Both the position numbers and the translations under genes were made by a program. A DNA stretch of 64,000 nt from an uncultured Gammaproteobacteria bacterium (GTDB taxonomy: Bacteria > Pseudomonadota > Gammaproteobacteria > CAMYKB01): positions 38,421-102,420 of the forward strand of contig CAMYKB010000004.1 in assembly GCA_947258875.1 (NCBI GenBank), in the 5' to 3' direction. The notes beneath the pieces are model-generated. The model searched no databases, was not told where the DNA came from, and saw only the letters and a program-made list of their open reading frames with translations. Positions 1 through 64,000 of the stretch are shown here, piece by piece. Every line of letters starts with the position of its first letter. The stretch's first letter is position 1.

Positions 1-113
1 ATATTGCAGCCCTTAAGGAGTGGTTACAGGTGGGGCCGAGGTTGGCGCGGGTGACGCAATTTGAATGCGAAACCGCTGAAGATGCAGGGTATGCAGGTTT
101 TGAGGTATGCTGA
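1..113 (+). CDS. Acylphosphatase, C-terminal end (partial)
   Basis: The reading frame is open from the window edge to TGA at 111-113 and gives 36 residues. They contain L-x-x-W-L-x-x-G-P-x-x-A-R-V followed by a terminal G-F-E-V strand, which matches the last helix and strand of the small acylphosphatase fold. These enzymes hydrolyse acyl phosphates in the cytoplasm. The catalytic Arg and Asn lie upstream of the window and cannot be checked. The identification rests on this short tail only. Confidence 0.6.
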   Translation, partial: IAALKEWLQVGPRLARVTQFECETAEDAGYAGFEVC

Positions 114-147
114 ATAACGGTGATGTATCTCGCTTACCGCCGTGGTG

Positions 148-798
148 TTACGATTTGTCGGATATCCTGTAATCGGTGTGTGTTTTGCCGAACACTACCG
201 CATTAATATCTTTGCCCAGTAGTGGGAAATTGATTTTGGGGTATGCGTCCAGATGCCGTTCCAGTACCTCAGTTAGTGCGCGAAAGCTTTCAGGCTGTTC
301 TGCTTTCTCCAGTAATTGTTCGAGCAGAGCGTGCAGCGTGTTGCGTGAGATGTGCGAGCGTAAGGCGCGCTTCTTGCTTTGGTGATACAGGCTGATACCT
401 TCCAATAAGTGCGAGAAAATACCAAATTTAATGGCTTCTCGATGGTGTTTTTCGCGATGAAGGAGCAGGCGCATCTTATCGTAGATCACGGCATGGTCAT
501 GCGTCACGTTTTCAATGTCGCGCGTTTGATTGGGGTAGCCTTCCACCAGTAAACGATTGAACTCGCGCCATGCCTCTGCGGGTTGTTCGGCACGCTGTAG
601 GTATAACGGAAGACGCAAGAAGGTCTGTACCGGATAGTGTTGGGACGACGCGGCAATTTGTTTGTAGGCGGTATGCAGGGTTTCGATAGAGGCACCGATA
701 TGGCCAGCACGTTTTAATGCTGTAGCTCTTTTTAACAGTGCATCGGCATCCATGACCTGGGTGGCGCTGCTGTGCAGGGTATCGAGTACATTTAACAC
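148..798 (-). CDS. Hypothetical helical (TPR-like) protein
   Basis: This is a 216-residue soluble protein with no signal peptide or membrane segment. It is rich in Ala, Leu, His and Arg and predicted by eye to be almost entirely helical. Residues 18-100 have the spacing of tetratricopeptide-like helical hairpins (A-x-x-L-x-x-A-G-x-x-x-x-x-I-E-T-L, then A-E-A-W-R-E-F-N). I do not recognise the family and see no catalytic motif. It is convergent with the acylphosphatase gene, and 126 bases separate its start from the next leftward gene. A scaffold or partner-binding role is possible but unproven. Confidence 0.6.
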   Translation of the reverse strand: MLNVLDTLHSSATQVMDADALLKRATALKRAGHIGASIETLHTAYKQIAASSQHYPVQTFLRLPLYLQRAEQPAEAWREFNRLLVEGYPNQTRDIENVTHDHAVIYDKMRLLLHREKHHREAIKFGIFSHLLEGISLYHQSKKRALRSHISRNTLHALLEQLLEKAEQPESFRALTEVLERHLDAYPKINFPLLGKDINAVVFGKTHTDYRISDKS

Positions 799-924
799 CG
801 ACCGCTCCTCGCGTGTACGGGTTCAAAATGCCGGTACTGACTGTAGCTCGGGGCATTTGAGTCACTGTGTGTTTCAGCGCAGAGACTGAATCGAACAAAC
901 GCTCCCTAGCCCATTAAGTATGAC

Positions 925-1242
925 TTATTGCACGCATTTGTAAATATCAAATGTTTGTCGTCCTTGTGTGATACTGCTGGCGGCGACGACAGTATCGCCA
1001 CCCAGGCCGGTGGCGCTATTGCGTGCCAGGTAACTGAGTTCCCGCGCCACCATACTCTGATGGCGTTTAATGCTACCTAAGCCGTCTTTAACAGACACCG
1101 TTGTGGCTCCCACGCGTTGGCAGTTGCTCACCTCTGCAGCACTCAATACGCGTGCCTTTTCGCCTTCAGGAGTAAGTTGCACCCAGCTACAGGCGCTGAG
1201 CAACAGGCAAATGAGAGTTGTAGTTAGGGCGCGCATTGCCAT
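925..1242 (-). CDS. DUF4156-type lipoprotein
   Basis: A 105-residue lipoprotein. The N-terminus has a short hydrophobic segment and a lipobox ending L-L-S-A-C (Cys18), so it should be acylated and membrane anchored in the envelope. The mature part has two more Cys (in N-C-Q-R-V-G and Y-K-C-V-Q) that could form a disulfide, and the G-G-D-T-V-V stretch typical of DUF4156 proteins. ATG codons at 1242 and 1236 are both possible starts. Function of the family is unknown. It sits just downstream of proS on the same strand. Confidence 0.7.
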   Translation of the reverse strand: MAMRALTTTLICLLLSACSWVQLTPEGEKARVLSAAEVSNCQRVGATTVSVKDGLGSIKRHQSMVARELSYLARNSATGLGGDTVVAASSITQGRQTFDIYKCVQ

Positions 1243-1290
1243 GCATTAGTCATCCCGGTTGTTATATGGCGATCAATGATAATGCCATGG

Positions 1291-3003
1291 TCACGTGATC
1301 GGTATTTTTTCTTTAAGAAATGTGATTAAGCTAACAAGCGGAATGTGTCGGTTCTCGTCGTCGTTACGACCCTTGTACTCGAGCTGTTGCTCATCGAGTC
1401 CGCGCTCGCTAACAACCACGCGATGGGGAATACCAATCAGTTCAAGATCGGCGAACATAACGCCCGGCCGGGCATTACGGTCATCAAGCAGTATTTCAAA
1501 ACCGGCGGCCTGCAGATCCGCATAGAGGCTTTCTACTGCTTCACGTATGCGCTCGGATTTGTGCATATTGATGGGCACGATGGCCACCTGGAACGGCGCG
1601 ATCGGCAGTGGCCAGGTGATGCCGTTGTTGTCGTGGTTTTGCTCTATGGCGGCTGCCACAATTCGGGTCACGCCTATACCGTAACATCCCATGGTCAAAA
1701 TCCGGGATTTGCCCTGTTCATCCAGTACGGTTGCCTTCATGGCTTCGCTATAGTTATTGCCTAACTGGAAGATGTGACCTACCTCAATGCCGCGCACTAT
1801 CGACAGTTTTCCTTGTCCGTCGGGGCTGGGGTCGCCCTCGACCACATTGCGGATGTCCATGGACTCGGGCTCGGGCAAATCACGTCCCCAGTTCACACCC
1901 CTAAGGTGTTTACCGTCCTGGTTGGCGCCGCATACAAAATCAACAGCCTGGGTGGCGGCATGATCGGCAATGATGCGAATATTGAGGCCGAGCGGGCCAA
2001 TCGAGCCCGGTTTGCAACCCGCAATCTGCAGTACCTGTTCTTCACTGGCCAGGGTAAGGGGGATCTGGATACCGGCGATTTTCTCCGCCTTGACGGTGTT
2101 CAGCTCATGGTCGCCGCGTAGTACTAATGCGGTGACAGTTTCATCCTCGGCTTTCACCAGTAATGTTTTCAGACAGCTCGATGCCGGTATTTGCAGGTAT
2201 GCACTGACTTCATCGATTGAATGCTGACCCGGCGTAGCTACGGTTTGTAATGTTTCACCGGCGGCGCCGCGTCCATCGGCAGGCGCCACTGCGGTGGCCA
2301 ATTCGATGTTGGCCGCATAGTCGCTGGCGGATGAAAAGGCAATGGCATCTTCGCCGGAATTGGCGAGCACGTGAAATTCATGCGACGTACTGCCGCCAAT
2401 GGCCCCGCTATCGGCAAGCACCGGACGAAAATCCAGCTGCATGCGTTTGAAAATGCTGGAATAGGCCTGGTGCATAGTTTCATAGGTTTTCTGCAGGGAA
2501 TCCTCGTCGATGTGAAAAGAATAAGCATCCTTCATGATGAATTCGCGCGCGCGCATTACCCCGAAACGTGGCCGGATTTCGTCACGAAACTTGGTCTGGA
2601 TCTGGTAAAAATTAATGGGCAGCTGTTTATAACTGCGGATTTCGTTGCGTACCAGATCGGTAATTACTTCTTCATGGGTCGGGCCATAGCAGTATTCACG
2701 TTGGTGACGGTCATGAAAATGCAGCAACTGAGGGCCGAACTTGTCCCAACGGCCGGTTTCCATCCACAGCTCGGCGGGTTGTACGGTTGGCATCAGGACT
2801 TCCAACGCACCAGCCTTATTCATTTCCTCGCGAATGATGTTCTCAACCTTTCGCAATACGCGCAGGCCCAAGGGCATCCAGGTATAAAGGCCGCCCGCCA
2901 GTTTGCGGATAAGGCCCGCTCTCAGCATGAGTTGGTGACTGACGATTTCCGCATCGGCCGGTGTTTCTTTTACAGTGAATAACGGGAATTGTGATACACG
3001 CAT
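1291..3003 (-). CDS. proS: Prolyl-tRNA synthetase
   Basis: ProS, 570 residues, the length of bacterial prokaryote-type enzymes. It charges tRNA-Pro with proline. Class II motifs are visible: T-W-M-P-L-G near residue 41, the motif 2 region [10 protein letters not shown] near residue 140, and motif 3 with G-I-G-V-T-R near residue 445. Residues about 225-405 form the YbaK-like insertion domain that hydrolyses mischarged Ala-tRNA-Pro. The anticodon-binding domain occupies the C-terminus. Start is ATG at 3003. The gene is the first of a leftward group with the DUF4156 lipoprotein. No anomalies seen. Confidence 0.97.
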
Positions 3004-3124
3004 GTTAGTTTATGGCTATGTGGCAACGAGTCAGCATTATCTTGCATGCAAGATAATCATGGAAGAGCGGAAATGTATTTTAAGGAGCCTTTGCCAAGTC
3101 CTGGATGACTTTTTCAGAGGCGCA

Positions 3125-3469
3125 TTAGAATGTGCCGGCATTCCAGCCCCACATATGGCGTGGCGCGTTGGCAAACTCGATATAAGTGCGGTTTTTTGCG
3201 ATCCCCAGCTGAGTTTCCATTAATTTGCATAATGCGGCAGACAACTCGGGCGAAGTTGATTCCGCGAGGTCGATGCTTTTTAATTCGAGATAGGCGAGGG
3301 GTTGTGTATCCCCGGCGAACAACATATGAGGGTTATGAGTGTAGCGCACCATGACGTATTGTTCGGGCTTGTGCAATAGCTCTGCAACCAGTGTTGAGGC
3401 GGCTTTGAGTAATTGTTGTCGCTGTTCACCTGCAGCGCTTTGATTGGTCTCAATGGTCAGCAGCGGCAT
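3125..3469 (-). CDS. MIF/phenylpyruvate tautomerase-like protein
   Basis: A 114-residue member of the macrophage migration inhibitory factor family. It begins M-P-L-L, so Met removal would expose the N-terminal proline that is the catalytic base in this superfamily. The C-terminal F-A-N-A-P-R-H-M-W-G-W-N pattern is typical of MIF proteins (which usually end near W-G-W-N-G-S-T-F). The expected product is a homotrimeric keto-enol tautomerase; the physiological substrate is unknown in bacteria. Its start lies 4 bases from the stop of the DUF4124 gene, on the same strand, so the two are probably co-transcribed. Confidence 0.85.
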   Translation of the reverse strand: MPLLTIETNQSAAGEQRQQLLKAASTLVAELLHKPEQYVMVRYTHNPHMLFAGDTQPLAYLELKSIDLAESTSPELSAALCKLMETQLGIAKNRTYIEFANAPRHMWGWNAGTF

Positions 3470-3473
3470 GGAC

Positions 3474-3935
3474 TTATTTGCAGAATTCTTCTACACGCTT
3501 GTTCTCCGCTGTGATTCTCTCCTGGCGAGCTTCCTCGGTGAGCCACTGATATTTATCGCCTTCCTTAATCTTGACGCGGCCGGTTTGTTGTAATGCCTTC
3601 AAATTTGCCTGTGCCAGTTTACAGGATTCGTTACGAATCTCCCGGTCCTCGCGATCTCGTTTGGCATCGGCGCTTTCTTGCTGACGCGCCGCGCGCCCTT
3701 CAGCTTGAGCTTCTTTCAGCTCGTCAATTTTTTTACGTGCCTCTCCAGACTTGCTTGCGTCGTTGCCTTTGGTCTCGACTACAGTAAAAGGTCGGTCAGT
3801 CGGCGGTGTCTGGCTGTAGATCACTTTGCCATCATTACCCGTATACTTATAAACGACTGCCGCTGCGGGTTGCATTAATGCCAGGGTCATTATTAAAGTA
3901 CCCAATAGTGTGACGCTGATATGCTGTTGCTTCAT
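3474..3935 (-). CDS. DUF4124-domain secreted protein
   Basis: A 153-residue protein with a signal peptide of about 26 residues (ending P-A-A-A). It is followed by the DUF4124 signature V-Y-K-Y-T-x-x-D-G-K-V-I-Y-S-Q-T-P-P. The rest (residues 60-153) is a highly charged Lys/Glu/Arg helix likely to form a coiled coil. An AAGGA ribosome site precedes ATG at 3935. It should be periplasmic. The family is common in gamma- and betaproteobacteria and has no established function. The next leftward gene is the MIF-like tautomerase, 4 bases away. Confidence 0.8.
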   Translation of the reverse strand: MKQQHISVTLLGTLIMTLALMQPAAAVVYKYTGNDGKVIYSQTPPTDRPFTVVETKGNDASKSGEARKKIDELKEAQAEGRAARQQESADAKRDREDREIRNESCKLAQANLKALQQTGRVKIKEGDKYQWLTEEARQERITAENKRVEEFCK

Positions 3936-4092
3936 GGGGACATCCTTTTTCGTTCAAGCATTGACGTTGTGGCGCTAGCTTAGCAAAAGATTTGCGCGCA
4001 AGCTCATGTAATCCCCGTAAAATATTCCTGTATGCGGGAAAATGCCGATAAACAGGGTCAGGGCTTGGATGCGAAGATGACGACTCTAGAAC

Positions 4093-4149
4093 ATTAGAAT
4101 ATACTAATATAATGGTATTATCCCTAAGTTTAAGCAGGTTTTTGGAGGG
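4093..4149 (+). promoter_or_regulatory. Candidate promoter/operator and RBS of the RND efflux operon
   Basis: A TATAAT hexamer lies at 4108-4113. It overlaps an imperfect palindrome, ATTAG-N6-CTAAT, at 4093-4108. No good -35 box is seen. GGAGGG at 4144-4149 is a strong ribosome site for the ATG at 4160 and is the reason that start was chosen over an upstream codon at 4112. Palindromes overlapping a -10 often bind TetR- or MarR-type repressors, but no such regulator is adjacent. Confidence 0.4.
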
Positions 4150-4159
4150 CTCGTTAATT

Positions 4160-5227
4160 ATGGTGGCACGAAAAAATGTTCTGACTCTGTGGTTGGCTTG
4201 CTTGGGCTCATTGCCGGCCATGTCTTATGCTGCCGAACTTCCATTGGCGACCCAGCCCGTTATCGAGGCTACCAGCCCACAATTACTGGTACTTGATGGC
4301 GAGGTTGAGGCGATTAACCGGGCCACAGTCTCTGCCCAGACTTCGGGCCGTATTACAGCTATTTACTACGATGTTGATGATTTCGTTGAAAAGGGCGACA
4401 TAATCGTCAGCATGCGTGACCAGGAGCAGCGCGCCCGTTATTCTCAGGCCGAGGCATCACTTAAAGAGGCGCAGGCACGTTTTAGTGAGGCCCGCAGTGA
4501 ATTCCAGCGTAACAAAGACATCTATGAGCAGAGATTGATTTCCAAGTCACGCTTTGATCAATCATTAGCAGAGCGCAACGCAGCGAATGCGCGTTTCGAA
4601 GCAGCAAGGGCTGCATTGCAACAGGCGCAGGAGCAATTGGCTTATACAGAGATCCGAGCACCTTACAGTGGCATCGTTATCGAGCGTCATGTTGAGGTGG
4701 GTGAGACGGCACAGCCAGGCAAGCCTCTGGTGACGGGCATTTCCCTTGAAAAACTACGCATCGCCACGCATGTGCCTCAGGGTATGATTGCGGCGGTACG
4801 CAAGTCGGGTAAGGCGCGCATCCTCCGGGAAGACGATCCCGACAATTCTGTCGAAGCCAGCCGCTTGATCTTTTTCCCATACGCCGATAGTCAGACGAAC
4901 ACCTTCAAGGTGCGTATGGAACTGCCTGAGGGCTTGGAAGGGCTGTTTCCAGGGATGTTCGTAAAGGTGGTGTTTGTTATCGGTGAAAAACAACGGTTGA
5001 TGATCCCGCAACAGGCTGTAGTGCAACGCAGTGAAGTGACGGGTGTGTATGTGGTTAATGAGGATGGCAAGGTCAGCTTGCGGCATATCCGTACCGGCCG
5101 ACGGGATTCAGCAGATATGGTCGAGGTACACGCCGGTTTGCAGCCGGGCGAAGCAGTAGTGCTGGATCCCGTGCGCGCAGGCGTCTATGTAAAAGAACAA
5201 CAGGCCGTCGCAGTTCCGCATGAGTAA
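4160..5227 (+). CDS. RND efflux periplasmic adaptor (membrane fusion protein)
   Basis: A 355-residue periplasmic adaptor linking an inner-membrane RND pump to an outer-membrane channel. A signal peptide ends near A-M-S-Y-A-A. The lipoyl-like half motifs (A-Q-T-S-G-R-I and the later A-P-Y-S-G-I-V) flank an alpha-helical hairpin around residues 85-155 rich in Ala, Gln and Glu. Beta-barrel and membrane-proximal domains follow. The stop overlaps the pump gene by 8 bases, so the two are translationally coupled. No TolC-like gene is present in the window, so the outer-membrane partner must be elsewhere. Substrate cannot be told from sequence. Confidence 0.92.
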   Translation: MVARKNVLTLWLACLGSLPAMSYAAELPLATQPVIEATSPQLLVLDGEVEAINRATVSAQTSGRITAIYYDVDDFVEKGDIIVSMRDQEQRARYSQAEASLKEAQARFSEARSEFQRNKDIYEQRLISKSRFDQSLAERNAANARFEAARAALQQAQEQLAYTEIRAPYSGIVIERHVEVGETAQPGKPLVTGISLEKLRIATHVPQGMIAAVRKSGKARILREDDPDNSVEASRLIFFPYADSQTNTFKVRMELPEGLEGLFPGMFVKVVFVIGEKQRLMIPQQAVVQRSEVTGVYVVNEDGKVSLRHIRTGRRDSADMVEVHAGLQPGEAVVLDPVRAGVYVKEQQAVAVPHE

Positions 5228-8200
5228 TTCCAGTCTCGGTATATCAGGGCGTATTGCCCGCCTGTTTCTGGATTCAGAGATTACGCTTCTGCTTGCCCTG
5301 CTTGGCCTCTTTATGGGGGTATTCGCCATCTTGGTGACTCCACGCGAGGAGGAGCCCCAAATCAATGTCACCTTCGCGAATGTGTTTGTGTCATTTCCAG
5401 GTGCGAGTTCGCAAGAGGTGGAACAACTGGTCAGCACTCCGGCGGAACAGATCATCTCCGAAATCCAGGGCATCAAGCACGTTTATTCGGTGTCGCGTCC
5501 CGGATTGGCAGTGCTCACCGTCCAGTATGAGGTTGGTGAGGATAGTACCGATGCAATAGTCCGCCTTTACAACAAAATATTTTCCAACCAGGACTGGCTG
5601 CCCGCGAACCTGGGTGTCGGTCAACCCATTATCAAGCCCAAGGGGATAGATGATGTCCCCATCGTCAGCTTGACCTTGTGGAGCGATGATCCGCAGCAAG
5701 GTGCCTATGAGCTCTCACAAGTGGCGCATGCCATAGAGGCGGAACTTAAACGTGTTCCCGGTACACGCGATATTTATACCATCGGCAGCCCCGAACGAGT
5801 AGTGCATGTGCTACTCGATCCGCAGAAACTGGCTGGCTATGGACTGGTAATAGCGGATCTACGCCGCGCCCTGCAGGTGAGTAATGCCGCCAGTGACGCG
5901 GGTGTCTTGGTGAATGATAACCGTGAGATTGAAGTGCGTGCCGGTGTGTTCCTGTCTAACAGTGATGAAATCGGAGACCTTGTCGTTACTGTGCACCAGG
6001 GCAAACCGGTGTATCTGCGTGATGTGGCCGAGATTCGCAGTGGCGCGGACCAACCTGAATCCTATGTCTGGTTTGGTACTGGTGAGGCAGCGAACCACAA
6101 GGGTATTGAGGCCAGAGGAGAGTTTCCGGCAGTCACTGTCGCGATCGCCAAAAAGCCAGGTATCAATGCGGTACGCGTGGCCAACCAAGTGATCGAGCGT
6201 TTTGCGCAGTTGCAGAATACCTTTGTTCCCGAAGGTGTACAGGCAACAATCACGCGTAATTACGGTGAGACTGCCGATGCCAAGGCAAAAAAACTAATCC
6301 AGAAACTTATTTTCGCGACTTCTGCGGTGGTGTTGCTCGTGTTGTTCGCCTTGGGATGGCGTGAGGCCATTATCGTAGGCGTTGCCGTAGTGATTACTCT
6401 GGCAATCACGTTATTTGCGTCCTGGGCGTATGGCTTTACGCTCAATCGCGTGTCGCTTTTCGCCTTGATCTTTTCCATCGGTATTTTGGTCGATGATGCC
6501 ATTGTGGTGGTGGAGAACATTCACCGCCATATCGCGCTGGGCGCTAAATCCCTGCGTGAGGCGATACCCTTGGCGGTGGACGAGGTGGGTGGCCCAACGA
6601 TCCTCGCGACCTTCACCGTGATTGCAGCATTGTTGCCAATGGCCTTTGTCAGCGGGCTGATGGGACCTTATATGAGCCCTATCCCGATCAACGCCAGTAT
6701 GGGAATGTTGATTTCATTGATTGTGGCGTTTGTGATCACGCCGTGGATGAGCTTTCGTTTTTTGCAGCATAGCGCTGTCACGCATGCCAATACAGATGGT
6801 GAAACGGTTAAAGACAATAAGCTCTACCAGTTTTTCTCGAGATATATAGGTCCGTTCTTACGGGCTGAGCAGGGTAGGTGGCGACGCTGGGGCCTGCTGA
6901 TCAGTATCCTTGTTCTCATCATGCTGGCGATCTCCCTGGCTGGTTTCAAACTGGTAGTACTCAAGATGCTGCCGTTCGACGACAAGTCGGAATTCCAGGT
7001 CGTGGTGGACATGGATGAAGGCACGAGCCTGGAGCATACGGCACGTGTACTGGGTGACCTGAGTCGCTATCTTCAGACGGTTCCGGAGGTGACTGACTAT
7101 CAGGTCTATACCGGCACAGCATCACCTATCAATTTCAATGGCCTAGTCCGACAGTATTATCTGCGCAGCGGTGCACACATGGGAGATATCCAGGTCAACC
7201 TCATGGATGCGCATGACCGTGACCTCAAGAGTCACGAGATCGCCAGCCGTTTGCGTGTTCCCTTGCAGGAGATTGCCCAGCGCTTCAACGCCAATGTAAA
7301 AATTGTTGAGGTGCCGCCTGGGCCGCCAGTAATGTCGCCACTGGTGGCGGAGATCTATGGCCTGGATTACACGGGGCAGATCGGTGCTGCAAGGGCAGTA
7401 CGGCACGTGTTTGCTGAAACCGCAGCGATCGTCGATATCGACGACAGTGTCGAGTACCCGGCCCAACGGTTCGTTATACATGTCGATCGCAGCAAGGCAG
7501 CTCTGCTGGGAGTCTCGCAACTGGATGTCACTCGCGCGATCACCACAATTTTATCGGGTGATGACGTGGGTTATTTGCATGGCGCCAATGTCAAGCGGGC
7601 GGTACCTGTTCGTTTGGAATATCCCGTTGCCGGTAAAGCAGAAATGGATAGTGTGCTCGCACTTAAACTGCGCGGTGCTGGTGGCAAGCTGGTGCCGATG
7701 TCTGAAATCGTGCAGGTAGAACAAAGCGCGCGTGAGCATGCGATCTACCACAAGGACTTGCTTCCGGTCGTGTTCGTGACTGCCGATGCCGCGGGCGAGC
7801 TGGACAGCCCCTTGTATGGCATGTTCGATATCTTCGGCAAGTTGAAGACCACAGCAGTATCGTTGGGAAAACCTATTGAACAATACTTGATTAGTCCGCC
7901 CGAGGACCCGTATTTCTACAGCCTCAAATGGGATGGCGAATGGCAGGTGACCTATGAGACCTTTCGTGACATGGGTATTGCGTATTCAGTGGGTTTGTTG
8001 CTGATTTACTTCCTGGTGGTGGCTCAGTTTCGCTCTTACCTCGTGCCATTGGTTATCATGGCACCCATACCCCTGACCATCATCGGGGTGATGCCAGGGC
8101 ACGCCCTGCTGGGTGTCCAGTTTACGGCTACCTCTATGATAGGCATGATCGCGCTGGCCGGGATTATCGTGCGCAATTCAATCCTTTTGGTCGATTTTAT

Positions 8201-8456
8201 TCATCAACAGCTCCGTGAAGGTGTTGCATTTGAGGAAGCCGTGATTCGTTCCGGTGCGGTGCGTGCCAAGCCGATTGCCCTGACCGGTCTGGCGGCGATT
8301 CTGGGGGCCTTCTTTATTCTTGATGATCCGATCTTCAGCGGCCTGGCAGTATCGCTGGTGTTCGGTATCCTGGTGTCCACGATACTGACGCTGGTGGTGA
8401 TCCCGGTATTTTATTATGCGGTCATGTACCGCAGGCAAGGGCTTGCATCCAGCTAA
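5220..8456 (+). CDS. RND efflux permease (AcrB/HAE1-like)
   Basis: A 1078-residue inner-membrane proton-driven exporter. There is one N-terminal membrane helix (residues 15-40), a large periplasmic porter domain, a block of helices around 360-520, a second porter half, and a C-terminal helix block from about 910. The stretch S-I-G-I-L-V-D-D-A-I-V-V-V-E-N is the TM4 motif with the paired Asp residues used in proton relay. The length and the two internally repeated halves fit the family. It is co-expressed with the adaptor. Drug, metal or lipid substrates are all possible; the sequence gives no decisive clue. Confidence 0.93.
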   Translation: MSNSSLGISGRIARLFLDSEITLLLALLGLFMGVFAILVTPREEEPQINVTFANVFVSFPGASSQEVEQLVSTPAEQIISEIQGIKHVYSVSRPGLAVLTVQYEVGEDSTDAIVRLYNKIFSNQDWLPANLGVGQPIIKPKGIDDVPIVSLTLWSDDPQQGAYELSQVAHAIEAELKRVPGTRDIYTIGSPERVVHVLLDPQKLAGYGLVIADLRRALQVSNAASDAGVLVNDNREIEVRAGVFLSNSDEIGDLVVTVHQGKPVYLRDVAEIRSGADQPESYVWFGTGEAANHKGIEARGEFPAVTVAIAKKPGINAVRVANQVIERFAQLQNTFVPEGVQATITRNYGETADAKAKKLIQKLIFATSAVVLLVLFALGWREAIIVGVAVVITLAITLFASWAYGFTLNRVSLFALIFSIGILVDDAIVVVENIHRHIALGAKSLREAIPLAVDEVGGPTILATFTVIAALLPMAFVSGLMGPYMSPIPINASMGMLISLIVAFVITPWMSFRFLQHSAVTHANTDGETVKDNKLYQFFSRYIGPFLRAEQGRWRRWGLLISILVLIMLAISLAGFKLVVLKMLPFDDKSEFQVVVDMDEGTSLEHTARVLGDLSRYLQTVPEVTDYQVYTGTASPINFNGLVRQYYLRSGAHMGDIQVNLMDAHDRDLKSHEIASRLRVPLQEIAQRFNANVKIVEVPPGPPVMSPLVAEIYGLDYTGQIGAARAVRHVFAETAAIVDIDDSVEYPAQRFVIHVDRSKAALLGVSQLDVTRAITTILSGDDVGYLHGANVKRAVPVRLEYPVAGKAEMDSVLALKLRGAGGKLVPMSEIVQVEQSAREHAIYHKDLLPVVFVTADAAGELDSPLYGMFDIFGKLKTTAVSLGKPIEQYLISPPEDPYFYSLKWDGEWQVTYETFRDMGIAYSVGLLLIYFLVVAQFRSYLVPLVIMAPIPLTIIGVMPGHALLGVQFTATSMIGMIALAGIIVRNSILLVDFIHQQLREGVAFEEAVIRSGAVRAKPIALTGLAAILGAFFILDDPIFSGLAVSLVFGILVSTILTLVVIPVFYYAVMYRRQGLASS

Positions 8457-8539
8457 GTCGCTCGTGAGCGGCCATCCGCCCGTAGTGCTTCCCGCCTTCC
8501 CATGATTAATGATTACCCCTCTTTGTTACAGGTATATGA

Positions 8540-8568
8540 ATGTCATAAAGCAATCAAGGTGATATAAT
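8540..8568 (+). promoter_or_regulatory. Candidate sigma70 promoter of the LysR gene
   Basis: ATGTCA at 8540-8545 (4 of 6 matches to the -35 consensus) and a perfect TATAAT at 8563-8568 are 17 bases apart, about 40 bases upstream of the LysR start. The region is AT-rich. Confidence 0.4.
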
Positions 8569-8609
8569 TGTTTTATTATCTGGATTAGTTTACTTATAAG
8601 GCCCTATTA

Positions 8610-9515
8610 ATGGCTGATCGCCGGTTACAAGTTTTTTATACGGTTGCCCGTATGCTGAGTTTTACCAAGGCTGCCGAAACCTTGCATATGACGCAACCGG
8701 CAGTGACCTTCCAGGTGCGGCAGCTTGAGGATCATTTCAATACCCGCCTGTTTGATCGCACCCATAACCGCGTTACGCTGACCGAGGCAGGACGCAAGAC
8801 TTACGAGCATGCGGAAAAGATTTTTGAACTGTATACCGAAATGGAAAATTCGGTTAAGGAGCTGACCGGCGATGTCAGCGGCACCCTCACATTAGGTGCC
8901 AGTACCACCATCGCGGAATATATGCTACCGGCGCTGCTGCGGCGCTTCACTGATAAATACTCGGATGTCAATTTAAGGCTCAAGGTATCTAACAGTGAAG
9001 GCATCGTTTCGATGGTCGAGAATAATATGATCGACCTGGGCGTAGTGGAGGTCCCGGTCACCAATAAAAACCTTATGGTCGAAGTGTGCCGTATCGATCA
9101 ACTGGTCGTCGTGGTGCCACCGGATCACCCGCTAGGCGAGAGAGAGTCGGTTAAGATGGATGAACTGATTCCCTATCCCTTTATCTGTCGCGAAGAGGGT
9201 TCGGGTACCCGTGAGGTCATTGTTGAAAACATGACCCAATTGGGACTCGATAAGAACAGTTTGAACATATGTCTTGAGCTGGGAAGTCCCGAGTCCATCA
9301 AGGGTGCAGTCGAGGCAGGTATGGGCATATCCATCCTCTCACGTGCCACCCTCACCAAGGAACTGGCGCTGAAAAGTCTGAAGGCTGTGAGTCTCGATCC
9401 GCCACTGGAACGGGCATTCTCGTTCGTACGGCAACGACAGAAGTTCCGCTTACATGCGATTGAGGAATTACTCGATTTTGCCCATTCCTACTGCGAACAG
9501 AACCCGGTTACCTGA
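8610..9515 (+). CDS. LysR-family transcriptional regulator
   Basis: A 301-residue regulator. Residues 1-62 form the winged helix-turn-helix with the typical F-T-K-A-A-E-T-L-H-M-T-Q-P-A-V-T helix pair. Residues about 90-295 form the two-lobed effector domain, starting G-T-L-T-L-G-A-S-T-T-I-A. The N-terminus and G-A-S-T-T-I-A-E-Y pocket resemble the CysL/selenium-metabolism branch of LysR proteins, but the effector is not determined. It lies in the same direction as the next two genes with short gaps. It could regulate the upstream efflux pair, its downstream neighbours, or distant targets. Confidence 0.9.
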   Translation: MADRRLQVFYTVARMLSFTKAAETLHMTQPAVTFQVRQLEDHFNTRLFDRTHNRVTLTEAGRKTYEHAEKIFELYTEMENSVKELTGDVSGTLTLGASTTIAEYMLPALLRRFTDKYSDVNLRLKVSNSEGIVSMVENNMIDLGVVEVPVTNKNLMVEVCRIDQLVVVVPPDHPLGERESVKMDELIPYPFICREEGSGTREVIVENMTQLGLDKNSLNICLELGSPESIKGAVEAGMGISILSRATLTKELALKSLKAVSLDPPLERAFSFVRQRQKFRLHAIEELLDFAHSYCEQNPVT

Positions 9516-9564
9516 TTGAGGCTTGATGACGTATCGCAGGTTTGCGTAATCCTTGAGAAAATCC

Positions 9565-9954
9565 ATGAGCACTACGCCTGGTCAGATAAAATTTGATACC
9601 CGTAAAAAGCGTTTGCAGAAGCTGTACAACCAGATGGGTAGTGAAGCTCAGCATATGCTGCTGGAGTTTGCCGAATTTTTGGCGCAACGATACGAGCCGG
9701 ATATCCAGGAGATCGGCAAACCTGAAATCATCCCAAGACCTGAATCTGAAACTGTGGTCAAGGCAATACAGCGCTTATCAGCCAGCTATTCGATGCTGGA
9801 CAAGAGTCTCATCCTCAACGAGACCTCGGAATTAATGACTCAGCATATAATGCAGGGGCGGGATGCTGTCGAAGTGATTGATGAACTCGAAAAACTGTTT
9901 GTGGACCACTACCAGAAATTGATCGCCCAGAATCTCGATAATAATAATGATTAG
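9565..9954 (+). CDS. Hypothetical 129-residue helical protein
   Basis: A soluble, charged, probably all-helical protein of unknown family. The M-L-L-E-F-A-E-F-L-A-Q-R-Y segment near residue 32 resembles helices in small prokaryotic antitoxin-like proteins, but no partner toxin is seen. ATG at 9565 is preferred over a TTG at 9553. The stop overlaps the start of the following transporter gene by 8 bases, so the two are likely translated together. Its role may therefore be linked to the transporter. I do not recognise a function. Confidence 0.7.
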   Translation: MSTTPGQIKFDTRKKRLQKLYNQMGSEAQHMLLEFAEFLAQRYEPDIQEIGKPEIIPRPESETVVKAIQRLSASYSMLDKSLILNETSELMTQHIMQGRDAVEVIDELEKLFVDHYQKLIAQNLDNNND

Positions 9955-11020
9955 TTATCTGCGCGAGTGGTATGAGCGACATTTCTCTGATCCGCAGGTT
10001 GTCATCCTCGCTATCCTGTTAATACTGGGTTTTACGGTAGTCTTGCTGGCGGGCGATATCCTGGCTCCGTTGTTGGCAGCAATCATCATCGCTTACCTGC
10101 TTGATGGAGGCATCGCAATTCTGCAGCGTTGCAAGATACCGCGGTCTGTCGCCCTGATGCTCGTCTATACGGGTTTTATTACTTTCCTGTTACTGATTCT
10201 GTTTGGCGTGGTGCCTTTGTTATCGCAGCAGCTGACACAATTTTTTCGAGAATTGCCCAGCATGATCGCCCAGGGTCAGCAGTTATTGATGCAGTTACCG
10301 GAGAAATACCCCGAGTTCATCACGGAAGCGCAGATGGGAGAAGTGATCGGCGCCTTGCGTGCCGATTTGACTGGCTTTGGTCAAAAGGTGGTGAGCTGGT
10401 CGTTGTCATCAGTCATGGGGCTCATCACGATTCTAGTGTATTTGATCCTGGTGCCGTTGTTGATTTTTTTCTTTTTGAAAGACAAGCAACGTATCCTCTA
10501 CTGGGTAGAGGGTTTCCTGCCGGCCGAAAGGTCTCTTACTAATGAAGTCTGGTTTGAGGTAAATAACAAGATTGCCAGTTATGTGCGTGGGAAATTCACC
10601 GAGATACTGCTGGTATGGTCGGTGAGCTATATCACCTTTACGATTCTGGGTTTGAATTTCGCAGTATTATTATCCTTTCTGGTGGGTATCTCGGTTATCG
10701 TTCCGTATGTCGGTGCCGCTGTGGTCACGATCCCGATTGCCTTCATTGCGTATTTTCAATGGGGCTTCAGTTCGCAATTTGCCTATGTGCTATTGGCTTA
10801 CGCTGTGATCCAATTTCTGGATGGCAACGTGCTCGTCACCTTCTTATTTTCTGAAGTGGTGAATCTCCACCCCGTCGCAATTATTTCTGCGGTGTTGGTG
10901 TTTGGCGGTTTGTGGGGTGTATGGGGGGTGTTCTTTGCGATTCCACTGGCAACCCTGGTAGAGGCCGTGATCAATGCCTGGCCGTCACGGCGCAAACAGG
11001 AAGCCAGTGAGCTTGCATGA
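9947..11020 (+). CDS. AI-2E/PerM-family membrane transporter
   Basis: A 357-residue inner-membrane protein with about seven or eight hydrophobic helices: two near residues 15-55, one near 62-90, a soluble loop of about 55 residues, then a cluster from 150 to 340. The loop followed by V-Y-L-I-L-V-P-L-L-I-F-F-F-L-K-D-K and the later P-Y-V-G-A-A-V-V-T-I-P motif are typical of the PerM/YdiK/AI-2E family. Members have been linked to export of autoinducer-2 or to ion exchange; the substrate here is unknown. It overlaps the preceding small gene by 8 bases and is convergent with phoH. Confidence 0.9.
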   Translation: MISYLREWYERHFSDPQVVILAILLILGFTVVLLAGDILAPLLAAIIIAYLLDGGIAILQRCKIPRSVALMLVYTGFITFLLLILFGVVPLLSQQLTQFFRELPSMIAQGQQLLMQLPEKYPEFITEAQMGEVIGALRADLTGFGQKVVSWSLSSVMGLITILVYLILVPLLIFFFLKDKQRILYWVEGFLPAERSLTNEVWFEVNNKIASYVRGKFTEILLVWSVSYITFTILGLNFAVLLSFLVGISVIVPYVGAAVVTIPIAFIAYFQWGFSSQFAYVLLAYAVIQFLDGNVLVTFLFSEVVNLHPVAIISAVLVFGGLWGVWGVFFAIPLATLVEAVINAWPSRRKQEASELA

Positions 11021-11028
11021 CCTCATTT

Positions 11029-12435
11029 CTAGAGCTGAACAGAGGCAAAATCAGCTAGCCGCGAACGCTCGCCACGTAACAGGGTGATATGTCCACTGTG
11101 GTCCCATTGTTTGAAACGATCGACCACGAAGGTCAGTCCGGAGGTGGTTTCTGTCAGATAGGGTGTGTCGATCTGGGCTATATTCCCCAGGCATACGATT
11201 TTGGTGCCGGGGCCGGCACGTGTGATGAGGGTCTTCATTTGTTTAGCGGTCAGGTTCTGGGCCTCATCGATGATGAGGTAGCGGTTCATGAAGGTGCGGC
11301 CACGCATGAAATTCAGCGAACGGATCTTGATACGGCTGCGCAGCAGGTCGTTGGTAGCCGCGCGGCCCCAGTCGCCGCCACTGGCCGACGGGCTGAGCAC
11401 TTCAAGATTATCCATTAATGCACCCATCCAGGGTTCCATTTTTTCCTCTTCGGTACCTGGTAGAAAGCCGATATCTTCGCCTACCGGAACAGTCACGCGC
11501 GTCATGATGATTTCCTTGTAACGCTGTTCCTCGATGGCCTGTGTGAGTCCGGCAGCCAGGGTCAGTAAAGTTTTGCCAGTACCGGCTTGCCCTACCAGGC
11601 TGACAAAGTCGATTTCGGGATCCATAAGCAGGTTGAGCGCGAAATTTTGCTCGCGATTGAGTGCATTGATACCCCATACGGTTTGCCGTGGTTGCCTATA
11701 GTCATGCAGGTATTCGATCACAGCCTGTTCATGCTCGAGTTTACGTACGATGGCGTTGAATGCCTGGTCGCCTTCAATGTACAGGCATTGGTTCGGATAC
11801 CACTCCTTGATCAGTGGGCCGTTGAGACGATAAAAGGTGCGTCCTTCTTCCTGCCATGAGTCCATATCCTTGCTGTGCGAGTTCCAGAAATCTGCCGGCA
11901 AGGCAGTGGCGCCATTGAATAACAGGTCGACATCATCGAGCACCTTATCATTGGTGTAATCCTCTGCATGAATGCCGATGATAGCGGCCTTGATGCGCAG
12001 GTTGATGTCCTTGGATACCAGTGTGACGCGGATATCGGTCAATTCTTTTTCAAGTGCCAGCGCCGTGCCGAGAATGGTGTTATCGGCAGTGCCGCCAGGC
12101 AGGGAGTCCGGTAGTACCGAGGGCATGATACGTGTCTGGAAAAACAGGTGTCCACCCGGTGCGTTGTTGGCACCGCTCAATTCCCTGGAAATGAGCGGTA
12201 CACCCTGTTCAATCTCCTCATGGCTGATGCCGGACATGAGGCCGTCCATAAAGCGGCTGACCTGACGGACGTTACGAGCGACTTCAGACATACCCTTTTT
12301 GGCACGGTCAAGTTCCTCCAGCACAACCATGGGTAGGAAGATGTCATGTTCCTTGAAGCGGAACAGTGACGCCGGGTCGTGCATAAGGACATTGGTATCC
12401 AGTACGAACAAGCGTTTGCCGGGCTCAATAGTCAT
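11029..12435 (-). CDS. PhoH-family ATPase with PIN domain
   Basis: A 468-residue two-domain protein. Residues about 6-150 form a PIN nuclease domain with the conserved acidic start F-V-L-D-T-N-V-L-M-H-D. Residues about 245-460 form the PhoH P-loop ATPase, with Walker A G-Q-A-G-T-G-K-T and Walker B Y-L-I-I-D-E-A-Q-N. This fusion (PhoH2-like) is associated with RNA unwinding and cleavage. ATG at 12435 is chosen because the family starts at about this point; the frame extends 25 codons upstream without family-like sequence. The gene follows bcp on the same strand with a 37-base gap. Confidence 0.9.
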   Translation of the reverse strand: MTIEPGKRLFVLDTNVLMHDPASLFRFKEHDIFLPMVVLEELDRAKKGMSEVARNVRQVSRFMDGLMSGISHEEIEQGVPLISRELSGANNAPGGHLFFQTRIMPSVLPDSLPGGTADNTILGTALALEKELTDIRVTLVSKDINLRIKAAIIGIHAEDYTNDKVLDDVDLLFNGATALPADFWNSHSKDMDSWQEEGRTFYRLNGPLIKEWYPNQCLYIEGDQAFNAIVRKLEHEQAVIEYLHDYRQPRQTVWGINALNREQNFALNLLMDPEIDFVSLVGQAGTGKTLLTLAAGLTQAIEEQRYKEIIMTRVTVPVGEDIGFLPGTEEEKMEPWMGALMDNLEVLSPSASGGDWGRAATNDLLRSRIKIRSLNFMRGRTFMNRYLIIDEAQNLTAKQMKTLITRAGPGTKIVCLGNIAQIDTPYLTETTSGLTFVVDRFKQWDHSGHITLLRGERSRLADFASVQL

Positions 12436-12472
12436 TGAATATCTCTTGTCTGGGTTTATGGATGGTGGTGGA

Positions 12473-12940
12473 TTACAGGGATTTTGTGGCAGCCAGGACC
12501 GCGTCCACATGACCTGCGACCTTTACCTTGCGCCATTCTTGCCTCAGTACTCCTTTTTCGTCGATCAAAAAAGTGCTGCGTTCGATGCCTAATAGCTGTT
12601 TACCGTACATGTTTTTAGGCTTGATCACATCGAACAGCTGGCAGAGTTTTTCATCTGCATCGGACAATAGTTCAAAAGTGAAGCCTTGTTTGGCCTTGAA
12701 ATTTTCATGTGACTTTATGCCGTCACGCGAGACACCGAGAATTACGGTGTTGGCGCGTTTGAATTTGCTGTGGTTGCTATTGAAATCAAGTCCTTCGGTT
12801 GTGCAGCCGGGGGTGTTGTTCTTGGGATAGAAGTAAAGTACGATTTTTTTGCCTTTAGAGTCCGATAGCTTAACGGTCTGGTCGCCGGTTGCGGCTACTT
12901 CAAAGTCAGGGACGGGTTTCCCGAGGCTTACTGTGCTCAC
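12473..12940 (-). CDS. bcp: Thioredoxin-dependent peroxiredoxin (Bcp/PrxQ)
   Basis: A 155-residue cytoplasmic peroxiredoxin that reduces hydrogen peroxide and organic hydroperoxides. The active-site motif is T-P-G-C-T-T-E-G with peroxidatic Cys46. The usual second Cys five residues later is absent (replaced in the T-E-G-L-D stretch). The only other Cys lies near residue 107, so it would act as a 1-Cys or atypical 2-Cys enzyme. Start is ATG at 12940. It is divergent from dapA, a gene order seen in many gammaproteobacteria. Confidence 0.93.
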   Translation of the reverse strand: MSTVSLGKPVPDFEVAATGDQTVKLSDSKGKKIVLYFYPKNNTPGCTTEGLDFNSNHSKFKRANTVILGVSRDGIKSHENFKAKQGFTFELLSDADEKLCQLFDVIKPKNMYGKQLLGIERSTFLIDEKGVLRQEWRKVKVAGHVDAVLAATKSL

Positions 12941-13101
12941 TCGAATACTCCTGTGGATAACGCGTAATATTGATCAGCTGCGGTGATGGATAGCCTGGCA
13001 TTGCCGGGTGCCCCGCTGCGTAGCATCAAATCTGTGGACAGGGTATCAATTTACTGGATAGAGGCCTAGGAGAATACCCTTGGCACTAATGCGACATATG
13101 C

Positions 13102-13130
13102 TTGTCAACTTGGATAAGCCTCAGTAGTAT
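13102..13130 (+). promoter_or_regulatory. Candidate sigma70 promoter of dapA-bamC
   Basis: TTGTCA (13102-13107) and TAGTAT (13125-13130) are separated by 17 bases and lie 27 bases upstream of the dapA start. They match consensus at 5 of 6 and 4 of 6 positions. A CGGAG ribosome site precedes the ATG at 13157. Confidence 0.5.
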
Positions 13131-13156
13131 GACGCCTTAATTTTCCGGAGATATAT

Positions 13157-14047
13157 ATGTTCCACGGTAGTATGGTGGCGATGGTGACGCCAATGCAAGA
13201 TGATGGCGCCGTCGACACTCAGGCCCTGGCAGCGCTGGTCGAGTTCCATATAGAAAACGGTACCGATGCCATCGTGGCGGTGGGCACTACCGGCGAATCA
13301 GCGACGCTTGATAACGAGGAACACTGTGGTGTCATCCGCCAGGTGGTGGATAGGGTAGCAGGCCGTATTCCGGTGATTGCCGGTAGTGGCGCCAACTCCA
13401 CCCATGAAGCGATTGACCTGACACGCTGTGCTATGGATGCCGGCGCTGATGCCTGTCTGCTGGTCACACCGTACTACAACAAACCACCTCAGGAAGGGCT
13501 CTACCAGCACCATAAGGCAATCGCTGATGCGGTTGCGATTCCCCAGATTCTTTATAATGTGCCTGGGCGCACTGCCTGCGATATGCTGCCTGATACGGTG
13601 GAACGGCTTTCCCGAATCCCTAATATCATTGCCATTAAGGAGGCGACGGCTGACCTGGAGCGCGCCAGGGAAATTGTACAGCGCTGTGGTGATAATCTGG
13701 ACGTTTACGCCGGCGATGATGCCACCGCCATGGAGTTGATGTTGCTTGGCGGTAAGGGCGTGATCTCGGTGACGGCCAATGTCGCGCCCCGTGCTATGCA
13801 TGAGCTCTGTGAGGTCTGCCTGTTGGGTGACCGTGCCCGTGCAGAGGAGATCAATGCTAGCATCGAAGGCCTGCATCGTGACCTGTTTCTGGAATCCAAT
13901 CCTATTCCGGCTAAATGGGCCTTGCATGAAATGGGCTTGATCTCCACCGGCATACGCCTGCCACTGGTGCCACTTGCCGAGCAATATCGCGAACCGTTGA
14001 GGCGCACTTTGCGTGCCGCCGGCATTGAACTTGGCCGCTCTGATTAA
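13157..14047 (+). CDS. dapA: 4-hydroxy-tetrahydrodipicolinate synthase
   Basis: DapA, 296 residues, condenses pyruvate with aspartate semialdehyde in the lysine and diaminopimelate pathway. It is a TIM-barrel class I aldolase. The Schiff-base lysine is Lys161 in I-I-A-I-K-E-A-T. Tyr133 (I-L-Y-N-V-P-G-R-T) and the paired Thr44-Thr45 (V-G-T-T-G-E) complete the catalytic set at the E. coli numbering. Length matches the family. It precedes bamC by 51 bases, as in E. coli where the two form one operon. Confidence 0.97.
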   Translation: MFHGSMVAMVTPMQDDGAVDTQALAALVEFHIENGTDAIVAVGTTGESATLDNEEHCGVIRQVVDRVAGRIPVIAGSGANSTHEAIDLTRCAMDAGADACLLVTPYYNKPPQEGLYQHHKAIADAVAIPQILYNVPGRTACDMLPDTVERLSRIPNIIAIKEATADLERAREIVQRCGDNLDVYAGDDATAMELMLLGGKGVISVTANVAPRAMHELCEVCLLGDRARAEEINASIEGLHRDLFLESNPIPAKWALHEMGLISTGIRLPLVPLAEQYREPLRRTLRAAGIELGRSD

Positions 14048-14098
14048 GTCATGACTTGCTCAGAGCTGCCCCTAAAATTTTAAGCCAAGAGTATCTAC

Positions 14099-15199
14099 GT
14101 GAATACATCAAAATCGCTGTTAATGACCTGTTTGCTGATCGTGCTTGCGGGTTGCTCCCTGTTTGGTACCAGAGACGACTATAAGCAAAGCCGCACCTTG
14201 CCACCATTGGAAGTGCCTCCGGATCTGACAGCACCCAGCATTGATAATCGCAATACCATTCCGGAAGGCAGGGTCAGTGCCTTGGAGACCTCCAGGCAGG
14301 ACGCAACAAACGCCGTCCCAACGGGTGCCACACGGGGTTCCAGCAATACAGTGTTGCCTGAGTATCTGGGTTTTCAACTCAAAAAAGATGGCAATGTTCG
14401 GTGGTTGCAGGTTAATGCTACCCCGCAAACTCTGTGGCCCAAGTTGCATGGCTTCTGGCGCGAAGAGGGTTTTCCGCTGGTGAGGGATGCCCCGGGTGTT
14501 GGTGTGATGGAAACCGACTGGGTCGAAAATAATGCCGGCCTGGTGAAAACAGGGCTACGTAAGATTTTGTCGAGGGCAATTGGTGCCGTTTACGATGCGG
14601 GTTACCGCGACAAGTTTCGTTTGCGGCTCGAGCGTGAGCAGGATGATGTTACCAACATCTACCTTGCGCATAGCTGGGCGGAACAGGTAGGTGAAGGTGA
14701 GGAACAGGTCGTCGTCTGGGAATTGCGTCCTGCCAAGCCGGAAAACGAAGCGGAAATGCTGCAAAAGTTAATGATGTATCTTGGAGATGCTCAAGCTGAA
14801 CAGCGCATGGCCGCCGTTGAAGATCAGACCGTCGGCATGCGTCTGGAAACCATAGAGGGTGAGCCGACATTGCTGGTCAATGAAAAATTCAGCCGTACAT
14901 GGCGACGTATCGGGGTAGCGCTGGATCGCGCCAGCCTGGTGGTTGATGAACAGGATAAGGCGCAGGGCCTCTACTATGTAACCTACGTTGGTGATGAAAA
15001 TAGAGATGGATTTTTCAAGCGCCTCTTTAGCACCAAAGATGAAGGATTGGTCAGGGATCGCCATTATCGGATACGCGTAGCGGCCGACGGCGAGTCAACC
15101 CAGGTGACGGCGATGGAGGCTGAACGGGATGATCCGCTCAGTGCCAAGAACGCGGAGAAGATTTTACAAAAGCTGCAAACGGCGCTGCAGGGCGGTTAA
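14099..15199 (+). CDS. bamC: Outer-membrane assembly lipoprotein BamC
   Basis: A 366-residue lipoprotein component of the BAM complex that inserts beta-barrel proteins into the outer membrane. It starts with GTG at 14099. The lipobox is V-L-A-G-C (Cys19), followed by the flexible L-P-P-L-E-V-P-P-D-L-T-A-P segment that contacts BamD. Two helix-grip domains follow (roughly 85-215 and 240-360). Gene order after dapA is the enterobacterial one. No anomalies are seen apart from the GTG start. Confidence 0.93.
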   Translation: MNTSKSLLMTCLLIVLAGCSLFGTRDDYKQSRTLPPLEVPPDLTAPSIDNRNTIPEGRVSALETSRQDATNAVPTGATRGSSNTVLPEYLGFQLKKDGNVRWLQVNATPQTLWPKLHGFWREEGFPLVRDAPGVGVMETDWVENNAGLVKTGLRKILSRAIGAVYDAGYRDKFRLRLEREQDDVTNIYLAHSWAEQVGEGEEQVVVWELRPAKPENEAEMLQKLMMYLGDAQAEQRMAAVEDQTVGMRLETIEGEPTLLVNEKFSRTWRRIGVALDRASLVVDEQDKAQGLYYVTYVGDENRDGFFKRLFSTKDEGLVRDRHYRIRVAADGESTQVTAMEAERDDPLSAKNAEKILQKLQTALQGG

Positions 15200-15344
15200 T
15201 GCTGCTATTGTCATGCCTCGAAAAATTGGGCTAGTACGCCAACTTGGTATGGGTCTGTCGGAGAGTGTAGTTGCTGTTATTCGTTGACGAGCACCGCAGT
15301 AAATGCCGCTACGCTACGGCCGCACCAAGTGGTTGTCTTCAGGG

Positions 15345-16112
15345 ATGTCCTTGAGATTTGCTTCGCTAGGAAGCGGCAGCCGTGGTAATGCCACGTTAAT
15401 ACACTGCGATAGCACCTACATACTCCTGGACTGCGGTTTTTCAGCAGTCCAGGTTGAGCGTCGCCTGCAACGCCTGGGCGTTGAGCCTGAACAACTCGCA
15501 GCAATCCTGATCACCCACGAACACTCCGACCATATCGGCAGTGCAGAACGCTTCTCGCGTAAACACGACATACCCGTGTGGTTAACGCAGGGCACGCACG
15601 AAGCCTGTGGTTATCCGGCTTTTTCCGAGGAACACCTGTTCCATGCACACGATACATTCAGTATCGGCGACCTGCAGGTGCAGCCTTTTCCGGTGCCGCA
15701 TGACGCCCGCGAGCCTTGCCAGTTTGTATTCGAAGACGGCCAGTGGCGTCTGGGTATATTGACCGATACCGGTTCTATCACGCCCCACATACGGACATCG
15801 CTGGCCGGTTGTCATGCGTTACTCATGGAATGCAACTACGATCCCGTGATGATGGCGAACGGCCCTTATCCCCCCGCACTCAAGAGCAGAATAACCGGTG
15901 ATTACGGCCACCTAGCCAATGAACAGGCACAAACACTGTTGCAACAACTGGATCTTGCGAACCTGCAACATATCGTTGGCGTGCATATCAGTGAAAAAAA
16001 TAACCACCCTGATCTTGCAGCGCAGGCATTGTGCGCAGGGGTCGGATGCGAACGCGACTGGATCCGCATCGCCGAACAGGATACGGGTTTTGACTGGCGG
16101 GAGTTGCGCTAA
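15345..16112 (+). CDS. MBL-fold metallohydrolase (YycJ-like)
   Basis: A 255-residue metallo-beta-lactamase-fold enzyme. It opens with S-L-G-S-G-S-R-G-N-A-T and carries the metal motif T-H-E-H-S-D-H near residue 62, which ligates two zinc or similar ions. Relatives of the YycJ/WalJ group include nucleases involved in mismatch repair in Gram-positive bacteria; the substrate here is not shown. ATG at 15345 is preferred over an upstream codon at 15303 because the family begins with this glycine-rich strand. It is a cytoplasmic protein in the same direction as dapA-bamC. Confidence 0.85.
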   Translation: MSLRFASLGSGSRGNATLIHCDSTYILLDCGFSAVQVERRLQRLGVEPEQLAAILITHEHSDHIGSAERFSRKHDIPVWLTQGTHEACGYPAFSEEHLFHAHDTFSIGDLQVQPFPVPHDAREPCQFVFEDGQWRLGILTDTGSITPHIRTSLAGCHALLMECNYDPVMMANGPYPPALKSRITGDYGHLANEQAQTLLQQLDLANLQHIVGVHISEKNNHPDLAAQALCAGVGCERDWIRIAEQDTGFDWRELR

Positions 16113-16150
16113 ATAACTTATACGCAGATGGATTAGTTAATGCAGTGCGC

Positions 16151-16190
16151 AGGATGCGTGTAGCGTAACGCAACCCATCAGGTTTTTTTT
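16151..16190 (+). repeat. Palindromic intergenic repeat, copy 1 (degenerate)
   Basis: The stretch GGATGCGTGTAGCG followed by ACGCAACCCATC is a decayed form of the dispersed proteobacterial repeat GGATGGGT...ACCCATC. It is followed by eight T residues at 16183-16190, so as RNA it could also act as a terminator for the MBL-fold gene. A second copy in the same orientation lies at 16495-16524. Confidence 0.55.
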
Positions 16191-16268
16191 AGCATCATTA
16201 TTGTTTTCGTTACGAGGTTGATCCGAGTCTGCCCCCTAGTTATTTTTCCCTATGAAAAAGCTGTCATC

Positions 16269-16472
16269 ATGACTGATAATAGTAAGAGGAAAATAAATAA
16301 AACTATTGTTAGCCTGGGTGGAATTTTCGCCATCTCTGGTTTTGTGATTGCGTATCTGGAATACAAGTATTTTAACTCGGCCACGTTTTTTGGCTTTACA
16401 GCGTTCCTTATTGGGTGGGTGCTTGTTGTGATTGGGGTGATTATTGATCGCCTGCCGGATAATGAATCTTGA
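16269..16472 (+). CDS. Small two-helix membrane protein, unknown
   Basis: A 67-residue protein with a basic N-terminus (T-D-N-S-K-R-K-I-N-K) and two predicted membrane helices, about residues 13-30 and 37-57. ATG at 16269 is used; the ribosome site is weak. I do not recognise a family. It is flanked on both sides by palindromic repeats of the same class, which may reflect insertion of the repeat pair or simple decay around a dispensable gene. Confidence 0.5.
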   Translation: MTDNSKRKINKTIVSLGGIFAISGFVIAYLEYKYFNSATFFGFTAFLIGWVLVVIGVIIDRLPDNES

Positions 16473-16494
16473 AAATACAATTACTTTAGCGCGT

Positions 16495-16524
16495 AGGATG
16501 GGTGAAGCATAGCGAAACCCATCA
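16495..16524 (+). repeat. Palindromic intergenic repeat, copy 2
   Basis: GATGGGT (16498-16504) and ACCCATC (16517-16523) form a 7-bp inverted repeat around a 12-base loop. This is the class of hairpin repeat found scattered between genes in many gammaproteobacteria. It has the same orientation as the decayed copy 340 bases upstream. Confidence 0.6.
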
Positions 16525-16613
16525 GCGTAAGTCTGCGGGTATGCTTATGTTTATCGCTGTATACTATGTAATTATGCGATTGGGCTCGCATGCCCGCAGC
16601 CTGTTTTCAGCTG

Positions 16614-17435
16614 TTAAGAAGCCTCAGCCTCTTTATCTTTTTCAATCAGCGCGTATGCGGAGTGATTGTGAATCGACTCGAAATTTTCTGATTCCACGGT
16701 ATAGGCTAGGATGCGGTCATCGTCATTGAGCTTAACGGCGATATCGCGGACGACGTCTTCGACAAATTTTGGATTGTCATAGGCGCGTTCGGTAACGTAT
16801 TTCTCGTCAGGGCGTTTCAACAGGCCAAACAACTCGCAGGAGGCCTCGGCCTCGACGAGTTCGATCAGTTCCTCGATCCATACAAAATCCTTAATACGGA
16901 CATTAAGCGTGATATGCGAACGCTGGTTGTGCGCACCATAGTCGGAGATGTTCTTGGAGCAAGGACACAGGCTGGTTACCGGAATAACGATTTTGATGTT
17001 GGTATGCGGCGCGCCATTATTTATTTCACCGATAAAAGTGACTTCATAGTTCATCAGACTCATGACGCCAGACACAGGCGCCGCTTTGTTGATGAAGTAG
17101 GGGAAGGACATTTCGATATGACCGGCCTCGGCTTCCAGCTTGTCTGCCATTTCGTGCAACATTTCCTTGAAGGACTGCACCGTGATTTCCTGGTCGTGAG
17201 CATTGAGGATCTCAACAAAGCGGGACATGTGTGTGCCCTTGAAATTATGCGGCAGGTTTACATACATGTTAAAGCACGCAACCGTATGCTGTTCACCGCC
17301 GGCACGGTCAGTGACGCGTACGGGGTGTTGAATATCCTTGATACCGACCTTGTCGATCGGGATGCGGCGCGTATCGGCGCTACCCTGAACATCCGGGATA
17401 CTGTTGCGTACCGCTTTGGGGGCGATCGTGCTCAT
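16614..17435 (-). CDS. folE2: GTP cyclohydrolase FolE2 (type IB)
   Basis: A 273-residue enzyme converting GTP to 7,8-dihydroneopterin triphosphate, the first step of folate and queuosine synthesis. The N-terminal [18 protein letters not shown] motif and the T-S-L-C-P-C-S-K segment with the metal-binding Cys identify the type IB family, which can use metals other than zinc. Folate (folK) and queuosine (queG) genes elsewhere in the window depend on this step. The gene lies downstream of dxs on the same strand with a 104-base gap. Confidence 0.95.
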
Positions 17436-17539
17436 GGACTATCTGACCTCTAAATACATGGATACGGCGCTGTTTGATGGCCGAGCGGCAGGCTGCGGAG
17501 CATGTTTGACTGGCGTCCGGTATGTACCTGACTAATTTA

Positions 17540-19388
17540 CTAGGATATTACGCGACGCCCAGGTGATTCGCAATCCCGGCCCGCCAAGCATGATTGTACA
17601 GAATTCAGGATGCCATTGGCATCCAGGCCGGCCTCTTGTAGCAATTCCTCGCGGCTACCATGTTCCTGGTAGCGATCTGGAAGGCCAAGATTGAGGGTCT
17701 TGGTCTGAATATCCTGCGCGGCCAGGTACTCGTTAACAGCGCTGCCGGCGCCGCCATTGATGGCATTATCCTCAATAGTGCAGTGGCTTGATAAAGCGCA
17801 TGTTGACGACGCTGGCATCCAGTGTGTCGGCTGCCGCGAGGGCTGCTTGCAAGGGGCTGCCAAACACTAGTAGTGCGACGTCGCTGCCGTGTCTGACGAT
17901 ATCTGCCTTACCTAAAGGCATGGCCTGCATGGACTTGTTAATAGTTGTGCCGGGGCCGCAACCGCGGGGATAACGTACCGCAGCTGGGCCATCATGGAGA
18001 TGGCCGGTGTAAAGCATCTGGCGGCATTCGTTTTCGTCGGTAGGTGCCATGATCAGCATATTGGGTATGCAACGCATGAAGCTGAGATCAAAACTCCCAG
18101 CATGGGTGGGGCCATCAGGGCCGACAATTCCGGCGCGGTCGATGGCGAACAGCACAGGCAGGTTTTGCAGCGCGACATCGTGGATAAGCTGATCGTATGC
18201 ACGTTGCAAAAAGGTGGAATAGATCGCCACTACCGGTCTGGCGCCTTCCCTGGCCATGCCCGCGGCAAGTGTTACTGCATGTTGCTCGGCAATACCCACG
18301 TCGAAATAGCGATCCGGATATTCCTGTGAATAGCGAACCAGCCCCGAACCTTCGCGCATGGCGGGCGTGATAGCCATCAGGCGTGGGTCCTCGGCGGCCA
18401 TATCGCAGATCCAGTCACCGAATACCTGGCTATAAGTCGGTGACGATTGCTCTGTGCTTTTGCTCATGCCCGTTTCCGGGTTAAATTTGGAAACCGCATG
18501 ATAGGTGACCGGATCATCTTCCGCGGGTTCGTAACCCTTGCCTTTGCGAGTGATGATGTGCAAGAGCCGGGGGCCTTTGTGGTTGCGCAGGTTGGCCAGG
18601 GTCTTTAGCAGTGCGTTGATATCGTGACCATCGACCGGACCAAAATAATTGACACCCATCTCCTCGAACAGGGTACCCGGTGCAACCATACCCTTGACAT
18701 GTTCTTCAGTGCGTTTTGCCAGTTCCCATACAGGCGGCATTTGTTTGAGTAATTTTTTGCCGCCCTCGCGCATGCTTGAGTAGACTTTGCCTGATAGCAT
18801 GCGCGTCAAATAATTATTGAGGGCACCGACATTCGGTGAGATCGACATTTCGTTATCGTTGAGGATGATCAGCAGATCGGCATACACATCACCCACATGA
18901 TTTAATGCCTCGAATGCCATGCCTGCGGTCATCGCGCCGTCACCGATGATGGCTACCACCTTGCGTTCCTCATGCGCGCGGGCGGCAGCCAGCGCCATCC
19001 CCAAGGCGGCGCTGATAGAGGTGCTGGAATGGCCGACACCGAAGGTGTCGTATTCACTTTCGTCACATTTCGGGAAGGGCGCCAGACCGTCCTTTTGGCG
19101 GATACTGGTTATAGCGTCGCGGCGTCCGGTAAGGATCTTGTGGGGATAACACTGGTGTCCCACATCCCAGACCAGGCGGTCATCAGGCGTATTAAACACA
19201 TAATGCAAGGCCACTGTCAGCTCAATAGTGCCCAGCCCGGCAGCGAAGTGCCCGCCACTTTTTGCCACGGAGTGCAACAGGTATTCGCGTAATTCACGAG
19301 CGAGTTCGCCAAGTGATGATTGTGGCAATTTACGCAGCTCGTGCGGATCTGTAATACCGTAAAGGAGTGGGTAATCTGGTGTCTTCAT
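17540..19388 (-). pseudogene. dxs: 1-deoxy-D-xylulose-5-phosphate synthase, frameshifted
   Basis: Dxs condenses pyruvate and glyceraldehyde 3-phosphate, the first step of MEP isoprenoid synthesis. Residues 1-535 are normal, with the thiamine-diphosphate motif G-D-G-A-M-T-A-G-M and the [11 protein letters not shown] motif. After M-R-F-I-K-P-L the frame runs into TGA at 17774-17772. The expected continuation ([15 protein letters not shown]) is found from 17779 in another frame and runs to a stop at 17540. About 16 residues that normally join the two parts are missing. This fits an out-of-frame deletion of about 47 bp at 17780. Two readings remain open: a true loss of function, or a sequence or assembly error. 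The C-terminal part is otherwise well conserved. Confidence 0.9.
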
Positions 19389-19702
19389 ACGTAGGAAAAT
19401 TCCGACAATTCCGTATTATCTTTTCCATGCTGAAGACATGCAAGTTGTATTTTCACTAAAGTTATTGTTATCAGTGTCTTAAAAAATTTTTCTTCATCTC
19501 AAAAACTTTACACCGTTAATCGTGGCATGCTCGCAGCTCATCGGCAACTTCTTGTCTTTTAGCCGTATTTTTCATTTAGTAACGCCAGGACGGAAACTTG
19601 ATCGGCCAGCTGACCGAAACAGGCAAGAGTTAATAATTTCCTGTTTCTTGAAATTTCTGGCGCTACGGGTATCTGAGGAAAAGTTACTTTTGAGGGATGA
19701 TT
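19389..19702. promoter_or_regulatory. Divergent control region between dxs and the fibre operon
   Basis: These 314 bases separate the leftward dxs start from the rightward first subunit gene and contain no gene. They hold AT-rich runs (19470-19510). A near-perfect 16-bp palindrome T-C-G-G-C-C-A-G-C-T-G-A-C-C-G-A lies at 19602-19617. A perfect 8-bp inverted repeat GAAACAGG/CCTGTTTC with a 16-base loop lies at 19616-19647. TGAGGG at 19691-19696 is the ribosome site for ATG at 19703. I could not pick a convincing -35/-10 pair. The region must supply promoters for both directions. Confidence 0.5.
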
Positions 19703-20314
19703 ATGAATACTAAATTGACTAAATTTGCAGTCGCAACTGCACTTGCAACATGTGTTTCTTTACCCCAGTATGCGGCGGCTGAGGCCACATCTGTCGCTGG
19801 TGCGACGCCGTTATCAGCTGCAGCCCGGGTTAAGTTCCAGGTTAACGTTGCAGGTGTGTTACGGTTTCGGGTGGGCAGTACTGCTACAACGATTGACCAG
19901 ATTGTATTCAACGTCAATGATACCGATGTCGGTAGTGGTGCCGCAGTTGCTGCAACCAGCGGTGGCGATGTTGCGCCAGGTGTTGTTACAGCAGAACTTT
20001 TCAGTAACGTCGGTGCAGTAACGATTACCGAAACCAATGATAGTGCAGGTGCGGGTCTCAAGAATGCTGCGGGTGATGTGATCCCTTATTCCGAGATTAC
20101 AGCGACCAGTAGCAATAACGCCTTCGTTCCGCCAGCACTTTCTGATGCAGGTGGTGCTGCAGTTTCTCCAGCGACCACAACGGGAACCAAGATCACTAAT
20201 TATGCTGAGCAGTGGACCTATCAGTTCACGAACAGTGCGATTTATCCTGCCGGTGTCTATGGTGATGGTGCCGGTGGCTTTGGCCAGGTGACCTATACCG
20301 CTGCCATTCCCTGA
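19703..20314 (+). CDS. Secreted fibre subunit 1 (putative major pilin-like subunit)
   Basis: A 203-residue protein with a clear signal peptide (cut near A-A-A after residue 26). The mature part is rich in Ala, Gly, Thr and Val with no Cys, as expected for a beta-rich surface subunit. Residues 55-79 (R-F-R-V-G...I-V-F-N-V...D-V-G-S-G), 126-133 (V-I-P-Y-S-E-I-T) and the terminal strand G-Q-V-T-Y-T-x-x-I-P align with the product of the next gene. ATG at 19703 is chosen because TGAGGG lies 6 bases before it. A strong terminator follows, suggesting this is the most abundant product. I do not recognise a named family. Confidence 0.75.
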   Translation: MNTKLTKFAVATALATCVSLPQYAAAEATSVAGATPLSAAARVKFQVNVAGVLRFRVGSTATTIDQIVFNVNDTDVGSGAAVAATSGGDVAPGVVTAELFSNVGAVTITETNDSAGAGLKNAAGDVIPYSEITATSSNNAFVPPALSDAGGAAVSPATTTGTKITNYAEQWTYQFTNSAIYPAGVYGDGAGGFGQVTYTAAIP

Positions 20315-20331
20315 ATATCAGCTTGTTAATC

Positions 20332-20365
20332 AAGGCCCCGCCTTTGTGGTGGGGCCTTTGTTTTC
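20332..20365 (+). terminator. Rho-independent terminator after fibre subunit 1
   Basis: Stem AAGGCCCCGCC (20332-20342) pairs with GGTGGGGCCTT (20348-20358) around a 5-base loop, with one G-U pair, followed by TTTGTTTT. It lies 17 bases after the subunit 1 stop and inside the operon, so partial read-through would give less of the downstream products. Confidence 0.85.
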
Positions 20366-20490
20366 CGAGGTGGCGTTATCGAACCTCTTTCCGTTTACCC
20401 TCTATATCATTTGCTAGAAGCCGCAGTCACTGCCATTATATCGATCTGAACATGCAGCAATGGTCATGTACGGAATAGCGAGGTTGGTGT

Positions 20491-20994
20491 GTGAATCGAC
20501 TTAATCTGTTTGCTGGTTTACTGGTTAGCGGCTTGACGCCGACGCTGAATGCGCAGGTCATTAATTTGAAGAACAGCGCTGTGCCGGAGATATCGATCCG
20601 AGTTGGTGGGGGTGGTAAGGCCATTAGTACCGTCGTGTTCGATATTCCTGCGACCAATGTCGCGGATGGCACGCCAATTCCCGGGGGTAAGAAGATACGC
20701 ATCGATGTGCAGGCGCGCGCAACCCCTTCAAACTCGCGGTTGGTCAGTTTACAGGCAGATTCTTCCCAACCGTTGACAAATGGCAGTATCGTGCTGCCGT
20801 TTACAGAATTTTACTGGACGGCGAAAAAAGGCGATATTCCTTCTGGTGTTTTCAATGGTGGTACCCAGGTACTTTTGGAATTTTTTAATTCGCGCCGCAT
20901 ATTCGATATGCATGATTATGTATATGCCAATACCCTGCCTGTGGCTGTTGGTACCTATAACGGCCAGGTGGTCTATACACTGACCATGCCATGA
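20491..20994 (+). CDS. Secreted fibre subunit 2 (paralogue of subunit 1)
   Basis: A 167-residue protein starting with GTG at 20491. A signal peptide ends near L-N-A (residue 21). The mature part is beta-rich and lacks Cys. It shares with subunit 1 the R-V-G...V-V-F-D-I...V-A-D-G block (37-60), the V-L-P-F-T-E-F block (101-107), and the final strand G-Q-V-V-Y-T-L-T-M-P. The common terminal strand ending in Pro suggests a conserved edge strand used for chaperone binding or strand exchange. Its stop overlaps the next start (ATGA). It is probably a minor or adaptor subunit because it lies after the terminator. Confidence 0.7.
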   Translation: MNRLNLFAGLLVSGLTPTLNAQVINLKNSAVPEISIRVGGGGKAISTVVFDIPATNVADGTPIPGGKKIRIDVQARATPSNSRLVSLQADSSQPLTNGSIVLPFTEFYWTAKKGDIPSGVFNGGTQVLLEFFNSRRIFDMHDYVYANTLPVAVGTYNGQVVYTLTMP

Positions 20995-21482
20995 AAAAAG
21001 GGATTACCCATTTTCTATGTGTGCTGCTGCCATGCCTGTTATGTAATAGCGTGCTTGCCGAACGTCTCGATGACAGACTGTCTCCGCAGCAGGAGCTCAA
21101 TTTCCAGCTCAATTGGCAGGCTCGTAATCGTTTTGATTTGTCGGATGAACAGCTGAACGCGCTGGTCGCACAATCAAATCCGATAGAAACCAGACTCGAT
21201 ACATCGGCCTATGTTGGTCAAAATGCCAGAATATTCCTGCAACTCCCGGTAGACATACAGGGGTTGAAGTCGTTGCAGGGGCTGCGTATGAGTTGGACCA
21301 CGCGGGGACGTTTTGCTGATGGCAGTGTCACTCCGGGTGGCCGTAGCCTGTTGTTTGAAGGAACAATAACTGAGGCGGTGATGACCGATTTTTTCAGTTA
21401 TCGTTTTGAGCTTGATTCGCGGTCTATGTTGCACGATTTACGATTTGAGCCTGTCTATGACATTGAGATACAGAAACCATGA
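20991..21482 (+). CDS. Secreted fibre-operon protein 3, unknown
   Basis: A 163-residue protein with a signal peptide ending V-L-A (about residue 23). Residues 24-70 are Gln/Asn/Leu-rich and probably helical. Residues 75-163 look beta-rich, with R-M-S-W-T-T-R-G-R-F-A-D-G and a terminal E-P-V-Y-D-I-E-I. It overlaps both neighbours by 4 bases (ATGA), so it is translationally coupled between subunit 2 and the chaperone. It has no Cys in the mature part. It might be a tip or anchor subunit, but this rests on position only. Confidence 0.65.
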   Translation: MKKGITHFLCVLLPCLLCNSVLAERLDDRLSPQQELNFQLNWQARNRFDLSDEQLNALVAQSNPIETRLDTSAYVGQNARIFLQLPVDIQGLKSLQGLRMSWTTRGRFADGSVTPGGRSLLFEGTITEAVMTDFFSYRFELDSRSMLHDLRFEPVYDIEIQKP

Positions 21483-22294
21483 AAATGAAACAAGTCTTCA
21501 TGCAAAATACAATCGTGATCGGGTTACTCTATCTATTGTTGCAGAGCGCCGCGTCGGCCAGCGGTTTCATGGCTACGGTGTCTCCACCGCGTTTTGAGAT
21601 ACAGGCAAAAACCGGCAAGGTGGTACGCGAAATCGTGGAAATTGGTAACCCGGGCAACGAGGTAGGTGAATTCAGGGTGCGTACATCTGAGTGGGCAATG
21701 GATGAAAAGGGAGTGCTGGCCTTTGATACCGGGGGGCTGATGCAAAACAGTTGTCGCCCATGGGTTAAAATTGAACGTCGTACAGTCAAAGTGCGCCCGC
21801 GCGGCAGCAAACGTTACCGTTTTGAAATACACGTGCCGGAGCTTGTGGAGCAGGGTGAGTGTCGTTTTGCGCTGATGATCGAGCCTACCGATACCGGGAG
21901 TGTCATCGCCAAAGCAGGGGAGGTGCAGTTCCCGGTACAGGGCAGGATTGCGGTTATTGTTTACCTGTCTATCGATGGCGCGCAGCCCCGGCTTGAGTTT
22001 CAGAATATCAAAATGTCTCGTCTGAATGGTTTTGTGAGACCGATGGTGAGTTTCAAGAACACAGGCAATGCGCATGGCCGTCCACAGGGTGTGCTAGAAG
22101 GCCGCGATGCCAGCGGAGAGCGTTTTGATATCAATGTGTCGCCAGTACCAATACTGCCCGGGCAGACACGTCAAATTGATTTATGGCCGGTTGATCTGAA
22201 TGGTAAGACGCGCAGCTTTGAACCGCCCTTGCAACTCAAGGGGCGTATCGAATGGCTGGGTGGACACTACGACATCAACACGCGAGTAGAGTGA
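21479..22294 (+). CDS. PapD-like periplasmic pilus chaperone
   Basis: A 271-residue exported protein with a signal peptide ending A-S-A-S (about residue 28). The mature N-terminus (M-A-T-V-S-P-P-R-F-E-I followed by a V-x-x-I-x-N-P strand) and the W-V-K-I...R-x-S-K-R-Y-R-F-x-I strand pair match the first immunoglobulin-like domain of fimbrial chaperones. A second domain follows from about residue 160. Two Cys (N-S-C-R-P-W and G-E-C-R-F) could form a disulfide. It would hold the subunits folded in the periplasm. It is convergent with the usher-like gene, with 4 bases between stops. Confidence 0.75.
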   Translation: MKMKQVFMQNTIVIGLLYLLLQSAASASGFMATVSPPRFEIQAKTGKVVREIVEIGNPGNEVGEFRVRTSEWAMDEKGVLAFDTGGLMQNSCRPWVKIERRTVKVRPRGSKRYRFEIHVPELVEQGECRFALMIEPTDTGSVIAKAGEVQFPVQGRIAVIVYLSIDGAQPRLEFQNIKMSRLNGFVRPMVSFKNTGNAHGRPQGVLEGRDASGERFDINVSPVPILPGQTRQIDLWPVDLNGKTRSFEPPLQLKGRIEWLGGHYDINTRVE

Positions 22295-22298
22295 GCGA

Positions 22299-25103
22299 TC
22301 ACTCACCAATCCGTGTCAGCGGAATAACTACTTCGTTCTTGCCACGCGGTTGTAACTCAAGGGTTATGAGGGGTTCGTCTTGCATGCCCCAGGGCAGAGG
22401 TATATCTTCCAGCGCAACTCCCAACTGATGTCTGCCTGACGGTACAGGCCAGAATTCAAAGCCACCGTCACGATCCGTTATCTGGCTGTAACGGCCATCG
22501 AGAAATACTGTGATGTTATTGGCGATCTTTTCATTCGCCTGACGTATACCATCATTGTTTTCGTCAAAAAATACGACTCCTGTCACCTTGCCGTAACCGC
22601 CTGCTTCGCTATCACGACCATAATAATTGGGTGATTTGCCACGCGCTACACTGTAATTGATGCGTAACAGAATATCGCTTTCATTTTCCCCAAGTGGCAG
22701 GCCGGCGCCTTGTTGGGGTTCAGGTTCGTTGCGGTTGATTTCGAGCGAGGCTTGCCAGTTGGGCGTAAACGTCCAGAAAGCCGCCACGCGGATATTGGCG
22801 ATATTCTGTGAAGGTGAAAATTTATTATCGACTTGTCCATAACTGAGGCTGCCATTCACAGAAAATTGCGGGGTAATTTCGCTGCGGAATAATACACTGC
22901 TATTTATTGCGTTACGGGTATCTTCAGAAGTGTCTTCGCTTTCATACGTCAAGGCCATGCCCACTTGATGGTATCGCGAGATATTCCAGTCCTGTGTCAG
23001 ATCGAGTCGAGTCAGGCTGCTATCCGCCTGCTCCTGGTCAGTATCGATAGCGGTGATTTGTGCACGGCTGGTGCCCAGGTTAAACCGGTGGGTGGCAAAA
23101 GCTGTAGCACGTAAGCTGGTGCTATCACCCTGTGATTCCGGTTTAGTGAGTCGATAACCAAGCGTACCACCTATACTGGTGCGGGTGTCTTTGCGATATG
23201 TCGTGGATAAGAACATCGACGTGACATCATTGCCTTCGCGTGCAGGGTTATTGTCAATATCGGTTTTGAACCAGTCGATGCCTGCAGAAATGCTCTGGCG
23301 GCGTAGTTTCATATCGTTGCGGTAGTAAATTCCACGTTGATCGTTTGAGATGATTGCATCGCTCCACAGTAATTCGGGATCGAGTTGGTATACGCCATAG
23401 AAGTGTGTCATGCGGTAATGTTTCATCAGGCCATCGACCCATAAACCCATACTGCCTTCACTGTCGATGAGTGTATGTAATTGGTAGCGCTGTGAACTAT
23501 CCAGGCTTGTATACTGGGCCACACCCGCCAGGCTGTCATGGTCGGGCACGGTTTCATGATCCTGTAAGGAAACCCATTGCCCCCCTAATAACCATTGTGA
23601 ATCGAGAGCCTCGGTATAACTCGCGTTGAATAACAGGCCATCAGTATTATTGAATTCGCGGGCTATCGTGCCGTTGAGGTTGCCGGTGCGGCCGATGGTA
23701 AAGCGAATGTCCCGGTTGCTGTCGTGCAGGCTGCTGGCGATACCGCTGACAAGAGACGAGGGCAGTTGTATGCGGTAACTGTTGGCAATGCCCGCAGGTG
23801 TGTTGCTGCGCAGCAAGCCGATAGCGTTATCCATCGACCAGCCATTACCTAAAGCAAAATCGCGCTGCTTGAGTGTGAATATGCCACTGCTGCCGGTCGC
23901 CGTGCCATCGATGGAAGAGTCGATGGTGTTGGCGGCAATATTCACTTCGAATTCGCCGTAATTCAGTGTTTCGCGCAAGCCACGCAGGTTCAGCACATTT
24001 TCGCTGGTACGACCACTGCGAGTACGGTCTGAACTGAAATGGACGTATTCTGCATTATAAAAGCGTCTACCGCTCTGTGCGGCATCTTCCGTTTCCAGAT
24101 CATCGAATTCCGGCTCCTCCGCGAGAGCGGGATCGATGAGTTGATCGACGTAGCCTGTGGTAACAGCGGCTGCGGTTGTCGGTTCGCTTATAGTATCGGG
24201 CTGTACTTCGGGGAGAGGTTGTGTCGCGGTGGTGTCCTGCGCTATGGGTTGTGTGGCGGTTGTATCCGTCTCTGCTGCCGGCTCAAATGATCGGGAGATC
24301 TGTGCGGGGGGTTCGGTTGCCGGTATGTCTGGTGCTGCGCCGACCTGTATACGCGCAGGCAGTTGTACCAATGCATACTCATTGATTTTTCCTGGGTCGC
24401 GCCCGCCAAACCGGGTTTTATTAAGTTCAAGAATTTCATAATAGAGTTTGAGTTGACGTTTGGCGTTACCGGGTTCCATAAGAACAGCGATCTTGAACAG
24501 GGTCTCACCCGGCCATAGGGACCAGTAGCCACGATAGCGGGCAAGCTCAACCCGTTTTTCGATGGATAGCTGTGTATTAGTTTCATCGGTTGTTTTGATT
24601 TTTACGCGCTCTGGAATAGTAACTACTGCAGCTCCTGGGCCGGGCTCTATTGCGGCTTCGGTGGGCGGTGTTTGCGTGGTTTCGCTATCAGCCACGTTTA
24701 TAGAGGCCTTCTCGGTTTCAGCTATAGTAGCGGGCTCGCCCGCCATCAGCAGATAAGTGGGAATTCTGATGAAGCGATATACCCCGAGTCTTTCAGGTGC
24801 GAGCTCGCCCTGCTCATTGCTGTTGAGTTCGATAAGATCAGTATAAACACGGTTCTTGAAATCAGTGTCATCGGGAGCCAGTAGCCAGGCGACCTCCTCG
24901 AGATCTTCACCTGGCGCCAGTGGCAGCAGGCCGCTTGTCAGAGCAAGCTCGACACGTTCATCCAGTGGTAAATCTTTACCGAAATCGTGCGGTGCGGCAA
25001 ATGCCGCAGTGGCTAGCTGTGAGGTAATGCTGCAAACCAGCAGCAATGTAATGAGGCGATTTTGGTAGAGCACCTGTATGCCATGCAGGCATGATTTAAG
25101 CAT
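22299..25103 (-). CDS. Usher-like outer-membrane protein with FimV-like repeats and SdrD-B-like tail
   Basis: A 934-residue exported protein; the signal peptide ends near A-F-A-A (residue 37). Residues 47-121 and 181-255 are two copies of a module with P-G-E-x-L-x-x-x-A-x-L-x-x-P and a later L-x-L-N, like the LysM-type repeat of FimV. A Thr/Pro/Glu-rich linker follows (256-345). Residues about 346-835 are alternating polar-aromatic strands typical of a beta-barrel. Residues 838-934 form an SdrD-B or carboxypeptidase-regulatory-like domain with F-D-E-N-N-D-G-I-R-Q and D-R-D-G-G-F-E-F, a pattern also seen in usher C-terminal domains. Context makes it the probable secretion pore of the fibre. 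It is not a recognisable FimD/PapC usher. Confidence 0.7.
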   Translation of the reverse strand: MLKSCLHGIQVLYQNRLITLLLVCSITSQLATAAFAAPHDFGKDLPLDERVELALTSGLLPLAPGEDLEEVAWLLAPDDTDFKNRVYTDLIELNSNEQGELAPERLGVYRFIRIPTYLLMAGEPATIAETEKASINVADSETTQTPPTEAAIEPGPGAAVVTIPERVKIKTTDETNTQLSIEKRVELARYRGYWSLWPGETLFKIAVLMEPGNAKRQLKLYYEILELNKTRFGGRDPGKINEYALVQLPARIQVGAAPDIPATEPPAQISRSFEPAAETDTTATQPIAQDTTATQPLPEVQPDTISEPTTAAAVTTGYVDQLIDPALAEEPEFDDLETEDAAQSGRRFYNAEYVHFSSDRTRSGRTSENVLNLRGLRETLNYGEFEVNIAANTIDSSIDGTATGSSGIFTLKQRDFALGNGWSMDNAIGLLRSNTPAGIANSYRIQLPSSLVSGIASSLHDSNRDIRFTIGRTGNLNGTIAREFNNTDGLLFNASYTEALDSQWLLGGQWVSLQDHETVPDHDSLAGVAQYTSLDSSQRYQLHTLIDSEGSMGLWVDGLMKHYRMTHFYGVYQLDPELLWSDAIISNDQRGIYYRNDMKLRRQSISAGIDWFKTDIDNNPAREGNDVTSMFLSTTYRKDTRTSIGGTLGYRLTKPESQGDSTSLRATAFATHRFNLGTSRAQITAIDTDQEQADSSLTRLDLTQDWNISRYHQVGMALTYESEDTSEDTRNAINSSVLFRSEITPQFSVNGSLSYGQVDNKFSPSQNIANIRVAAFWTFTPNWQASLEINRNEPEPQQGAGLPLGENESDILLRINYSVARGKSPNYYGRDSEAGGYGKVTGVVFFDENNDGIRQANEKIANNITVFLDGRYSQITDRDGGFEFWPVPSGRHQLGVALEDIPLPWGMQDEPLITLELQPRGKNEVVIPLTRIGE

Positions 25104-25224
25104 TTACCCGTTAGTCCATTGAAGGTTTTCGTCAGTATAATATAAATCTGTCACACGCCTTGCCAGTTTGTCGTACATATTGGGCCGGTAAACGGGTAGT
25201 TGTGCGATACGCAACTTGGATGTC

Positions 25225-26112
25225 TTAACAGCTGCGCATCACGATGTACTCGGCTATGGCGCGCAGAGTGTCTGCACTTTTCCCTAGCGGCTCGATACTT
25301 TGCAGCGCTTCTTTCAACAGGCCTTGCGCCATCGACTTGGCCTCGTTCATCCCAACCAGCGAGGGGTAGGTTGGTTTGTCGCGCGCAATATCCGCGCCTT
25401 GTTGCTTGCCTAGGGTTTTGGTATCACCTTCCACATCGAGTATGTCGTCATGAATCTGGAATGCGAGGCCGATGCAGCGCGCAAAGTGATCCAGTTTGTC
25501 CAGTACATTGCGATCAATACCGCTGTTGCTACCGGCAGCCATGATGATGCTGGCGCGGATGAGGGCGCCGGTCTTGTGTACATGCATGTCTTCCAGTTCG
25601 GCAATATTGAGTTTGCGTCCCACCGAAGCAAGATCGATCGCCTGACCGCCAGCCATGCCCCGCGAACCGGCGGCCAGTGCCAGGGTATCGATGATATGCA
25701 GACGGGCCTGCGGGTTATCCGTCATACCGGGATCATGGGCGAGGATGTGGAATGCGAGCGCCTGCATGGCATCGCCAGCCAGGATGGCAGTCGCTTCGTC
25801 GAAGGCCATATGGCAGGTCGGTTTGCCACGCCGCAAGTCGTCATCATCCATTGCTGGTAAGTCGTCGTGTACCAGTGAATAGGCATGAATCAATTCAACG
25901 GCACAAGCAGGGCCATCGAGTTGTAGCAACGGTATACTCAGCGCTACTCCTGTTGCATACATGAGTGCCGGGCGGATACGCTTGCCGCCGTTGAGCACCG
26001 AATACCGCATCGCGGTGTGTAACTGAGTGGGATGGGATTCAGCTGCTGGTAGCCAGCGTTGCAAAGCCTTTTCGACACGTGTGCTGTAGGTTTTAAGTTC
26101 AGTTTCAATCAT
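25225..26112 (-). CDS. ispA: Farnesyl/geranyl diphosphate synthase
   Basis: A 295-residue short-chain polyprenyl diphosphate synthase that joins isopentenyl and dimethylallyl diphosphates into farnesyl diphosphate. The first aspartate-rich motif is D-D-L-P-A-M-D-D-D-D-L-R-R-G-K and the second is I-H-D-D-I-L-D-V-E-G-D. The substrate motif G-G-K-R-I-R-P is near residue 45. ATG at 26112 gives the usual length and an ATGATTGA overlap with the xseB stop. The xseB-ispA-dxs arrangement is widespread, but here dxs is 5.8 kb away across the fibre island. Confidence 0.95.
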   Translation of the reverse strand: MIETELKTYSTRVEKALQRWLPAAESHPTQLHTAMRYSVLNGGKRIRPALMYATGVALSIPLLQLDGPACAVELIHAYSLVHDDLPAMDDDDLRRGKPTCHMAFDEATAILAGDAMQALAFHILAHDPGMTDNPQARLHIIDTLALAAGSRGMAGGQAIDLASVGRKLNIAELEDMHVHKTGALIRASIIMAAGSNSGIDRNVLDKLDHFARCIGLAFQIHDDILDVEGDTKTLGKQQGADIARDKPTYPSLVGMNEAKSMAQGLLKEALQSIEPLGKSADTLRAIAEYIVMRSC

Positions 26113-26359
26113 GTGTGACTGAATCATAATCATCATCCATGTCCTGCAGGGATTCCTTGGCGTTTTTTGTGCTCAGTATTTTAACCTTTTGCTCAGCGTC
26201 CTTGAGGGCCTGTTGGCAAGTACGTGTGAGCGCAATGCCGCGCTCAAATTGCTGCAGTGCTGCTTCCAGGGGTAGATCGCCCTGTTCGAGCTTTTCCACC
26301 AGGGTTTCCAGTTCATGCAGGGATTTCTCAAAATCGATGTTGGCTTTTTTGCGTGGCAC
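26105..26359 (-). CDS. xseB: Exodeoxyribonuclease VII small subunit
   Basis: XseB, 84 residues, a helical-hairpin subunit that binds XseA to form the single-strand DNA exonuclease VII. The sequence F-E-K-S-L-H-E-L-E-T-L-V-E-K-L-E-Q-G-D-L-P-L-E is diagnostic. A short acidic tail (D-M-D-D-D-Y-D) follows. It is the first gene of the leftward xseB-ispA operon. XseA is not in the window. Confidence 0.95.
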   Translation of the reverse strand: MPRKKANIDFEKSLHELETLVEKLEQGDLPLEAALQQFERGIALTRTCQQALKDAEQKVKILSTKNAKESLQDMDDDYDSVTHD

Positions 26360-26494
26360 TTCAATCGCTCCGTTAGTCAGGAATCCTTCTCAAGATGATC
26401 TCTAGTGACAGGCTTGCGGGATTCCGGCTTGTAATTGATTTGGAGCACACAATACCATGCCATTCCGGAGTAGTGTGCATCTGCAAAACGTGTG

Positions 26495-26523
26495 TTGACA
26501 TCATTTTAGACTTAGTCTAAAGT
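26495..26523 (+). promoter_or_regulatory. Promoter of the rubrerythrin operon
   Basis: A perfect TTGACA -35 box (26495-26500) and TAAAGT -10 box (26518-26523) are 17 bases apart. The spacer and -10 are covered by the first palindromic operator, so a bound protein would block RNA polymerase. The strong Shine-Dalgarno GGAGG precedes the ATG at 26602. Confidence 0.7.
26505..26521. promoter_or_regulatory. Operator 1 (Fur/PerR-like palindrome)
   Basis: A perfect 8-1-8 palindrome, TTTAGACT-T-AGTCTAAA, lies between the -35 and -10 boxes. The size and 7-1-7-like symmetry are those of Fur-family boxes. The regulator itself is not in the window. Confidence 0.7.
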
Positions 26524-26533
26524 CATCCCGACT

Positions 26534-26554
26534 GATTTAGACATAGTCTAAATC
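26534..26554. promoter_or_regulatory. Operator 2 (Fur/PerR-like palindrome)
   Basis: GATTTAGAC-ATA-GTCTAAATC is a 9-3-9 palindrome with the same TTTAGAC/GTCTAAA arms as operator 1. The centres are 31 bp apart, about three helical turns, so both sites face the same side of the DNA. It lies just after the likely transcription start. Confidence 0.7.
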
Positions 26555-26601
26555 AAGACCGTCTTTAATCGATAACCATTTTTACCTGGAGGTAACTACT
26601 C

Positions 26602-27021
26602 ATGGCCCTGAAAGGCAGCAAAACTGAACAAAACCTCAAAGATGCATTTGCCGGCGAATCCCAGGCCAACCGCCGCTACCTGTACTTCGCATCCAAGGCC
26701 GATGTGGAAGGTTATAACGACGTGGCTGCTGTGTTCCGCTCAACGGCTGAAGGCGAAACCGGCCATGCACATGGCCACCTGGAATACCTGGAAGAATGTG
26801 GTGATCCAGCGACTGGTTTGCCTATCGGTGCTACCGGTGACAATCTAAAGGCATCTATTGCCGGTGAGACTCACGAGTACACTGACATGTACCCGGGTAT
26901 GGCCAAGGCGGCACGTGAAGAAGGCTTTGATGAAATTGCCGACTGGTTTGAAACCCTGGGTAAGGCCGAACGTTCGCACGCTAACCGCTTCCAGAAAGCA
27001 CTGGATAACCTGGACGACTAA
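26602..27021 (+). CDS. Rubrerythrin-family protein lacking rubredoxin domain
   Basis: A 139-residue four-helix-bundle di-iron protein. E-S-Q-A-N-R-R-Y (about residue 19), E-x-x-H-A-H-G-H (about 52), G-E-T-H-E-Y (about 90) and A-E-R-S-H-A-N-R (about 125) provide the Glu and His ligands. The C-terminal rubredoxin domain of classical rubrerythrin, with its C-x-x-C pairs, is absent, so an external electron donor is needed. Peroxide reduction is the usual role of such proteins. It heads an operon with an iron-sulfur protein that could be that donor. Two operators control its promoter and a hairpin follows it. Confidence 0.93.
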
Positions 27022-27042
27022 ACCATTTCCCCGTTACAGGTC

Positions 27043-27075
27043 CGGGATCGGAGCGCAGGCTCCGGTCCCGATTTT
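27043..27075 (+). terminator. Intra-operon hairpin (weak terminator) after rubrerythrin
   Basis: CGGGATCGGAGC (27043-27054) pairs with GCTCCGGTCCCG (27059-27070) around a 4-base loop, one G-U pair, followed by ATTTTG. The short T run suggests partial termination, giving more rubrerythrin than downstream products. Confidence 0.55.
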
Positions 27076-27100
27076 GATGGTACTGTCAGGAGAATCAGTA

Positions 27101-28447
27101 ATGTCTGCACCCACAAGTGGTGCGCGCGAAGGCAGCCTCGAAGCGCCCACCCGCCACGCACTCGACTGGAAAAAACCGGAATTTTACGACACAGCGGCCC
27201 TGTTCAACGAGCTGGAGCGCGTTTTTGATATTTGCCATGGTTGCCGGCGTTGTGTAAGCCTGTGTAATTCGTTTCCAACATTGTTCGACCTGGTTGATGA
27301 ATCCAGCACCATGGAAGTCGATGGTGTTGCTAAACAGGATTACTGGCAGGTGGTGGATCACTGTTACTTGTGCGACCTCTGTTACCTGACCAAATGCCCC
27401 TATGTGCCGCCGCATGAATGGAATCTAGACTTTCCGCACCTGATGTTGCGCGCCAAAGCGGTTAAACATCGCGAGGGAAAAACCAAGACACGCGACAAGA
27501 TTCTTACCTCTACCGATAGCGTCGGCAAGCTCGCAGGCATTCCGGTTGTTGTGCAGGCCGTGAATGCAGCCAACAAAAATGGCATGTTCCGCAAACTGCT
27601 GGATAAGACCCTGGGTGTGCACGCAGACGCCATCGTGCCTGAGTACCATAGCGATACCGCACGCAAACGGCTCAAAGGCCACACTTCAGCTGTGCAGACA
27701 GCGGAGAGTGTCGGCAGCACACGAGGCAAAGTCGCCATTTTTGCGACCTGTTATGGTAATTATAACGAGCCACATATCGTCGAGGATATGTTGCAGGTGT
27801 TCGAGCATAACGGTATTCCGGTCACACTGACTGAAAAAGAACAGTGTTGTGGTATGCCCAAGCTCGAGTTGGGAGATCTGGATGCTGTTGAGCAGGCCAA
27901 AAATGCCAATATTCCGCTGTTAGCCAAAATGATCGATGCGGGCTGGGATATCATCGCGCCGGTCCCGTCCTGTGTGCTGATGTTCAAACAGGAACTGCCA
28001 TTAATGTTTCCTGATGATCCTGATGTACAGAAGGTGCAGGCGCATATCTACGATCCCTTTGAGTATCTGATGGAACGTCACAAGGAAGGCAAGCTCAATA
28101 CAGATTTCAGACAGACGCTGGGTAAGGTCAGCTACCATGCGTCATGCCATTTACGTGTGCAGAAGATCGGCCTGAAAACACGCGACCTGCTGAAGCTGGT
28201 GCCGGATACAGAGATTGATGTGATCGAGCGTTGCTCGGGTCACGACGGTACCTATGCGGTCAAGAGTGAGTACCATGATATCTCGATGAAAATCTGCCGA
28301 CCTGTAGTGAACAAGGTCAAGCAGGCCGATGCGGATCACTACAGCAGTGATTGTCCCATGGCCGGACACCAGATCGAAAATGGCCTGCGAGATGGCCGAG
28401 CGCCTGAGCATCCAATGACGCTGTTACGGCAGGCATACGGATTATAG
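27101..28447 (+). CDS. Iron-sulfur CCG-domain protein (HdrD/GlpC-like)
   Basis: A 448-residue cytoplasmic redox protein. Two ferredoxin-like cysteine clusters occur at C-H-G-C-R-R-C-V-S-L-C (residue about 45) and C-Y-L-C-D-L-C-Y-L-T-K-C-P (about 90). The C-terminal half has two CCG-type domains with C-C-G-M-P-K and H-A-S-C-H-L-R, as in heterodisulfide reductase subunit D and GlpC. ATG at 27101 follows AGGAGA and is chosen over a 81-codon upstream extension that overlaps rubrerythrin out of frame. It probably passes electrons to the di-iron protein, but its donor is unknown. Confidence 0.9.
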   Translation: MSAPTSGAREGSLEAPTRHALDWKKPEFYDTAALFNELERVFDICHGCRRCVSLCNSFPTLFDLVDESSTMEVDGVAKQDYWQVVDHCYLCDLCYLTKCPYVPPHEWNLDFPHLMLRAKAVKHREGKTKTRDKILTSTDSVGKLAGIPVVVQAVNAANKNGMFRKLLDKTLGVHADAIVPEYHSDTARKRLKGHTSAVQTAESVGSTRGKVAIFATCYGNYNEPHIVEDMLQVFEHNGIPVTLTEKEQCCGMPKLELGDLDAVEQAKNANIPLLAKMIDAGWDIIAPVPSCVLMFKQELPLMFPDDPDVQKVQAHIYDPFEYLMERHKEGKLNTDFRQTLGKVSYHASCHLRVQKIGLKTRDLLKLVPDTEIDVIERCSGHDGTYAVKSEYHDISMKICRPVVNKVKQADADHYSSDCPMAGHQIENGLRDGRAPEHPMTLLRQAYGL

Positions 28448-28472
28448 AAACGCAACAACGAGGATTAAGAAT

Positions 28473-28778
28473 ATGGCAAATGAAGGCTACCACGAGCCAG
28501 TTAATGATCTGAGTATCGATACCCGTGATATGCATCGTGCCATCACATCCCTTATGGAAGAACTGGAAGCGGTGGATTGGTACAACCAGCGTGTTGATGC
28601 CTGCCATGATGAAGAATTGAAGGCGATCCTGGCGCATAACCGGGATGAAGAAAAAGAACACGCCGCGATGGTTCTTGAATGGATCAGACGACGTGACCCC
28701 GTATTCGACAAAGAGCTGAAGGATTATCTTTTTACCGATAAACCCATTGCAGCACTTGAACAACACCAAAAGAGCTAG
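28473..28778 (+). CDS. Encapsulated-ferritin-type (EncFtn-like) ferroxidase
   Basis: A 101-residue two-helix ferritin-like protein very close to the encapsulated ferritin of Rhodospirillum rubrum. The stretch M-E-E-L-E-A-V-D-W-Y-N-Q-R-V-D-A and the A-H-N-R-D-E-E-K-E-H-A-A-M block are conserved. Residues Glu30, Glu60 and His63 correspond to the known ferroxidase ligands Glu32, Glu62 and His65; Glu29, Glu32, Trp36 and Tyr37 are also kept. EncFtn forms a decamer that oxidises ferrous iron but stores it only inside an encapsulin shell. No shell gene is adjacent, and the C-terminus (A-A-L-E-Q-H-Q-K-S) lacks a recognisable cargo-loading peptide. Confidence 0.9.
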   Translation: MANEGYHEPVNDLSIDTRDMHRAITSLMEELEAVDWYNQRVDACHDEELKAILAHNRDEEKEHAAMVLEWIRRRDPVFDKELKDYLFTDKPIAALEQHQKS

Positions 28779-28838
28779 AGAGCCTCTGATCATTCCGCCA
28801 GACTTGTTCTGAGGTTCCCTAAAAATCAGGAGAAGCAA

Positions 28839-29432
28839 ATGATGCCCGCAAAATTAACTCATGATGATCTTTACTCGCTGGAACAATATTCCTCTATGCG
28901 GCCTGATTATCGTTCAAAGATTATGGCGCATAAAAAGATTCGCATCGTTCATCTCGGGCCGCATGCTGCGTTGCATTTTGAAGACCGCATGACCATGCAA
29001 TATCAGGTTCAGGAAATGCTGCGCGCCGAACGTATCTTCGAGGCCGAAGGTATCCAGGAAGAACTGGATTCCTATAATCCATTAATACCGGATGGTAGCA
29101 ACTGGAAGGCTACCCTCATGCTCGAGTATGACGATGTCGAAGAGCGTCGCCTGGCCTTGTCGCAATTAATCGGCATCGAAATGACAGCATTTGTACAGGT
29201 TAGTGGCTTTGACCGTGTGACTCCCTATGCCAATGAAGATCTCATCGAACGTGAAACCGAGGACAAAACCTCGTCGGTGCATTTCCTGCGTTTCGAACTC
29301 ACACCTGAAATGATCATAGCCGTCAAAAACGGTGCTGCTATTAGTGTGGGTATCGATCATCCGTACTACAAACACGAAATCGAGGCGCTGCCGGAATCGA
29401 TTCGTGCATCATTGGCTAACGACCTGGGCTGA
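28839..29432 (+). CDS. DUF3501-family protein
   Basis: A 197-residue soluble protein of unknown function. The start (K-L-T-H-D-D-L-Y-S-L-E-Q-Y) and the R-I-V-H-L-G-P-H-A-x-L-H-F-E-D-R-x-T-M-x-Y-Q-V-Q-E-M-L core are typical of DUF3501. Genes of this family are often next to rubrerythrin and the HdrD-like iron-sulfur protein, as here. The conserved His and Glu residues could bind metal. An AGGAGAAG ribosome site lies before the start; ATG codons at 28839 and 28842 are both usable. It is the last gene of the operon. Confidence 0.88.
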   Translation: MMPAKLTHDDLYSLEQYSSMRPDYRSKIMAHKKIRIVHLGPHAALHFEDRMTMQYQVQEMLRAERIFEAEGIQEELDSYNPLIPDGSNWKATLMLEYDDVEERRLALSQLIGIEMTAFVQVSGFDRVTPYANEDLIERETEDKTSSVHFLRFELTPEMIIAVKNGAAISVGIDHPYYKHEIEALPESIRASLANDLG

Positions 29433-29450
29433 CCATTTTCAACCTATCGA

Positions 29451-29487
29451 CAAAAAAGGCTGCTGTTGCAGCCTTTTTTGTGCGAAA
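29451..29487 (+). terminator. Rho-independent terminator of the rubrerythrin operon
   Basis: A perfect 13-bp stem, CAAAAAAGGCTGC / GCAGCCTTTTTTG (29451-29480), around the loop TGTT. The A and T runs on either arm make it usable in both directions, though the leftward radA gene ends 280 bases further on. Confidence 0.9.
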
Positions 29488-29758
29488 CACCTTGGCAGCG
29501 TTGATGATGTTTGTTGCTGCGGTCCGGGGGACGGCGCTTGGTTTTAAAGGGGCGGTCGACTCGTGATTCACTAGGAAATATTCATGTGTTAGGTTAACCA
29601 TTAGTATAACGAAGCGATGTTTTCTGGCTTGTCACAGCAAAGCAGATTTTGTCCTGGGGCCAGTTTCGAAGATAGGCCGTCAGAGCCGAGGCAAAAACAG
29701 TAAAAGAGCCCTTCCAGGTTGGAGGTATTCGTTACGTGCGCGAGAAATTATTGTCTGG
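29488..29758. other. Intergenic region without recognisable features
   Basis: About 270 bases between the operon terminator and the radA stop. I see no gene, RNA or clear repeat in it. Confidence 0.6.
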
Positions 29759-31111
29759 TCAGACGTGCTGGATCACCTCCGCCAGGCGTGCCGCGGCAAT
29801 AATTTCCATTCCGGTGTGATTTTTCTTTGGTGCGTTGGCTTTGGCGATGATGGCGCGCTTGAAACCGTGTTTGGCGGCTTCATGCAGGCGCTCTTCGCCA
29901 TTCGGGACAGGGCGTATCTCGCCGGCAAGGCCGATCTCGCCAAAAACGACCAAGTCTGTCGGCAGGGGTTTGTTGCGGAAACTCGAGAGTGCAGCCAGTA
30001 GTACCGCCAGATCGGCGCCGGTTTCGGTGACACGCACACCACCAACGACATTGACAAACACATCCTGGTCGTACATGGCGATGCCGCCGTGGCGGTGCAA
30101 TACCGCAAGCAACATGGCCAGCCGGTTTTGTTCCAGGCCAACCGCCACGCGCCGCGGGTTACCGAGATGGCTTTCATCCACCAGCGCCTGTACCTCGACC
30201 AGCATGGGGCGCGTGCCTTCGCGTGTCACCATGATGGTGCTGCCAGGTACGGGCTCTTCGTGGCGTGACAAAAAAATGGCCGATGGGTTGCTGACACCCT
30301 TGAGGCCTTTGTCGGTCATTGCAAACACGCCTAATTCGTTGACCGCACCGTAGCGGTTTTTGACGGCGCGCAGCACGCGGTAACGGTTGCCGGGGTCGCC
30401 CTCAAAGTAAAGTACCGTATCTACCATATGTTCCAGCACTCGCGGTCCCGCGAGGGCGCCTTCCTTGGTGACGTGACCGACCAGGAAGATAGTGGTATTG
30501 GTTTGCTTGGCGAAACGCACCAATTGCGCAGCAGATTCGCGCACTTGTGCGACCGAGCCGGGCGCGGATTGCAGGTGTTCAGTGTAAAGTGTCTGGATAG
30601 AGTCGATCACCATCAAGCCGGGCTTAAGCTTCTGTGCATTGATGAGAATGGTTTCGACACAGGTTTCGGTGAGTAATTGCAAATCGGGTTGCTCGAGTCC
30701 GAGTCTTTTTGCGCGTACCGAGATTTGTTGTGCCGATTCTTCGCCACTGACATAGAGTGCCTTGAGTTGCGAAATGGCGGCAACGGTCTGTAACAATAAT
30801 GTGGATTTACCGATACCGGGATCGCCGCCAATCAACACCACGGAGCCATGGACGATGCCGCCACCGAGTACACGGTCAAGTTCATCTAGAGTGCTGCAGG
30901 TGCGGGTTTCCCGGGACTGACTTACCTCATGCAGTGTCTGTACCTCGGCGGGGCCGGCGTAACCGCTAAAACGTGGGTGCGCTTTTGCGGTGTTTGGCGC
31001 TACGGTTTCCGATAGGCTGTTCCATGCGCCACAATCAGCGCATTGTCCGGCCCATTTGTTATGGGTTGTGCCGCAAGCATCGCAAACGTAAAGCTGTTTT
31101 TCTTTTGCCAT
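29759..31111 (-). CDS. radA: DNA repair ATPase RadA
   Basis: RadA, 450 residues, a DnaB-like helicase that promotes branch migration during recombination repair. It has an N-terminal C4 zinc finger (C-D-A-C-G...C-A-D-C-G), a RecA-like ATPase with Walker A G-G-D-P-G-I-G-K-S-T, the RadA signature K-N-R-Y-G, and a C-terminal Lon-protease-like domain (with G-L-A-G-E-I-R). Length is standard. It is followed upstream, 8 bases away and on the same strand, by the CorC-like gene. Confidence 0.97.
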   Translation of the reverse strand: MAKEKQLYVCDACGTTHNKWAGQCADCGAWNSLSETVAPNTAKAHPRFSGYAGPAEVQTLHEVSQSRETRTCSTLDELDRVLGGGIVHGSVVLIGGDPGIGKSTLLLQTVAAISQLKALYVSGEESAQQISVRAKRLGLEQPDLQLLTETCVETILINAQKLKPGLMVIDSIQTLYTEHLQSAPGSVAQVRESAAQLVRFAKQTNTTIFLVGHVTKEGALAGPRVLEHMVDTVLYFEGDPGNRYRVLRAVKNRYGAVNELGVFAMTDKGLKGVSNPSAIFLSRHEEPVPGSTIMVTREGTRPMLVEVQALVDESHLGNPRRVAVGLEQNRLAMLLAVLHRHGGIAMYDQDVFVNVVGGVRVTETGADLAVLLAALSSFRNKPLPTDLVVFGEIGLAGEIRPVPNGEERLHEAAKHGFKRAIIAKANAPKKNHTGMEIIAAARLAEVIQHV

Positions 31112-31119
31112 GATGGTAT

Positions 31120-32400
31120 TTAGGTTTGTTCCGCTGCTTTGTATGTTTCGAGTTGCGGTTTAATGCGAACGGTTTTGATTGCATTGTTTTCGGTACGTAC
31201 TACTTCAATAGGATAGCCATCAATAAGCACGCTGGTGCCGGGTTCCGGAATCATCTCCATGTGTTCAATAACGAGCCCATTGAGGGTGCGCGGGCCATCG
31301 GTATGCAAATCCCAGCTCAGGGCGCGATTGAGGTCGCGGACATGTGTGCCGCCGTCGACCAGATAAGTGCCATCGTCCTGCGGGTGTATTTCCTTGATCA
31401 GTGATGAGTCAGTCGTAAATTCGCCGACGATTTCCTCAAGCAGGTCTTCCAGGGTAACCAGCCCCTGAATATCGCCATATTCATCGACTACCAGGCCGAT
31501 TCTGCGTCGTTCATGCTGAAAATTTAGCAGCTGTCGATTAAGGCTGGTGGCTTCAGGAATGAAGTAAGGTTCACGGATTATTCCTTGCAATGACTCGAGG
31601 CTGAGTTCGTCTTTATTAATCAGGGGTAACAGGTTGCGCATGTGGATGAATCCGGCAGTGTTGTCTATGCCTCCGTGATAAACCGGCATGCGTGTATAGG
31701 TGCTGTTGGTGAGTTCGGTTTCTACCTCGCTCCATTCATCATCGAGATCGATGCCGACGATCTCGTTGCGTGGCACCATAATATCCTCCACCGATATCTT
31801 TTCCAGATCGAGTACACTCAGCAGCATTTTGCGATGCTTGCGTGGAATAAGGTTGCCCGCCTGATTGACGACCGAGCGTAGTTCCTCACGGCTGAGGGCC
31901 TCAGTTGGATTGGCTTCTGTTGTCAGGCCGAAACTGCGTAATAAGCTGTTTGCAATCAGATTGATCAGCCATACAAGCGGGTAAGTAATGAATAGCAGCG
32001 GTTTAAAAATAAACGCGGCAGGGAAGGCCAGTTTTTCGGAATACAGTACGCCTAATGTTTTAGGTGCCAGTTCTGAAAAAATCAGCAGTACAAATGTCAA
32101 TATGCCGGTTGCAACTGCGATGCCAACCTCGCCGTAGAAGCGATAACCTATCAGGGCGGCCAGTTGCGCGATAATAATATTGACAAGATTATTGCCCAGC
32201 AGGATCAGGCCGATCAGGCGGTCGGGTTTTTCCAGTAGACGTTGCGCGCGGCGGGCGCCTGGATGTCCCTTTTCTGCAAGATGACCCAGTCGGTAACGGT
32301 TGAGTGCCATCATTGCGGTTTCTGAGCCTGAAAAAAAGGCAGAGAGTAATAGCAGGATAAGCAGGACTAACAACAAAAGTCCTATGGGAATGTCGTCCAA
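31120..32400 (-). CDS. HlyC/CorC-family (CNNM-like) membrane protein
   Basis: A 426-residue inner-membrane protein. Residues about 1-190 form the DUF21 transmembrane domain with S-G-S-E-T-A-M-M-A-L-N, the motif shared with magnesium transporters of the CNNM/CorC type. Two CBS domains follow (about 205-330, with D-I-M-V-P-R-N-E-I and V-V-D-E-Y-G-D-I-Q-G-L-V-T). A C-terminal CorC/HlyC domain ends the protein. Likely role is magnesium or other divalent ion efflux. Gene order ccsA-like/corC-like next to divergent ffh is conserved in gammaproteobacteria. Confidence 0.92.
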   Translation of the reverse strand: MDDIPIGLLLLVLLILLLLSAFFSGSETAMMALNRYRLGHLAEKGHPGARRAQRLLEKPDRLIGLILLGNNLVNIIIAQLAALIGYRFYGEVGIAVATGILTFVLLIFSELAPKTLGVLYSEKLAFPAAFIFKPLLFITYPLVWLINLIANSLLRSFGLTTEANPTEALSREELRSVVNQAGNLIPRKHRKMLLSVLDLEKISVEDIMVPRNEIVGIDLDDEWSEVETELTNSTYTRMPVYHGGIDNTAGFIHMRNLLPLINKDELSLESLQGIIREPYFIPEATSLNRQLLNFQHERRRIGLVVDEYGDIQGLVTLEDLLEEIVGEFTTDSSLIKEIHPQDDGTYLVDGGTHVRDLNRALSWDLHTDGPRTLNGLVIEHMEMIPEPGTSVLIDGYPIEVVRTENNAIKTVRIKPQLETYKAAEQT

Positions 32401-32477
32401 GAGAACTATGATCCTCGTGTCGATTCAGGAATGTTCATTACACGGAGCGTGCGGCAAACTGTCAAGCGCTAGGCTGT

Positions 32478-33287
32478 TTAGGTGTTGTGCAGGATCAGTT
32501 CAATCACGAGCTTGCTACCGAAATAGGCCAGCATCAGAGAGAAGAAACCACCCAATGTCCAGCGGATAGCCGTTCTGCCTCGCCAGCCGAATTGCCATCG
32601 ACCCCACAGCAGGGTTGCGAACACCAGCCATGCGGCTATCGATAATACTGTTTTGTGGACCTGTCGCTGTGCAAAGATGTCGTCGAGGAACAAAAAACCG
32701 CTTAGCAGCGCCAGGCTCAGCAGGATAAAACCCAGACCGATAATGCGGAACAATAGCCGTTCGGTGAGTTGCAAGGCGGGCAACGCAAGTATCAGACCTG
32801 CTGTTTTATGATTATGCAGTTGTCGTTCCTGTATGGCGAGGAGTATGGCCTGTAGCGCGGCGATGCTGAGTACGCTGTATGCCAGTAATGAAATGAGTAT
32901 ATGGATCTGCAGGCCTTGTTCTGATGATTCTGTGAGGCGCGTCTGGCTTCCTAGAGTAAGATCGAGCAAGATTACCAATGCCGCGATAGGCAGTATTCCG
33001 ATCCCCAGGTTTTCCATGGGCTGCTTGACGGAGCTGATCCATAACAATGCCGCGATCAGGAATGCCACAATGGATAGCGCATTGAAAAACGCCAGGTTAA
33101 TACCGTTCGCCATTTGGAATGTGTAATAAAGGGCAATGCTATGGCATAACAAGGCTGTTGCCCATAACCCAAGAATGAAGCGTTTGTTGCCACCATCGCC
33201 GGCGGCCCGGCGCTTGAGGGCGCTGAAAATCAGGATTGTTGTGATCAGATACAGTGCTGCGGCAAGTGTGCTGGTAACGGTTAGCAT
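32478..33287 (-). CDS. CcsA/YpjD-family membrane protein (cytochrome c assembly-like)
   Basis: A 269-residue protein with about eight hydrophobic helices. The W-x-x-R-x-x-W region (L-L-W-G-R-W-Q-F-G-W-R-G, residues 220-235) and the H residues near helix ends resemble the haem-handling CcsA/CcmC superfamily. E. coli YpjD, next to ffh, is the nearest match in context. A role in haem delivery is suggested by family only. The C-terminal half is more conserved than the N-terminal helices. Confidence 0.85.
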   Translation of the reverse strand: MLTVTSTLAAALYLITTILIFSALKRRAAGDGGNKRFILGLWATALLCHSIALYYTFQMANGINLAFFNALSIVAFLIAALLWISSVKQPMENLGIGILPIAALVILLDLTLGSQTRLTESSEQGLQIHILISLLAYSVLSIAALQAILLAIQERQLHNHKTAGLILALPALQLTERLLFRIIGLGFILLSLALLSGFLFLDDIFAQRQVHKTVLSIAAWLVFATLLWGRWQFGWRGRTAIRWTLGGFFSLMLAYFGSKLVIELILHNT

Positions 33288-33480
33288 GTTAGTTGAGGGG
33301 GTAGGTAATCATGGCTAATGTTAATTTTTATGTTTGTTATCAATAACATATCTATTGTAGGGCAGTGTTTTGTGACTTTTGACACAGATCGTAAATTCTA
33401 ATCTCTGGTAGCCTGTGTTTACAGTGGTTAGCAATGCCATGATAGCATCGATAAGAATATTTTTAGTTAAGGACCAATGA

Positions 33481-34248
33481 ATGCGTGTACAGGTCTTGGG
33501 ATGCAGTGGGGGCATCGGCAAGGGGCTTAGAACCACCTCCATCCTCATTGATGAGGATATACTGATTGATTGCGGTACCGGCGTTGGCGATCTAACGATT
33601 GAGCAGATGCGTGCGCTACGCCATGTGTTCATCACGCATACCCACCTTGATCATATTGCTGCCTTGCCGTTGCTGATCGACACGATCTATCAGGAGTTGC
33701 AGGAAATACCCCTCACTATTCATTGCCAGCCTGGCGCCTTCGAGATACTCAAGCAGCACATTTTCAACTGGGACGTTTGGCCGGATTTTTGTGAACTACC
33801 AGACAAGCATAACCCAGCAGTGACGTTTGCGGCTCTCAATCCAGGTGAGATCTGTCAGCTCGATGGCCGCAATATCGAAATGATACCCGTTAATCATATC
33901 GTCCCGTGTGTGGGTTATCGTGTGGAGAGCGGCGACAAGACATTTGCATACAGTGGCGATACCACCACTAATGATGCGCTTTGGGAGGCATTGAATGGCT
34001 ACGCTACACTTGGGGCGTTGATTGTCGAATGTGCATTTAATGAAGCGCAGTACGAACTCAGCCAGCTGGCAAAGCATTACTGTCCTTCCCTGCTGGTTGC
34101 CGATCTGGCCAAACTCAAACATCGCCCCAGACTCTACATCAGTCATCTGATGCCAGCTATGGAAGACAGTATTATGGACGAGCTGAGGCTGGCTGCACCC
34201 GACAGGGATTTCCATAAGCTACAAAGCGGAGATCTCATAGATTTGTAG
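33481..34248 (+). CDS. 3',5'-cyclic-nucleotide phosphodiesterase-like MBL enzyme
   Basis: A 255-residue metallo-beta-lactamase-fold protein. The metal motif T-H-T-H-L-D-H near residue 54 and the later A-Y-S-G-D-T-T-T-N and Y-I-S-H-L-M-P stretches match the class II cyclic-nucleotide phosphodiesterase group. It is expected to be cytoplasmic and would lower cAMP or a related second messenger; the substrate is not proven. It stands alone between the divergent ccsA-like gene and ffh, with 79 bases to ffh. Confidence 0.8.
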   Translation: MRVQVLGCSGGIGKGLRTTSILIDEDILIDCGTGVGDLTIEQMRALRHVFITHTHLDHIAALPLLIDTIYQELQEIPLTIHCQPGAFEILKQHIFNWDVWPDFCELPDKHNPAVTFAALNPGEICQLDGRNIEMIPVNHIVPCVGYRVESGDKTFAYSGDTTTNDALWEALNGYATLGALIVECAFNEAQYELSQLAKHYCPSLLVADLAKLKHRPRLYISHLMPAMEDSIMDELRLAAPDRDFHKLQSGDLIDL

Positions 34249-34327
34249 GCGAACCGCTACGATTTTCTTGTTATTATAAACACCCCCGGTCATCCCGGAT
34301 TAACATCAACAAACGACTCCAGACACT

Positions 34328-35686
34328 ATGTTCGATAATCTGAGCGAGCGGCTTTCTGCAACCGTCAAACGCCTGCGCGGCCAGGCGCGTCTCACTGAAG
34401 ATAACATCAAGGATACCTTGCGCGAGGTGCGTATGGCCTTGCTGGAGGCCGATGTGGCCTTGCCGGTGGTGCGTGAGTTCATTGATACGGTACGCGAAAA
34501 AGCGGTAGGTGAAGATGTATTGCACAGCCTCAGCCCGGGTCAGGTGCTGGTCAAAATCGTCAATGATGAGCTGGTGCATGTTATGGGTGAGGTCAATGAA
34601 GGTCTCGACCTCAAGGTACAACCTCCAGCTGTGGTGCTGGTGGCAGGATTGCAGGGTGCCGGCAAGACGACCACTGTGGGCAAGTTGTCGCGCCGTCTCA
34701 AGGAGCATGAGAACAAGAAAATTATGGTGGTGAGCTGTGACATCTACCGTCCTGCGGCGATCGAACAGCTTAGGACGCTGGCGGGTGAGGTCGGGGTGAC
34801 ATTCTTTCCCAGTTCGGCCGAGCAGGACCCGATAGCGATTGCCGGCGCTGCATTAGGGGAGGCTCGCAAACAACATATAGATGTGTTGCTGGTTGACACT
34901 GCTGGTCGCCTGCATGTCGATGATGACATGATGGCTGAAATCAAGCGCGTGCATGCGGCATTAGATCCTGTTGAAACCCTGTTCGTCGTAGATAGTATGA
35001 CCGGCCAGGATGCCGCCAATTCGGCACAGGCCTTCAATAAAACCTTGCCTCTGACCGGTGTGATCTTGACCAAGACTGATGGTGATGCACGTGGCGGCGC
35101 CGCATTATCGGTGCGTCATGTCACGGGCAAGCCCATTAAGTTCATCGGCACCGGTGAAAAGAGCGAGGCGCTTGAACCCTTCTATCCGGATCGGGTTGCT
35201 TCGCGTATCTTGGGTATGGGTGACGTGCTCAGCCTGGTGGAGGAAGCCGAACAGAAGATCGACAAGCAGCAGGCTGACAAACTTGTCGGCAAGCTCAAGA
35301 AAGGCAAAGGCTTCGATATGGACGACCTCAAGAGCCAGTTGCAACAGATGATGAATATGGGTGGTATGGGCAGCCTGCTCGACAAGCTGCCGGGAATGGG
35401 CAAGCTGCCGCAAGGCATCAAGAACCAGGCCAACGATAGTGAAGTCAAGCGCATGATTGCGATTATCGATTCCATGACGGGTAAGGAACGACGCTTCCCC
35501 GACATCATCAAGGGTTCTCGCAAACGGCGTATCGCAAGCGGTTCGGGAGCACAGGTTCAGGATGTCAACCGGCTCCTCAAGCAGCACCTGCAGATGAAGA
35601 AGATGATGAAGAAATTCTCCAAGGGGGGCATGGCCAAAATGATGCGTGGGATGAAAGGCAAGATGCCGCCCGGCATGCCGTTCTGA
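34328..35686 (+). CDS. ffh: Signal recognition particle protein Ffh
   Basis: Ffh, 452 residues, the SRP54 GTPase that targets nascent membrane proteins to FtsY. N domain residues 1-85; G domain with G-L-Q-G-A-G-K-T-T-T, D-T-A-G-R and T-K-T-D-G-D-A-R-G-G; methionine-rich M domain from about 300, ending K-M-P-P-G-M-P. The M domain has the S-G-S-G segment for 4.5S RNA binding. Length and motifs are normal. It precedes the rpsP operon. Confidence 0.98.
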   Translation: MFDNLSERLSATVKRLRGQARLTEDNIKDTLREVRMALLEADVALPVVREFIDTVREKAVGEDVLHSLSPGQVLVKIVNDELVHVMGEVNEGLDLKVQPPAVVLVAGLQGAGKTTTVGKLSRRLKEHENKKIMVVSCDIYRPAAIEQLRTLAGEVGVTFFPSSAEQDPIAIAGAALGEARKQHIDVLLVDTAGRLHVDDDMMAEIKRVHAALDPVETLFVVDSMTGQDAANSAQAFNKTLPLTGVILTKTDGDARGGAALSVRHVTGKPIKFIGTGEKSEALEPFYPDRVASRILGMGDVLSLVEEAEQKIDKQQADKLVGKLKKGKGFDMDDLKSQLQQMMNMGGMGSLLDKLPGMGKLPQGIKNQANDSEVKRMIAIIDSMTGKERRFPDIIKGSRKRRIASGSGAQVQDVNRLLKQHLQMKKMMKKFSKGGMAKMMRGMKGKMPPGMPF

Positions 35687-35852
35687 CAGAACGCCATCGA
35701 CTGACCTAATCCGGCATTATAATCGTCTCCCTAAATACTTATATTTCAAGCAATATTGCGGCGTTTTACCCGTTTATTGCCCTCCACCATGGGCATTTCC
35801 TGGTGTCTGACAACCTAGTTGTCTCCGGTTTGGCTGAGTCTTGCTAAAACAC

Positions 35853-35880
35853 TTCACTTTTGGCGTAAATCCCGTAAAAT
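35853..35880 (+). promoter_or_regulatory. Candidate promoter of rpsP-rimM-trmD-rplS
   Basis: TTCACT (35853-35858) and TAAAAT (35875-35880) are 16 bases apart, matching consensus at 4 and 5 of 6 positions, 74 bases before rpsP. A short palindrome GACAAC-CTA-GTTGTC lies upstream at 35809-35823. Confidence 0.45.
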
Positions 35881-35953
35881 GCGCAGTCCTGTTGGAGCGG
35901 CTGCTTATGAGCGGCCGTATTCATTATATATAAGCCTTAAAGATGAGCACCTG

Positions 35954-36202
35954 ATGGTAACGATTCGATTATCACGCGGCGGCGCCAAAAAGCGTCCTTT
36001 TTATCACATCGTAGTCACTGATTCCCGTAGACCTCGGGATAGTGGTTATATTGAGCGTCTCGGCTATTTCAATCCGGGAGCAAGAGGACAGGAGACGCGC
36101 CTGCATCTCGAGCAAGAGCGCATCGATCACTGGCTGGCGCAGGGCGCCAAGGCCAGCGACCGGGTCGCCAGTTTGCTCAAGGAGCAGAAAAAGGCCTCCT
36201 GA
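35954..36202 (+). CDS. rpsP: 30S ribosomal protein S16
   Basis: S16, 82 residues, an assembly protein of the 30S subunit body. The sequence [16 protein letters not shown] and the [19 protein letters not shown] block are diagnostic. The start is ATG at 35954, the position shared by the family; the open frame extends 45 codons upstream but that part is leader. First gene of the conserved rpsP-rimM-trmD-rplS operon. Confidence 0.98.
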
Positions 36203-36217
36203 TCGACCGGCCGGCAG

Positions 36218-36733
36218 GTGGTCAATCGGGATGTAGATAAGATTTTGATAGGCCGGATTGTCGGCCTGTTTGGGGTTAAAGGCTGGGTTAAGGTATTTTC
36301 CTATACCCAGCCACGCGACAATATTGTGACGTATAACCCCTGGTATTTGAAAACCGAAGCTGGTTGGCAGCGCTTCATGCTGCAGCAGGGTAGTAGCCAC
36401 GGTAAGGGCATCATCGCCAAGCTGGATGCCATTGATGACCGGGATGCCGCCGCCGCCCTGCTACATATGGAGATCGGTATTGAGGCTGACCAGCTTGCCG
36501 AACTGCCAGCAGGTGAATTTTACTGGTCGCAACTCATCGGTTTGGATGTCATCAATCTCGCCGGGCAACCGTTGGGGATAGTTGATGACATGCTGCAAAC
36601 CGGAGCCAATGATGTGCTGGTTGTGAAGAGTGAGCAGCAGGAACGGCTGATCCCGTATATTCGGGACCAGGTGATAAAACAGGTTGACCTGGATAACGGC
36701 ATTCTCCAGGTTGACTGGGAAGCGGATTACTAG
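36218..36733 (+). CDS. rimM: Ribosome maturation factor RimM
   Basis: RimM, 171 residues, helps mature the 30S head and binds S19. The N-terminal I-L-I-G-R-I-V-G-L-F-G-V-K-G-W-V-K-V motif and the central F-Y-W-S-Q-L-I-G-L-D-V PRC-barrel start are typical. The start is probably GTG at 36218, 15 bases after rpsP. The C-terminal PRC-barrel ends with L-I-P-Y-I-x-D-Q-V-I and V-D-W-E-A-D-Y. Confidence 0.95.
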   Translation: MVNRDVDKILIGRIVGLFGVKGWVKVFSYTQPRDNIVTYNPWYLKTEAGWQRFMLQQGSSHGKGIIAKLDAIDDRDAAAALLHMEIGIEADQLAELPAGEFYWSQLIGLDVINLAGQPLGIVDDMLQTGANDVLVVKSEQQERLIPYIRDQVIKQVDLDNGILQVDWEADY

Positions 36734-36751
36734 CCGGATTACCGGGATAAC

Positions 36752-37498
36752 ATGCGTATCGATATCGTCAGCCTGTTCCCGGAGATGATCGAAGCCGCGG
36801 CCACGGCAGGGATCAGCGGACGTGCCCTGGAGCGTGGTTTGATGACGCTCACGACGTGGAATCCGCGGGATTATACCGTCGACCGCCACCGCACGGTTGA
36901 TGACCGCCCTTATGGTGGTGGCCCCGGGATGGTCATGATGGTCGAGCCCTTAAGGCGGGCGATCCGGGCGGCCCGGGCTGCTGGCGGGGACCGCAGCAAG
37001 GTTATTTATATGAGCCCGCAGGGACAGCGGCTGGACCAGGACAAGGTCAGGGCGCTGGCCGCGGAACCAGGCATAGTGCTGGTAGCAGGCCGCTATGAGG
37101 GGATTGATGAGCGCCTGCTCGAACTGGAGATCGACGAAGAATTGTCGATCGGTGATTACGTGCTCAGTGGCGGTGAACTGGCTGCCTTGGTGGTTTTCGA
37201 TGCCGTATGCCGGCTCCAGCCCGGCGCACTGGGAGACGAAGATTCGGCACAGCAGGATTCCTTCATGGAGGGATTGCTGGATTGTCCGCACTACACCCGG
37301 CCAGAAGACATCGATGGTCGCAAGGCACCGGATGTTCTCTTGGGAGGCAATCACAGTGCGATCGAGCGCTGGCGTCTCAAGCAAGCCTTGGGACGGACCC
37401 GGGAAAGACGCCCGGAACTGCTGGAACGGCGTGGGATGACAGATGAAGAGCGTGTGTTGCTTGATGAATATCTGAATGAGCAGCAGACAACAGATTAA
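36752..37498 (+). CDS. trmD: tRNA (guanine-37-N1)-methyltransferase
   Basis: TrmD, 248 residues, methylates G37 next to the anticodon and prevents frameshifting. The SPOUT trefoil knot is visible: [13 protein letters not shown] near residue 50, [12 protein letters not shown] near 110, and [12 protein letters not shown] near 131. Standard length. It follows rimM by 18 bases and is close to rplS. Confidence 0.98.
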
Positions 37499-37535
37499 TC
37501 TTATTAGAAAACATGATGTTACTTGGAGAATAATG

Positions 37536-37880
37536 ATGAGCGACATAATCCAACAACTCGATGCCGAGCAGATGTCGAAGAAGGTGCCGGATTTTGCACC
37601 GGGCGATACGGTGGTCGTTCAGGTGAAAGTGAAAGAGGGCGATCGTGAACGTCTGCAGGCCTTTGAGGGTGTTGTCATTGGCAAGCGGAATCGCGGCTTG
37701 AATTCTGCATTTACGGTGCGCAAGATTTCGCATGGTGAAGGGGTAGAGCGCGTGTTTCAGACCTATAGTCCGATGGTGGCCGAGATCAAGGTTAAGCGGC
37801 GTGGTGATGTTCGTCGTGCCAAGCTCTATTACCTGCGTGGCCGCACGGGCAAGGCCGCACGCATCAAGGAAAAACTCTAG
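37536..37880 (+). CDS. rplS: 50S ribosomal protein L19
   Basis: L19, 114 residues, at the 30S-50S interface. The block [14 protein letters not shown] and [16 protein letters not shown] are diagnostic. ATG at 37536 is chosen because GGAGA (37525-37529) lies 6 bases upstream; an ATG one codon earlier is possible. Last gene of the operon, followed by a strong terminator. Confidence 0.97.
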
Positions 37881-37885
37881 TACTG

Positions 37886-37962
37886 GACAGCCAGCACTGG
37901 CTGTCATAAAAGCTTCACTGGTAAAAACGGGCGTACTTGTTTAAAAGTACGCCCGTTTTTTT
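37886..37962 (+). terminator. Terminator of the rpsP operon
   Basis: A first 9-bp hairpin GACAGCCAG/CTGGCTGTC (37886-37905) has no T run. The main terminator is a 16-bp stem, AAAAACGGGCGTACTT / AAGTACGCCCGTTTTT (37923-37960), with a 6-base loop and TT after it. The symmetric A/T arms would also allow termination from the right. Confidence 0.9.
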
Positions 37963-37986
37963 ATGGTTTTGAGATAAGCTAATATC

Positions 37987-38478
37987 ATGACGGTGAACAC
38001 ACAGGATTATGGTGCGGTAATCTCCAGCCCCTTGGGCAAACTCGGGATACGCGTTGCAGATGATGCCGTTACTGCCATTGAGTATGTACATGAATCGACT
38101 CTTCTCAAGGAGGCGGTAAGGCGTGAGGCCGAGCGTGTCGTGCATCAACTTCACAGTTATTTCGATGACCCTGACTGGGAGTTCGAATTACCGCTGGCAC
38201 CCGAGGGCACAGTTTTTCAACGCAAGGTCTGGCAGGCACTTCGCAGCTTGGCGCCGGGCGAAGTGCTGACGTATGGTGAATTGGCCAGACGCCTCAACAG
38301 CGGCCCCCGGGCCGTAGGGAATGCCTGCCGCCGTAATCCGATCCCTATCGTAATTCCCTGTCACCGGGTTGTGTCGGCCAGCGGCCCTGGTGGGTATTCT
38401 GGAGCGACCCAGGGCGCAATGCTGATGGTCAAACAGTGGATGTTACGTCACGAAGGGGTGGACTTAGGGTGTAAATGA
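37987..38478 (+). CDS. ogt: Methylated-DNA-[protein]-cysteine S-methyltransferase
   Basis: A 163-residue suicide repair protein that removes O6-alkyl groups from guanine. The acceptor is Cys125 in I-V-I-P-C-H-R-V-V. The helix-turn-helix arginine region (R-A-V-G-N-A-C-R-R-N-P) and the N-terminal ribonuclease-like fold are present. The size fits stand-alone Ogt rather than Ada. It is a single gene between two terminators. Confidence 0.92.
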   Translation: MTVNTQDYGAVISSPLGKLGIRVADDAVTAIEYVHESTLLKEAVRREAERVVHQLHSYFDDPDWEFELPLAPEGTVFQRKVWQALRSLAPGEVLTYGELARRLNSGPRAVGNACRRNPIPIVIPCHRVVSASGPGGYSGATQGAMLMVKQWMLRHEGVDLGCK

Positions 38479-38736
38479 TCGCGGATGCTTTGTATGCCCC
38501 AATGTGCCAGGTGTCAGGCTGACGGGATAATGACCATATAAAAACCATGGCTTTAGTGCTTCGTGTACCTTTGGTCACAAAAAAAGGCCGTCTTAGGGGG
38601 ATAACAGCCATACTCTGCGTTGCTCCACTTGTGTATTTCTGCAACAATTACTGACAATTTATTGACGATCAAAATACGTGGTTAGCTAAGCGTGTTTATC
38701 CACTGGATAGGACTAAGTACCCACAGGACAAATATC

Positions 38737-39645
38737 ATGATTCCAGCCAAAAGATTTTATTGCTACAAATTTTCAGCCCTGACCGTCAGCCTGCTCGCGA
38801 TGCTGCTGTGGTCTCCCTTGTCGCAGGCCGCCGAGGCGGGAGCTGACAATGTCATCACCTGGGCAGGTTGCGGGATTACCAAGAAATCCTTCATGAAGGA
38901 GCTGGCTGTAGCTTTCGAGGCAAAAAGTGGTTACACGATCAAGCTCGAGGGTGGGGGTGCGACACGTGGTCTGAGAGATGCTGCTTCAGGCGATATCAAT
39001 CTGGGTGGATCTTGCCGCATGGCCTTGCCTGAATATGATTCTTCCGAGTTATTCGTGACCATGCATCCGGTGGCATGGGATGCACTCGCGATTATCCTGC
39101 ATAAAGAAAACCCTGTTAACAGCCTCTCGACCGAGCAAGTTAAGCAAATCTATCTCGGCAAGATCACCAACTGGAAACAAGTAGGTGGCGAAGATGCACC
39201 CATCAAACTGTATGCGCGCAAGGGCAAGATTTCCGGAGTCGGTTACGCCATTCGCCAGTACATGTTTCAGGACAGTACCATTGAGTTCGACACCTCGCCC
39301 CAGTATGTAGTGAGGTCTTCAGGCCCATTGGAAAAAGCCGTGGTCAAGGACCGTCATGCGATGGGTGTTACCGGTGTTAGTAGTGCTCGCAAGCGGGACG
39401 TGAAAATCATTGGCCTGGAAGGCAAGGAGCCCAGCTTCGAGAATATCCGCGATGGCCTGTATGGTTTCTATCGCCCGCTGTATCTGGTTACAGGGCCAAG
39501 TTCCAATGATGCTGTACAGGAGTTTGTGAGGTTTGCCAGCTCTGAGGAAGGACGCCAGGTAATCCGCGACAACGGTACGGTTCCCTACGCCGATGCGCCT
39601 AAGCTGGCGTCGAAATTGCTCATTTACGGGCGTGGAGTGCGCTAA
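38737..39645 (+). CDS. PstS-like periplasmic substrate-binding protein
   Basis: A 302-residue exported protein; ATG at 38737 gives a normal signal peptide ending S-Q-A-A-E-A (about residue 29). The mature part has the phosphate-binding-protein fold: V-I-T-W-A-G-C-G at the first strand, then G-G-G-A-T-R-G-L-R-D-A, L-Y-L-G-K-I-T-N-W-K-Q-V (the PstS hallmark) and Y-G-F-Y-R-P-L-Y-L-V. No ABC transporter genes are adjacent, so it may serve a distant pst system or act as an orphan phosphate/anion sensor. A Cys in W-A-G-C-G-I-T at a ligand-loop position is unusual and may affect the ligand. Confidence 0.85.
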   Translation: MIPAKRFYCYKFSALTVSLLAMLLWSPLSQAAEAGADNVITWAGCGITKKSFMKELAVAFEAKSGYTIKLEGGGATRGLRDAASGDINLGGSCRMALPEYDSSELFVTMHPVAWDALAIILHKENPVNSLSTEQVKQIYLGKITNWKQVGGEDAPIKLYARKGKISGVGYAIRQYMFQDSTIEFDTSPQYVVRSSGPLEKAVVKDRHAMGVTGVSSARKRDVKIIGLEGKEPSFENIRDGLYGFYRPLYLVTGPSSNDAVQEFVRFASSEEGRQVIRDNGTVPYADAPKLASKLLIYGRGVR

Positions 39646-39674
39646 AGCTGCTCAACTCATCAAGGTTTATCCCG

Positions 39675-39702
39675 GAGGGCGCTAGTAGCGCCCTCTTTTT
39701 TT
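39675..39702 (+). terminator. Rho-independent terminator after the PstS-like gene
   Basis: Stem GAGGGCGC (39675-39682) and GCGCCCTC (39688-39695) around TAGTA, followed by seven T residues. Confidence 0.9.
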
Positions 39703-39732
39703 GAAATTCATCACTTATCCCCGGTCTCAGGG

Positions 39733-39761
39733 CTTGATAACGATGGGGCCTGGCCCTACCT
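39733..39761 (+). promoter_or_regulatory. Possible heat-shock (sigma32-type) promoter of htpG
   Basis: CTTGATA (39733-39739) and CCCTACCT (39754-39761) are 14 bases apart, in the spacing range of sigma32 promoters (CTTGAAA and CCCCATNT). The match of the -10 part is only partial. Position, 37 bases before htpG, is suitable. Confidence 0.35.
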
Positions 39762-39797
39762 ATGTAGAATTATATTTTAAAGCGGAGCCGGCTTGTA

Positions 39798-41693
39798 ATG
39801 ACAACAGAGACCCAGAAAGAGACCCTGCAATTCCAGACCGAGGTGAATCAGCTGCTGCAGCTGATGATTCACTCACTGTATTCCAACAAAGAGATTTTCC
39901 TGCGTGAGTTGATATCCAATGCTGCAGATGCCTGCGACAAGCTACGCTTTGAGGCGCTGGCGGATGACGCCTTGTTTGAGGGTGATAGCGATTTGAATAT
40001 CGAGGTTGATTTCGATGCCGACGCCAACACCATAACGGTACGCGATAACGGCATCGGCATGAGTCGGGATGAGGTTATTCATCATATCGGCACTATCGCA
40101 AAATCCGGTACCCGTGAATTCTTTGATTCGCTGACAGGAGATCAGACCAAGGACGCAAATCTTATAGGCCAGTTCGGTGTTGGGTTTTATTCGGCTTTTG
40201 TGGTTGCAGACAAGGTTACGCTGACAACTCGCCGTGCAGGGCTGTCACACGAGCATGGAGTACGCTGGGAATCCAGTGGCAGTGGTGATTACAGTATTGA
40301 GGTGGTGGAACAGGCGGCGCGCGGTACTTCGGTGACTTTGCATCTGCGTGATGAGGAAGCGGAGTTCCTGAATCATTGGCGCCTGCGATCCATCATTCAG
40401 AAATATTCCGATCATATCCCCCTGCCTGTACGGATGCGTAAACAGGATGATAAGGGCGAACTGATAGATGAAAGGGAAACCGTTAACCGTGCCTCGGCAT
40501 TGTGGGCGCGCCCCAAATCAGAGATTCAGGACGAGGAATACATGGCCTTCTACCAACACGTAGGCCACGACAGTCAGGAGCCATTGGCCTGGTCGCATAA
40601 TAAGGTCGAAGGCAAGTATGAGTACACGTCATTGTTGTACATACCTGGCAAGGCGCCCTTTGATCTTTATGATCGTGAAAATGTGCACGGTGTGAAACTC
40701 TATGTAAAACGTGTATTTATCATGGACGATTCCGAACAATTGATGCCGCGTTACCTGCGCTTTATACGTGGTGTAATCGATTCCAATGATTTGCCACTTA
40801 ATGTGTCCCGGGAAATACTGCAGAACAATAAAGTCATCGATAGCATGCGTTCGGGTTCGGTTAAGAAGGTGCTTGGCTTGCTGGAAAATATTGCCAGTAA
40901 TGATACTGAAAAATATCAGAGCTTCTGGAATGAATTCGGTAATGCATTGAAAGAAGGTCCGGCGGAAGATTTTGCCAATCGTGAGCAGGTCGCCGGTCTG
41001 CTGCGTTTTGCATCGACGCATAACGCTGATGCCCAACAAAATGTCTCTTTAAAGGATTATGTGTCACGGATGAAGTCGGGTCAGGACAAAATTTATTACA
41101 TTACCGCCGATAATTACAGTGCTGCAAGCAATAGTCCGCACCTTGAGATATTCAAGGAGAAAGGCATCGAGGTATTATTATTGTCGGATCGCGTGGATGA
41201 ATGGTTGGTATCGCATCTCAATGAATTTGATGCAAAATCACTGCAGTCGGTTGCAAAAGGTGAGCTCGATCTGGGTGAAGTGGAAACCAGCGAAGAAAAA
41301 CAACAGCACAAACAGGTTGAAGAACAAGCGAAAGATATTATTGAGCGCATCAAGGCGGCTTTGGCGGAAAAGGTCGATGACGTGCGGGTGTCACATCGCT
41401 TGAAGACTTCACCTGCATGTATTGTGTTAAATGAACAGGATATGGCCTTGTTTATGCAGAACCTGATGAAACAGGCCGGACATGAAATGCCAATCAGCAA
41501 ACCAGTGCTCGAGATCAATCCTCTACACCCGATGTTGCAACGTCTTAAAGATGAGCAGGACGATGGGAAATTGTCGGAATGGGCGTTTTTGCTATTCGAA
41601 CAGGCTATACTGGCCGAAGGCGGTCAGTTAGAGGATCCGGCTGGATTTGTAAATCGACTCAATGGACTGATGCTGGCGATGTCAGCCCAGTGA
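39798..41693 (+). CDS. htpG: Chaperone HtpG (Hsp90)
   Basis: HtpG, 631 residues, the bacterial Hsp90 ATPase dimer. N-terminal GHKL domain with [19 protein letters not shown] and [10 protein letters not shown]; middle domain with the catalytic-loop arginine in [13 protein letters not shown]-terminal dimerisation domain. No charged linker, as usual in bacteria. It is a single gene following the terminator of the PstS-like gene. Confidence 0.98.
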
Positions 41694-41728
41694 CATGGGC
41701 AAGTACCATGGGATAGTGCAATCTTGTT

Positions 41729-42169
41729 ATGGAGCCGTTCTGGAAGACAAGGTCCTTGAATGAAATGGATGCCGCGGAGTGGGAGTCTCTCTGTGATGGT
41801 TGCGGTAAATGTTGCCTGATCAAACTCGAGGATGAGGATAGCGGCGAAATCTATTATACCGATGTGGCCTGCCACCTCTTCAATGTATCCAGTTGCCGTT
41901 GTAAGGACTATGGACAACGCATGCAAAAGGTCGATGACTGTATCAAGCTGTCGCCCGAGGATGAGGAGAGCTTTCAGTGGCTGCCCTCGAGCTGCGCATA
42001 CCGGCTGTTATCGGAGGGTAAGGATTTGCCGGAATGGCACCCGTTGGTCACTGGCAGCGAAAAGTCAGTCCACAAGGCAGGTATGTCGGCGCGCCACAGG
42101 GTCATTCCAGAGACGCAGGTAGTCGATATTCAGTCCCATATCGTGGACTGGCCTCTGGCGAGGAGCTAG
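41729..42169 (+). CDS. YcgN/UPF0260-family cysteine-cluster protein
   Basis: A 146-residue protein with the N-terminal C-D-G-C-G-K-C-C-L and further C-R-C and C-I-K-L cysteines, the set that defines the YcgN family. Such proteins are thought to bind zinc or an iron-sulfur cluster, but no function is established. The W-x-S-L-C-D-G-C-G start and D-C-I-K-L-S-P block fit the family at full length. It follows htpG by 35 bases and may be read from the same transcript. Confidence 0.9.
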   Translation: MEPFWKTRSLNEMDAAEWESLCDGCGKCCLIKLEDEDSGEIYYTDVACHLFNVSSCRCKDYGQRMQKVDDCIKLSPEDEESFQWLPSSCAYRLLSEGKDLPEWHPLVTGSEKSVHKAGMSARHRVIPETQVVDIQSHIVDWPLARS

Positions 42170-42298
42170 TCGCTGGCACCCTTAATGTGACCCGTTTCAC
42201 ATCACGCATGGGTTGCAATCAGTACTTTAGAGTCTTCGCTAGTCGAATTAGCAGGTATATAATTGCATGACTCTGGATTTAATAGGCAATATGATTCT

Positions 42299-43096
42299 AT
42301 GAAAAGCTATCCCGTATTTTTGCTGCTGGTGCTGTGCAGTGCGTTGTACGCCAGTGCTGTAATGGCCGCGGAATCGAACGCGGTTGGTGTCGCGGAGACC
42401 GCATTTGGTGAGGTGGTAGCACAGACACGGAGCGGCGAGCAGCGTGTGTTATTGACAGGAAGCAGGGTATTTGATGGAGATCGCCTGATCACCGGTGAAG
42501 ATTCGCAGGTCACATTGAAAATGGCGGATGGTGCTATTTTATACCTGTATCACGATACCGAGTTTGTCATCGAAGCATACGAATATTTACCCGAGTCGAC
42601 AGTTGGTAAGAGCGTCTACAAGCTGGTTCGCGGTGGGCTGCGTTCAGTTACAGGCGTGATCTCGAATCGTAAGAATGACCGCTATCAGCTCAAGACGCCG
42701 GTTGCGACTATCGGTATTCGTGGCACAGACTATCTCGTCAGGCTATGTGGGTCAGAAGACTGCGCAGGCGATGCAATTGGCGATAGTGCCATGGCAGAGG
42801 GTTTGTATGTGAGTGTATTGCAAGGCGGTGTTGGTGTCCGCAACAATGCAGGCAAGGCGCCTGTCTTACCCGGACAATATATCTATGTGGCATCCGCCAA
42901 TACCATGCCTGAACGGGTTGCCGCACCGTCCGTGTCGGTATTTGGTGATCTTGCCGCTCTCAGCGAGGGTACGCTATCGCCGACGCCTGGTGATTCTGCG
43001 GCTCCCGCAAGCAAGGAGGGTACCAGTGGTGAGAAAAAAACCATTGCCACTGTGCTCGGAATTATTGCTGTCATTATCGGTATCATCGCTCTGTAA
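42299..43096 (+). CDS. FecR-domain protein with signal peptide and C-terminal membrane anchor
   Basis: A 265-residue exported protein. The signal peptide ends V-M-A-A (about residue 23). Residues about 45-145 form a FecR domain (G-D-R-L-I-T-G-E-D-S-Q-V, and T-P-V-A-T-I-G-I-R-G-T-D-Y). Two Cys (L-C-G-S-E-D-C) sit in a later loop. A Ser/Pro/Gly-rich linker leads to a hydrophobic segment at the extreme C-terminus (T-I-A-T-V-L-G-I-I-A-V-I-I-G-I-I-A-L), about residues 247-265. No sigma factor or TonB receptor is adjacent, so it is not a classical iron-signalling FecR. ATG at 42299 is used. Confidence 0.85.
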   Translation: MKSYPVFLLLVLCSALYASAVMAAESNAVGVAETAFGEVVAQTRSGEQRVLLTGSRVFDGDRLITGEDSQVTLKMADGAILYLYHDTEFVIEAYEYLPESTVGKSVYKLVRGGLRSVTGVISNRKNDRYQLKTPVATIGIRGTDYLVRLCGSEDCAGDAIGDSAMAEGLYVSVLQGGVGVRNNAGKAPVLPGQYIYVASANTMPERVAAPSVSVFGDLAALSEGTLSPTPGDSAAPASKEGTSGEKKTIATVLGIIAVIIGIIAL

Positions 43097-43181
43097 ATTG
43101 CGTACCATGGCCATGTCTGCCGCGCTCATGATGGTTTGGTCCCGGACCGGGAAGTAACTGGCAGTGATTCTTAAGCAGCGG

Positions 43182-43559
43182 ATGGATAATCTGCGGATCG
43201 ATAAATGGCTGTGGGCGGCGCGATTTTTCAAAACCCGGTCGGCAGCTGCGGCTGCAGTCGCTGGCGGTAAGGTCCATGTTAATGGCGAGCGTGTTAAACC
43301 CGCGCGCGCACTCAAGACGGGTGATGAACTCAGAATCAATCGTGGTCAGTTGATGATGACTGTAGTTGTGCTGCGTCTTGAAGAAAAGCGAGGACCGGCA
43401 AAGCAGGCGCAAACACTGTATGAGGAATCCGCTGAAAGCCACTCCCGACGAGAAGCACTAGCTGAGCAAAACAGGTTGTTAAATGCTGCTATGCCGCGCA
43501 GCGAGGGCCGGCCGGACAAGCGTCAACGCCGCCGCATCAGACAGTTCGTGGGTAAGTGA
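43182..43559 (+). CDS. hslR: Heat-shock protein Hsp15 (S4 RNA-binding)
   Basis: A 125-residue ribosome-associated protein that rescues stalled 50S subunits carrying peptidyl-tRNA. The S4 domain (I-D-K-W-L-W-A-A-R-F-F-K-T-R and G-G-K-V-H-V-N-G-E-R-V) is at the N-terminus, and a basic tail (R-R-R-I-R-Q-F) follows. Start at ATG 43182 is preferred; a GTG 18 bases earlier is possible. The stop overlaps the next gene by 4 bases. Confidence 0.9.
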   Translation: MDNLRIDKWLWAARFFKTRSAAAAAVAGGKVHVNGERVKPARALKTGDELRINRGQLMMTVVVLRLEEKRGPAKQAQTLYEESAESHSRREALAEQNRLLNAAMPRSEGRPDKRQRRRIRQFVGK

Positions 43560-44005
43560 GTGCGAACATGGGTCGAACCCCCATAACACCATTGGTCGCG
43601 GTCGACATAGTGATACGCATGTCGTCTGAGAATGATCGAATAGTGCTTATCGAACGGCAGAACCCGCCACCAGGCTGGGCGCTTCCTGGTGGTTTTATCG
43701 ACGTCGGCGAGACTTTGGAGACTGCAGCGATACGGGAAGCCCGCGAAGAAACGTCACTCGAGGTCACGCTTGAACGTATTCTGGGTTGTTACTCGGATCC
43801 GTCGCGCGATTCCCGCGGTCATACCGTCAGCATAGTCTACCTTGCACATGCTGATGGTGAGCCGCACGCAGCAGACGATGCGCGTGATGTGAGATTAATC
43901 GATCCGGCAGATCGAAGCATGAGGCTTGCATTCGACCACGCGCAAATCCTCGATGACTACCTGGTGTATCTGCAGTCAGGCAGCCCCGCAGCACTTCGTG
44001 TTTGA
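43556..44005 (+). CDS. NUDIX hydrolase
   Basis: A 149-residue nucleotide-diphosphate hydrolase. The NUDIX box reads G-G-F-I-D-V-G-E-T-L-E-T-A-A-I-R-E-A-R-E-E-T with the metal-binding Glu residues intact. The substrate cannot be told. Start GTG at 43556 overlaps the hslR stop (GTGA); ATG at 43568 is an alternative. Cytoplasmic, co-transcribed with hslR. Confidence 0.9.
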   Translation: MSANMGRTPITPLVAVDIVIRMSSENDRIVLIERQNPPPGWALPGGFIDVGETLETAAIREAREETSLEVTLERILGCYSDPSRDSRGHTVSIVYLAHADGEPHAADDARDVRLIDPADRSMRLAFDHAQILDDYLVYLQSGSPAALRV

Positions 44006-44024
44006 GGCCGTATCTGGCCGAATC

Positions 44025-44597
44025 TCAGGGGCAGTCGAAGTGGATTAATGACTCTTCTTTGCATTTCTCGGGCGGTCTGCCTAGGCTGATAATGCCGCGG
44101 CCTTCGAGCAGCACCTCTTTATTTTTTATGTGTCGGCTGTCACCGCCTTCAGGCTGGATATAAGAGCCGTTTGTGCTTTGGTCGATCAGGTAAAATTTTC
44201 CATCACGAAATTGCAGCTGCGCATGTTCACGCGACGCGTTCTTTTCGTTGATCCAGATTTCGCAGTCCATCGCACGGCCGGCCTTTAGCACCGGATTATG
44301 TGTGCCGAGGCTGAAATCCTGCCCATTGAACATGAAATGCATTTTCTGTTCGGAAGGGCCTTGTGGCTCAGCGCTCCCGGCCATCCGCTCATTGGTTGCG
44401 ACGTTATCGCTTACGGGTGCCCTGTTGGTGGCCTCTTTAGTAAATGAGCTGACGCGGCGATCGATGAGGCGGCGGCGATTTTTAATCACTAATACGCCTT
44501 CACTATCTACAAAAGGGTAGGTTGGTCGGTTGCGCCACTGGCGGCGTTCTGTCTTGTCACGGCGTTCCACAAATACTGTATCCTGGTACATATTCAC
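44025..44597 (-). CDS. FHA-domain protein with N-terminal RR-YPF module
   Basis: A 190-residue protein. The C-terminal half (about 95-185) is an FHA phosphothreonine-binding domain, with G-R near residue 107, S-R-E-H-A-Q-L and S-T-N-G-S-Y-I. The N-terminal 50 residues form a module: E-R-R-Q-W-R-N-R-P-T-Y-P-F-V-D-S-E-G, then K-N-R-R and D-R-R. This is repeated in the divergent neighbour. Start is GTG 44597 or ATG 44591. No kinase is adjacent. The module is not one I recognise. Confidence 0.85.
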   Translation of the reverse strand: MNMYQDTVFVERRDKTERRQWRNRPTYPFVDSEGVLVIKNRRRLIDRRVSSFTKEATNRAPVSDNVATNERMAGSAEPQGPSEQKMHFMFNGQDFSLGTHNPVLKAGRAMDCEIWINEKNASREHAQLQFRDGKFYLIDQSTNGSYIQPEGGDSRHIKNKEVLLEGRGIISLGRPPEKCKEESLIHFDCP

Positions 44598-44901
44598 TGT
44601 TTCACTGTTTGTTTAGGACATGATAGTGGCTTATGCAAGTCACATACTCATAATCGATAACATTTCAGGGATAAGCGGTGTTTGCGGGAAGGAGCTCTTG
44701 GATTGGCGATCCTTCACCATAGCAAAAAAAGTGCGTTCCCTGTTCATACATAATCTAACTTTCGTCATTTATAGTATCACTATACACACATTATTGATGT
44801 GTTATAGTAACAATATTAAGCGCTATTTTACCATGTTTTACAAATCGTAATTTTATGTATTCGCTTGATAATAGTAGTAATTTCAAGGAGTTGTAAGGTA
44901 A
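44598..44901. promoter_or_regulatory. Divergent AT-rich control region of the FHA pair
   Basis: These 304 bases hold no convincing gene. TATAGT-ATC-ACTATA at 44770-44784 is a perfect 6-3-6 palindrome, and another TATAGT follows at 44803-44808. The stretch 44755-44870 is clearly more AT-rich than flanking genes. It should hold promoters for both divergent genes. Confidence 0.45.
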
Positions 44902-45396
44902 ATGGAATATAGTACCAAGCTCGGCTCGGATACCGCCGAGCGCAGGGCCCAGGAACGTCGCAGTTGGAGCGAGCGGCCTTCATATCCATTCCTGGACAGT
45001 AACGGCGACTGGGTAGTCAAGAATCGCCGCCTGGTTCTAGATCGCAGGCTGAATTGTCGTTCTGTTCAGGAAACACATCAATCCCCTACAGATCTGAAGC
45101 TGGTTGTTCACGGTGAGCAACTGGATGAAGCGGCGGCTATTGTGGCGCCTGATACTGAAGTATCTCAGGCAGAACCTGCCGAAATTACGCTCCGTGCTCA
45201 GGCTGATGAACTAACACGCGATCCCGAACAGGCATCCTATACAAAGGATGTGCGTAATATCTCGGATCGGCGTTGTATGCAATGTGCACCTGTTTTTCCC
45301 TTCAAAGATGGTGATGGCTTTATGGTGTATGGGGAGCGTCGCAAGACACCAGACAGGCGTATCAATTTCACTGAAGAATTTGAGTGGCTGGTATAA
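44902..45396 (+). CDS. Hypothetical protein with two RR-YPF modules
   Basis: A 164-residue soluble, charged protein with no signal peptide. Residues 13-50 (E-R-R-A-Q-E-R-R-S-W-S-E-R-P-S-Y-P-F-L-D-S-N-G then K-N-R-R and D-R-R) closely match the N-terminus of the divergent FHA protein. Residues about 117-158 are a second, looser copy (D-R-R...A-P-V-F-P-F-K-D-G-D-G...G-E-R-R...D-R-R). The linker between them is acidic and probably disordered. An AAGGAG site precedes ATG at 44902. Function unknown; the pairing with FHA suggests a shared complex. Confidence 0.75.
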   Translation: MEYSTKLGSDTAERRAQERRSWSERPSYPFLDSNGDWVVKNRRLVLDRRLNCRSVQETHQSPTDLKLVVHGEQLDEAAAIVAPDTEVSQAEPAEITLRAQADELTRDPEQASYTKDVRNISDRRCMQCAPVFPFKDGDGFMVYGERRKTPDRRINFTEEFEWLV

Positions 45397-45425
45397 GTGG
45401 TGTAACCACGAGAACCCGCCAACAT

Positions 45426-45454
45426 AAAAAACCCCGCGGCCGCGGGGTTTTTTT
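45426..45454. terminator. Bidirectional terminator
   Basis: A perfect palindrome with A6 on the left, CCCC-GCGGCCGC-GGGG in the centre and T7 on the right. It can terminate the rightward gene and the leftward tRNA-Glu transcript. Confidence 0.9.
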
Positions 45455-45500
45455 ATTGTATCGTACAGGTCATGGTTGCTTACTACTGACGACTAAAGAG

Positions 45501-45576
45501 TGGCGCTCCCTAGGGGACTCGAACCCCTGTTCCCGGCGTGAGAGGCCGGTGTCCTAGGCCACTAGACGAAGGGAGC
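45501..45576 (-). tRNA. tRNA-Glu (CUC)
   Basis: A 76-base cloverleaf on the minus strand with encoded CCA. The acceptor stem is GCTCCCT/AGGGAGC, the T arm is CAGGGG-TTCGAGT-CCCCT, and the anticodon arm is CCGGC-CTCTCAC-GCCGG. The loop gives anticodon CUC. The D arm TCGTCTAGTGGCC is the usual Glu type. E. coli uses only the UUC tRNA, so a CUC isoacceptor is an extra reader for GAG. Confidence 0.95.
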
Positions 45577-45664
45577 GTACTGAAACTGGCAGCGTCTTGC
45601 AGACGACTTACTGCTGCGAGCGGTGGTATTATAGACCGATGAAGTGGTTTAACAAGCGAGCCTC

Positions 45665-46981
45665 GTGGCAAATCTAGACGAGATGGTGACAGCGGCCAAT
45701 ACGCCTTCCGTTATTCCCCGCGACGCGCACTGTATTTCCAGAGCCAACATCAGCGAAAATTCGTTGAAAGTGCTTTATCGCCTCAAGGATGCCGGTTACC
45801 AGGCCTATCTGGTCGGTGGAGGTGTGCGTGACTTGCTGCTCGGGCGCGAACCCAAGGATTTTGATATAGCAACAGACGCCTTGCCTGATCAGGTGCGGGG
45901 ACTGTTTCGTAATTGTCGCCTGATCGGACGGCGCTTTCGTCTGGCGCATGTACATTTCGGCCGCGATATAGTCGAGGTGGCGACCTTCCGTGCTTCTATA
46001 ACCGATGCCGAGCCGCATCACGACGCTATTCTTGAGGACGGCCGCATCATTCGCGATAACGTGTATGGCAGCATAGAGGATGATGCAATACGGCGCGATT
46101 TCACTATCAATGCCATGTACTACGACATCCGTGATTTTTCGGTTGTCGACTACACCAGTGGTTTACAGGATTTGCAGGCAGGCGTGATCCGTATCATCGG
46201 CGACCCCGAGGTGCGTTTCCGCGAAGATCCTGTGCGTATGTTGCGGGCAGTACGTTTTGCCGCAAAGTTGGGTTTCATCATTGATCCTGATGCTGAGACT
46301 GCCTTACACAATTTCAGCCACCTATTGGCGGATATTTCTGCGGCGCGTATTTTTGATGAAACCCTCAAGCTGTTTCACAGTGGTTGCGGCCACAAGTGTT
46401 TTGAATTATTGCGGCATTACGGGTTGTTCGCCTATCTATTTCCAGCTGCAGAAGAAGCATTAGCCCATCAACAGGATAATTTCCCACTCACTTTTATCGC
46501 GCATGCCTTACGAAACACCGATGACCGTATCAATAGCGACAAATCAGTGACACCGGCATTTCTTTATGCTGCCTTGTTATGGGAACCGTTACGCGAACGT
46601 GCGGCCGAGCTTGGTGAGGAAGGTCACAGTGAAGTTCTGGCCTTGCAGATGGCAGGACGCGAAATCATATCGCGCCAAGTGAAGCATACTGCAATTCCGA
46701 AACGCTTCAGCGTTCCGATGCGTGAAATCTGGACCATGCAACCACGTTTTAAATATCGCAGGGGCAAGCGGCCGATGCGTTTATTACAACATCCGCGCTT
46801 CCGTGCCGCCTATGACTTTATGTGCTTGCGCAGCCGCAGCGACGACAGCCTCAAGGAAGATTGTGACTGGTGGACACAATTGCAGGAAGTCGAGCAACCG
46901 GAAAAACTAGTAGTGCCAGCTAAGCGTAGTCGGCCGCGGCGGCGCAAACCCGGACGCAAACCCCAACATAAATCGACTTAA
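45665..46981 (+). CDS. pcnB: Poly(A) polymerase I
   Basis: PcnB, 438 residues, adds 3' poly(A) tails that mark RNA for decay. The class II nucleotidyltransferase motif G-G-G-V-R-D-L-L-L-G-R-E-P-K-D-F-D-I-A-T is near residue 52, followed by the R-R-F-R-L-A-H-V and R-R-D-F-T-I-N-A motifs. A basic tail (R-P-R-R-R-K-P-G-R-K) ends the protein, typical of PcnB rather than CCA enzymes. Start is GTG at 45665 (or ATG 45683). It is followed by folK with a 6-base gap. Confidence 0.95.
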   Translation: MANLDEMVTAANTPSVIPRDAHCISRANISENSLKVLYRLKDAGYQAYLVGGGVRDLLLGREPKDFDIATDALPDQVRGLFRNCRLIGRRFRLAHVHFGRDIVEVATFRASITDAEPHHDAILEDGRIIRDNVYGSIEDDAIRRDFTINAMYYDIRDFSVVDYTSGLQDLQAGVIRIIGDPEVRFREDPVRMLRAVRFAAKLGFIIDPDAETALHNFSHLLADISAARIFDETLKLFHSGCGHKCFELLRHYGLFAYLFPAAEEALAHQQDNFPLTFIAHALRNTDDRINSDKSVTPAFLYAALLWEPLRERAAELGEEGHSEVLALQMAGREIISRQVKHTAIPKRFSVPMREIWTMQPRFKYRRGKRPMRLLQHPRFRAAYDFMCLRSRSDDSLKEDCDWWTQLQEVEQPEKLVVPAKRSRPRRRKPGRKPQHKST

Positions 46982-46987
46982 GCTGGT

Positions 46988-47512
46988 ATGCAGTTGCGCT
47001 CTGAACCTGTTATCGCTTACATCGGTCTCGGCAGTAATCTGGACGATCCACAGCTCCAGGTGCAACGGGCATTGATCGAATTGGATGAACTCGACGAAAG
47101 CCGTTGCGAAAACGCTTCAGGCCTGTATCGCAGTGCTCCGATGGGACCGCAGGATCAGCCCGATTACATCAATGCTGTAGCAGCTTTGCGAACCCGATTG
47201 CAGCCACATGACCTGCTGCATGGCTTACTGGCGATTGAAAAAGCACATGGACGTGAACGTGATCCGGGGTTGCACTGGGGGCCGCGCCCGCTTGATTTGG
47301 ATATACTCATGTACGGGGATGAGCAAATCGATGAGGATGGCTTGGCGGTGCCGCATGCTGGGCTTCACGAGAGGGTATTCGTGTTGTATCCACTGTATGA
47401 GATTGCACCTGATCTTGTTGTTCCGGGACGTGGCCCCTTGCAGGCGTTGCTTGCTGCTTGTCCGCGCGCAGGCCTGGAACGCCTAAAATTAAGAGTGACT
47501 GACGTAAACTAA
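46988..47512 (+). CDS. folK: 2-amino-4-hydroxy-6-hydroxymethyldihydropteridine diphosphokinase
   Basis: FolK, 174 residues, transfers pyrophosphate from ATP to hydroxymethyldihydropterin in folate synthesis. G-L-G-S-N-L-D-D-P at the start, R-E-R-D-P-G-L-H-W-G-P-R-P-L-D-L-D-I-L in the middle and the V-P-H-A-G-L-H-E-R-V-F-V-L-Y-P-L block are all present. The stop overlaps the start of the deoxynucleoside kinase gene by one base (TAATG). Confidence 0.96.
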   Translation: MQLRSEPVIAYIGLGSNLDDPQLQVQRALIELDELDESRCENASGLYRSAPMGPQDQPDYINAVAALRTRLQPHDLLHGLLAIEKAHGRERDPGLHWGPRPLDLDILMYGDEQIDEDGLAVPHAGLHERVFVLYPLYEIAPDLVVPGRGPLQALLAACPRAGLERLKLRVTDVN

Positions 47513-48162
47513 TGACAAATCCACATCCGCGTTACATTGTTGTTGAGGGACCGATCGGTGTTGGCAAGACCAGCCTTGCCAAGCGGCTTGCTGATGAGTT
47601 TATGTCCGATTTGATGCTGGAACAGGCGCATGATAATCCGTTTCTTGAAGCGTTTTATCAGAACCCGAAGCAAGCGGCATTGTCTACACAGTTACATTTT
47701 TTGTTGCAGCGTGCACGGCAGATACAGGAATTCCGTCAGGGCGATATCTTCAGCCCGGTGCGTATTGCCGATTATCTGATTGAAAAGGATTACCTGTTCG
47801 CCCAGTTGACCCTCGATCAGAACGAGTTTGAACTCTACGAACAGGTGTATTCACACTTAACCATCGACGCACCCGTTCCGGATCTAGTGGTATATTTGCA
47901 AGCCCCGGTGGAAGTCTTGCTCGATAGAATTAGCAAGCGCGGACGCAGTTACGAACGCCTTATAGAAACAGCCTATCTGGAACGTCTAAACGATGCCTAC
48001 ATGCGCTTTTTCCATGAATATCAGGATGCGCCGCTATTGATCGTGAATGCCAGTCAGATTGATTTTATTAATATTGAGCGTGATTTTCAGGAGCTGTTGG
48101 CACGTATACACGAGACCAGTAGCGGTAGGCATTACTTCAACCCCATGCCATTTGCGATGTAA
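47512..48162 (+). CDS. Deoxynucleoside kinase
   Basis: A 216-residue kinase of the deoxyadenosine/deoxyguanosine kinase family. Walker A is E-G-P-I-G-V-G-K-T-S. The R-I-A-D-Y-L-I-E-K-D-Y stretch near residue 85 and the R-I-S-K-R-G-R-S-Y-E lid are typical. It phosphorylates deoxynucleosides for salvage; which base is preferred cannot be told. A kinase of this type between folK and panB is a common gammaproteobacterial order. Confidence 0.9.
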   Translation: MTNPHPRYIVVEGPIGVGKTSLAKRLADEFMSDLMLEQAHDNPFLEAFYQNPKQAALSTQLHFLLQRARQIQEFRQGDIFSPVRIADYLIEKDYLFAQLTLDQNEFELYEQVYSHLTIDAPVPDLVVYLQAPVEVLLDRISKRGRSYERLIETAYLERLNDAYMRFFHEYQDAPLLIVNASQIDFINIERDFQELLARIHETSSGRHYFNPMPFAM

Positions 48163-48165
48163 GCT

Positions 48166-48978
48166 ATGAGTGTACAAACCGAAATCAAGTCAATTACAGT
48201 CACCGAGCTGCGGCGTATGAAGGCGGCGGCTGAAAGGATTGCCTGCCTTACGGCATACGACGCCAGTTTCGCCAGGGTGCTGGATGAGGCCGGTGTCGAT
48301 GTTATCCTGGTGGGTGATTCGCTGGGGATGGTCATACAGGGTCATGACACCACGGTACCGGTGACCATGGATGACATGGTCTATCACACACGCTGTGTGG
48401 CTGGCGCCTGCCGGCGTGCGTTGCTGATTGCCGATATGCCCTTCATGAGCTACGCAACACCGGAACAGGCATTGCGTAACGCCGCGCGGCTGATGCAGGA
48501 GGGCGGCGCCAGCATGGTCAAACTCGAAAGTACCAACATGCAGGTGGAAACCGTGGCGCAGATGACGGCGCAAGGTATACCGGTATGCGCACATCTTGGT
48601 TTGCGGCCGCAATCAGTACACAAACTGGGTGGCTACAAGGTGCAGGGGCGCGATGAACAAGCTGCCAAAGCCATGCTGGACATGGCGCTGGCGCTGGAGC
48701 GGGCCGGTGCCGATCTGTTACTGCTCGAGTGTGTGCCAGCTGAACTGGGCGAGGAGATCACAAAAAATATCGAAGTGCCGGTCATCGGTATTGGTGCCGG
48801 CGCTGCCTGCGACGGACAGATCCTGGTGTTGCAGGATACCCTCGGTATTAGTCACAACGAGCCGCCGCGCTTCAGTAAAAATTTCCTGCAAGGGGAGAAC
48901 GATATACCGGCAGCGATCAAGGCCTATATTACCGAGGTTAGGCAGGGTAGTTTCCCGGCACCAGAACATAGCTTCTAG
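48166..48978 (+). CDS. panB: 3-methyl-2-oxobutanoate hydroxymethyltransferase
   Basis: PanB, 270 residues, makes ketopantoate from ketoisovalerate and methylene-tetrahydrofolate, first step of pantothenate synthesis. TIM-barrel motifs: A-Y-D-A-S-F-A, V-G-D-S-L-G-M-V-I-Q-G with metal-binding Asp, and H-L-G-L-R-P-Q-S. Two bases separate it from the kinase stop at 48162 and 14 bases from panC. Confidence 0.97.
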   Translation: MSVQTEIKSITVTELRRMKAAAERIACLTAYDASFARVLDEAGVDVILVGDSLGMVIQGHDTTVPVTMDDMVYHTRCVAGACRRALLIADMPFMSYATPEQALRNAARLMQEGGASMVKLESTNMQVETVAQMTAQGIPVCAHLGLRPQSVHKLGGYKVQGRDEQAAKAMLDMALALERAGADLLLLECVPAELGEEITKNIEVPVIGIGAGAACDGQILVLQDTLGISHNEPPRFSKNFLQGENDIPAAIKAYITEVRQGSFPAPEHSF

Positions 48979-48992
48979 TTTGCGACAGATCC

Positions 48993-49835
48993 ATGTTGAC
49001 GGTCAGTGATATTGATGTATTGCATCAGACCCTGGGGCAATGGCGCCATGATGGCAGTCGCATTGCTTTTGTGCCCACCATGGGTAATTTGCACAGTGGC
49101 CATCTGAGTCTCATAAAAAGTGCGCAACAACATGCCGATCGAGTGATCGCAAGCATTTTCGTAAACCCCACGCAGTTTGACCTTGCCGATGATCTGGCGG
49201 CCTACCCGCGCACTCTGGACGATGATATTGTCAAACTGGAGGCGCAGCAGACCGACTTGTTATTTGCCCCGGCAACTGATGCGATTTACTCGAGAGATAA
49301 AGCGGCCACCACGACAGTTGATGTGCCCGTAATCTCCGATATCCTGTGTGGCGCATCACGTCCGGGTCATTTCCGTGGGGTGACGACGGTGGTCTGCAAA
49401 TTATTCAATATCGTGCAGCCGGACATCGCCGTGTTCGGCGAAAAAGATTATCAGCAGCTGTTTATCATCCGCCGCATGGTGGACGATTTGAATATCCCGG
49501 TGACTATTAGAGGCGAGCCTACCGTGCGGGAAGCCGATGGCCTTGCCATGAGTTCGCGTAATGGTTACCTGAGCAAGGAACAACGCGCTATTGCGCCCGG
49601 ACTTTATCAGGCCCTGCGGCACGTGGCTGCCCGGGTACAACAGGGCGCAGCTGATTATCGTCTGCTGGAACGCAATACCAATGAACACCTGCAGGGCCTG
49701 GGTTTTATGGCTGATTATGTCAGCATCCGGCGTTGCGCCAATCTGGCCGAGGCGCAACCGGGAGATCGCGGCCTGGTAGTGCTGGCATCGGCATGGCTGG
49801 GCAAGGCCCGCCTGATCGATAACCTGATGATCTAA
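48993..49835 (+). CDS. panC: Pantothenate synthetase
   Basis: PanC, 280 residues, joins pantoate and beta-alanine with ATP. Motifs: P-T-M-G-N-L-H-S-G-H (the HIGH-like site), F-V-N-P-T-Q-F, V-F-G-E-K-D-Y-Q-Q-L and the K-M-S-K-S equivalent A-M-S-S-R-N. Follows panB; panD, which supplies beta-alanine, is 215 bases further on. Confidence 0.97.
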   Translation: MLTVSDIDVLHQTLGQWRHDGSRIAFVPTMGNLHSGHLSLIKSAQQHADRVIASIFVNPTQFDLADDLAAYPRTLDDDIVKLEAQQTDLLFAPATDAIYSRDKAATTTVDVPVISDILCGASRPGHFRGVTTVVCKLFNIVQPDIAVFGEKDYQQLFIIRRMVDDLNIPVTIRGEPTVREADGLAMSSRNGYLSKEQRAIAPGLYQALRHVAARVQQGAADYRLLERNTNEHLQGLGFMADYVSIRRCANLAEAQPGDRGLVVLASAWLGKARLIDNLMI

Positions 49836-49867
49836 TCAGCTTTACATTCACCGCTTGCACTTAGAAA

Positions 49868-49932
49868 TACGTCATTCCCGCGAATGCCTACAGGGATGTA
49901 GCGTTAACGGATCGAAGGATGGAATCCGGTGA
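49868..49932 (+). repeat. Degenerate dispersed repeat fragment
   Basis: The segment from TACGTCATTCCCGCGAATGC to GGATGGAATCCGG resembles the common proteobacterial repeat CGTCATTCCCGCG...GGAATCC, in a decayed form. It lies in the 215-base gap between panC and panD. Confidence 0.4.
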
Positions 49933-50050
49933 GATAAGAGGTTAATCTTTACAGCTAACCTGATAATTGGTATGGATTAAATGCTCTACCGTTGACCTTT
50001 TTCGGTTAGAATGTGTCCTAGATGATGTACCGATACACAGGAATTGTTAA

Positions 50051-50431
50051 ATGTTGTTAACTCTCCTCAGGGCCAAACTGCACCGCGCGCGCGTCACTCA
50101 CTCGGAGCTGGAGTATGAGGGCTCCTGTGCTATTGATGGGCGCTTGCTGAATGCGGCAGGCATTCACGAATACGAGCAGATCGAACTCTACAACGTCACC
50201 AACGGTGAGCGTTTCACGACCTATGCCATTCGTGCCGAAGAGGATAGTGGGGTAATTTCAGTGAACGGTGCAGCCGCGCATCGCGCCAATCCGGGCGACA
50301 TTCTCATCATCTGCGCTTACGCCCGCCTGGCCCAGGGTGAAGTGGCCAACTTCAAACCCAATCTCGTTTATCTCGACGAAAACAACCACATCACCCGCAC
50401 CAGCAATGCCATCCCGGTGCAGGCTGCCTGA
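50051..50431 (+). CDS. panD: Aspartate 1-decarboxylase
   Basis: PanD, 126 residues, makes beta-alanine for pantothenate. The self-cleavage site is Gly24-Ser25 in Y-E-G-S-C, which yields the pyruvoyl cofactor. The K-L-H-R-A-R-V-T start and the N-G-A-A-A-H segment are conserved. Full length. It ends 26 bases from the convergent ppc gene. Confidence 0.97.
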
Positions 50432-50456
50432 GGGTGACCGTTTTTTAGATAAGGAA

Positions 50457-53282
50457 CTACCCCGTATTGCGCATTCCTGCCGCAATAGCATTAATGCTGC
50501 GCAGCAGGACGCTAAGTAATTCCGATTGTTCTTCCGATTCCGGCTCCAGGGCGCGGTGGCGTTTCAGCATCATGATCTGGACGTGATTCAGCGGATCGAG
50601 ATAGGGGCTGCGGCGTTCCAGTGAAATGGCCAGCGCATGGTTACCTTCTAATAATGCATGACTGCCGCTAACCTCAAGCACATAGTGCACGGTACGTTCA
50701 TATTCTTCCTTGATGGTATTGAATATCTGTTGCGCCTGTTCGGGATGGTTGCTGAGTGCTGCGTATTCCTGAGCGATATTCATGTTGGCCTTGGATAAGG
50801 CCATTTGCGTGTTATCCAGCAGCGTACGGAAGAACGGCCATTCCTTGTACATGGCTTGGAGCTGTTGTATGCCTTGTGCGTGTTGCGCGCTGAACTTGTC
50901 CAACGCATACCCGATGCCATACCAGGCGGGCAGGGTATGGCGTGATTGCGCCCAGCCGAATACCCAGGGTATAGCACGGATGGAATACTTTGAACGGTCA
51001 GCCTGTTTACGGTGCGACGGTCGTGAACCGATATTCAGTTGCCCGATTTCCATCACCGGCGTGACTTCGTAAAAATAATCCAGCAGGCCTTCGGTATGGT
51101 CTGTCAATTGGCGGTAGTAATATTCACCATCGCCAGCCAGTGTGTGCATGTTTTGCAGGTGTTCTGCGCTGGCTTCCTGTGCGCCGTCGAGCATATGCCG
51201 ACTGGCCTTGAGTAAGCCGGTTGCACCCATGGTGAGTTCGTAGATGGCCGTTTCGGTGTTACTGTATTTGTAACTCAGCACTTCACCCTGTTCGGTGATC
51301 TTGATCTGGCCATGCACGGTGCCCGGTGGCTGCGCCATGATGGCATCGTGTGTGGGGCCGCCACCACGGCCAATCGTGCCGCCACGGCCATGGAATAACC
51401 GGCACTTGATATCGAAGCGATCGGTAATGGCGATGATTTTTTTCTGTGCGTTATAAAGACCCCAGGTGGACGCCAGAATGCCGCCATCTTTGCAGGAGTC
51501 TGAATATCCCAGCATGATTTCCTGCAGGTTGCCCGATGCTCCCAGCATTTTTTGGTAGACGGGTTGTTCAAACAATGTCTGTAGGATCTGCTCTGAATGG
51601 TTAAGGTCTTCAATGGTTTCGAACAGCGGTGAGACCATAAGCTTGCAGTACCAGTCACCGTTTTGTTTGCGGCCTGCGAGGCGCGCCAGGCTGGCAAGGA
51701 ATAACACCTCCATAATATGGCTGGAGCTGTGGGTCATTGATATCACATAGGTGCCAAAGGCATCCGGACTGATTTCACGGCGCATGTCGGCCATGGTATG
51801 GAACACTTCCACCACGTCACGGTTACTGTCCGACAGTTCTGTGATGTTGCAGGGAATGCTCTCGGTCTGGCTAAGTAATTCGCCTAATAACTTCAGCCGT
51901 GCGGTCTCGTCGAGTTCAAGATAGTGTGTTTCACTGCCGGCCTGTTGCAGGACTTCTGCTACGGCTTCGCTGTGGCGGTTTGATTCCTGACGAATATCGA
52001 GTTTGGCGAGATAAAAACCGAAGGTTTCGGCGAGGCGGATGAGGTCTTTGAGTTTGCCGCCGGCCAGGTTAGCGTCATGATGCGAGCGCAATGAATCGCG
52101 GATGACATATAGGTCATCGAGAAATTCATGTTCCGAGCGATAGGCATATTCAACTCCAGTGGCCTTATGTCCGGCGATGCGATGTTTCACCTGCGATAGA
52201 TTGCAATTCAGGCGATATCGCAGTATTGCCAGTTTGCGGCGATAGGGTTCCTTGAGGAAACGGCGCGGGTGTTCGCGGAAAGCCTCGGCCTCGACGTCAC
52301 GATCACGTTGCATGGATTCAAGAAAGCCCTGCGATACCTGCACGAAGGGGCTTGAATGAGTCAGGATGTAAATGAGTTCCTGGATTCGTGTGGTGTATTC
52401 CTCGAGGATGGCTGCGGTCTGCAGGCGCATGGCATCGGAAGTGACCTCGGGAGTAACAAAGGGATTGCCGTCACGGTCGCCGCCGATCCAGGAGCCGAAT
52501 TTGAGGAAACTGGGAATCTTGATGGCGCGTGTACCGCCTTGATCGGCATAGATACGTTTAGCAGCACGTTCCAGGTTGCGGTACACATCCGGTACTGCCT
52601 GAAACAGGGATTTGCGGAAATAGTAGAGGCCATTTTTGACCTCTGCCTCAACTGTGGGCTTGTTGAGCCGCACTTCGTCCGTTTTCCATAATATCTGCAC
52701 ATGCGCATGCAGGCGCTCGATCACTTCTTCCTTCTGGTACTTATTGAGTTGTGTATTATTGAGGTCCTGCGACATGACAAATATACGTCGCAGGGTCTCC
52801 ATCAGGGTGCGTCGGCGTGCTTCAGTTGGGTGCGCGGTGAACACCGGTATATAGCTCAAGTTGTTGAGCAGTGATTGCAGCTGTTCGGCTAAGATATTGT
52901 CATCATGCATATCACGCAAGGTGTCATCGAAGGAACCTTCCCAGAGCGGCTTGCCGGTTTTCACCTGGACCCGGCGACGACGATGCTGAAACGATTCTTC
53001 TGCGATGTTGGCGAGGCTGAAATAGGTATAAAATGCACGCACCACCTGCTCGACTGTCGCATTATCCATCTTGGAAATGAGGCGAATGAGGCTGGCACGC
53101 TTGGCAGGATTATCGCTCTTGTGCAAGCTGATGAAACCTTTACGCAGGGTCTCGACGGCGGCATAGACCTCCTCACCTGCCTGCTCACGCAGTACGCTAC
53201 CCAGCAGATGACCGAATAGTTTCACGCGTGAGCGCAGTTCTTTGTCCATCGAGGGCTGATATTTTTTTGTGCCAGATTTCAT
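50457..53282 (-). CDS. ppc: Phosphoenolpyruvate carboxylase
   Basis: Ppc, 941 residues, adds bicarbonate to phosphoenolpyruvate to form oxaloacetate. The catalytic His is in V-F-T-A-H-P-T-E-A. The glycine-rich loop reads H-G-R-G-G-T-I-G-R-G-G-G-P. The C-terminus ends in M-R-N-T-G, the conserved tail. All family blocks are in order. It is a single gene convergent with panD; a 262-base gap separates it from divergent pgi, in which I see no feature beyond an AT-rich stretch. Confidence 0.98.
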   Translation of the reverse strand: MKSGTKKYQPSMDKELRSRVKLFGHLLGSVLREQAGEEVYAAVETLRKGFISLHKSDNPAKRASLIRLISKMDNATVEQVVRAFYTYFSLANIAEESFQHRRRRVQVKTGKPLWEGSFDDTLRDMHDDNILAEQLQSLLNNLSYIPVFTAHPTEARRRTLMETLRRIFVMSQDLNNTQLNKYQKEEVIERLHAHVQILWKTDEVRLNKPTVEAEVKNGLYYFRKSLFQAVPDVYRNLERAAKRIYADQGGTRAIKIPSFLKFGSWIGGDRDGNPFVTPEVTSDAMRLQTAAILEEYTTRIQELIYILTHSSPFVQVSQGFLESMQRDRDVEAEAFREHPRRFLKEPYRRKLAILRYRLNCNLSQVKHRIAGHKATGVEYAYRSEHEFLDDLYVIRDSLRSHHDANLAGGKLKDLIRLAETFGFYLAKLDIRQESNRHSEAVAEVLQQAGSETHYLELDETARLKLLGELLSQTESIPCNITELSDSNRDVVEVFHTMADMRREISPDAFGTYVISMTHSSSHIMEVLFLASLARLAGRKQNGDWYCKLMVSPLFETIEDLNHSEQILQTLFEQPVYQKMLGASGNLQEIMLGYSDSCKDGGILASTWGLYNAQKKIIAITDRFDIKCRLFHGRGGTIGRGGGPTHDAIMAQPPGTVHGQIKITEQGEVLSYKYSNTETAIYELTMGATGLLKASRHMLDGAQEASAEHLQNMHTLAGDGEYYYRQLTDHTEGLLDYFYEVTPVMEIGQLNIGSRPSHRKQADRSKYSIRAIPWVFGWAQSRHTLPAWYGIGYALDKFSAQHAQGIQQLQAMYKEWPFFRTLLDNTQMALSKANMNIAQEYAALSNHPEQAQQIFNTIKEEYERTVHYVLEVSGSHALLEGNHALAISLERRSPYLDPLNHVQIMMLKRHRALEPESEEQSELLSVLLRSINAIAAGMRNTG

Positions 53283-53544
53283 AAAATAGATAAATAAAAC
53301 AATAGATTAAAGGTGGACCTAAGGTTTGCCCGCCATCTATGACGACTGAATCGGCGGCCTATTATACTGAGATTGCGCGCACAATTAAGTTTGCAGACGG
53401 CGAAGATATTTAGTAAGCGTGCCTAATGATAGTTTCTCGATTCATGAAGGCGGTTGATAGTGATCAAGCTTTTCTTTCATGTGACTGGCAGCCATCGCAG
53501 TTTATTGTCACACTATAAATATTATCCCGACTCTTTAGGAAGTT

Positions 53545-55197
53545 GTGTCTAGACTAACACAAACACCCGCCTGGCTGGCCCTGGGCAAGCATTACGCAGC
53601 AGTGCAGGATATCCATATGCGCGATTTGTTCGCCCAGGATAGCGAACGTTTCGGTGCCTTTTCGCTGCGCTTCGCAGATCTTCTGCTTGATTATTCAAAG
53701 AATCGAATCACCGCCAGAACGATGCAACTGCTGCTTGATCTGGCTAGGTCACAAGAGGTTGAGGCCTGGCGCGAACGCATGTTTGCGGGCGGCAAGATTA
53801 ATGTGACTGAAGATCGTGCAGTGTTGCATATCGCCTTGCGTAATCGCTCCAAGCAACCGATTGATGTTGATGGTATGGACGTGATGCCTGCTATTAATGC
53901 CGTGCTCGAAAAGATGCGCTTGTTTAGCGACAAGTTACGTCAAGGCGAATGGCGGGGCTACAGTGGTAAAATGATTACCGATGTAGTCAATATCGGCATC
54001 GGTGGTTCTGATTTAGGTCCAAAAATGGTGTGTGAGGCGTTGAAGCCGTACGGGCACGAACGTATCCGCGTGCACTTTGTTTCCAATATCGATCCCACGG
54101 ACATCACGGAAACCCTTAAGCAGCTCAATCCCGAGACTACGCTTTTCATTATTGCCTCAAAGACCTTTACCACCCAGGAAACACTCGCCAATGCGTACAC
54201 AGCGCGTGACTGGTTTCTGCGGGCGGCGAGTGACGCTGCTGCGGTCGCCAAACATTTTGTTGCCGTCTCGACGAATCGAGAGGGCGTGCAGGCGTTTGGT
54301 ATTGATCCCGCTAACATGTTCGAATTCTGGGATTGGGTGGGTGGGCGCTATTCGTTATGGTCCGCAATAGGCATGCCGATTGCTGTTGCTATCGGCATGC
54401 AACGCTTTATCGAGTTACTGGAAGGCGCGCACGCCATGGATGAACATTTCCGCACTGCGCCGTTGGAAAAAAATATGCCGGTGCTGCTGGCGATGCTGGG
54501 GGTGTGGTACAACAACTTCTTCGGTGCCGAGACGCATGCAATCCTGCCTTATGATGAGTACCTGCATTGTTTCCCTGCCTATTTGCAGCAGGGCGATATG
54601 GAGAGTAACGGCAAGACCGCCGACCGCGATGGACAGCGGGTCGATTACGCGACCGGTCCGGTGATCTGGGGTGAGCCGGGTACCAATGGACAGCATGCCT
54701 TTTACCAGTTAATTCATCAGGGCAGTAAGCTGATCCCCTGTGATTTTATCGCAACACTTGAGTCACACAATCCTGCCGGAGATCATCACAGGATATTGCT
54801 GGCCAATTTCTTTGCGCAAACCGAGGCGCTAATGAAGGGCAAGACGGTCATGGAAGCGCGGCGCGAGCTTGAATCCAAAGGTATACCTGCGGCTGTCTTG
54901 TCTATGCAATTGCCGCACCGGGTATTTGAAGGCAATCATCCGACGAATTCCATTGTGCTGAAGAAGTTGACGCCACATAACCTGGGTTCGTTGATTGCAC
55001 TGTATGAGCACAAAATCTTTGTGCAGGGGGTTATCTGGAATATCAATTCCTATGATCAATGGGGCGTTGAGTTGGGTAAACAGCTGGCACAGACTATTCT
55101 GCCGGAACTGGCTGATAAAGAACCCGTGTATACACATGATGCCTCGACCAATGGACTGATCAATTATTACAAGTCACGCATGGAGAAAGCTGATTGA
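53545..55197 (+). CDS. pgi: Glucose-6-phosphate isomerase
   Basis: Pgi, 550 residues, interconverts glucose 6-phosphate and fructose 6-phosphate. [31 protein letters not shown] and the catalytic [10 protein letters not shown] are present. Start is GTG at 53545, with TTTAGGA before it. The stop overlaps the methyltransferase start (TTGA). Confidence 0.97.
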
Positions 55198-55778
55198 AGC
55201 CATTTTCGGAGGCCTGTGAGCAAAACAAACAAGCTATCTTAGAGATTATTTCCCCGTTATTTACTGATACCACCAGCGTACTGGAGATCGGCAGCGGCAC
55301 CGGGCAGCATGCGGTCTTCTTTGGTGAACAGATGCCGCACCTGACATGGCAGACCAGCGATGTGCCTGAGTATCACGCCGGCATTCGCATGTGGTTGGCG
55401 GAAGCAGGGCTGGACAATGTCTTGCCGCCACTGAATCTTGATGTCGATGGCAGCTGGCCGCAGCAATGTTGCAACGCCGTGTTCAGTGCCAACACCGCGC
55501 ATATTATGTCATGGCCACAGGTTGAGAAGATGTTTGCCTGTGTAGGACAGGTGCTGGAGGCGGGTGGGTTGTTTTGCCTCTACGGTCCTTTTAATTACAA
55601 CGGTCAATTCAGCAGTGACAGCAATGCCCGTTTCGATCACTGGCTAAAGCAACGCGACCCCTTGAGCGGCGTGCGGGATTTTGAAGCCGTGAATGAACTG
55701 GCAGTGCAGCATGGTATGAGCCTGCTGGAGGATTATGCAATGCCGGCAAATAACCGGACCTTGGTCTGGAAGAAATGA
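55194..55778 (+). CDS. DUF938-family SAM-dependent methyltransferase-like protein
   Basis: A 194-residue class I methyltransferase-fold protein. [12 protein letters not shown] near residue 30 is the SAM-binding motif I. The [14 protein letters not shown] and [18 protein letters not shown] stretches are diagnostic for DUF938. Start is TTG at 55194, overlapping the pgi stop by 4 bases. Substrate unknown. Confidence 0.85.
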
Positions 55779-55779
55779 A

Positions 55780-55943
55780 TTTCACCGTCAAGACGCCAAG
55801 GACGCAAAGAAGATAACAAAATGGTTTGTGGCTTGCGGGCTGACTAAGATAATCTCTGCTTTTCCAAAGGGAGGTGGGTGCATGCCATTAGCAGTGAGAG
55901 AGAGTATATTTTATGCTTTTACTTTGTGTTCTTGGCGGTGAAA
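55780..55943. repeat. Inverted-repeat-bounded intergenic element
   Basis: The left end TTTCACCG...GACGCAAAG (55780-55809) and the right end CTTTGTG...CGGTGAAA (55922-55943) are inverted copies, with a duplicated CAAGACGC-like unit on the left. This kind of TTCACCGCCAAG repeat is dispersed in many gammaproteobacteria. It fills the gap between two convergent genes and has no open reading frame of note. Confidence 0.6.
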
Positions 55944-55948
55944 ATGTT

Positions 55949-57019
55949 TTATGTTTCACTGAGATGCTGGTTCAGGGCCCATTGCACATGTTCCCTCACC
56001 AACTCTGAATTGTCATCCTTCCTCTTAACAAGCGCAGCTATCACCTGTTCTGTTGTTGGCGCGTTGCCGAGTGCCACAGCAATATTCCTCAACCAGCATT
56101 CATGACCGATGCGCCGAATGGCTGAACCTTCGGTGTTTTTCAGGAATGCCTGTTCATCCCAGGCAAACAGATGAATCAGTGCGGGCGCATCCAGGTTATG
56201 ACGTACCGCAAAGTCGGCCAGGTCGGTAGTGTTGGCAAAACGGTTCCAGGGGCATACGAGTTGGCAGTCGTCACAACCGTAGATGCGATTGCCGATCAGG
56301 GGCCGGAATTCTTCGGGGATAGAACTGCGCAATTCGATGGTGTGGTAAGAGATGCAACGCCGTGCATCAAGTGTGTACGGAGCGATGATTGCCTGGGTCG
56401 GACAGATGTCGATACAGGCCTGGCAATCACCGCAATGATTATCTACCGGGCTGTCTACCGGTAGTGGCAGGTCAGTGTACAATTCACCGAGGAAAAACCA
56501 AGAGCCTGCGTCGCGATGCAGTAGGTTGCTGTGTTTGCCAATCCAGCCCAGTCCGGCTTTAGCGGCGATGCCTTTTTCTAGCACCGGTGCGCTGTCGACA
56601 AAGGCGCGGTAGCCAAAATCACCGACGATTTCTGCGATACGATCCGCCAGCTTTTGCAGGCGGTTGCGCATCACCTTATGGTAGTCACGGCCCAGCGCAT
56701 AGCGGGAGATATAACCCAGTTGCAGGTCGTCGAGTATAGCGTCAGGTTTCTTTCCGTCGGGCGCCAGATAATCCATACGTAGTGAGATAATGCGCAGGGT
56801 ACCTGGCACAAGTTCGGCCGGGCGGCTGCGCTTGATGCCATGCCGCTGCATATATTCCATATCTCCATGATACTGTCGTGCCAACCAATTGAGTAAATGT
56901 GTTTCGTGCTTACCCAGGTCGGTATCGGTAATGCCGGTTTTCTGGAAGCCGAGTTCTTGCCCCCATTGTTTTATTTGCAGGGCGAGGTGATGCAGGTCTG
57001 GCGAGCTTGGTGCATTCAT
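55949..57019 (-). CDS. queG: Epoxyqueuosine reductase
   Basis: QueG, 356 residues, reduces epoxyqueuosine to queuosine in tRNA using cobalamin and two iron-sulfur clusters. Cluster motifs C-G-D-C-Q-A-C-I-D-I-C-P and C-D-D-C-Q-L-V-C-P are near residues 195 and 250. The D-S-A-P-V-L-E-K motif and the A-x-x-A-G-L-G-W-I-G-K-H block are conserved, and HEAT-like repeats follow. Divergent from the nnr gene, as in E. coli yjeS-yjeF. Confidence 0.96.
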   Translation of the reverse strand: MNAPSSPDLHHLALQIKQWGQELGFQKTGITDTDLGKHETHLLNWLARQYHGDMEYMQRHGIKRSRPAELVPGTLRIISLRMDYLAPDGKKPDAILDDLQLGYISRYALGRDYHKVMRNRLQKLADRIAEIVGDFGYRAFVDSAPVLEKGIAAKAGLGWIGKHSNLLHRDAGSWFFLGELYTDLPLPVDSPVDNHCGDCQACIDICPTQAIIAPYTLDARRCISYHTIELRSSIPEEFRPLIGNRIYGCDDCQLVCPWNRFANTTDLADFAVRHNLDAPALIHLFAWDEQAFLKNTEGSAIRRIGHECWLRNIAVALGNAPTTEQVIAALVKRKDDNSELVREHVQWALNQHLSET

Positions 57020-57105
57020 GCGCTCATTCTAAGCTGCATACGCTGTCGCAACCATAGTGGTGACGCCAGAAGACGAGAGTGTGCAGGCGGGCTATGTATA
57101 ATGTG

Positions 57106-58584
57106 ATGATGTCGGAGGTAGCCAACAAGCTGTATCGCGCCGCACAAGTGCGGGAATTTGATCGCCTTGCAATCGATGTGCATGGCATCCCGGGTTATAT
57201 GCTGATGCAGCGCGCTGGTAGCTCAGCCTTCGAGTTGATTCAGCAGTGCTGGCCGCAGACGGAGCGCCTTCTGGTCATGGCAGGTACCGGCAATAACGGG
57301 GGTGATGGATACGTGGTTGCCCACCTGGCGCAGCAAGCTGGTCTGGTGACGCAGGTGATACAACTCGGTGAAGCAGAAAAGATCCGCGGTGACGCACTGC
57401 AGGCGCGCGAAGCGTATTTAGCTGTCGGTGGTGAAGTGCAGGCCTATGACAATAAGGCGTTACCAGCCGCAGATCTTATCGTTGATGCGCTGCTGGGTAC
57501 CGGTCTCGAGCGTGAGCTTGAAGGCCTGTGGCGTAATGCTATTGATGCCATCAATCATCACCCGGCAGCAAAACTGGCTATCGATATTCCGTCCGGTTTG
57601 CACAGCGATACCGGGGTGGCGCTGCCGATAGCGATGGATGCAGATGCCACCATAACCTTTATCGGCTACAAGCAGGGATTGTTCACAGGGTATGCTGCCG
57701 ATTACTGTGGTGACCTTTACTTTGACGACTTAGATGTACCTCAGGACGTCTACGACGCGCAGCAACCCGCAGCCTGTCTGACAGAACTGTCACGCTTTGA
57801 GGCGGCATTGCAGCCACGCAGGCGCACACAGCACAAGGGCGACTTCGGGCATGTGCTTGTCATCGGCGGCGATCACGGCATGCCGGGCGCGGTGCGGCTG
57901 GCCGCCGAGGCGGCATCCCGTGTTGGTAGCGGTATGGTGACCGTGGCGACGCGTACTGCACATGTTGCAGCAATTGTGAGCGGATGTCCGTGGATCATGT
58001 GTCGTGGGATCGATGATGTGAACACGCTACAGCCTTTGTTGCATAAAGCATCGGTGATTGCCATTGGCCCGGGTCTGGGACAGTCAACATGGAGCAGGAT
58101 GTTGCTGCTTGCGGTGCTGGATTCAAATAAACCATTGGTGATGGATGCAGACGCACTCAACCTGCTGGCGCGTGACCCGCTACACAGGAGTAATTGGGTG
58201 TTGACCCCGCACCCCGGGGAAGCGGCGCGTTTGCTTGCTACCAGCAGCAAAATCATCCAACAGGATCGTTTTGGCAGTGCAGAGCAGATACAGGCGCGTT
58301 ACGGTGGTGTTGCGGTACTGAAAGGTGCCGCTAGCCTGATCAGCGACGGTGAGCGACTGGCAGTGTGTGCAGCGGGCAATCCGGGCATGGCCAGCGGTGG
58401 GATGGGTGATGTGTTGACGGGTGTCATTGCCGGGTTGCTGGCGCAGGGGTTTGGTCTGGCGGATGCGGCTGAACTGGGTGTATGCCTGCACGCAAGCGCT
58501 GCTGACCAGGCGGCGGTGATGGGTGAGCGTGGCCTGGTGGCGGCAGACCTGTTTCCGTTTCTGCGGCAGTGGGTCAATCCTTGA
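57106..58584 (+). CDS. nnr: Bifunctional NAD(P)H-hydrate epimerase/dehydratase
   Basis: A 492-residue metabolite-repair enzyme. The N-terminal YjeF_N half (to about 210) epimerises hydrated NAD(P)H ([10 protein letters not shown]). The C-terminal ribokinase-like half dehydrates it with ADP or ATP ([40 protein letters not shown]). The start is uncertain: ATG codons at 57094, 57106 and 57109. The stop lies 13 bases inside tsaE. Confidence 0.95.
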
Positions 58585-59057
58585 GTTTTGAAATAAGATC
58601 GGCAGAGGCAATGGAAGCGCTGGGTGCTGGCCTTGCCCAGGCTTGTGTGGATTGCTGTGCGCACGGCATGGTGATTTACCTGCAAGGCGAATTAGGGGCA
58701 GGCAAGACAACACTGGTGCGGGGTTTTGTGCGTGCCAGCGGGCACAAGGGTGCTGTCAAAAGCCCGACTTATACCCTGGTTGAACCCTATGAAGACTTGT
58801 CGCCACCGATTTATCACTTTGATCTGTATCGGCTGTCTGATCCGGAAGAGCTCGAGTTTATGGGTGTTCGTGATTACTTTGGGGCGCAAGGGGTGAGTTT
58901 GGTTGAATGGCCGGAGCAGGGTGAGGGTGTATTGCCGCCGGCCGACCTCATTGTGCGCATCGGATATCTACAGCAGGGTCGGGATGTCGCGCTCGCCGCC
59001 GGCTCATCGGCTGGTGAGCGGGTAATACATGGACTCAAATCTCACAACTCGCTATAG
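58569..59057 (+). CDS. tsaE: tRNA threonylcarbamoyladenosine biosynthesis ATPase TsaE
   Basis: TsaE, 162 residues, the ATPase partner of TsaB-TsaD in making t6A37 of tRNA. Walker [21 protein letters not shown] and H-F-D-L-Y-R-L are diagnostic. It overlaps nnr by 16 bases. A 120-base gap leads to the amidase gene. Confidence 0.96.
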
Positions 59058-59177
59058 CTATGTGATGTATCTACATAAATTTATTGAATTTTAGCTTGCA
59101 TTAGAGTAAAAATTACCACATATTTAGCAGGTATGGACACTGGCGAGCGTTTCGCTTGCTGATCAGGATGGTGAATT

Positions 59178-60530
59178 TTGGCTTATAGCGCTACACAATC
59201 TGTATATAAGAAGAACAAGCTGGCGTCTGTCCTCGGCCTGTTACTGCTTATTTTCCCGTTAATCGGCTGGTGCCAGGAGGCGGTAGTACAGAATATCCGC
59301 AGCACGGAACAGGGTGCGGGTACCCGGCTGGTGTTTGATGTCAGTGCGCCGGTCGAGCATAGCCTGTTTACCCTCAGTGCTCCCGAGCGTGTGGTCATTG
59401 ATCTTGCCAAGACCCAAATCGCACCAGCTGTTATTGATGGACTTGCCGGTAATCGATACATCAAAAACGTAAGACATGCGCGCCGCGAAGGTGGCAACCT
59501 CAGGGTTGTGCTTGACCTCGAACAGCATTTCATACCCAAGAGTTTTCTGTTACCGCCATCAGGTTCATATGGCCATCGTCTGGTGATTGATTTACACCGC
59601 TCTGCTGCAGTGGTGCAAAAGCCGGTGGTCACACGCAGCAACATCGAGAGAAAAAAATATATACCTCGTGATGTAGTGATTGCGATTGATGCCGGTCATG
59701 GTGGCAAGGATCCGGGTGCAACCGGGCGCAAAGGTACGCGTGAGAAGAATGTCGTGTTAGCCATTGCGCAGGAACTCGAAGCATTGATTAGCAGGGAACA
59801 AGGGATGCGACCATTGATGGTGCGTGACAAGGACGTTTTCCTATCTCTGCGCGACCGTATTAAACGTGCGCGCGACAACAAGGCAGATATATTTATCTCG
59901 ATCCACGCAGATGCAGCCAAGGATAAACGCGCAACCGGTTCTTCAGTGTATGTACTGTCTCGAAACGGTGCCTCCAGTGAGGCGGCACGCTGGTTGGCGA
60001 AGCGCGAGAACTCAGCGGATCTAATTGGCGGCGTCAGCCTGGATGGTAAGGATAAGCTGTTGGCTTCCGTGTTGCTCGATCTCTCGCAAACAGCGACTAT
60101 CGAAGACAGTGTCGATCTTGCTGATGACCTGTTGACCCAACTCAAACACGTCGGTGAAGTGAAGCATCAAAGGGTTGAACAAGCCGGGTTCGTGGTGCTG
60201 AAGTCACCTGATATTCCCTCGGTGTTGGTGGAAACGGCGTTTATCTCCAATCCGGCTGAGGAGAAGCGCCTGCGCTCCAGGGCTTATCAAAAGGCATTGG
60301 CCAAGGCGATGCTAAAAGGCTTGCGCAGTTACTTCAAAAATAATGCGCCGCCGGGGACCATTCTTGCAAATATCAAACCTAGTCAGCACGTTATCCAGCA
60401 GGGTGAAACCCTGTCGGGTATTGCGGCCCGTTACCAGGTCAATATCCGTTCTATACGTAGCTACAACGCCCTGAACAGCGATAAGATCAGGGCCGGCCAG
60501 ATTCTAAAGATCCCGGTAATGGGTGGCTAG
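59178..60530 (+). CDS. N-acetylmuramoyl-L-alanine amidase (AmiC/AmiB type)
   Basis: A 450-residue periplasmic amidase that splits septal peptidoglycan. Order: N-terminal signal, AMIN domain (about 40-135), zinc amidase_3 domain (about 170-385, with I-D-A-G-H-G-G-K-D-P-G and E-T-A-F-I-S-N), and C-terminal LysM (about 403-446, Q-Q-G-E-T-L-S-G-I-A). The C-terminal LysM is as in E. coli AmiB, which also sits before mutL. Start is TTG at 59178. EnvC- or NlpD-type activators are not in the window. Confidence 0.92.
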   Translation: MAYSATQSVYKKNKLASVLGLLLLIFPLIGWCQEAVVQNIRSTEQGAGTRLVFDVSAPVEHSLFTLSAPERVVIDLAKTQIAPAVIDGLAGNRYIKNVRHARREGGNLRVVLDLEQHFIPKSFLLPPSGSYGHRLVIDLHRSAAVVQKPVVTRSNIERKKYIPRDVVIAIDAGHGGKDPGATGRKGTREKNVVLAIAQELEALISREQGMRPLMVRDKDVFLSLRDRIKRARDNKADIFISIHADAAKDKRATGSSVYVLSRNGASSEAARWLAKRENSADLIGGVSLDGKDKLLASVLLDLSQTATIEDSVDLADDLLTQLKHVGEVKHQRVEQAGFVVLKSPDIPSVLVETAFISNPAEEKRLRSRAYQKALAKAMLKGLRSYFKNNAPPGTILANIKPSQHVIQQGETLSGIAARYQVNIRSIRSYNALNSDKIRAGQILKIPVMGG

Positions 60531-60695
60531 AATAACGGTTAGCCGGATTCTGTTGCGCATCATCATCTGATCACCCCCCTTATTTGTATCCAGCATCCTG
60601 ATTCAGGACAGATCTGAATAGGGTCCACGCGCCCTGCCTCGTGGTTGCGGGGTATAATGATCGTCGCACAGTTTGTTGCAGCACCTGAATTCACT

Positions 60696-61049
60696 ATGAA
60701 TAAACCCCATATCCAGACGGCCATTCCCAAGCGGCGTTACAAATACGGCGCATTTTCTGCCATTGTTCTGGGCGATATCCAAAGTGACGATCCGGTTGAC
60801 TATCACTACATCCTGGCAGTGGTAGAGGAGGGTAAATCAGACCCGCATATCTTTATTACCTCCGAGCGCAATCGTGCTAACGAAGCCGATCAGGGTTCGC
60901 ATACGATGAGAGTGTTAATGCCAGGTGATACACAGGTCATTGGAGCCTCAGATCGATGGTCAGAGCTCGATTTGTTCGCCGATGATGCCTTGCAGGGTGT
61001 AGCGCAGTTATTGAACCTGGCTGATGAACAGGTCGTGCGGCTCTTATAA
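60696..61049 (+). CDS. Hypothetical protein inserted between amidase and mutL
   Basis: A 117-residue soluble protein beginning M-N-K-P-H-I-Q-T. Residues 10-60 look like a short beta-sheet (Y-K-Y-G-A-F-S-A-I-V-L-G-D-I, Y-H-Y-I-L-A-V-V-E-E-G), and the C-terminus is acidic and helical. An upstream in-frame ATG at 60645 is possible. I do not recognise the family. It breaks the usual adjacency of the amidase and mutL genes. Confidence 0.65.
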   Translation: MNKPHIQTAIPKRRYKYGAFSAIVLGDIQSDDPVDYHYILAVVEEGKSDPHIFITSERNRANEADQGSHTMRVLMPGDTQVIGASDRWSELDLFADDALQGVAQLLNLADEQVVRLL

Positions 61050-61112
61050 TTGCTGATCCCTACATGATTACTCCACTCTGGCAGCATGCAGACGGCCATG
61101 TAGAATAGCGCC

Positions 61113-62915
61113 ATGCCGATCCTACAACTCCCCACTCAATTGATTAATCAAATCGCTGCCGGCGAGGTAGTTGAGCGCCCGGCCTCGGTGCTCAAGGAAC
61201 TGCTTGAAAACAGTCTGGATGCAGGAGCCGATCGCATCGAAGTCGATGTCGAGCAGGGTGGTATCAAACGTATTCGTGTTTCTGACAACGGCTGTGGTAT
61301 CCGCAAACAGGAATTGGCGCTGGCGCTCAGCCGTCATGCCACCAGCAAGATCGCCTGCCTGGAAGACCTTGAGCATGTCATGACGCTCGGTTTCCGGGGC
61401 GAGGCAATGCCGAGTATTGCCTCGGTATCCCGTATGAAACTGACTTCCAGTGCCACATCGGGTGAGGCGTGGTCGATTGAATCAGACGGTGGTGAACAGT
61501 TCACTGATCCCAAACCCGCGTCGCATCCGACGGGGACCACCGTAGACGTCCACGATCTTTTTTTTAATGTGCCCGCACGGCGCAAATTTTTGCGCACTGA
61601 ACGCACCGAGTTTGGGCATATCGATACCCTGTTACGCAAGCTGGCCTTGAGTCGTTTCGATGTCAGCTTGAGCCTGCGTCACAACCAGCGAGCCGTTATG
61701 CAGGTGAGGACAGCGCAATCCAGTGAGGAGCGCATCCAGCGTCTGGCGGAGCTTTGCGGTCAGCCTTTTGCGGAACAGACGGCCTATCTGGAGCATGCCG
61801 CAGCAGGCCTGAAGTTATGGGGCTGGGTCGGGCAGCCAACATTTTCACGCAGCCAGGCCGATTTACAGTACTTCTATGTCAACGGCCGCATGGTGCGCGA
61901 CAAGGTCGTGACCCATGCCGTGCGGCAGGCCTATCAAGACGTGCTGTTTCACGGCCGTCACCCCGCTTATGTTTTACACCTGGAGCTCGATCCGGCGATG
62001 GTGGATGTCAATGCACATCCCACCAAACACGAAGTGCGTTTTCGCGAGAGCCGACTGGTACATGATTTCCTGTACCGCACACTCAAACAAGTGATCGCAG
62101 ATCTGCGGCCAGGTGACACGCCCAATCTGGCCGAGCATCATCGCGAATTGGTGAACGAACACCCGGGTCTGCTGGCGGGTACAGCCGGTAATACTACGGC
62201 ATCTTATCCCAGCGGAGTGCAGACCAGTCTGGGCATGCGTGTCAGTGATAACCCCGCAGCCTATAGCGGTTTTCACGAGATGGCGCAGGCGGCAACTCAA
62301 CTCAGTGATGGGGATATTGACACTCAGGAACTCCCACCCCTGGGTTATGCGCTGGCGCAGTTGCACGGCGTTTACATACTGGCGCAGAACCAACAGGGGC
62401 TGGTAATGGTCGATATGCATGCCGCACATGAACGCATTACTTATGAACGACTCAAGGCATCGCTGGAGGGCGAGGGGATGACATCGCAACCCTTGCTGGT
62501 GCCGCAAAGCCTGGCGGTAAGCCGTAAGGAGGCCGAGCTTGCCGAACAGCAGCGCGAACTGTTCGCCTCCCTGGGGTTTGTGCTGGATCGCCTGGCGCCG
62601 GAAAAACTGGTGATCCGTCAGGTACCCGCCTTGCTGGCAGATACTGATGTTGAGGCCCTGCTGCGTGATGTGCTGTCCGATTTGGTGGCGCAGGGATCAT
62701 CGGAGCGTGTTCGCGAGGCGATCAATGAACTGCTCTCAACCATGGCCTGTCATGGTTCAATACGTGCCAACCGCAGGCTCACTATTCCCGAGATGAACGC
62801 TTTGCTGCGTGATATGGAGCATACCGAGCGCAGTGGTCAATGTAATCACGGTCGTCCGACATGGGTGCAACTCAGCATGGATCAACTGGACAAATTGTTC
62901 AAACGGGGACAATGA
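61113..62915 (+). CDS. mutL: DNA mismatch repair protein MutL
   Basis: MutL, 600 residues. N-terminal GHKL ATPase with [17 protein letters not shown] and [11 protein letters not shown]. The C-terminal dimerisation domain has [10 protein letters not shown] and a C-N-H-G-R-P-T motif. The metal site Q/D-H-A-x-x-E-R (D-M-H-A-A-H-E-R-I) is the endonuclease-less MutL type seen in gammaproteobacteria that use MutH. MutH is not in the window. Confidence 0.96.
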
Positions 62916-62958
62916 TTTTTTACTGTGGACTCAATACGCGGATCAGGCGGTAAGTGTG

Positions 62959-63891
62959 ATGGCGTATAAGCCCGTTGCAATCTGCCTCATGGGCCCGACC
63001 GCCAGCGGCAAGACCGAGCTGGCGATCGAGCTGCTAAAGCACTTGCCTTGCGAAATCATTAGCGTGGATTCGGCAATGATTTATCGCGGCATGGATATCG
63101 GTACCGCCAAACCCGATGCCGCGACACTGGCCGCGGCGCCACACCGGCTCATCGATTTTCTGGACCCGGTGGAAGCCTATTCCGCGGCCCGCTTCCGCGA
63201 GGATGCCCTGCGGGAGATGAGTGAAGTAAGTGAGGCAGGAGGAATACCCTTGCTGGTGGGAGGCACGATGCTCTATTTTCGTGCTCTGGAGCATGGCTTG
63301 TCAGAGTTGCCGGCAGCCAATCCCGAGGTGCGCGCAGAGATCGATGCGCAAGCCCAAGCGCTGGGCTGGGAGGCGTTGCATGAGCGTTTGCAAGGTATTG
63401 ATCCGCAAGCAGCTTCGCGCATACATCCCAATGATCCGCAACGCCTGCAGCGCGCGCTGGAGGTGCATGAGGTCAGTGGTAAAACCTTGACGGAGCTTTG
63501 TGCGCAGCGGGATGCAGTGGAATTGCCCTACCGCTTGGTGAAACTGGCATTGATACCAGACGACAGGGCGCTGTTACGGACCAGGATCGCGCAACGATTC
63601 GAGATTATGCTGGATCAGGGCTTGATAAATGAAGTCGAAACCCTATATCAGAGGGGTGACCTGAATCTTTCCATGCCGTCCATGCGGGCGGTAGGTTACC
63701 GGCAGGTGTGGAAGTTCCTGGCGGGCGAATTGAATGCTGAGGCGATGCAATTGGAGGCAGTAACCGCGACGCGACAGCTGGCTAAAAGGCAACTCACATG
63801 GTTGCGCAGTGAAACCGGTTTGCAGGTTATTGATGCACAAGACTATGAAATTTCAAGTGTAATCACATATCTTGAGGCTATCTTAAACTGA
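62959..63891 (+). CDS. miaA: tRNA dimethylallyltransferase
   Basis: MiaA, 310 residues, adds the dimethylallyl group to A37 of tRNAs reading UNN codons. P-loop G-P-T-A-S-G-K-T-E and [19 protein letters not shown] are diagnostic; [13 protein letters not shown] follows. ATG at 62959 has AGGCGG 8 bases upstream. The isoprenoid donor comes from the MEP pathway, linking it to dxs and ispA. Confidence 0.97.
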
Positions 63892-63995
63892 ACAAACTGC
63901 TACACTCGTTATAGAGGTACCTATAGCCACATTAAGGCTATTTAGACTACGGAAAGTACGCTACTTTGTTAGATAACAACAATTAGGAGATACCC

Positions 63996-64000
63996 ATGTC
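63996..64000 (+). CDS. hfq: Start of a gene, probably hfq (partial)
   Basis: AGGAGA at 63985-63990 and ATG at 63996 begin a coding region cut by the window edge. miaA-hfq is a very conserved order, so the RNA chaperone Hfq is expected. Only one complete codon is visible, so this rests on context. Confidence 0.5.

Follow-up and report, generated by a model that had tools for sequence, protein, structure and literature searches.

A five-gene island probably encoding a deeply divergent chaperone–usher relative with a plugless pore

The described systems closest to the locus reported here are the archaic (Csu) and alternative (CFA/I, Ecp) chaperone–usher systems and the Gram-positive WxL/WxLIP clusters (DUF916–DUF3324). 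The former have in common with this locus a PapD-fold two-domain chaperone, several homologous subunits with a hydrophobic N-terminal strand and a Tyr-containing C-terminal strand, and a large outer-membrane barrel with a C-terminal β-domain, the genes for chaperone, subunits and pore being linked. The plug of the usher and its dedicated N-terminal docking domain are central to textbook models of gating and recruitment. Archaic systems are phylogenetically widespread, and a proline in strand D1 is described as invariant in usher-pathway chaperones (PMC4654587). WxLIP is predicted to complete the β-sandwich of its WxL partner with a strand (PMC10599100), which is the same strand complementation as is used by usher-pathway chaperones. 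Searches of the open-access literature on plugless ushers, on DUF916 combined with PapD and on usher-independent systems gave no report of a system like the present one.

The island lies between dxs and ispA in a 64 000-nucleotide window (the whole stretch of DNA that was analysed) from an uncultured Gammaproteobacteria bacterium. Its open reading frames were confirmed and encode three exported small proteins, a two-domain PapD-fold protein and a 934-residue barrel protein (Table 1), the gene content that had been put forward in the earlier note. A signal-like N-terminal segment was recognized on all five products (by eye, without a signal-peptide program). The coupling of the small genes by 4-base overlaps, also proposed earlier, was found at two ATGA overlaps (20991–20994 and 21479–21482) but does not extend to the first small gene, which is separated from the gene for subunit 2 by a 176 bp gap containing a strong hairpin. 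The large gene is convergent with the small genes, as had been stated, and 4 bp separate the facing stops of the P0004 and P0005 genes. A Pfam and NCBIfam scan of the five products gave nothing over any cut-off and none of the five reached a curated fimbrial model; no named fimbrial clade fits, in agreement with the earlier note. Usher (PF00577) and chaperone (PF00345) matches were absent from the whole genome in HMM searches with E. coli as the positive control.

Table 1. Positions of the island features in window coordinates
Feature	Product	Size	Position	Strand	Basis and remarks
Subunit 1	P0001	205 aa	19697..20314	+	ORF; 15-member family A9
GC-rich hairpin		11 bp	20332..20358	+	Fold z -3.8
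Subunit 2	P0002	167 aa	20491..20994	+	ORF; GTG start; 11-member family A10; homologous to subunit 1
Third small exported protein	P0003	163 aa	20991..21482	+	ORF; 9-member family A11
PapD-fold periplasmic chaperone	P0004	271 aa	21479..22294	+	ORF; profile comparison; AF2 fold
Usher-like outer-membrane barrel protein	P0005	934 aa	22299..25103	-	AF2; Foldseek

The same gene set was found at 14 further loci (15 with the window), spread over many families; as the set recurs elsewhere, it is not a chance assembly. Among 369 genomes of the class, 13 had a strong chaperone match and 15 a strong barrel match, and 12 had both at one locus (hypergeometric P about 5e-19). Co-occurrence in other genomes, the lack of which would have spoken against the earlier note, was thereby upheld, with 12 of the 13 chaperone genomes carrying the barrel at the same locus. 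Chaperone and barrel genes are linked in either orientation (nine convergent and six co-directional loci), and their divergences are correlated (Mantel r 0.90), although shared species ancestry would give the same result. G085 and G208, two genomes with no chaperone match, have a shortened barrel gene from which the C-terminal domain is missing.

Subunits 1 and 2 are clearly homologous as judged from their sequence profiles (hhalign 99.6%, E 1e-24). In P0001 a signal-like N-terminus is followed by the alternating-hydrophobic strand ARVKFQVNVAGVLRFRVG, and the last strand contains a Tyr (GQVTYTAAIP); this protein is probably the major subunit. Between P0003 and subunit 2 the similarity is collinear but weak (hhalign 19%), and P0003 is possibly a third subunit or a tip. 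An alternating-hydrophobic pattern was seen in the subunits, for which an N-terminal donor strand and an incomplete Ig fold are putative. No credible Pfam or PDB match was found for P0001, the subunit-family profiles gave no credible match when compared with the PDB, and no WxL-domain match (Pfam) was obtained in the subunit families. A possible resemblance of the subunits to CFA/I (CfaB) pilins found no confirmation in searches and was not used as evidence.

The hairpin after the gene for subunit 1 was retained as a feature because it is repeated in relatives: of ten homologous gaps between the genes for subunits 1 and 2, eight gave z below -2.5 although their stems are unrelated in sequence, and the other two were indistinct from shuffles. 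Promoter and terminator scans returned no more matches than chance would give. The hairpin is a candidate attenuator or RNA stop favouring the first subunit.

Sequence profile and predicted fold relate P0004 to the chaperones of the usher pathway as well as to the WxLIP proteins of Gram-positive bacteria. Its family aligned with usher-linked chaperones across both domains (hhalign 99.1%, E 4e-19; unrelated-alignment controls 6% and 0.1%), and the AF2 model (pLDDT 85.7) gave WxLIP, CsuC, CfaA, YadV and CupB2 as top Foldseek matches, with FimC and PapD also matched. P0004 had no Pfam match, PF00345 PapD_N included, and no phmmer match in the PDB, yet profile comparison and predicted fold agree on the PapD-like chaperone of the earlier note. 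In the alignment R38 and R156 occupy the classical carboxylate-anchor positions, and a candidate donor strand (RIAVIVYLSI) spans about 156–165. In sequence-profile comparisons with Pfam and the PDB the family has its best relatives among WxLIP proteins, and the top fold match is WxLIP too: weak matches to WxLIP DUF916 (PF06030) were obtained in 7 of 14 members (best E 4e-5, below the cut-off), with none in P0004 itself, and EfmWxLIP1 was the PDB sequence-profile match (E 8e-7). Two features set P0004 apart from the chaperones of the usher pathway, namely a clade-specific Cys92/Cys128 pair and the lack of the proline described as invariant. Arg100 stands at the position of this proline and Arg or Lys is found there in 13/13 clade members, whereas Pro is kept in 6/7 usher-linked and 10/11 divergent chaperones.

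P0005 begins with two LysM/FimV-like helical repeats in the AF2 model (about 45–120 and 180–250) and a disordered linker, followed by a barrel (344–821) and a C-terminal β-domain (837–934). The model contains 26 barrel strands (pTM 0.54), compared with 24 in ushers, and is confident across most of 345–820; the barrel-like character first suggested from the sequence thus agrees with structure prediction. The repeats are an addition relative to ushers. Some relatives have only about 80–120 residues, signal included, ahead of the barrel, and FimV_core matches at the N-termini of relatives were below the cut-off. A plug insertion was not found, as successive strands are separated by no more than 18 aa in P0005 and by no more than 23 aa in any of the 15 aligned members, and no PapC_N match (Pfam) to the usher N-terminal domain was obtained in P0005. 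The C-terminal domain is SdrD_B-like in 14 of the 15 family members.

The earlier note had proposed that the usher is replaced by a different outer-membrane protein. That P0005 is not an ordinary usher was borne out by the HMM search, since PF00577 was matched neither in P0005 nor elsewhere in the genome; sub-threshold PF00577 matches were found in two distant relatives of P0005 (E 7e-4 and 0.006). An unrelated outer-membrane barrel may have taken over the usher's job beside a chaperone and subunits of the chaperone–usher type, and would then carry an acquired SdrD_B-like domain. The barrel-only profile speaks for this, as comparisons with classical or divergent ushers all remained under 5%, and sequence homology of the barrel to ushers is for this reason not claimed. 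The modelled strand number and the missing plug and N-terminal domain fit the same explanation, and SdrD_B/CarboxypepD-type domains are widespread, so that P0005 could have acquired its own independently. Against it, the top 14 Foldseek matches of P0005 were all FimD/PapC ushers (E 7e-14, compared with 4e-9 for the best non-usher), making ushers the best solved folds by several orders of magnitude, although the TM-scores to ushers were low (0.2–0.5). The C-terminal domain directly follows the barrel, the same placement as that of usher CTD1, and aligned with classical CTD1 (hhalign 65–74%; SdrD_B-like domains being widespread). Together with the last barrel strands it aligned with a divergent usher-like family (hhalign 97%) that itself aligned with classical ushers over 518 columns covering barrel, plug and C-terminal domain (98.3%), and a single-sequence match across the last strands and C-terminal region gave E 5e-5. 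Six divergent, chaperone-linked and unnamed large proteins with SdrD_B C-terminal domains (L109, L114, L127, L128, L130 and L131) share these last strands and the C-terminal domain with P0005 (hhalign 97%), but keep a plug-like domain, match classical ushers across the barrel (98%) and have no FimV-like region; for L109 and L114, the neighbours of which were read, the linked chaperone belongs to the broad family that also includes the island's. Because FimD/PapC are the nearest folds and the C-terminal domain and last strands align, P0005 is more likely to be a degenerate, plugless usher relative than an unrelated replacement, and we regard the latter as rather unlikely. Of the earlier proposal, the departure from an ordinary usher stands, whereas the idea of a different protein altogether is less well supported.

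It is improbable that the island serves for static display of the WxL/WxLIP kind, in which the PapD-fold protein would stay bound as a surface anchor, no polymer would form and the barrel with its peptidoglycan-binding repeats would act as an anchor or display pore. The standing of WxLIP as best relatives of the chaperone family by Pfam, PDB profile and fold, their predicted completion of the WxL sandwich and the sub-threshold FimV_core matches would accord with such a role. The island differs from WxL/WxLIP clusters, however, in having an outer-membrane barrel, in the absence of a recognized WxL domain and in a chaperone that has no C-terminal transmembrane helix, its end being a predicted strand, and no DUF3324 match. 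Possession of several homologous subunits whose N-termini show alternating hydrophobic residues is a trait of fibre systems, and chaperone–usher chaperone folds score nearly equal to WxLIP. An ordinary archaic or alternative chaperone–usher operon missed by profile searches through divergence, to which the closeness of P0004 to CsuC and CfaA and the wide distribution of archaic systems (PMC4654587) would lend themselves, is very improbable and is contradicted by the plug test (a plug in 0/15 family members) and the proline test (intermediates keep Pro), as well as by the genome-wide lack of PF00577 and PF00345 and by relatives (G038, G074 and G107) that have, in addition to the island-type barrel, a separate ordinary usher.

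The best reading is that of an undescribed system which would work like chaperone–usher yet lacks several defining features of the named families. The island is probably a complete, deeply divergent chaperone–usher relative for fibre assembly with a plugless pore, and by analogy with those systems it would make a fibre. The signal-like N-termini suggest that the subunits reach the periplasm via Sec. There, going by the alignment, the P0004 strand RIAVIVYLSI would be lent to the incomplete Ig-like fold of each subunit, with R38 and R156 anchoring the subunit C-terminus. Chaperone–subunit complexes would then dock on P0005 as a plugless usher-like pore and platform, and polymerization would be driven by donor-strand exchange, the next subunit supplying its hydrophobic N-terminal strand. 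As there is neither a plug nor a classical N-terminal domain, other parts of P0005 must gate and recruit. The probable candidates are its usher-CTD-like domain at the C-terminus and the LysM/FimV-like region at the N-terminus, through which the pore may in this genome also be anchored to peptidoglycan. The hairpin downstream of the subunit 1 gene may determine the excess of this subunit.

More tentatively, the island may represent a further undescribed branch of donor-strand fibre assembly in which the pore is permanently without a plug and the chaperone is intermediate between those of the usher pathway and WxLIP. Chaperone–usher pili and WxL display would then descend from one ancestor, and related chaperone-linked clusters of Eremiobacterota, Omnitrophota and Deinococcus might be further branches.

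As all five products fall short of the curated family models, such systems are probably annotated as hypothetical proteins. If the preferred reading of a plugless chaperone–usher relative is true, the plug and the dedicated N-terminal docking domain would be dispensable, and the island would offer a simpler platform on which to test subunit recruitment and the prevention of leakage. Its chaperone would connect the Gram-negative pathway with the Gram-positive WxL clusters, making a common origin testable.

The island is flanked by dxs, whose start-codon end lies at 19388, and ispA, and holds five genes, four on the plus strand and a fifth on the minus strand that runs towards them (see table). 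ATGA overlaps join genes 2, 3 and 4; genes 1 and 2 stand 176 bp apart, with a strong hairpin in the gap, and 4 bp lie between the stop codons of genes 4 and 5. The earlier note described this layout accurately overall, except that gene 1, set apart by the 176 bp gap, is without translational coupling. The dxs gene is interrupted near its 3' end: a 538-residue frame stops at 17772 and a typical DXS C-terminus resumes in another frame. Residues are apparently missing in between, which points to a deletion inside the gene or to a fault in the assembly; in the related genome G240 dxs is uninterrupted at the same location.

Features of the island, its flanking genes and the large protein P0005 (domain limits as modelled)
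Feature	Location	Strand	Product or basis
dxs	17540–19388	−	
Genes 1, 2 and 3		+	exported; 205, 167 and 163 residues
Gene 4 (chaperone, P0004)	21479–22294	+	exported; 271 residues
Gene 5 (P0005)	22299–25103	−	exported; 934 residues
ispA	25225–26136	−	
Two small helical domains	P0005, about 45–120 and 180–250		AlphaFold2 model
Disordered linker	P0005, after the helical domains		AlphaFold2 model
26 consecutive strands	P0005, 344–821		AlphaFold2 model
C-terminal beta domain	P0005, 837–934		AlphaFold2 model

Relatives were found by a scan of bacterial genomes and confirmed with tblastn. The same arrangement occurs in an Acidithiobacillales MAG (L002), with identities of 38% for the chaperone, about 31% for the barrel and about 35% for the third protein. 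When 369 genomes of the class were searched with profiles, the L002 barrel serving as the barrel query, a strong chaperone match was obtained in 13 and a strong barrel match in 15; both were present in 12, each time at one locus, and the chance of an overlap this large is about 5e-19. The sole chaperone genome without a barrel match is G237, where the chaperone gene lies at one end of a 4.8 kb contig. With the window, 15 loci containing both genes were read (nine convergent, six co-directional), so that the gene set, taken for a system from a single sequence in the earlier note, recurs elsewhere and its linkage is established. Two copies are present in G152. In G240 the island has the same surroundings as in the window: ispA and dxs on either side and, beyond them, a rubrerythrin-like gene and folE2 (G240 gene names were assigned by sequence recognition). 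Two genomes, G085 (L080) and G208 (L079), have a shortened barrel gene near dxs lacking the C-terminal domain and gave no chaperone match in the profile search, as if the system had decayed.

P0004 matched nothing in Pfam; seven of the 14 members of its family match WxLIP_PGBD (DUF916) weakly, and among PDB entries the family profile picked out E. faecium WxLIP1 (E 8e-7). Kinship with chaperones was established by profile comparison, which gave 99.1% with usher-linked chaperones, spanning both domains, and 100% with distant chaperone-like proteins of other clusters; unrelated control alignments scored 6% and 0.1%. The AlphaFold2 model is a two-domain beta protein (pLDDT 85.7). Among solved structures it is matched best by WxLIP (9i1y, 9i25) and by the chaperones CsuC, CfaA, YadV, CupB2, FimC, Caf1M, PapD and EcpB. 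R38 (R/K in 13/14 members) and R156 (R in 11/14) align with the classical carboxylate anchor and presumably correspond to PapD Arg8 and Lys112. PMC4654587 describes the D1 proline as the one residue that never varies among usher-pathway chaperones. It is present in 6/7 usher-linked and 10/11 intermediate chaperones and is replaced by Arg or Lys in all 13 members of the P0004 clade; a Cys pair common to these 13 clade members is, as a pair, absent elsewhere among the chaperones compared. These sequence features mark the P0004 chaperones as a distinct clade.

P0005 was modelled from 15 sequences (overall pLDDT 73, with most of residues 345–820 above 80; pTM 0.54), and the predicted fold agrees with the barrel-like protein proposed earlier. 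In a Foldseek comparison with the PDB, FimD and PapC ushers take the first 14 places (best 7e-14), and an Mtr complex chain leads the non-ushers (4e-9); TM-scores with ushers are low, so the matches indicate kinship of the modelled architecture rather than superposition. The longest gap between strands is 18 residues in P0005 and 23 in any aligned member, and the barrel as aligned and modelled thus has no plug-sized insertion and no room for a usher plug. A search of P0005 for a usher N-terminal domain gave none, and in some relatives the stretch ahead of the barrel is too short for such a domain. The helical domains are similar to FimV/LysM repeats; FimV_core is matched below its curated cut-off by the relatives L074 (E 3e-7) and L073 (0.009) and is not matched by P0005 itself.

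A bridging family of large proteins (L109, L114, L132/L113, L127, L128, L130, L131), linked to chaperones where neighbours were read (L109, L114, L132/L113), gave a 518-column alignment with classical ushers (98.3%, E 2e-14) that takes in the barrel, the plug and the C-terminal domain, and two members gave sub-threshold PF00577 matches. The window barrel family matched this bridging family in its last strands and C-terminal domain (96.9%, E 2e-10); compared directly with classical ushers, its C-terminal domain scored 74% against theirs. SdrD_B-like domains are mobile. With its C-terminal domain removed, the barrel scored under 5% with every usher set. The C-terminal part of P0005 is therefore likely, from these alignments, to have descended from ushers; given that score, descent of the barrel is only plausible. 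The earlier proposal that the usher had been replaced by a different outer-membrane protein accords with the barrel score, but the matches to solved folds and the C-terminal alignments make a remote usher relative the likelier reading.

Protein 1 is a homologue of protein 2 (hhalign 99.6%, E 1e-24); protein 3 scored 19% against protein 2 and would at best be its distant relative. A run of alternating hydrophobic residues is conserved in the N-terminal part of family 1, and families 1 and 2 both terminate in a G-x-V-x-Y-T strand; the subunit families had no credible match among Pfam and PDB profiles. At 8/10 loci the spacer that follows gene 1 and precedes gene 2 folds more stably than shuffled controls (z below −2.5), with stems of unrelated sequence. 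A stem-loop 3' of the major subunit gene is a familiar feature of fimbrial operons, which suggests by analogy that gene 1 encodes the major subunit.

Chaperone-like and subunit-like genes also occur at L003, L004, L005, L007, L008 and L011 (bacterial MAGs, one labelled Eremiobacterota) alongside exported proteins of very large size, one or two per locus (about 1050 and 1340 residues); most adjoin a flagellin-like gene on the opposite strand, and these loci constitute a surface system without a name. Omnitrophota (L010, 4646–10853) and a Deinococcus psychrotolerans plasmid (L012, 7865–13611) encode small exported proteins, a chaperone-like protein and a large one that carries SdrD_B domains; in the Deinococcus protein, part of the barrel together with the C-terminal domain is matched by the profile of the window barrel (E 5e-13). 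A divergent chaperone-linked large protein (L104, 3227–6763, minus strand) carries an SdrD_B and then an SPOR domain, both over cut-offs, and is another example, the second, of a possible fibre pore joined to a module that binds peptidoglycan.

In the working model, the chaperone would complement subunits by donor strand and deliver them to the barrel, recruited by the C-terminal or N-terminal region of the barrel protein; subunits would polymerize through the pore, and the system may attach to peptidoglycan. For WxLIP, the Gram-positive relative, donation of a strand that completes the WxL sandwich has been predicted (PMC10599100), so strand complementation by the same fold is proposed on both sides. 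In outline the island would operate as chaperone–usher systems do. PF00577, PF00345, the plug, the usher N-terminal domain and the invariant chaperone proline were all looked for in the island and not found; the island was accordingly not assigned to the classical, archaic or alternative chaperone–usher families, in keeping with the earlier note, which could match it to no named fimbrial clade, nor was it assigned to the WxL clusters. As it lacks these defining features, it is classed as a deeply divergent and new form of donor-strand assembly, one that would build a putative fibre.
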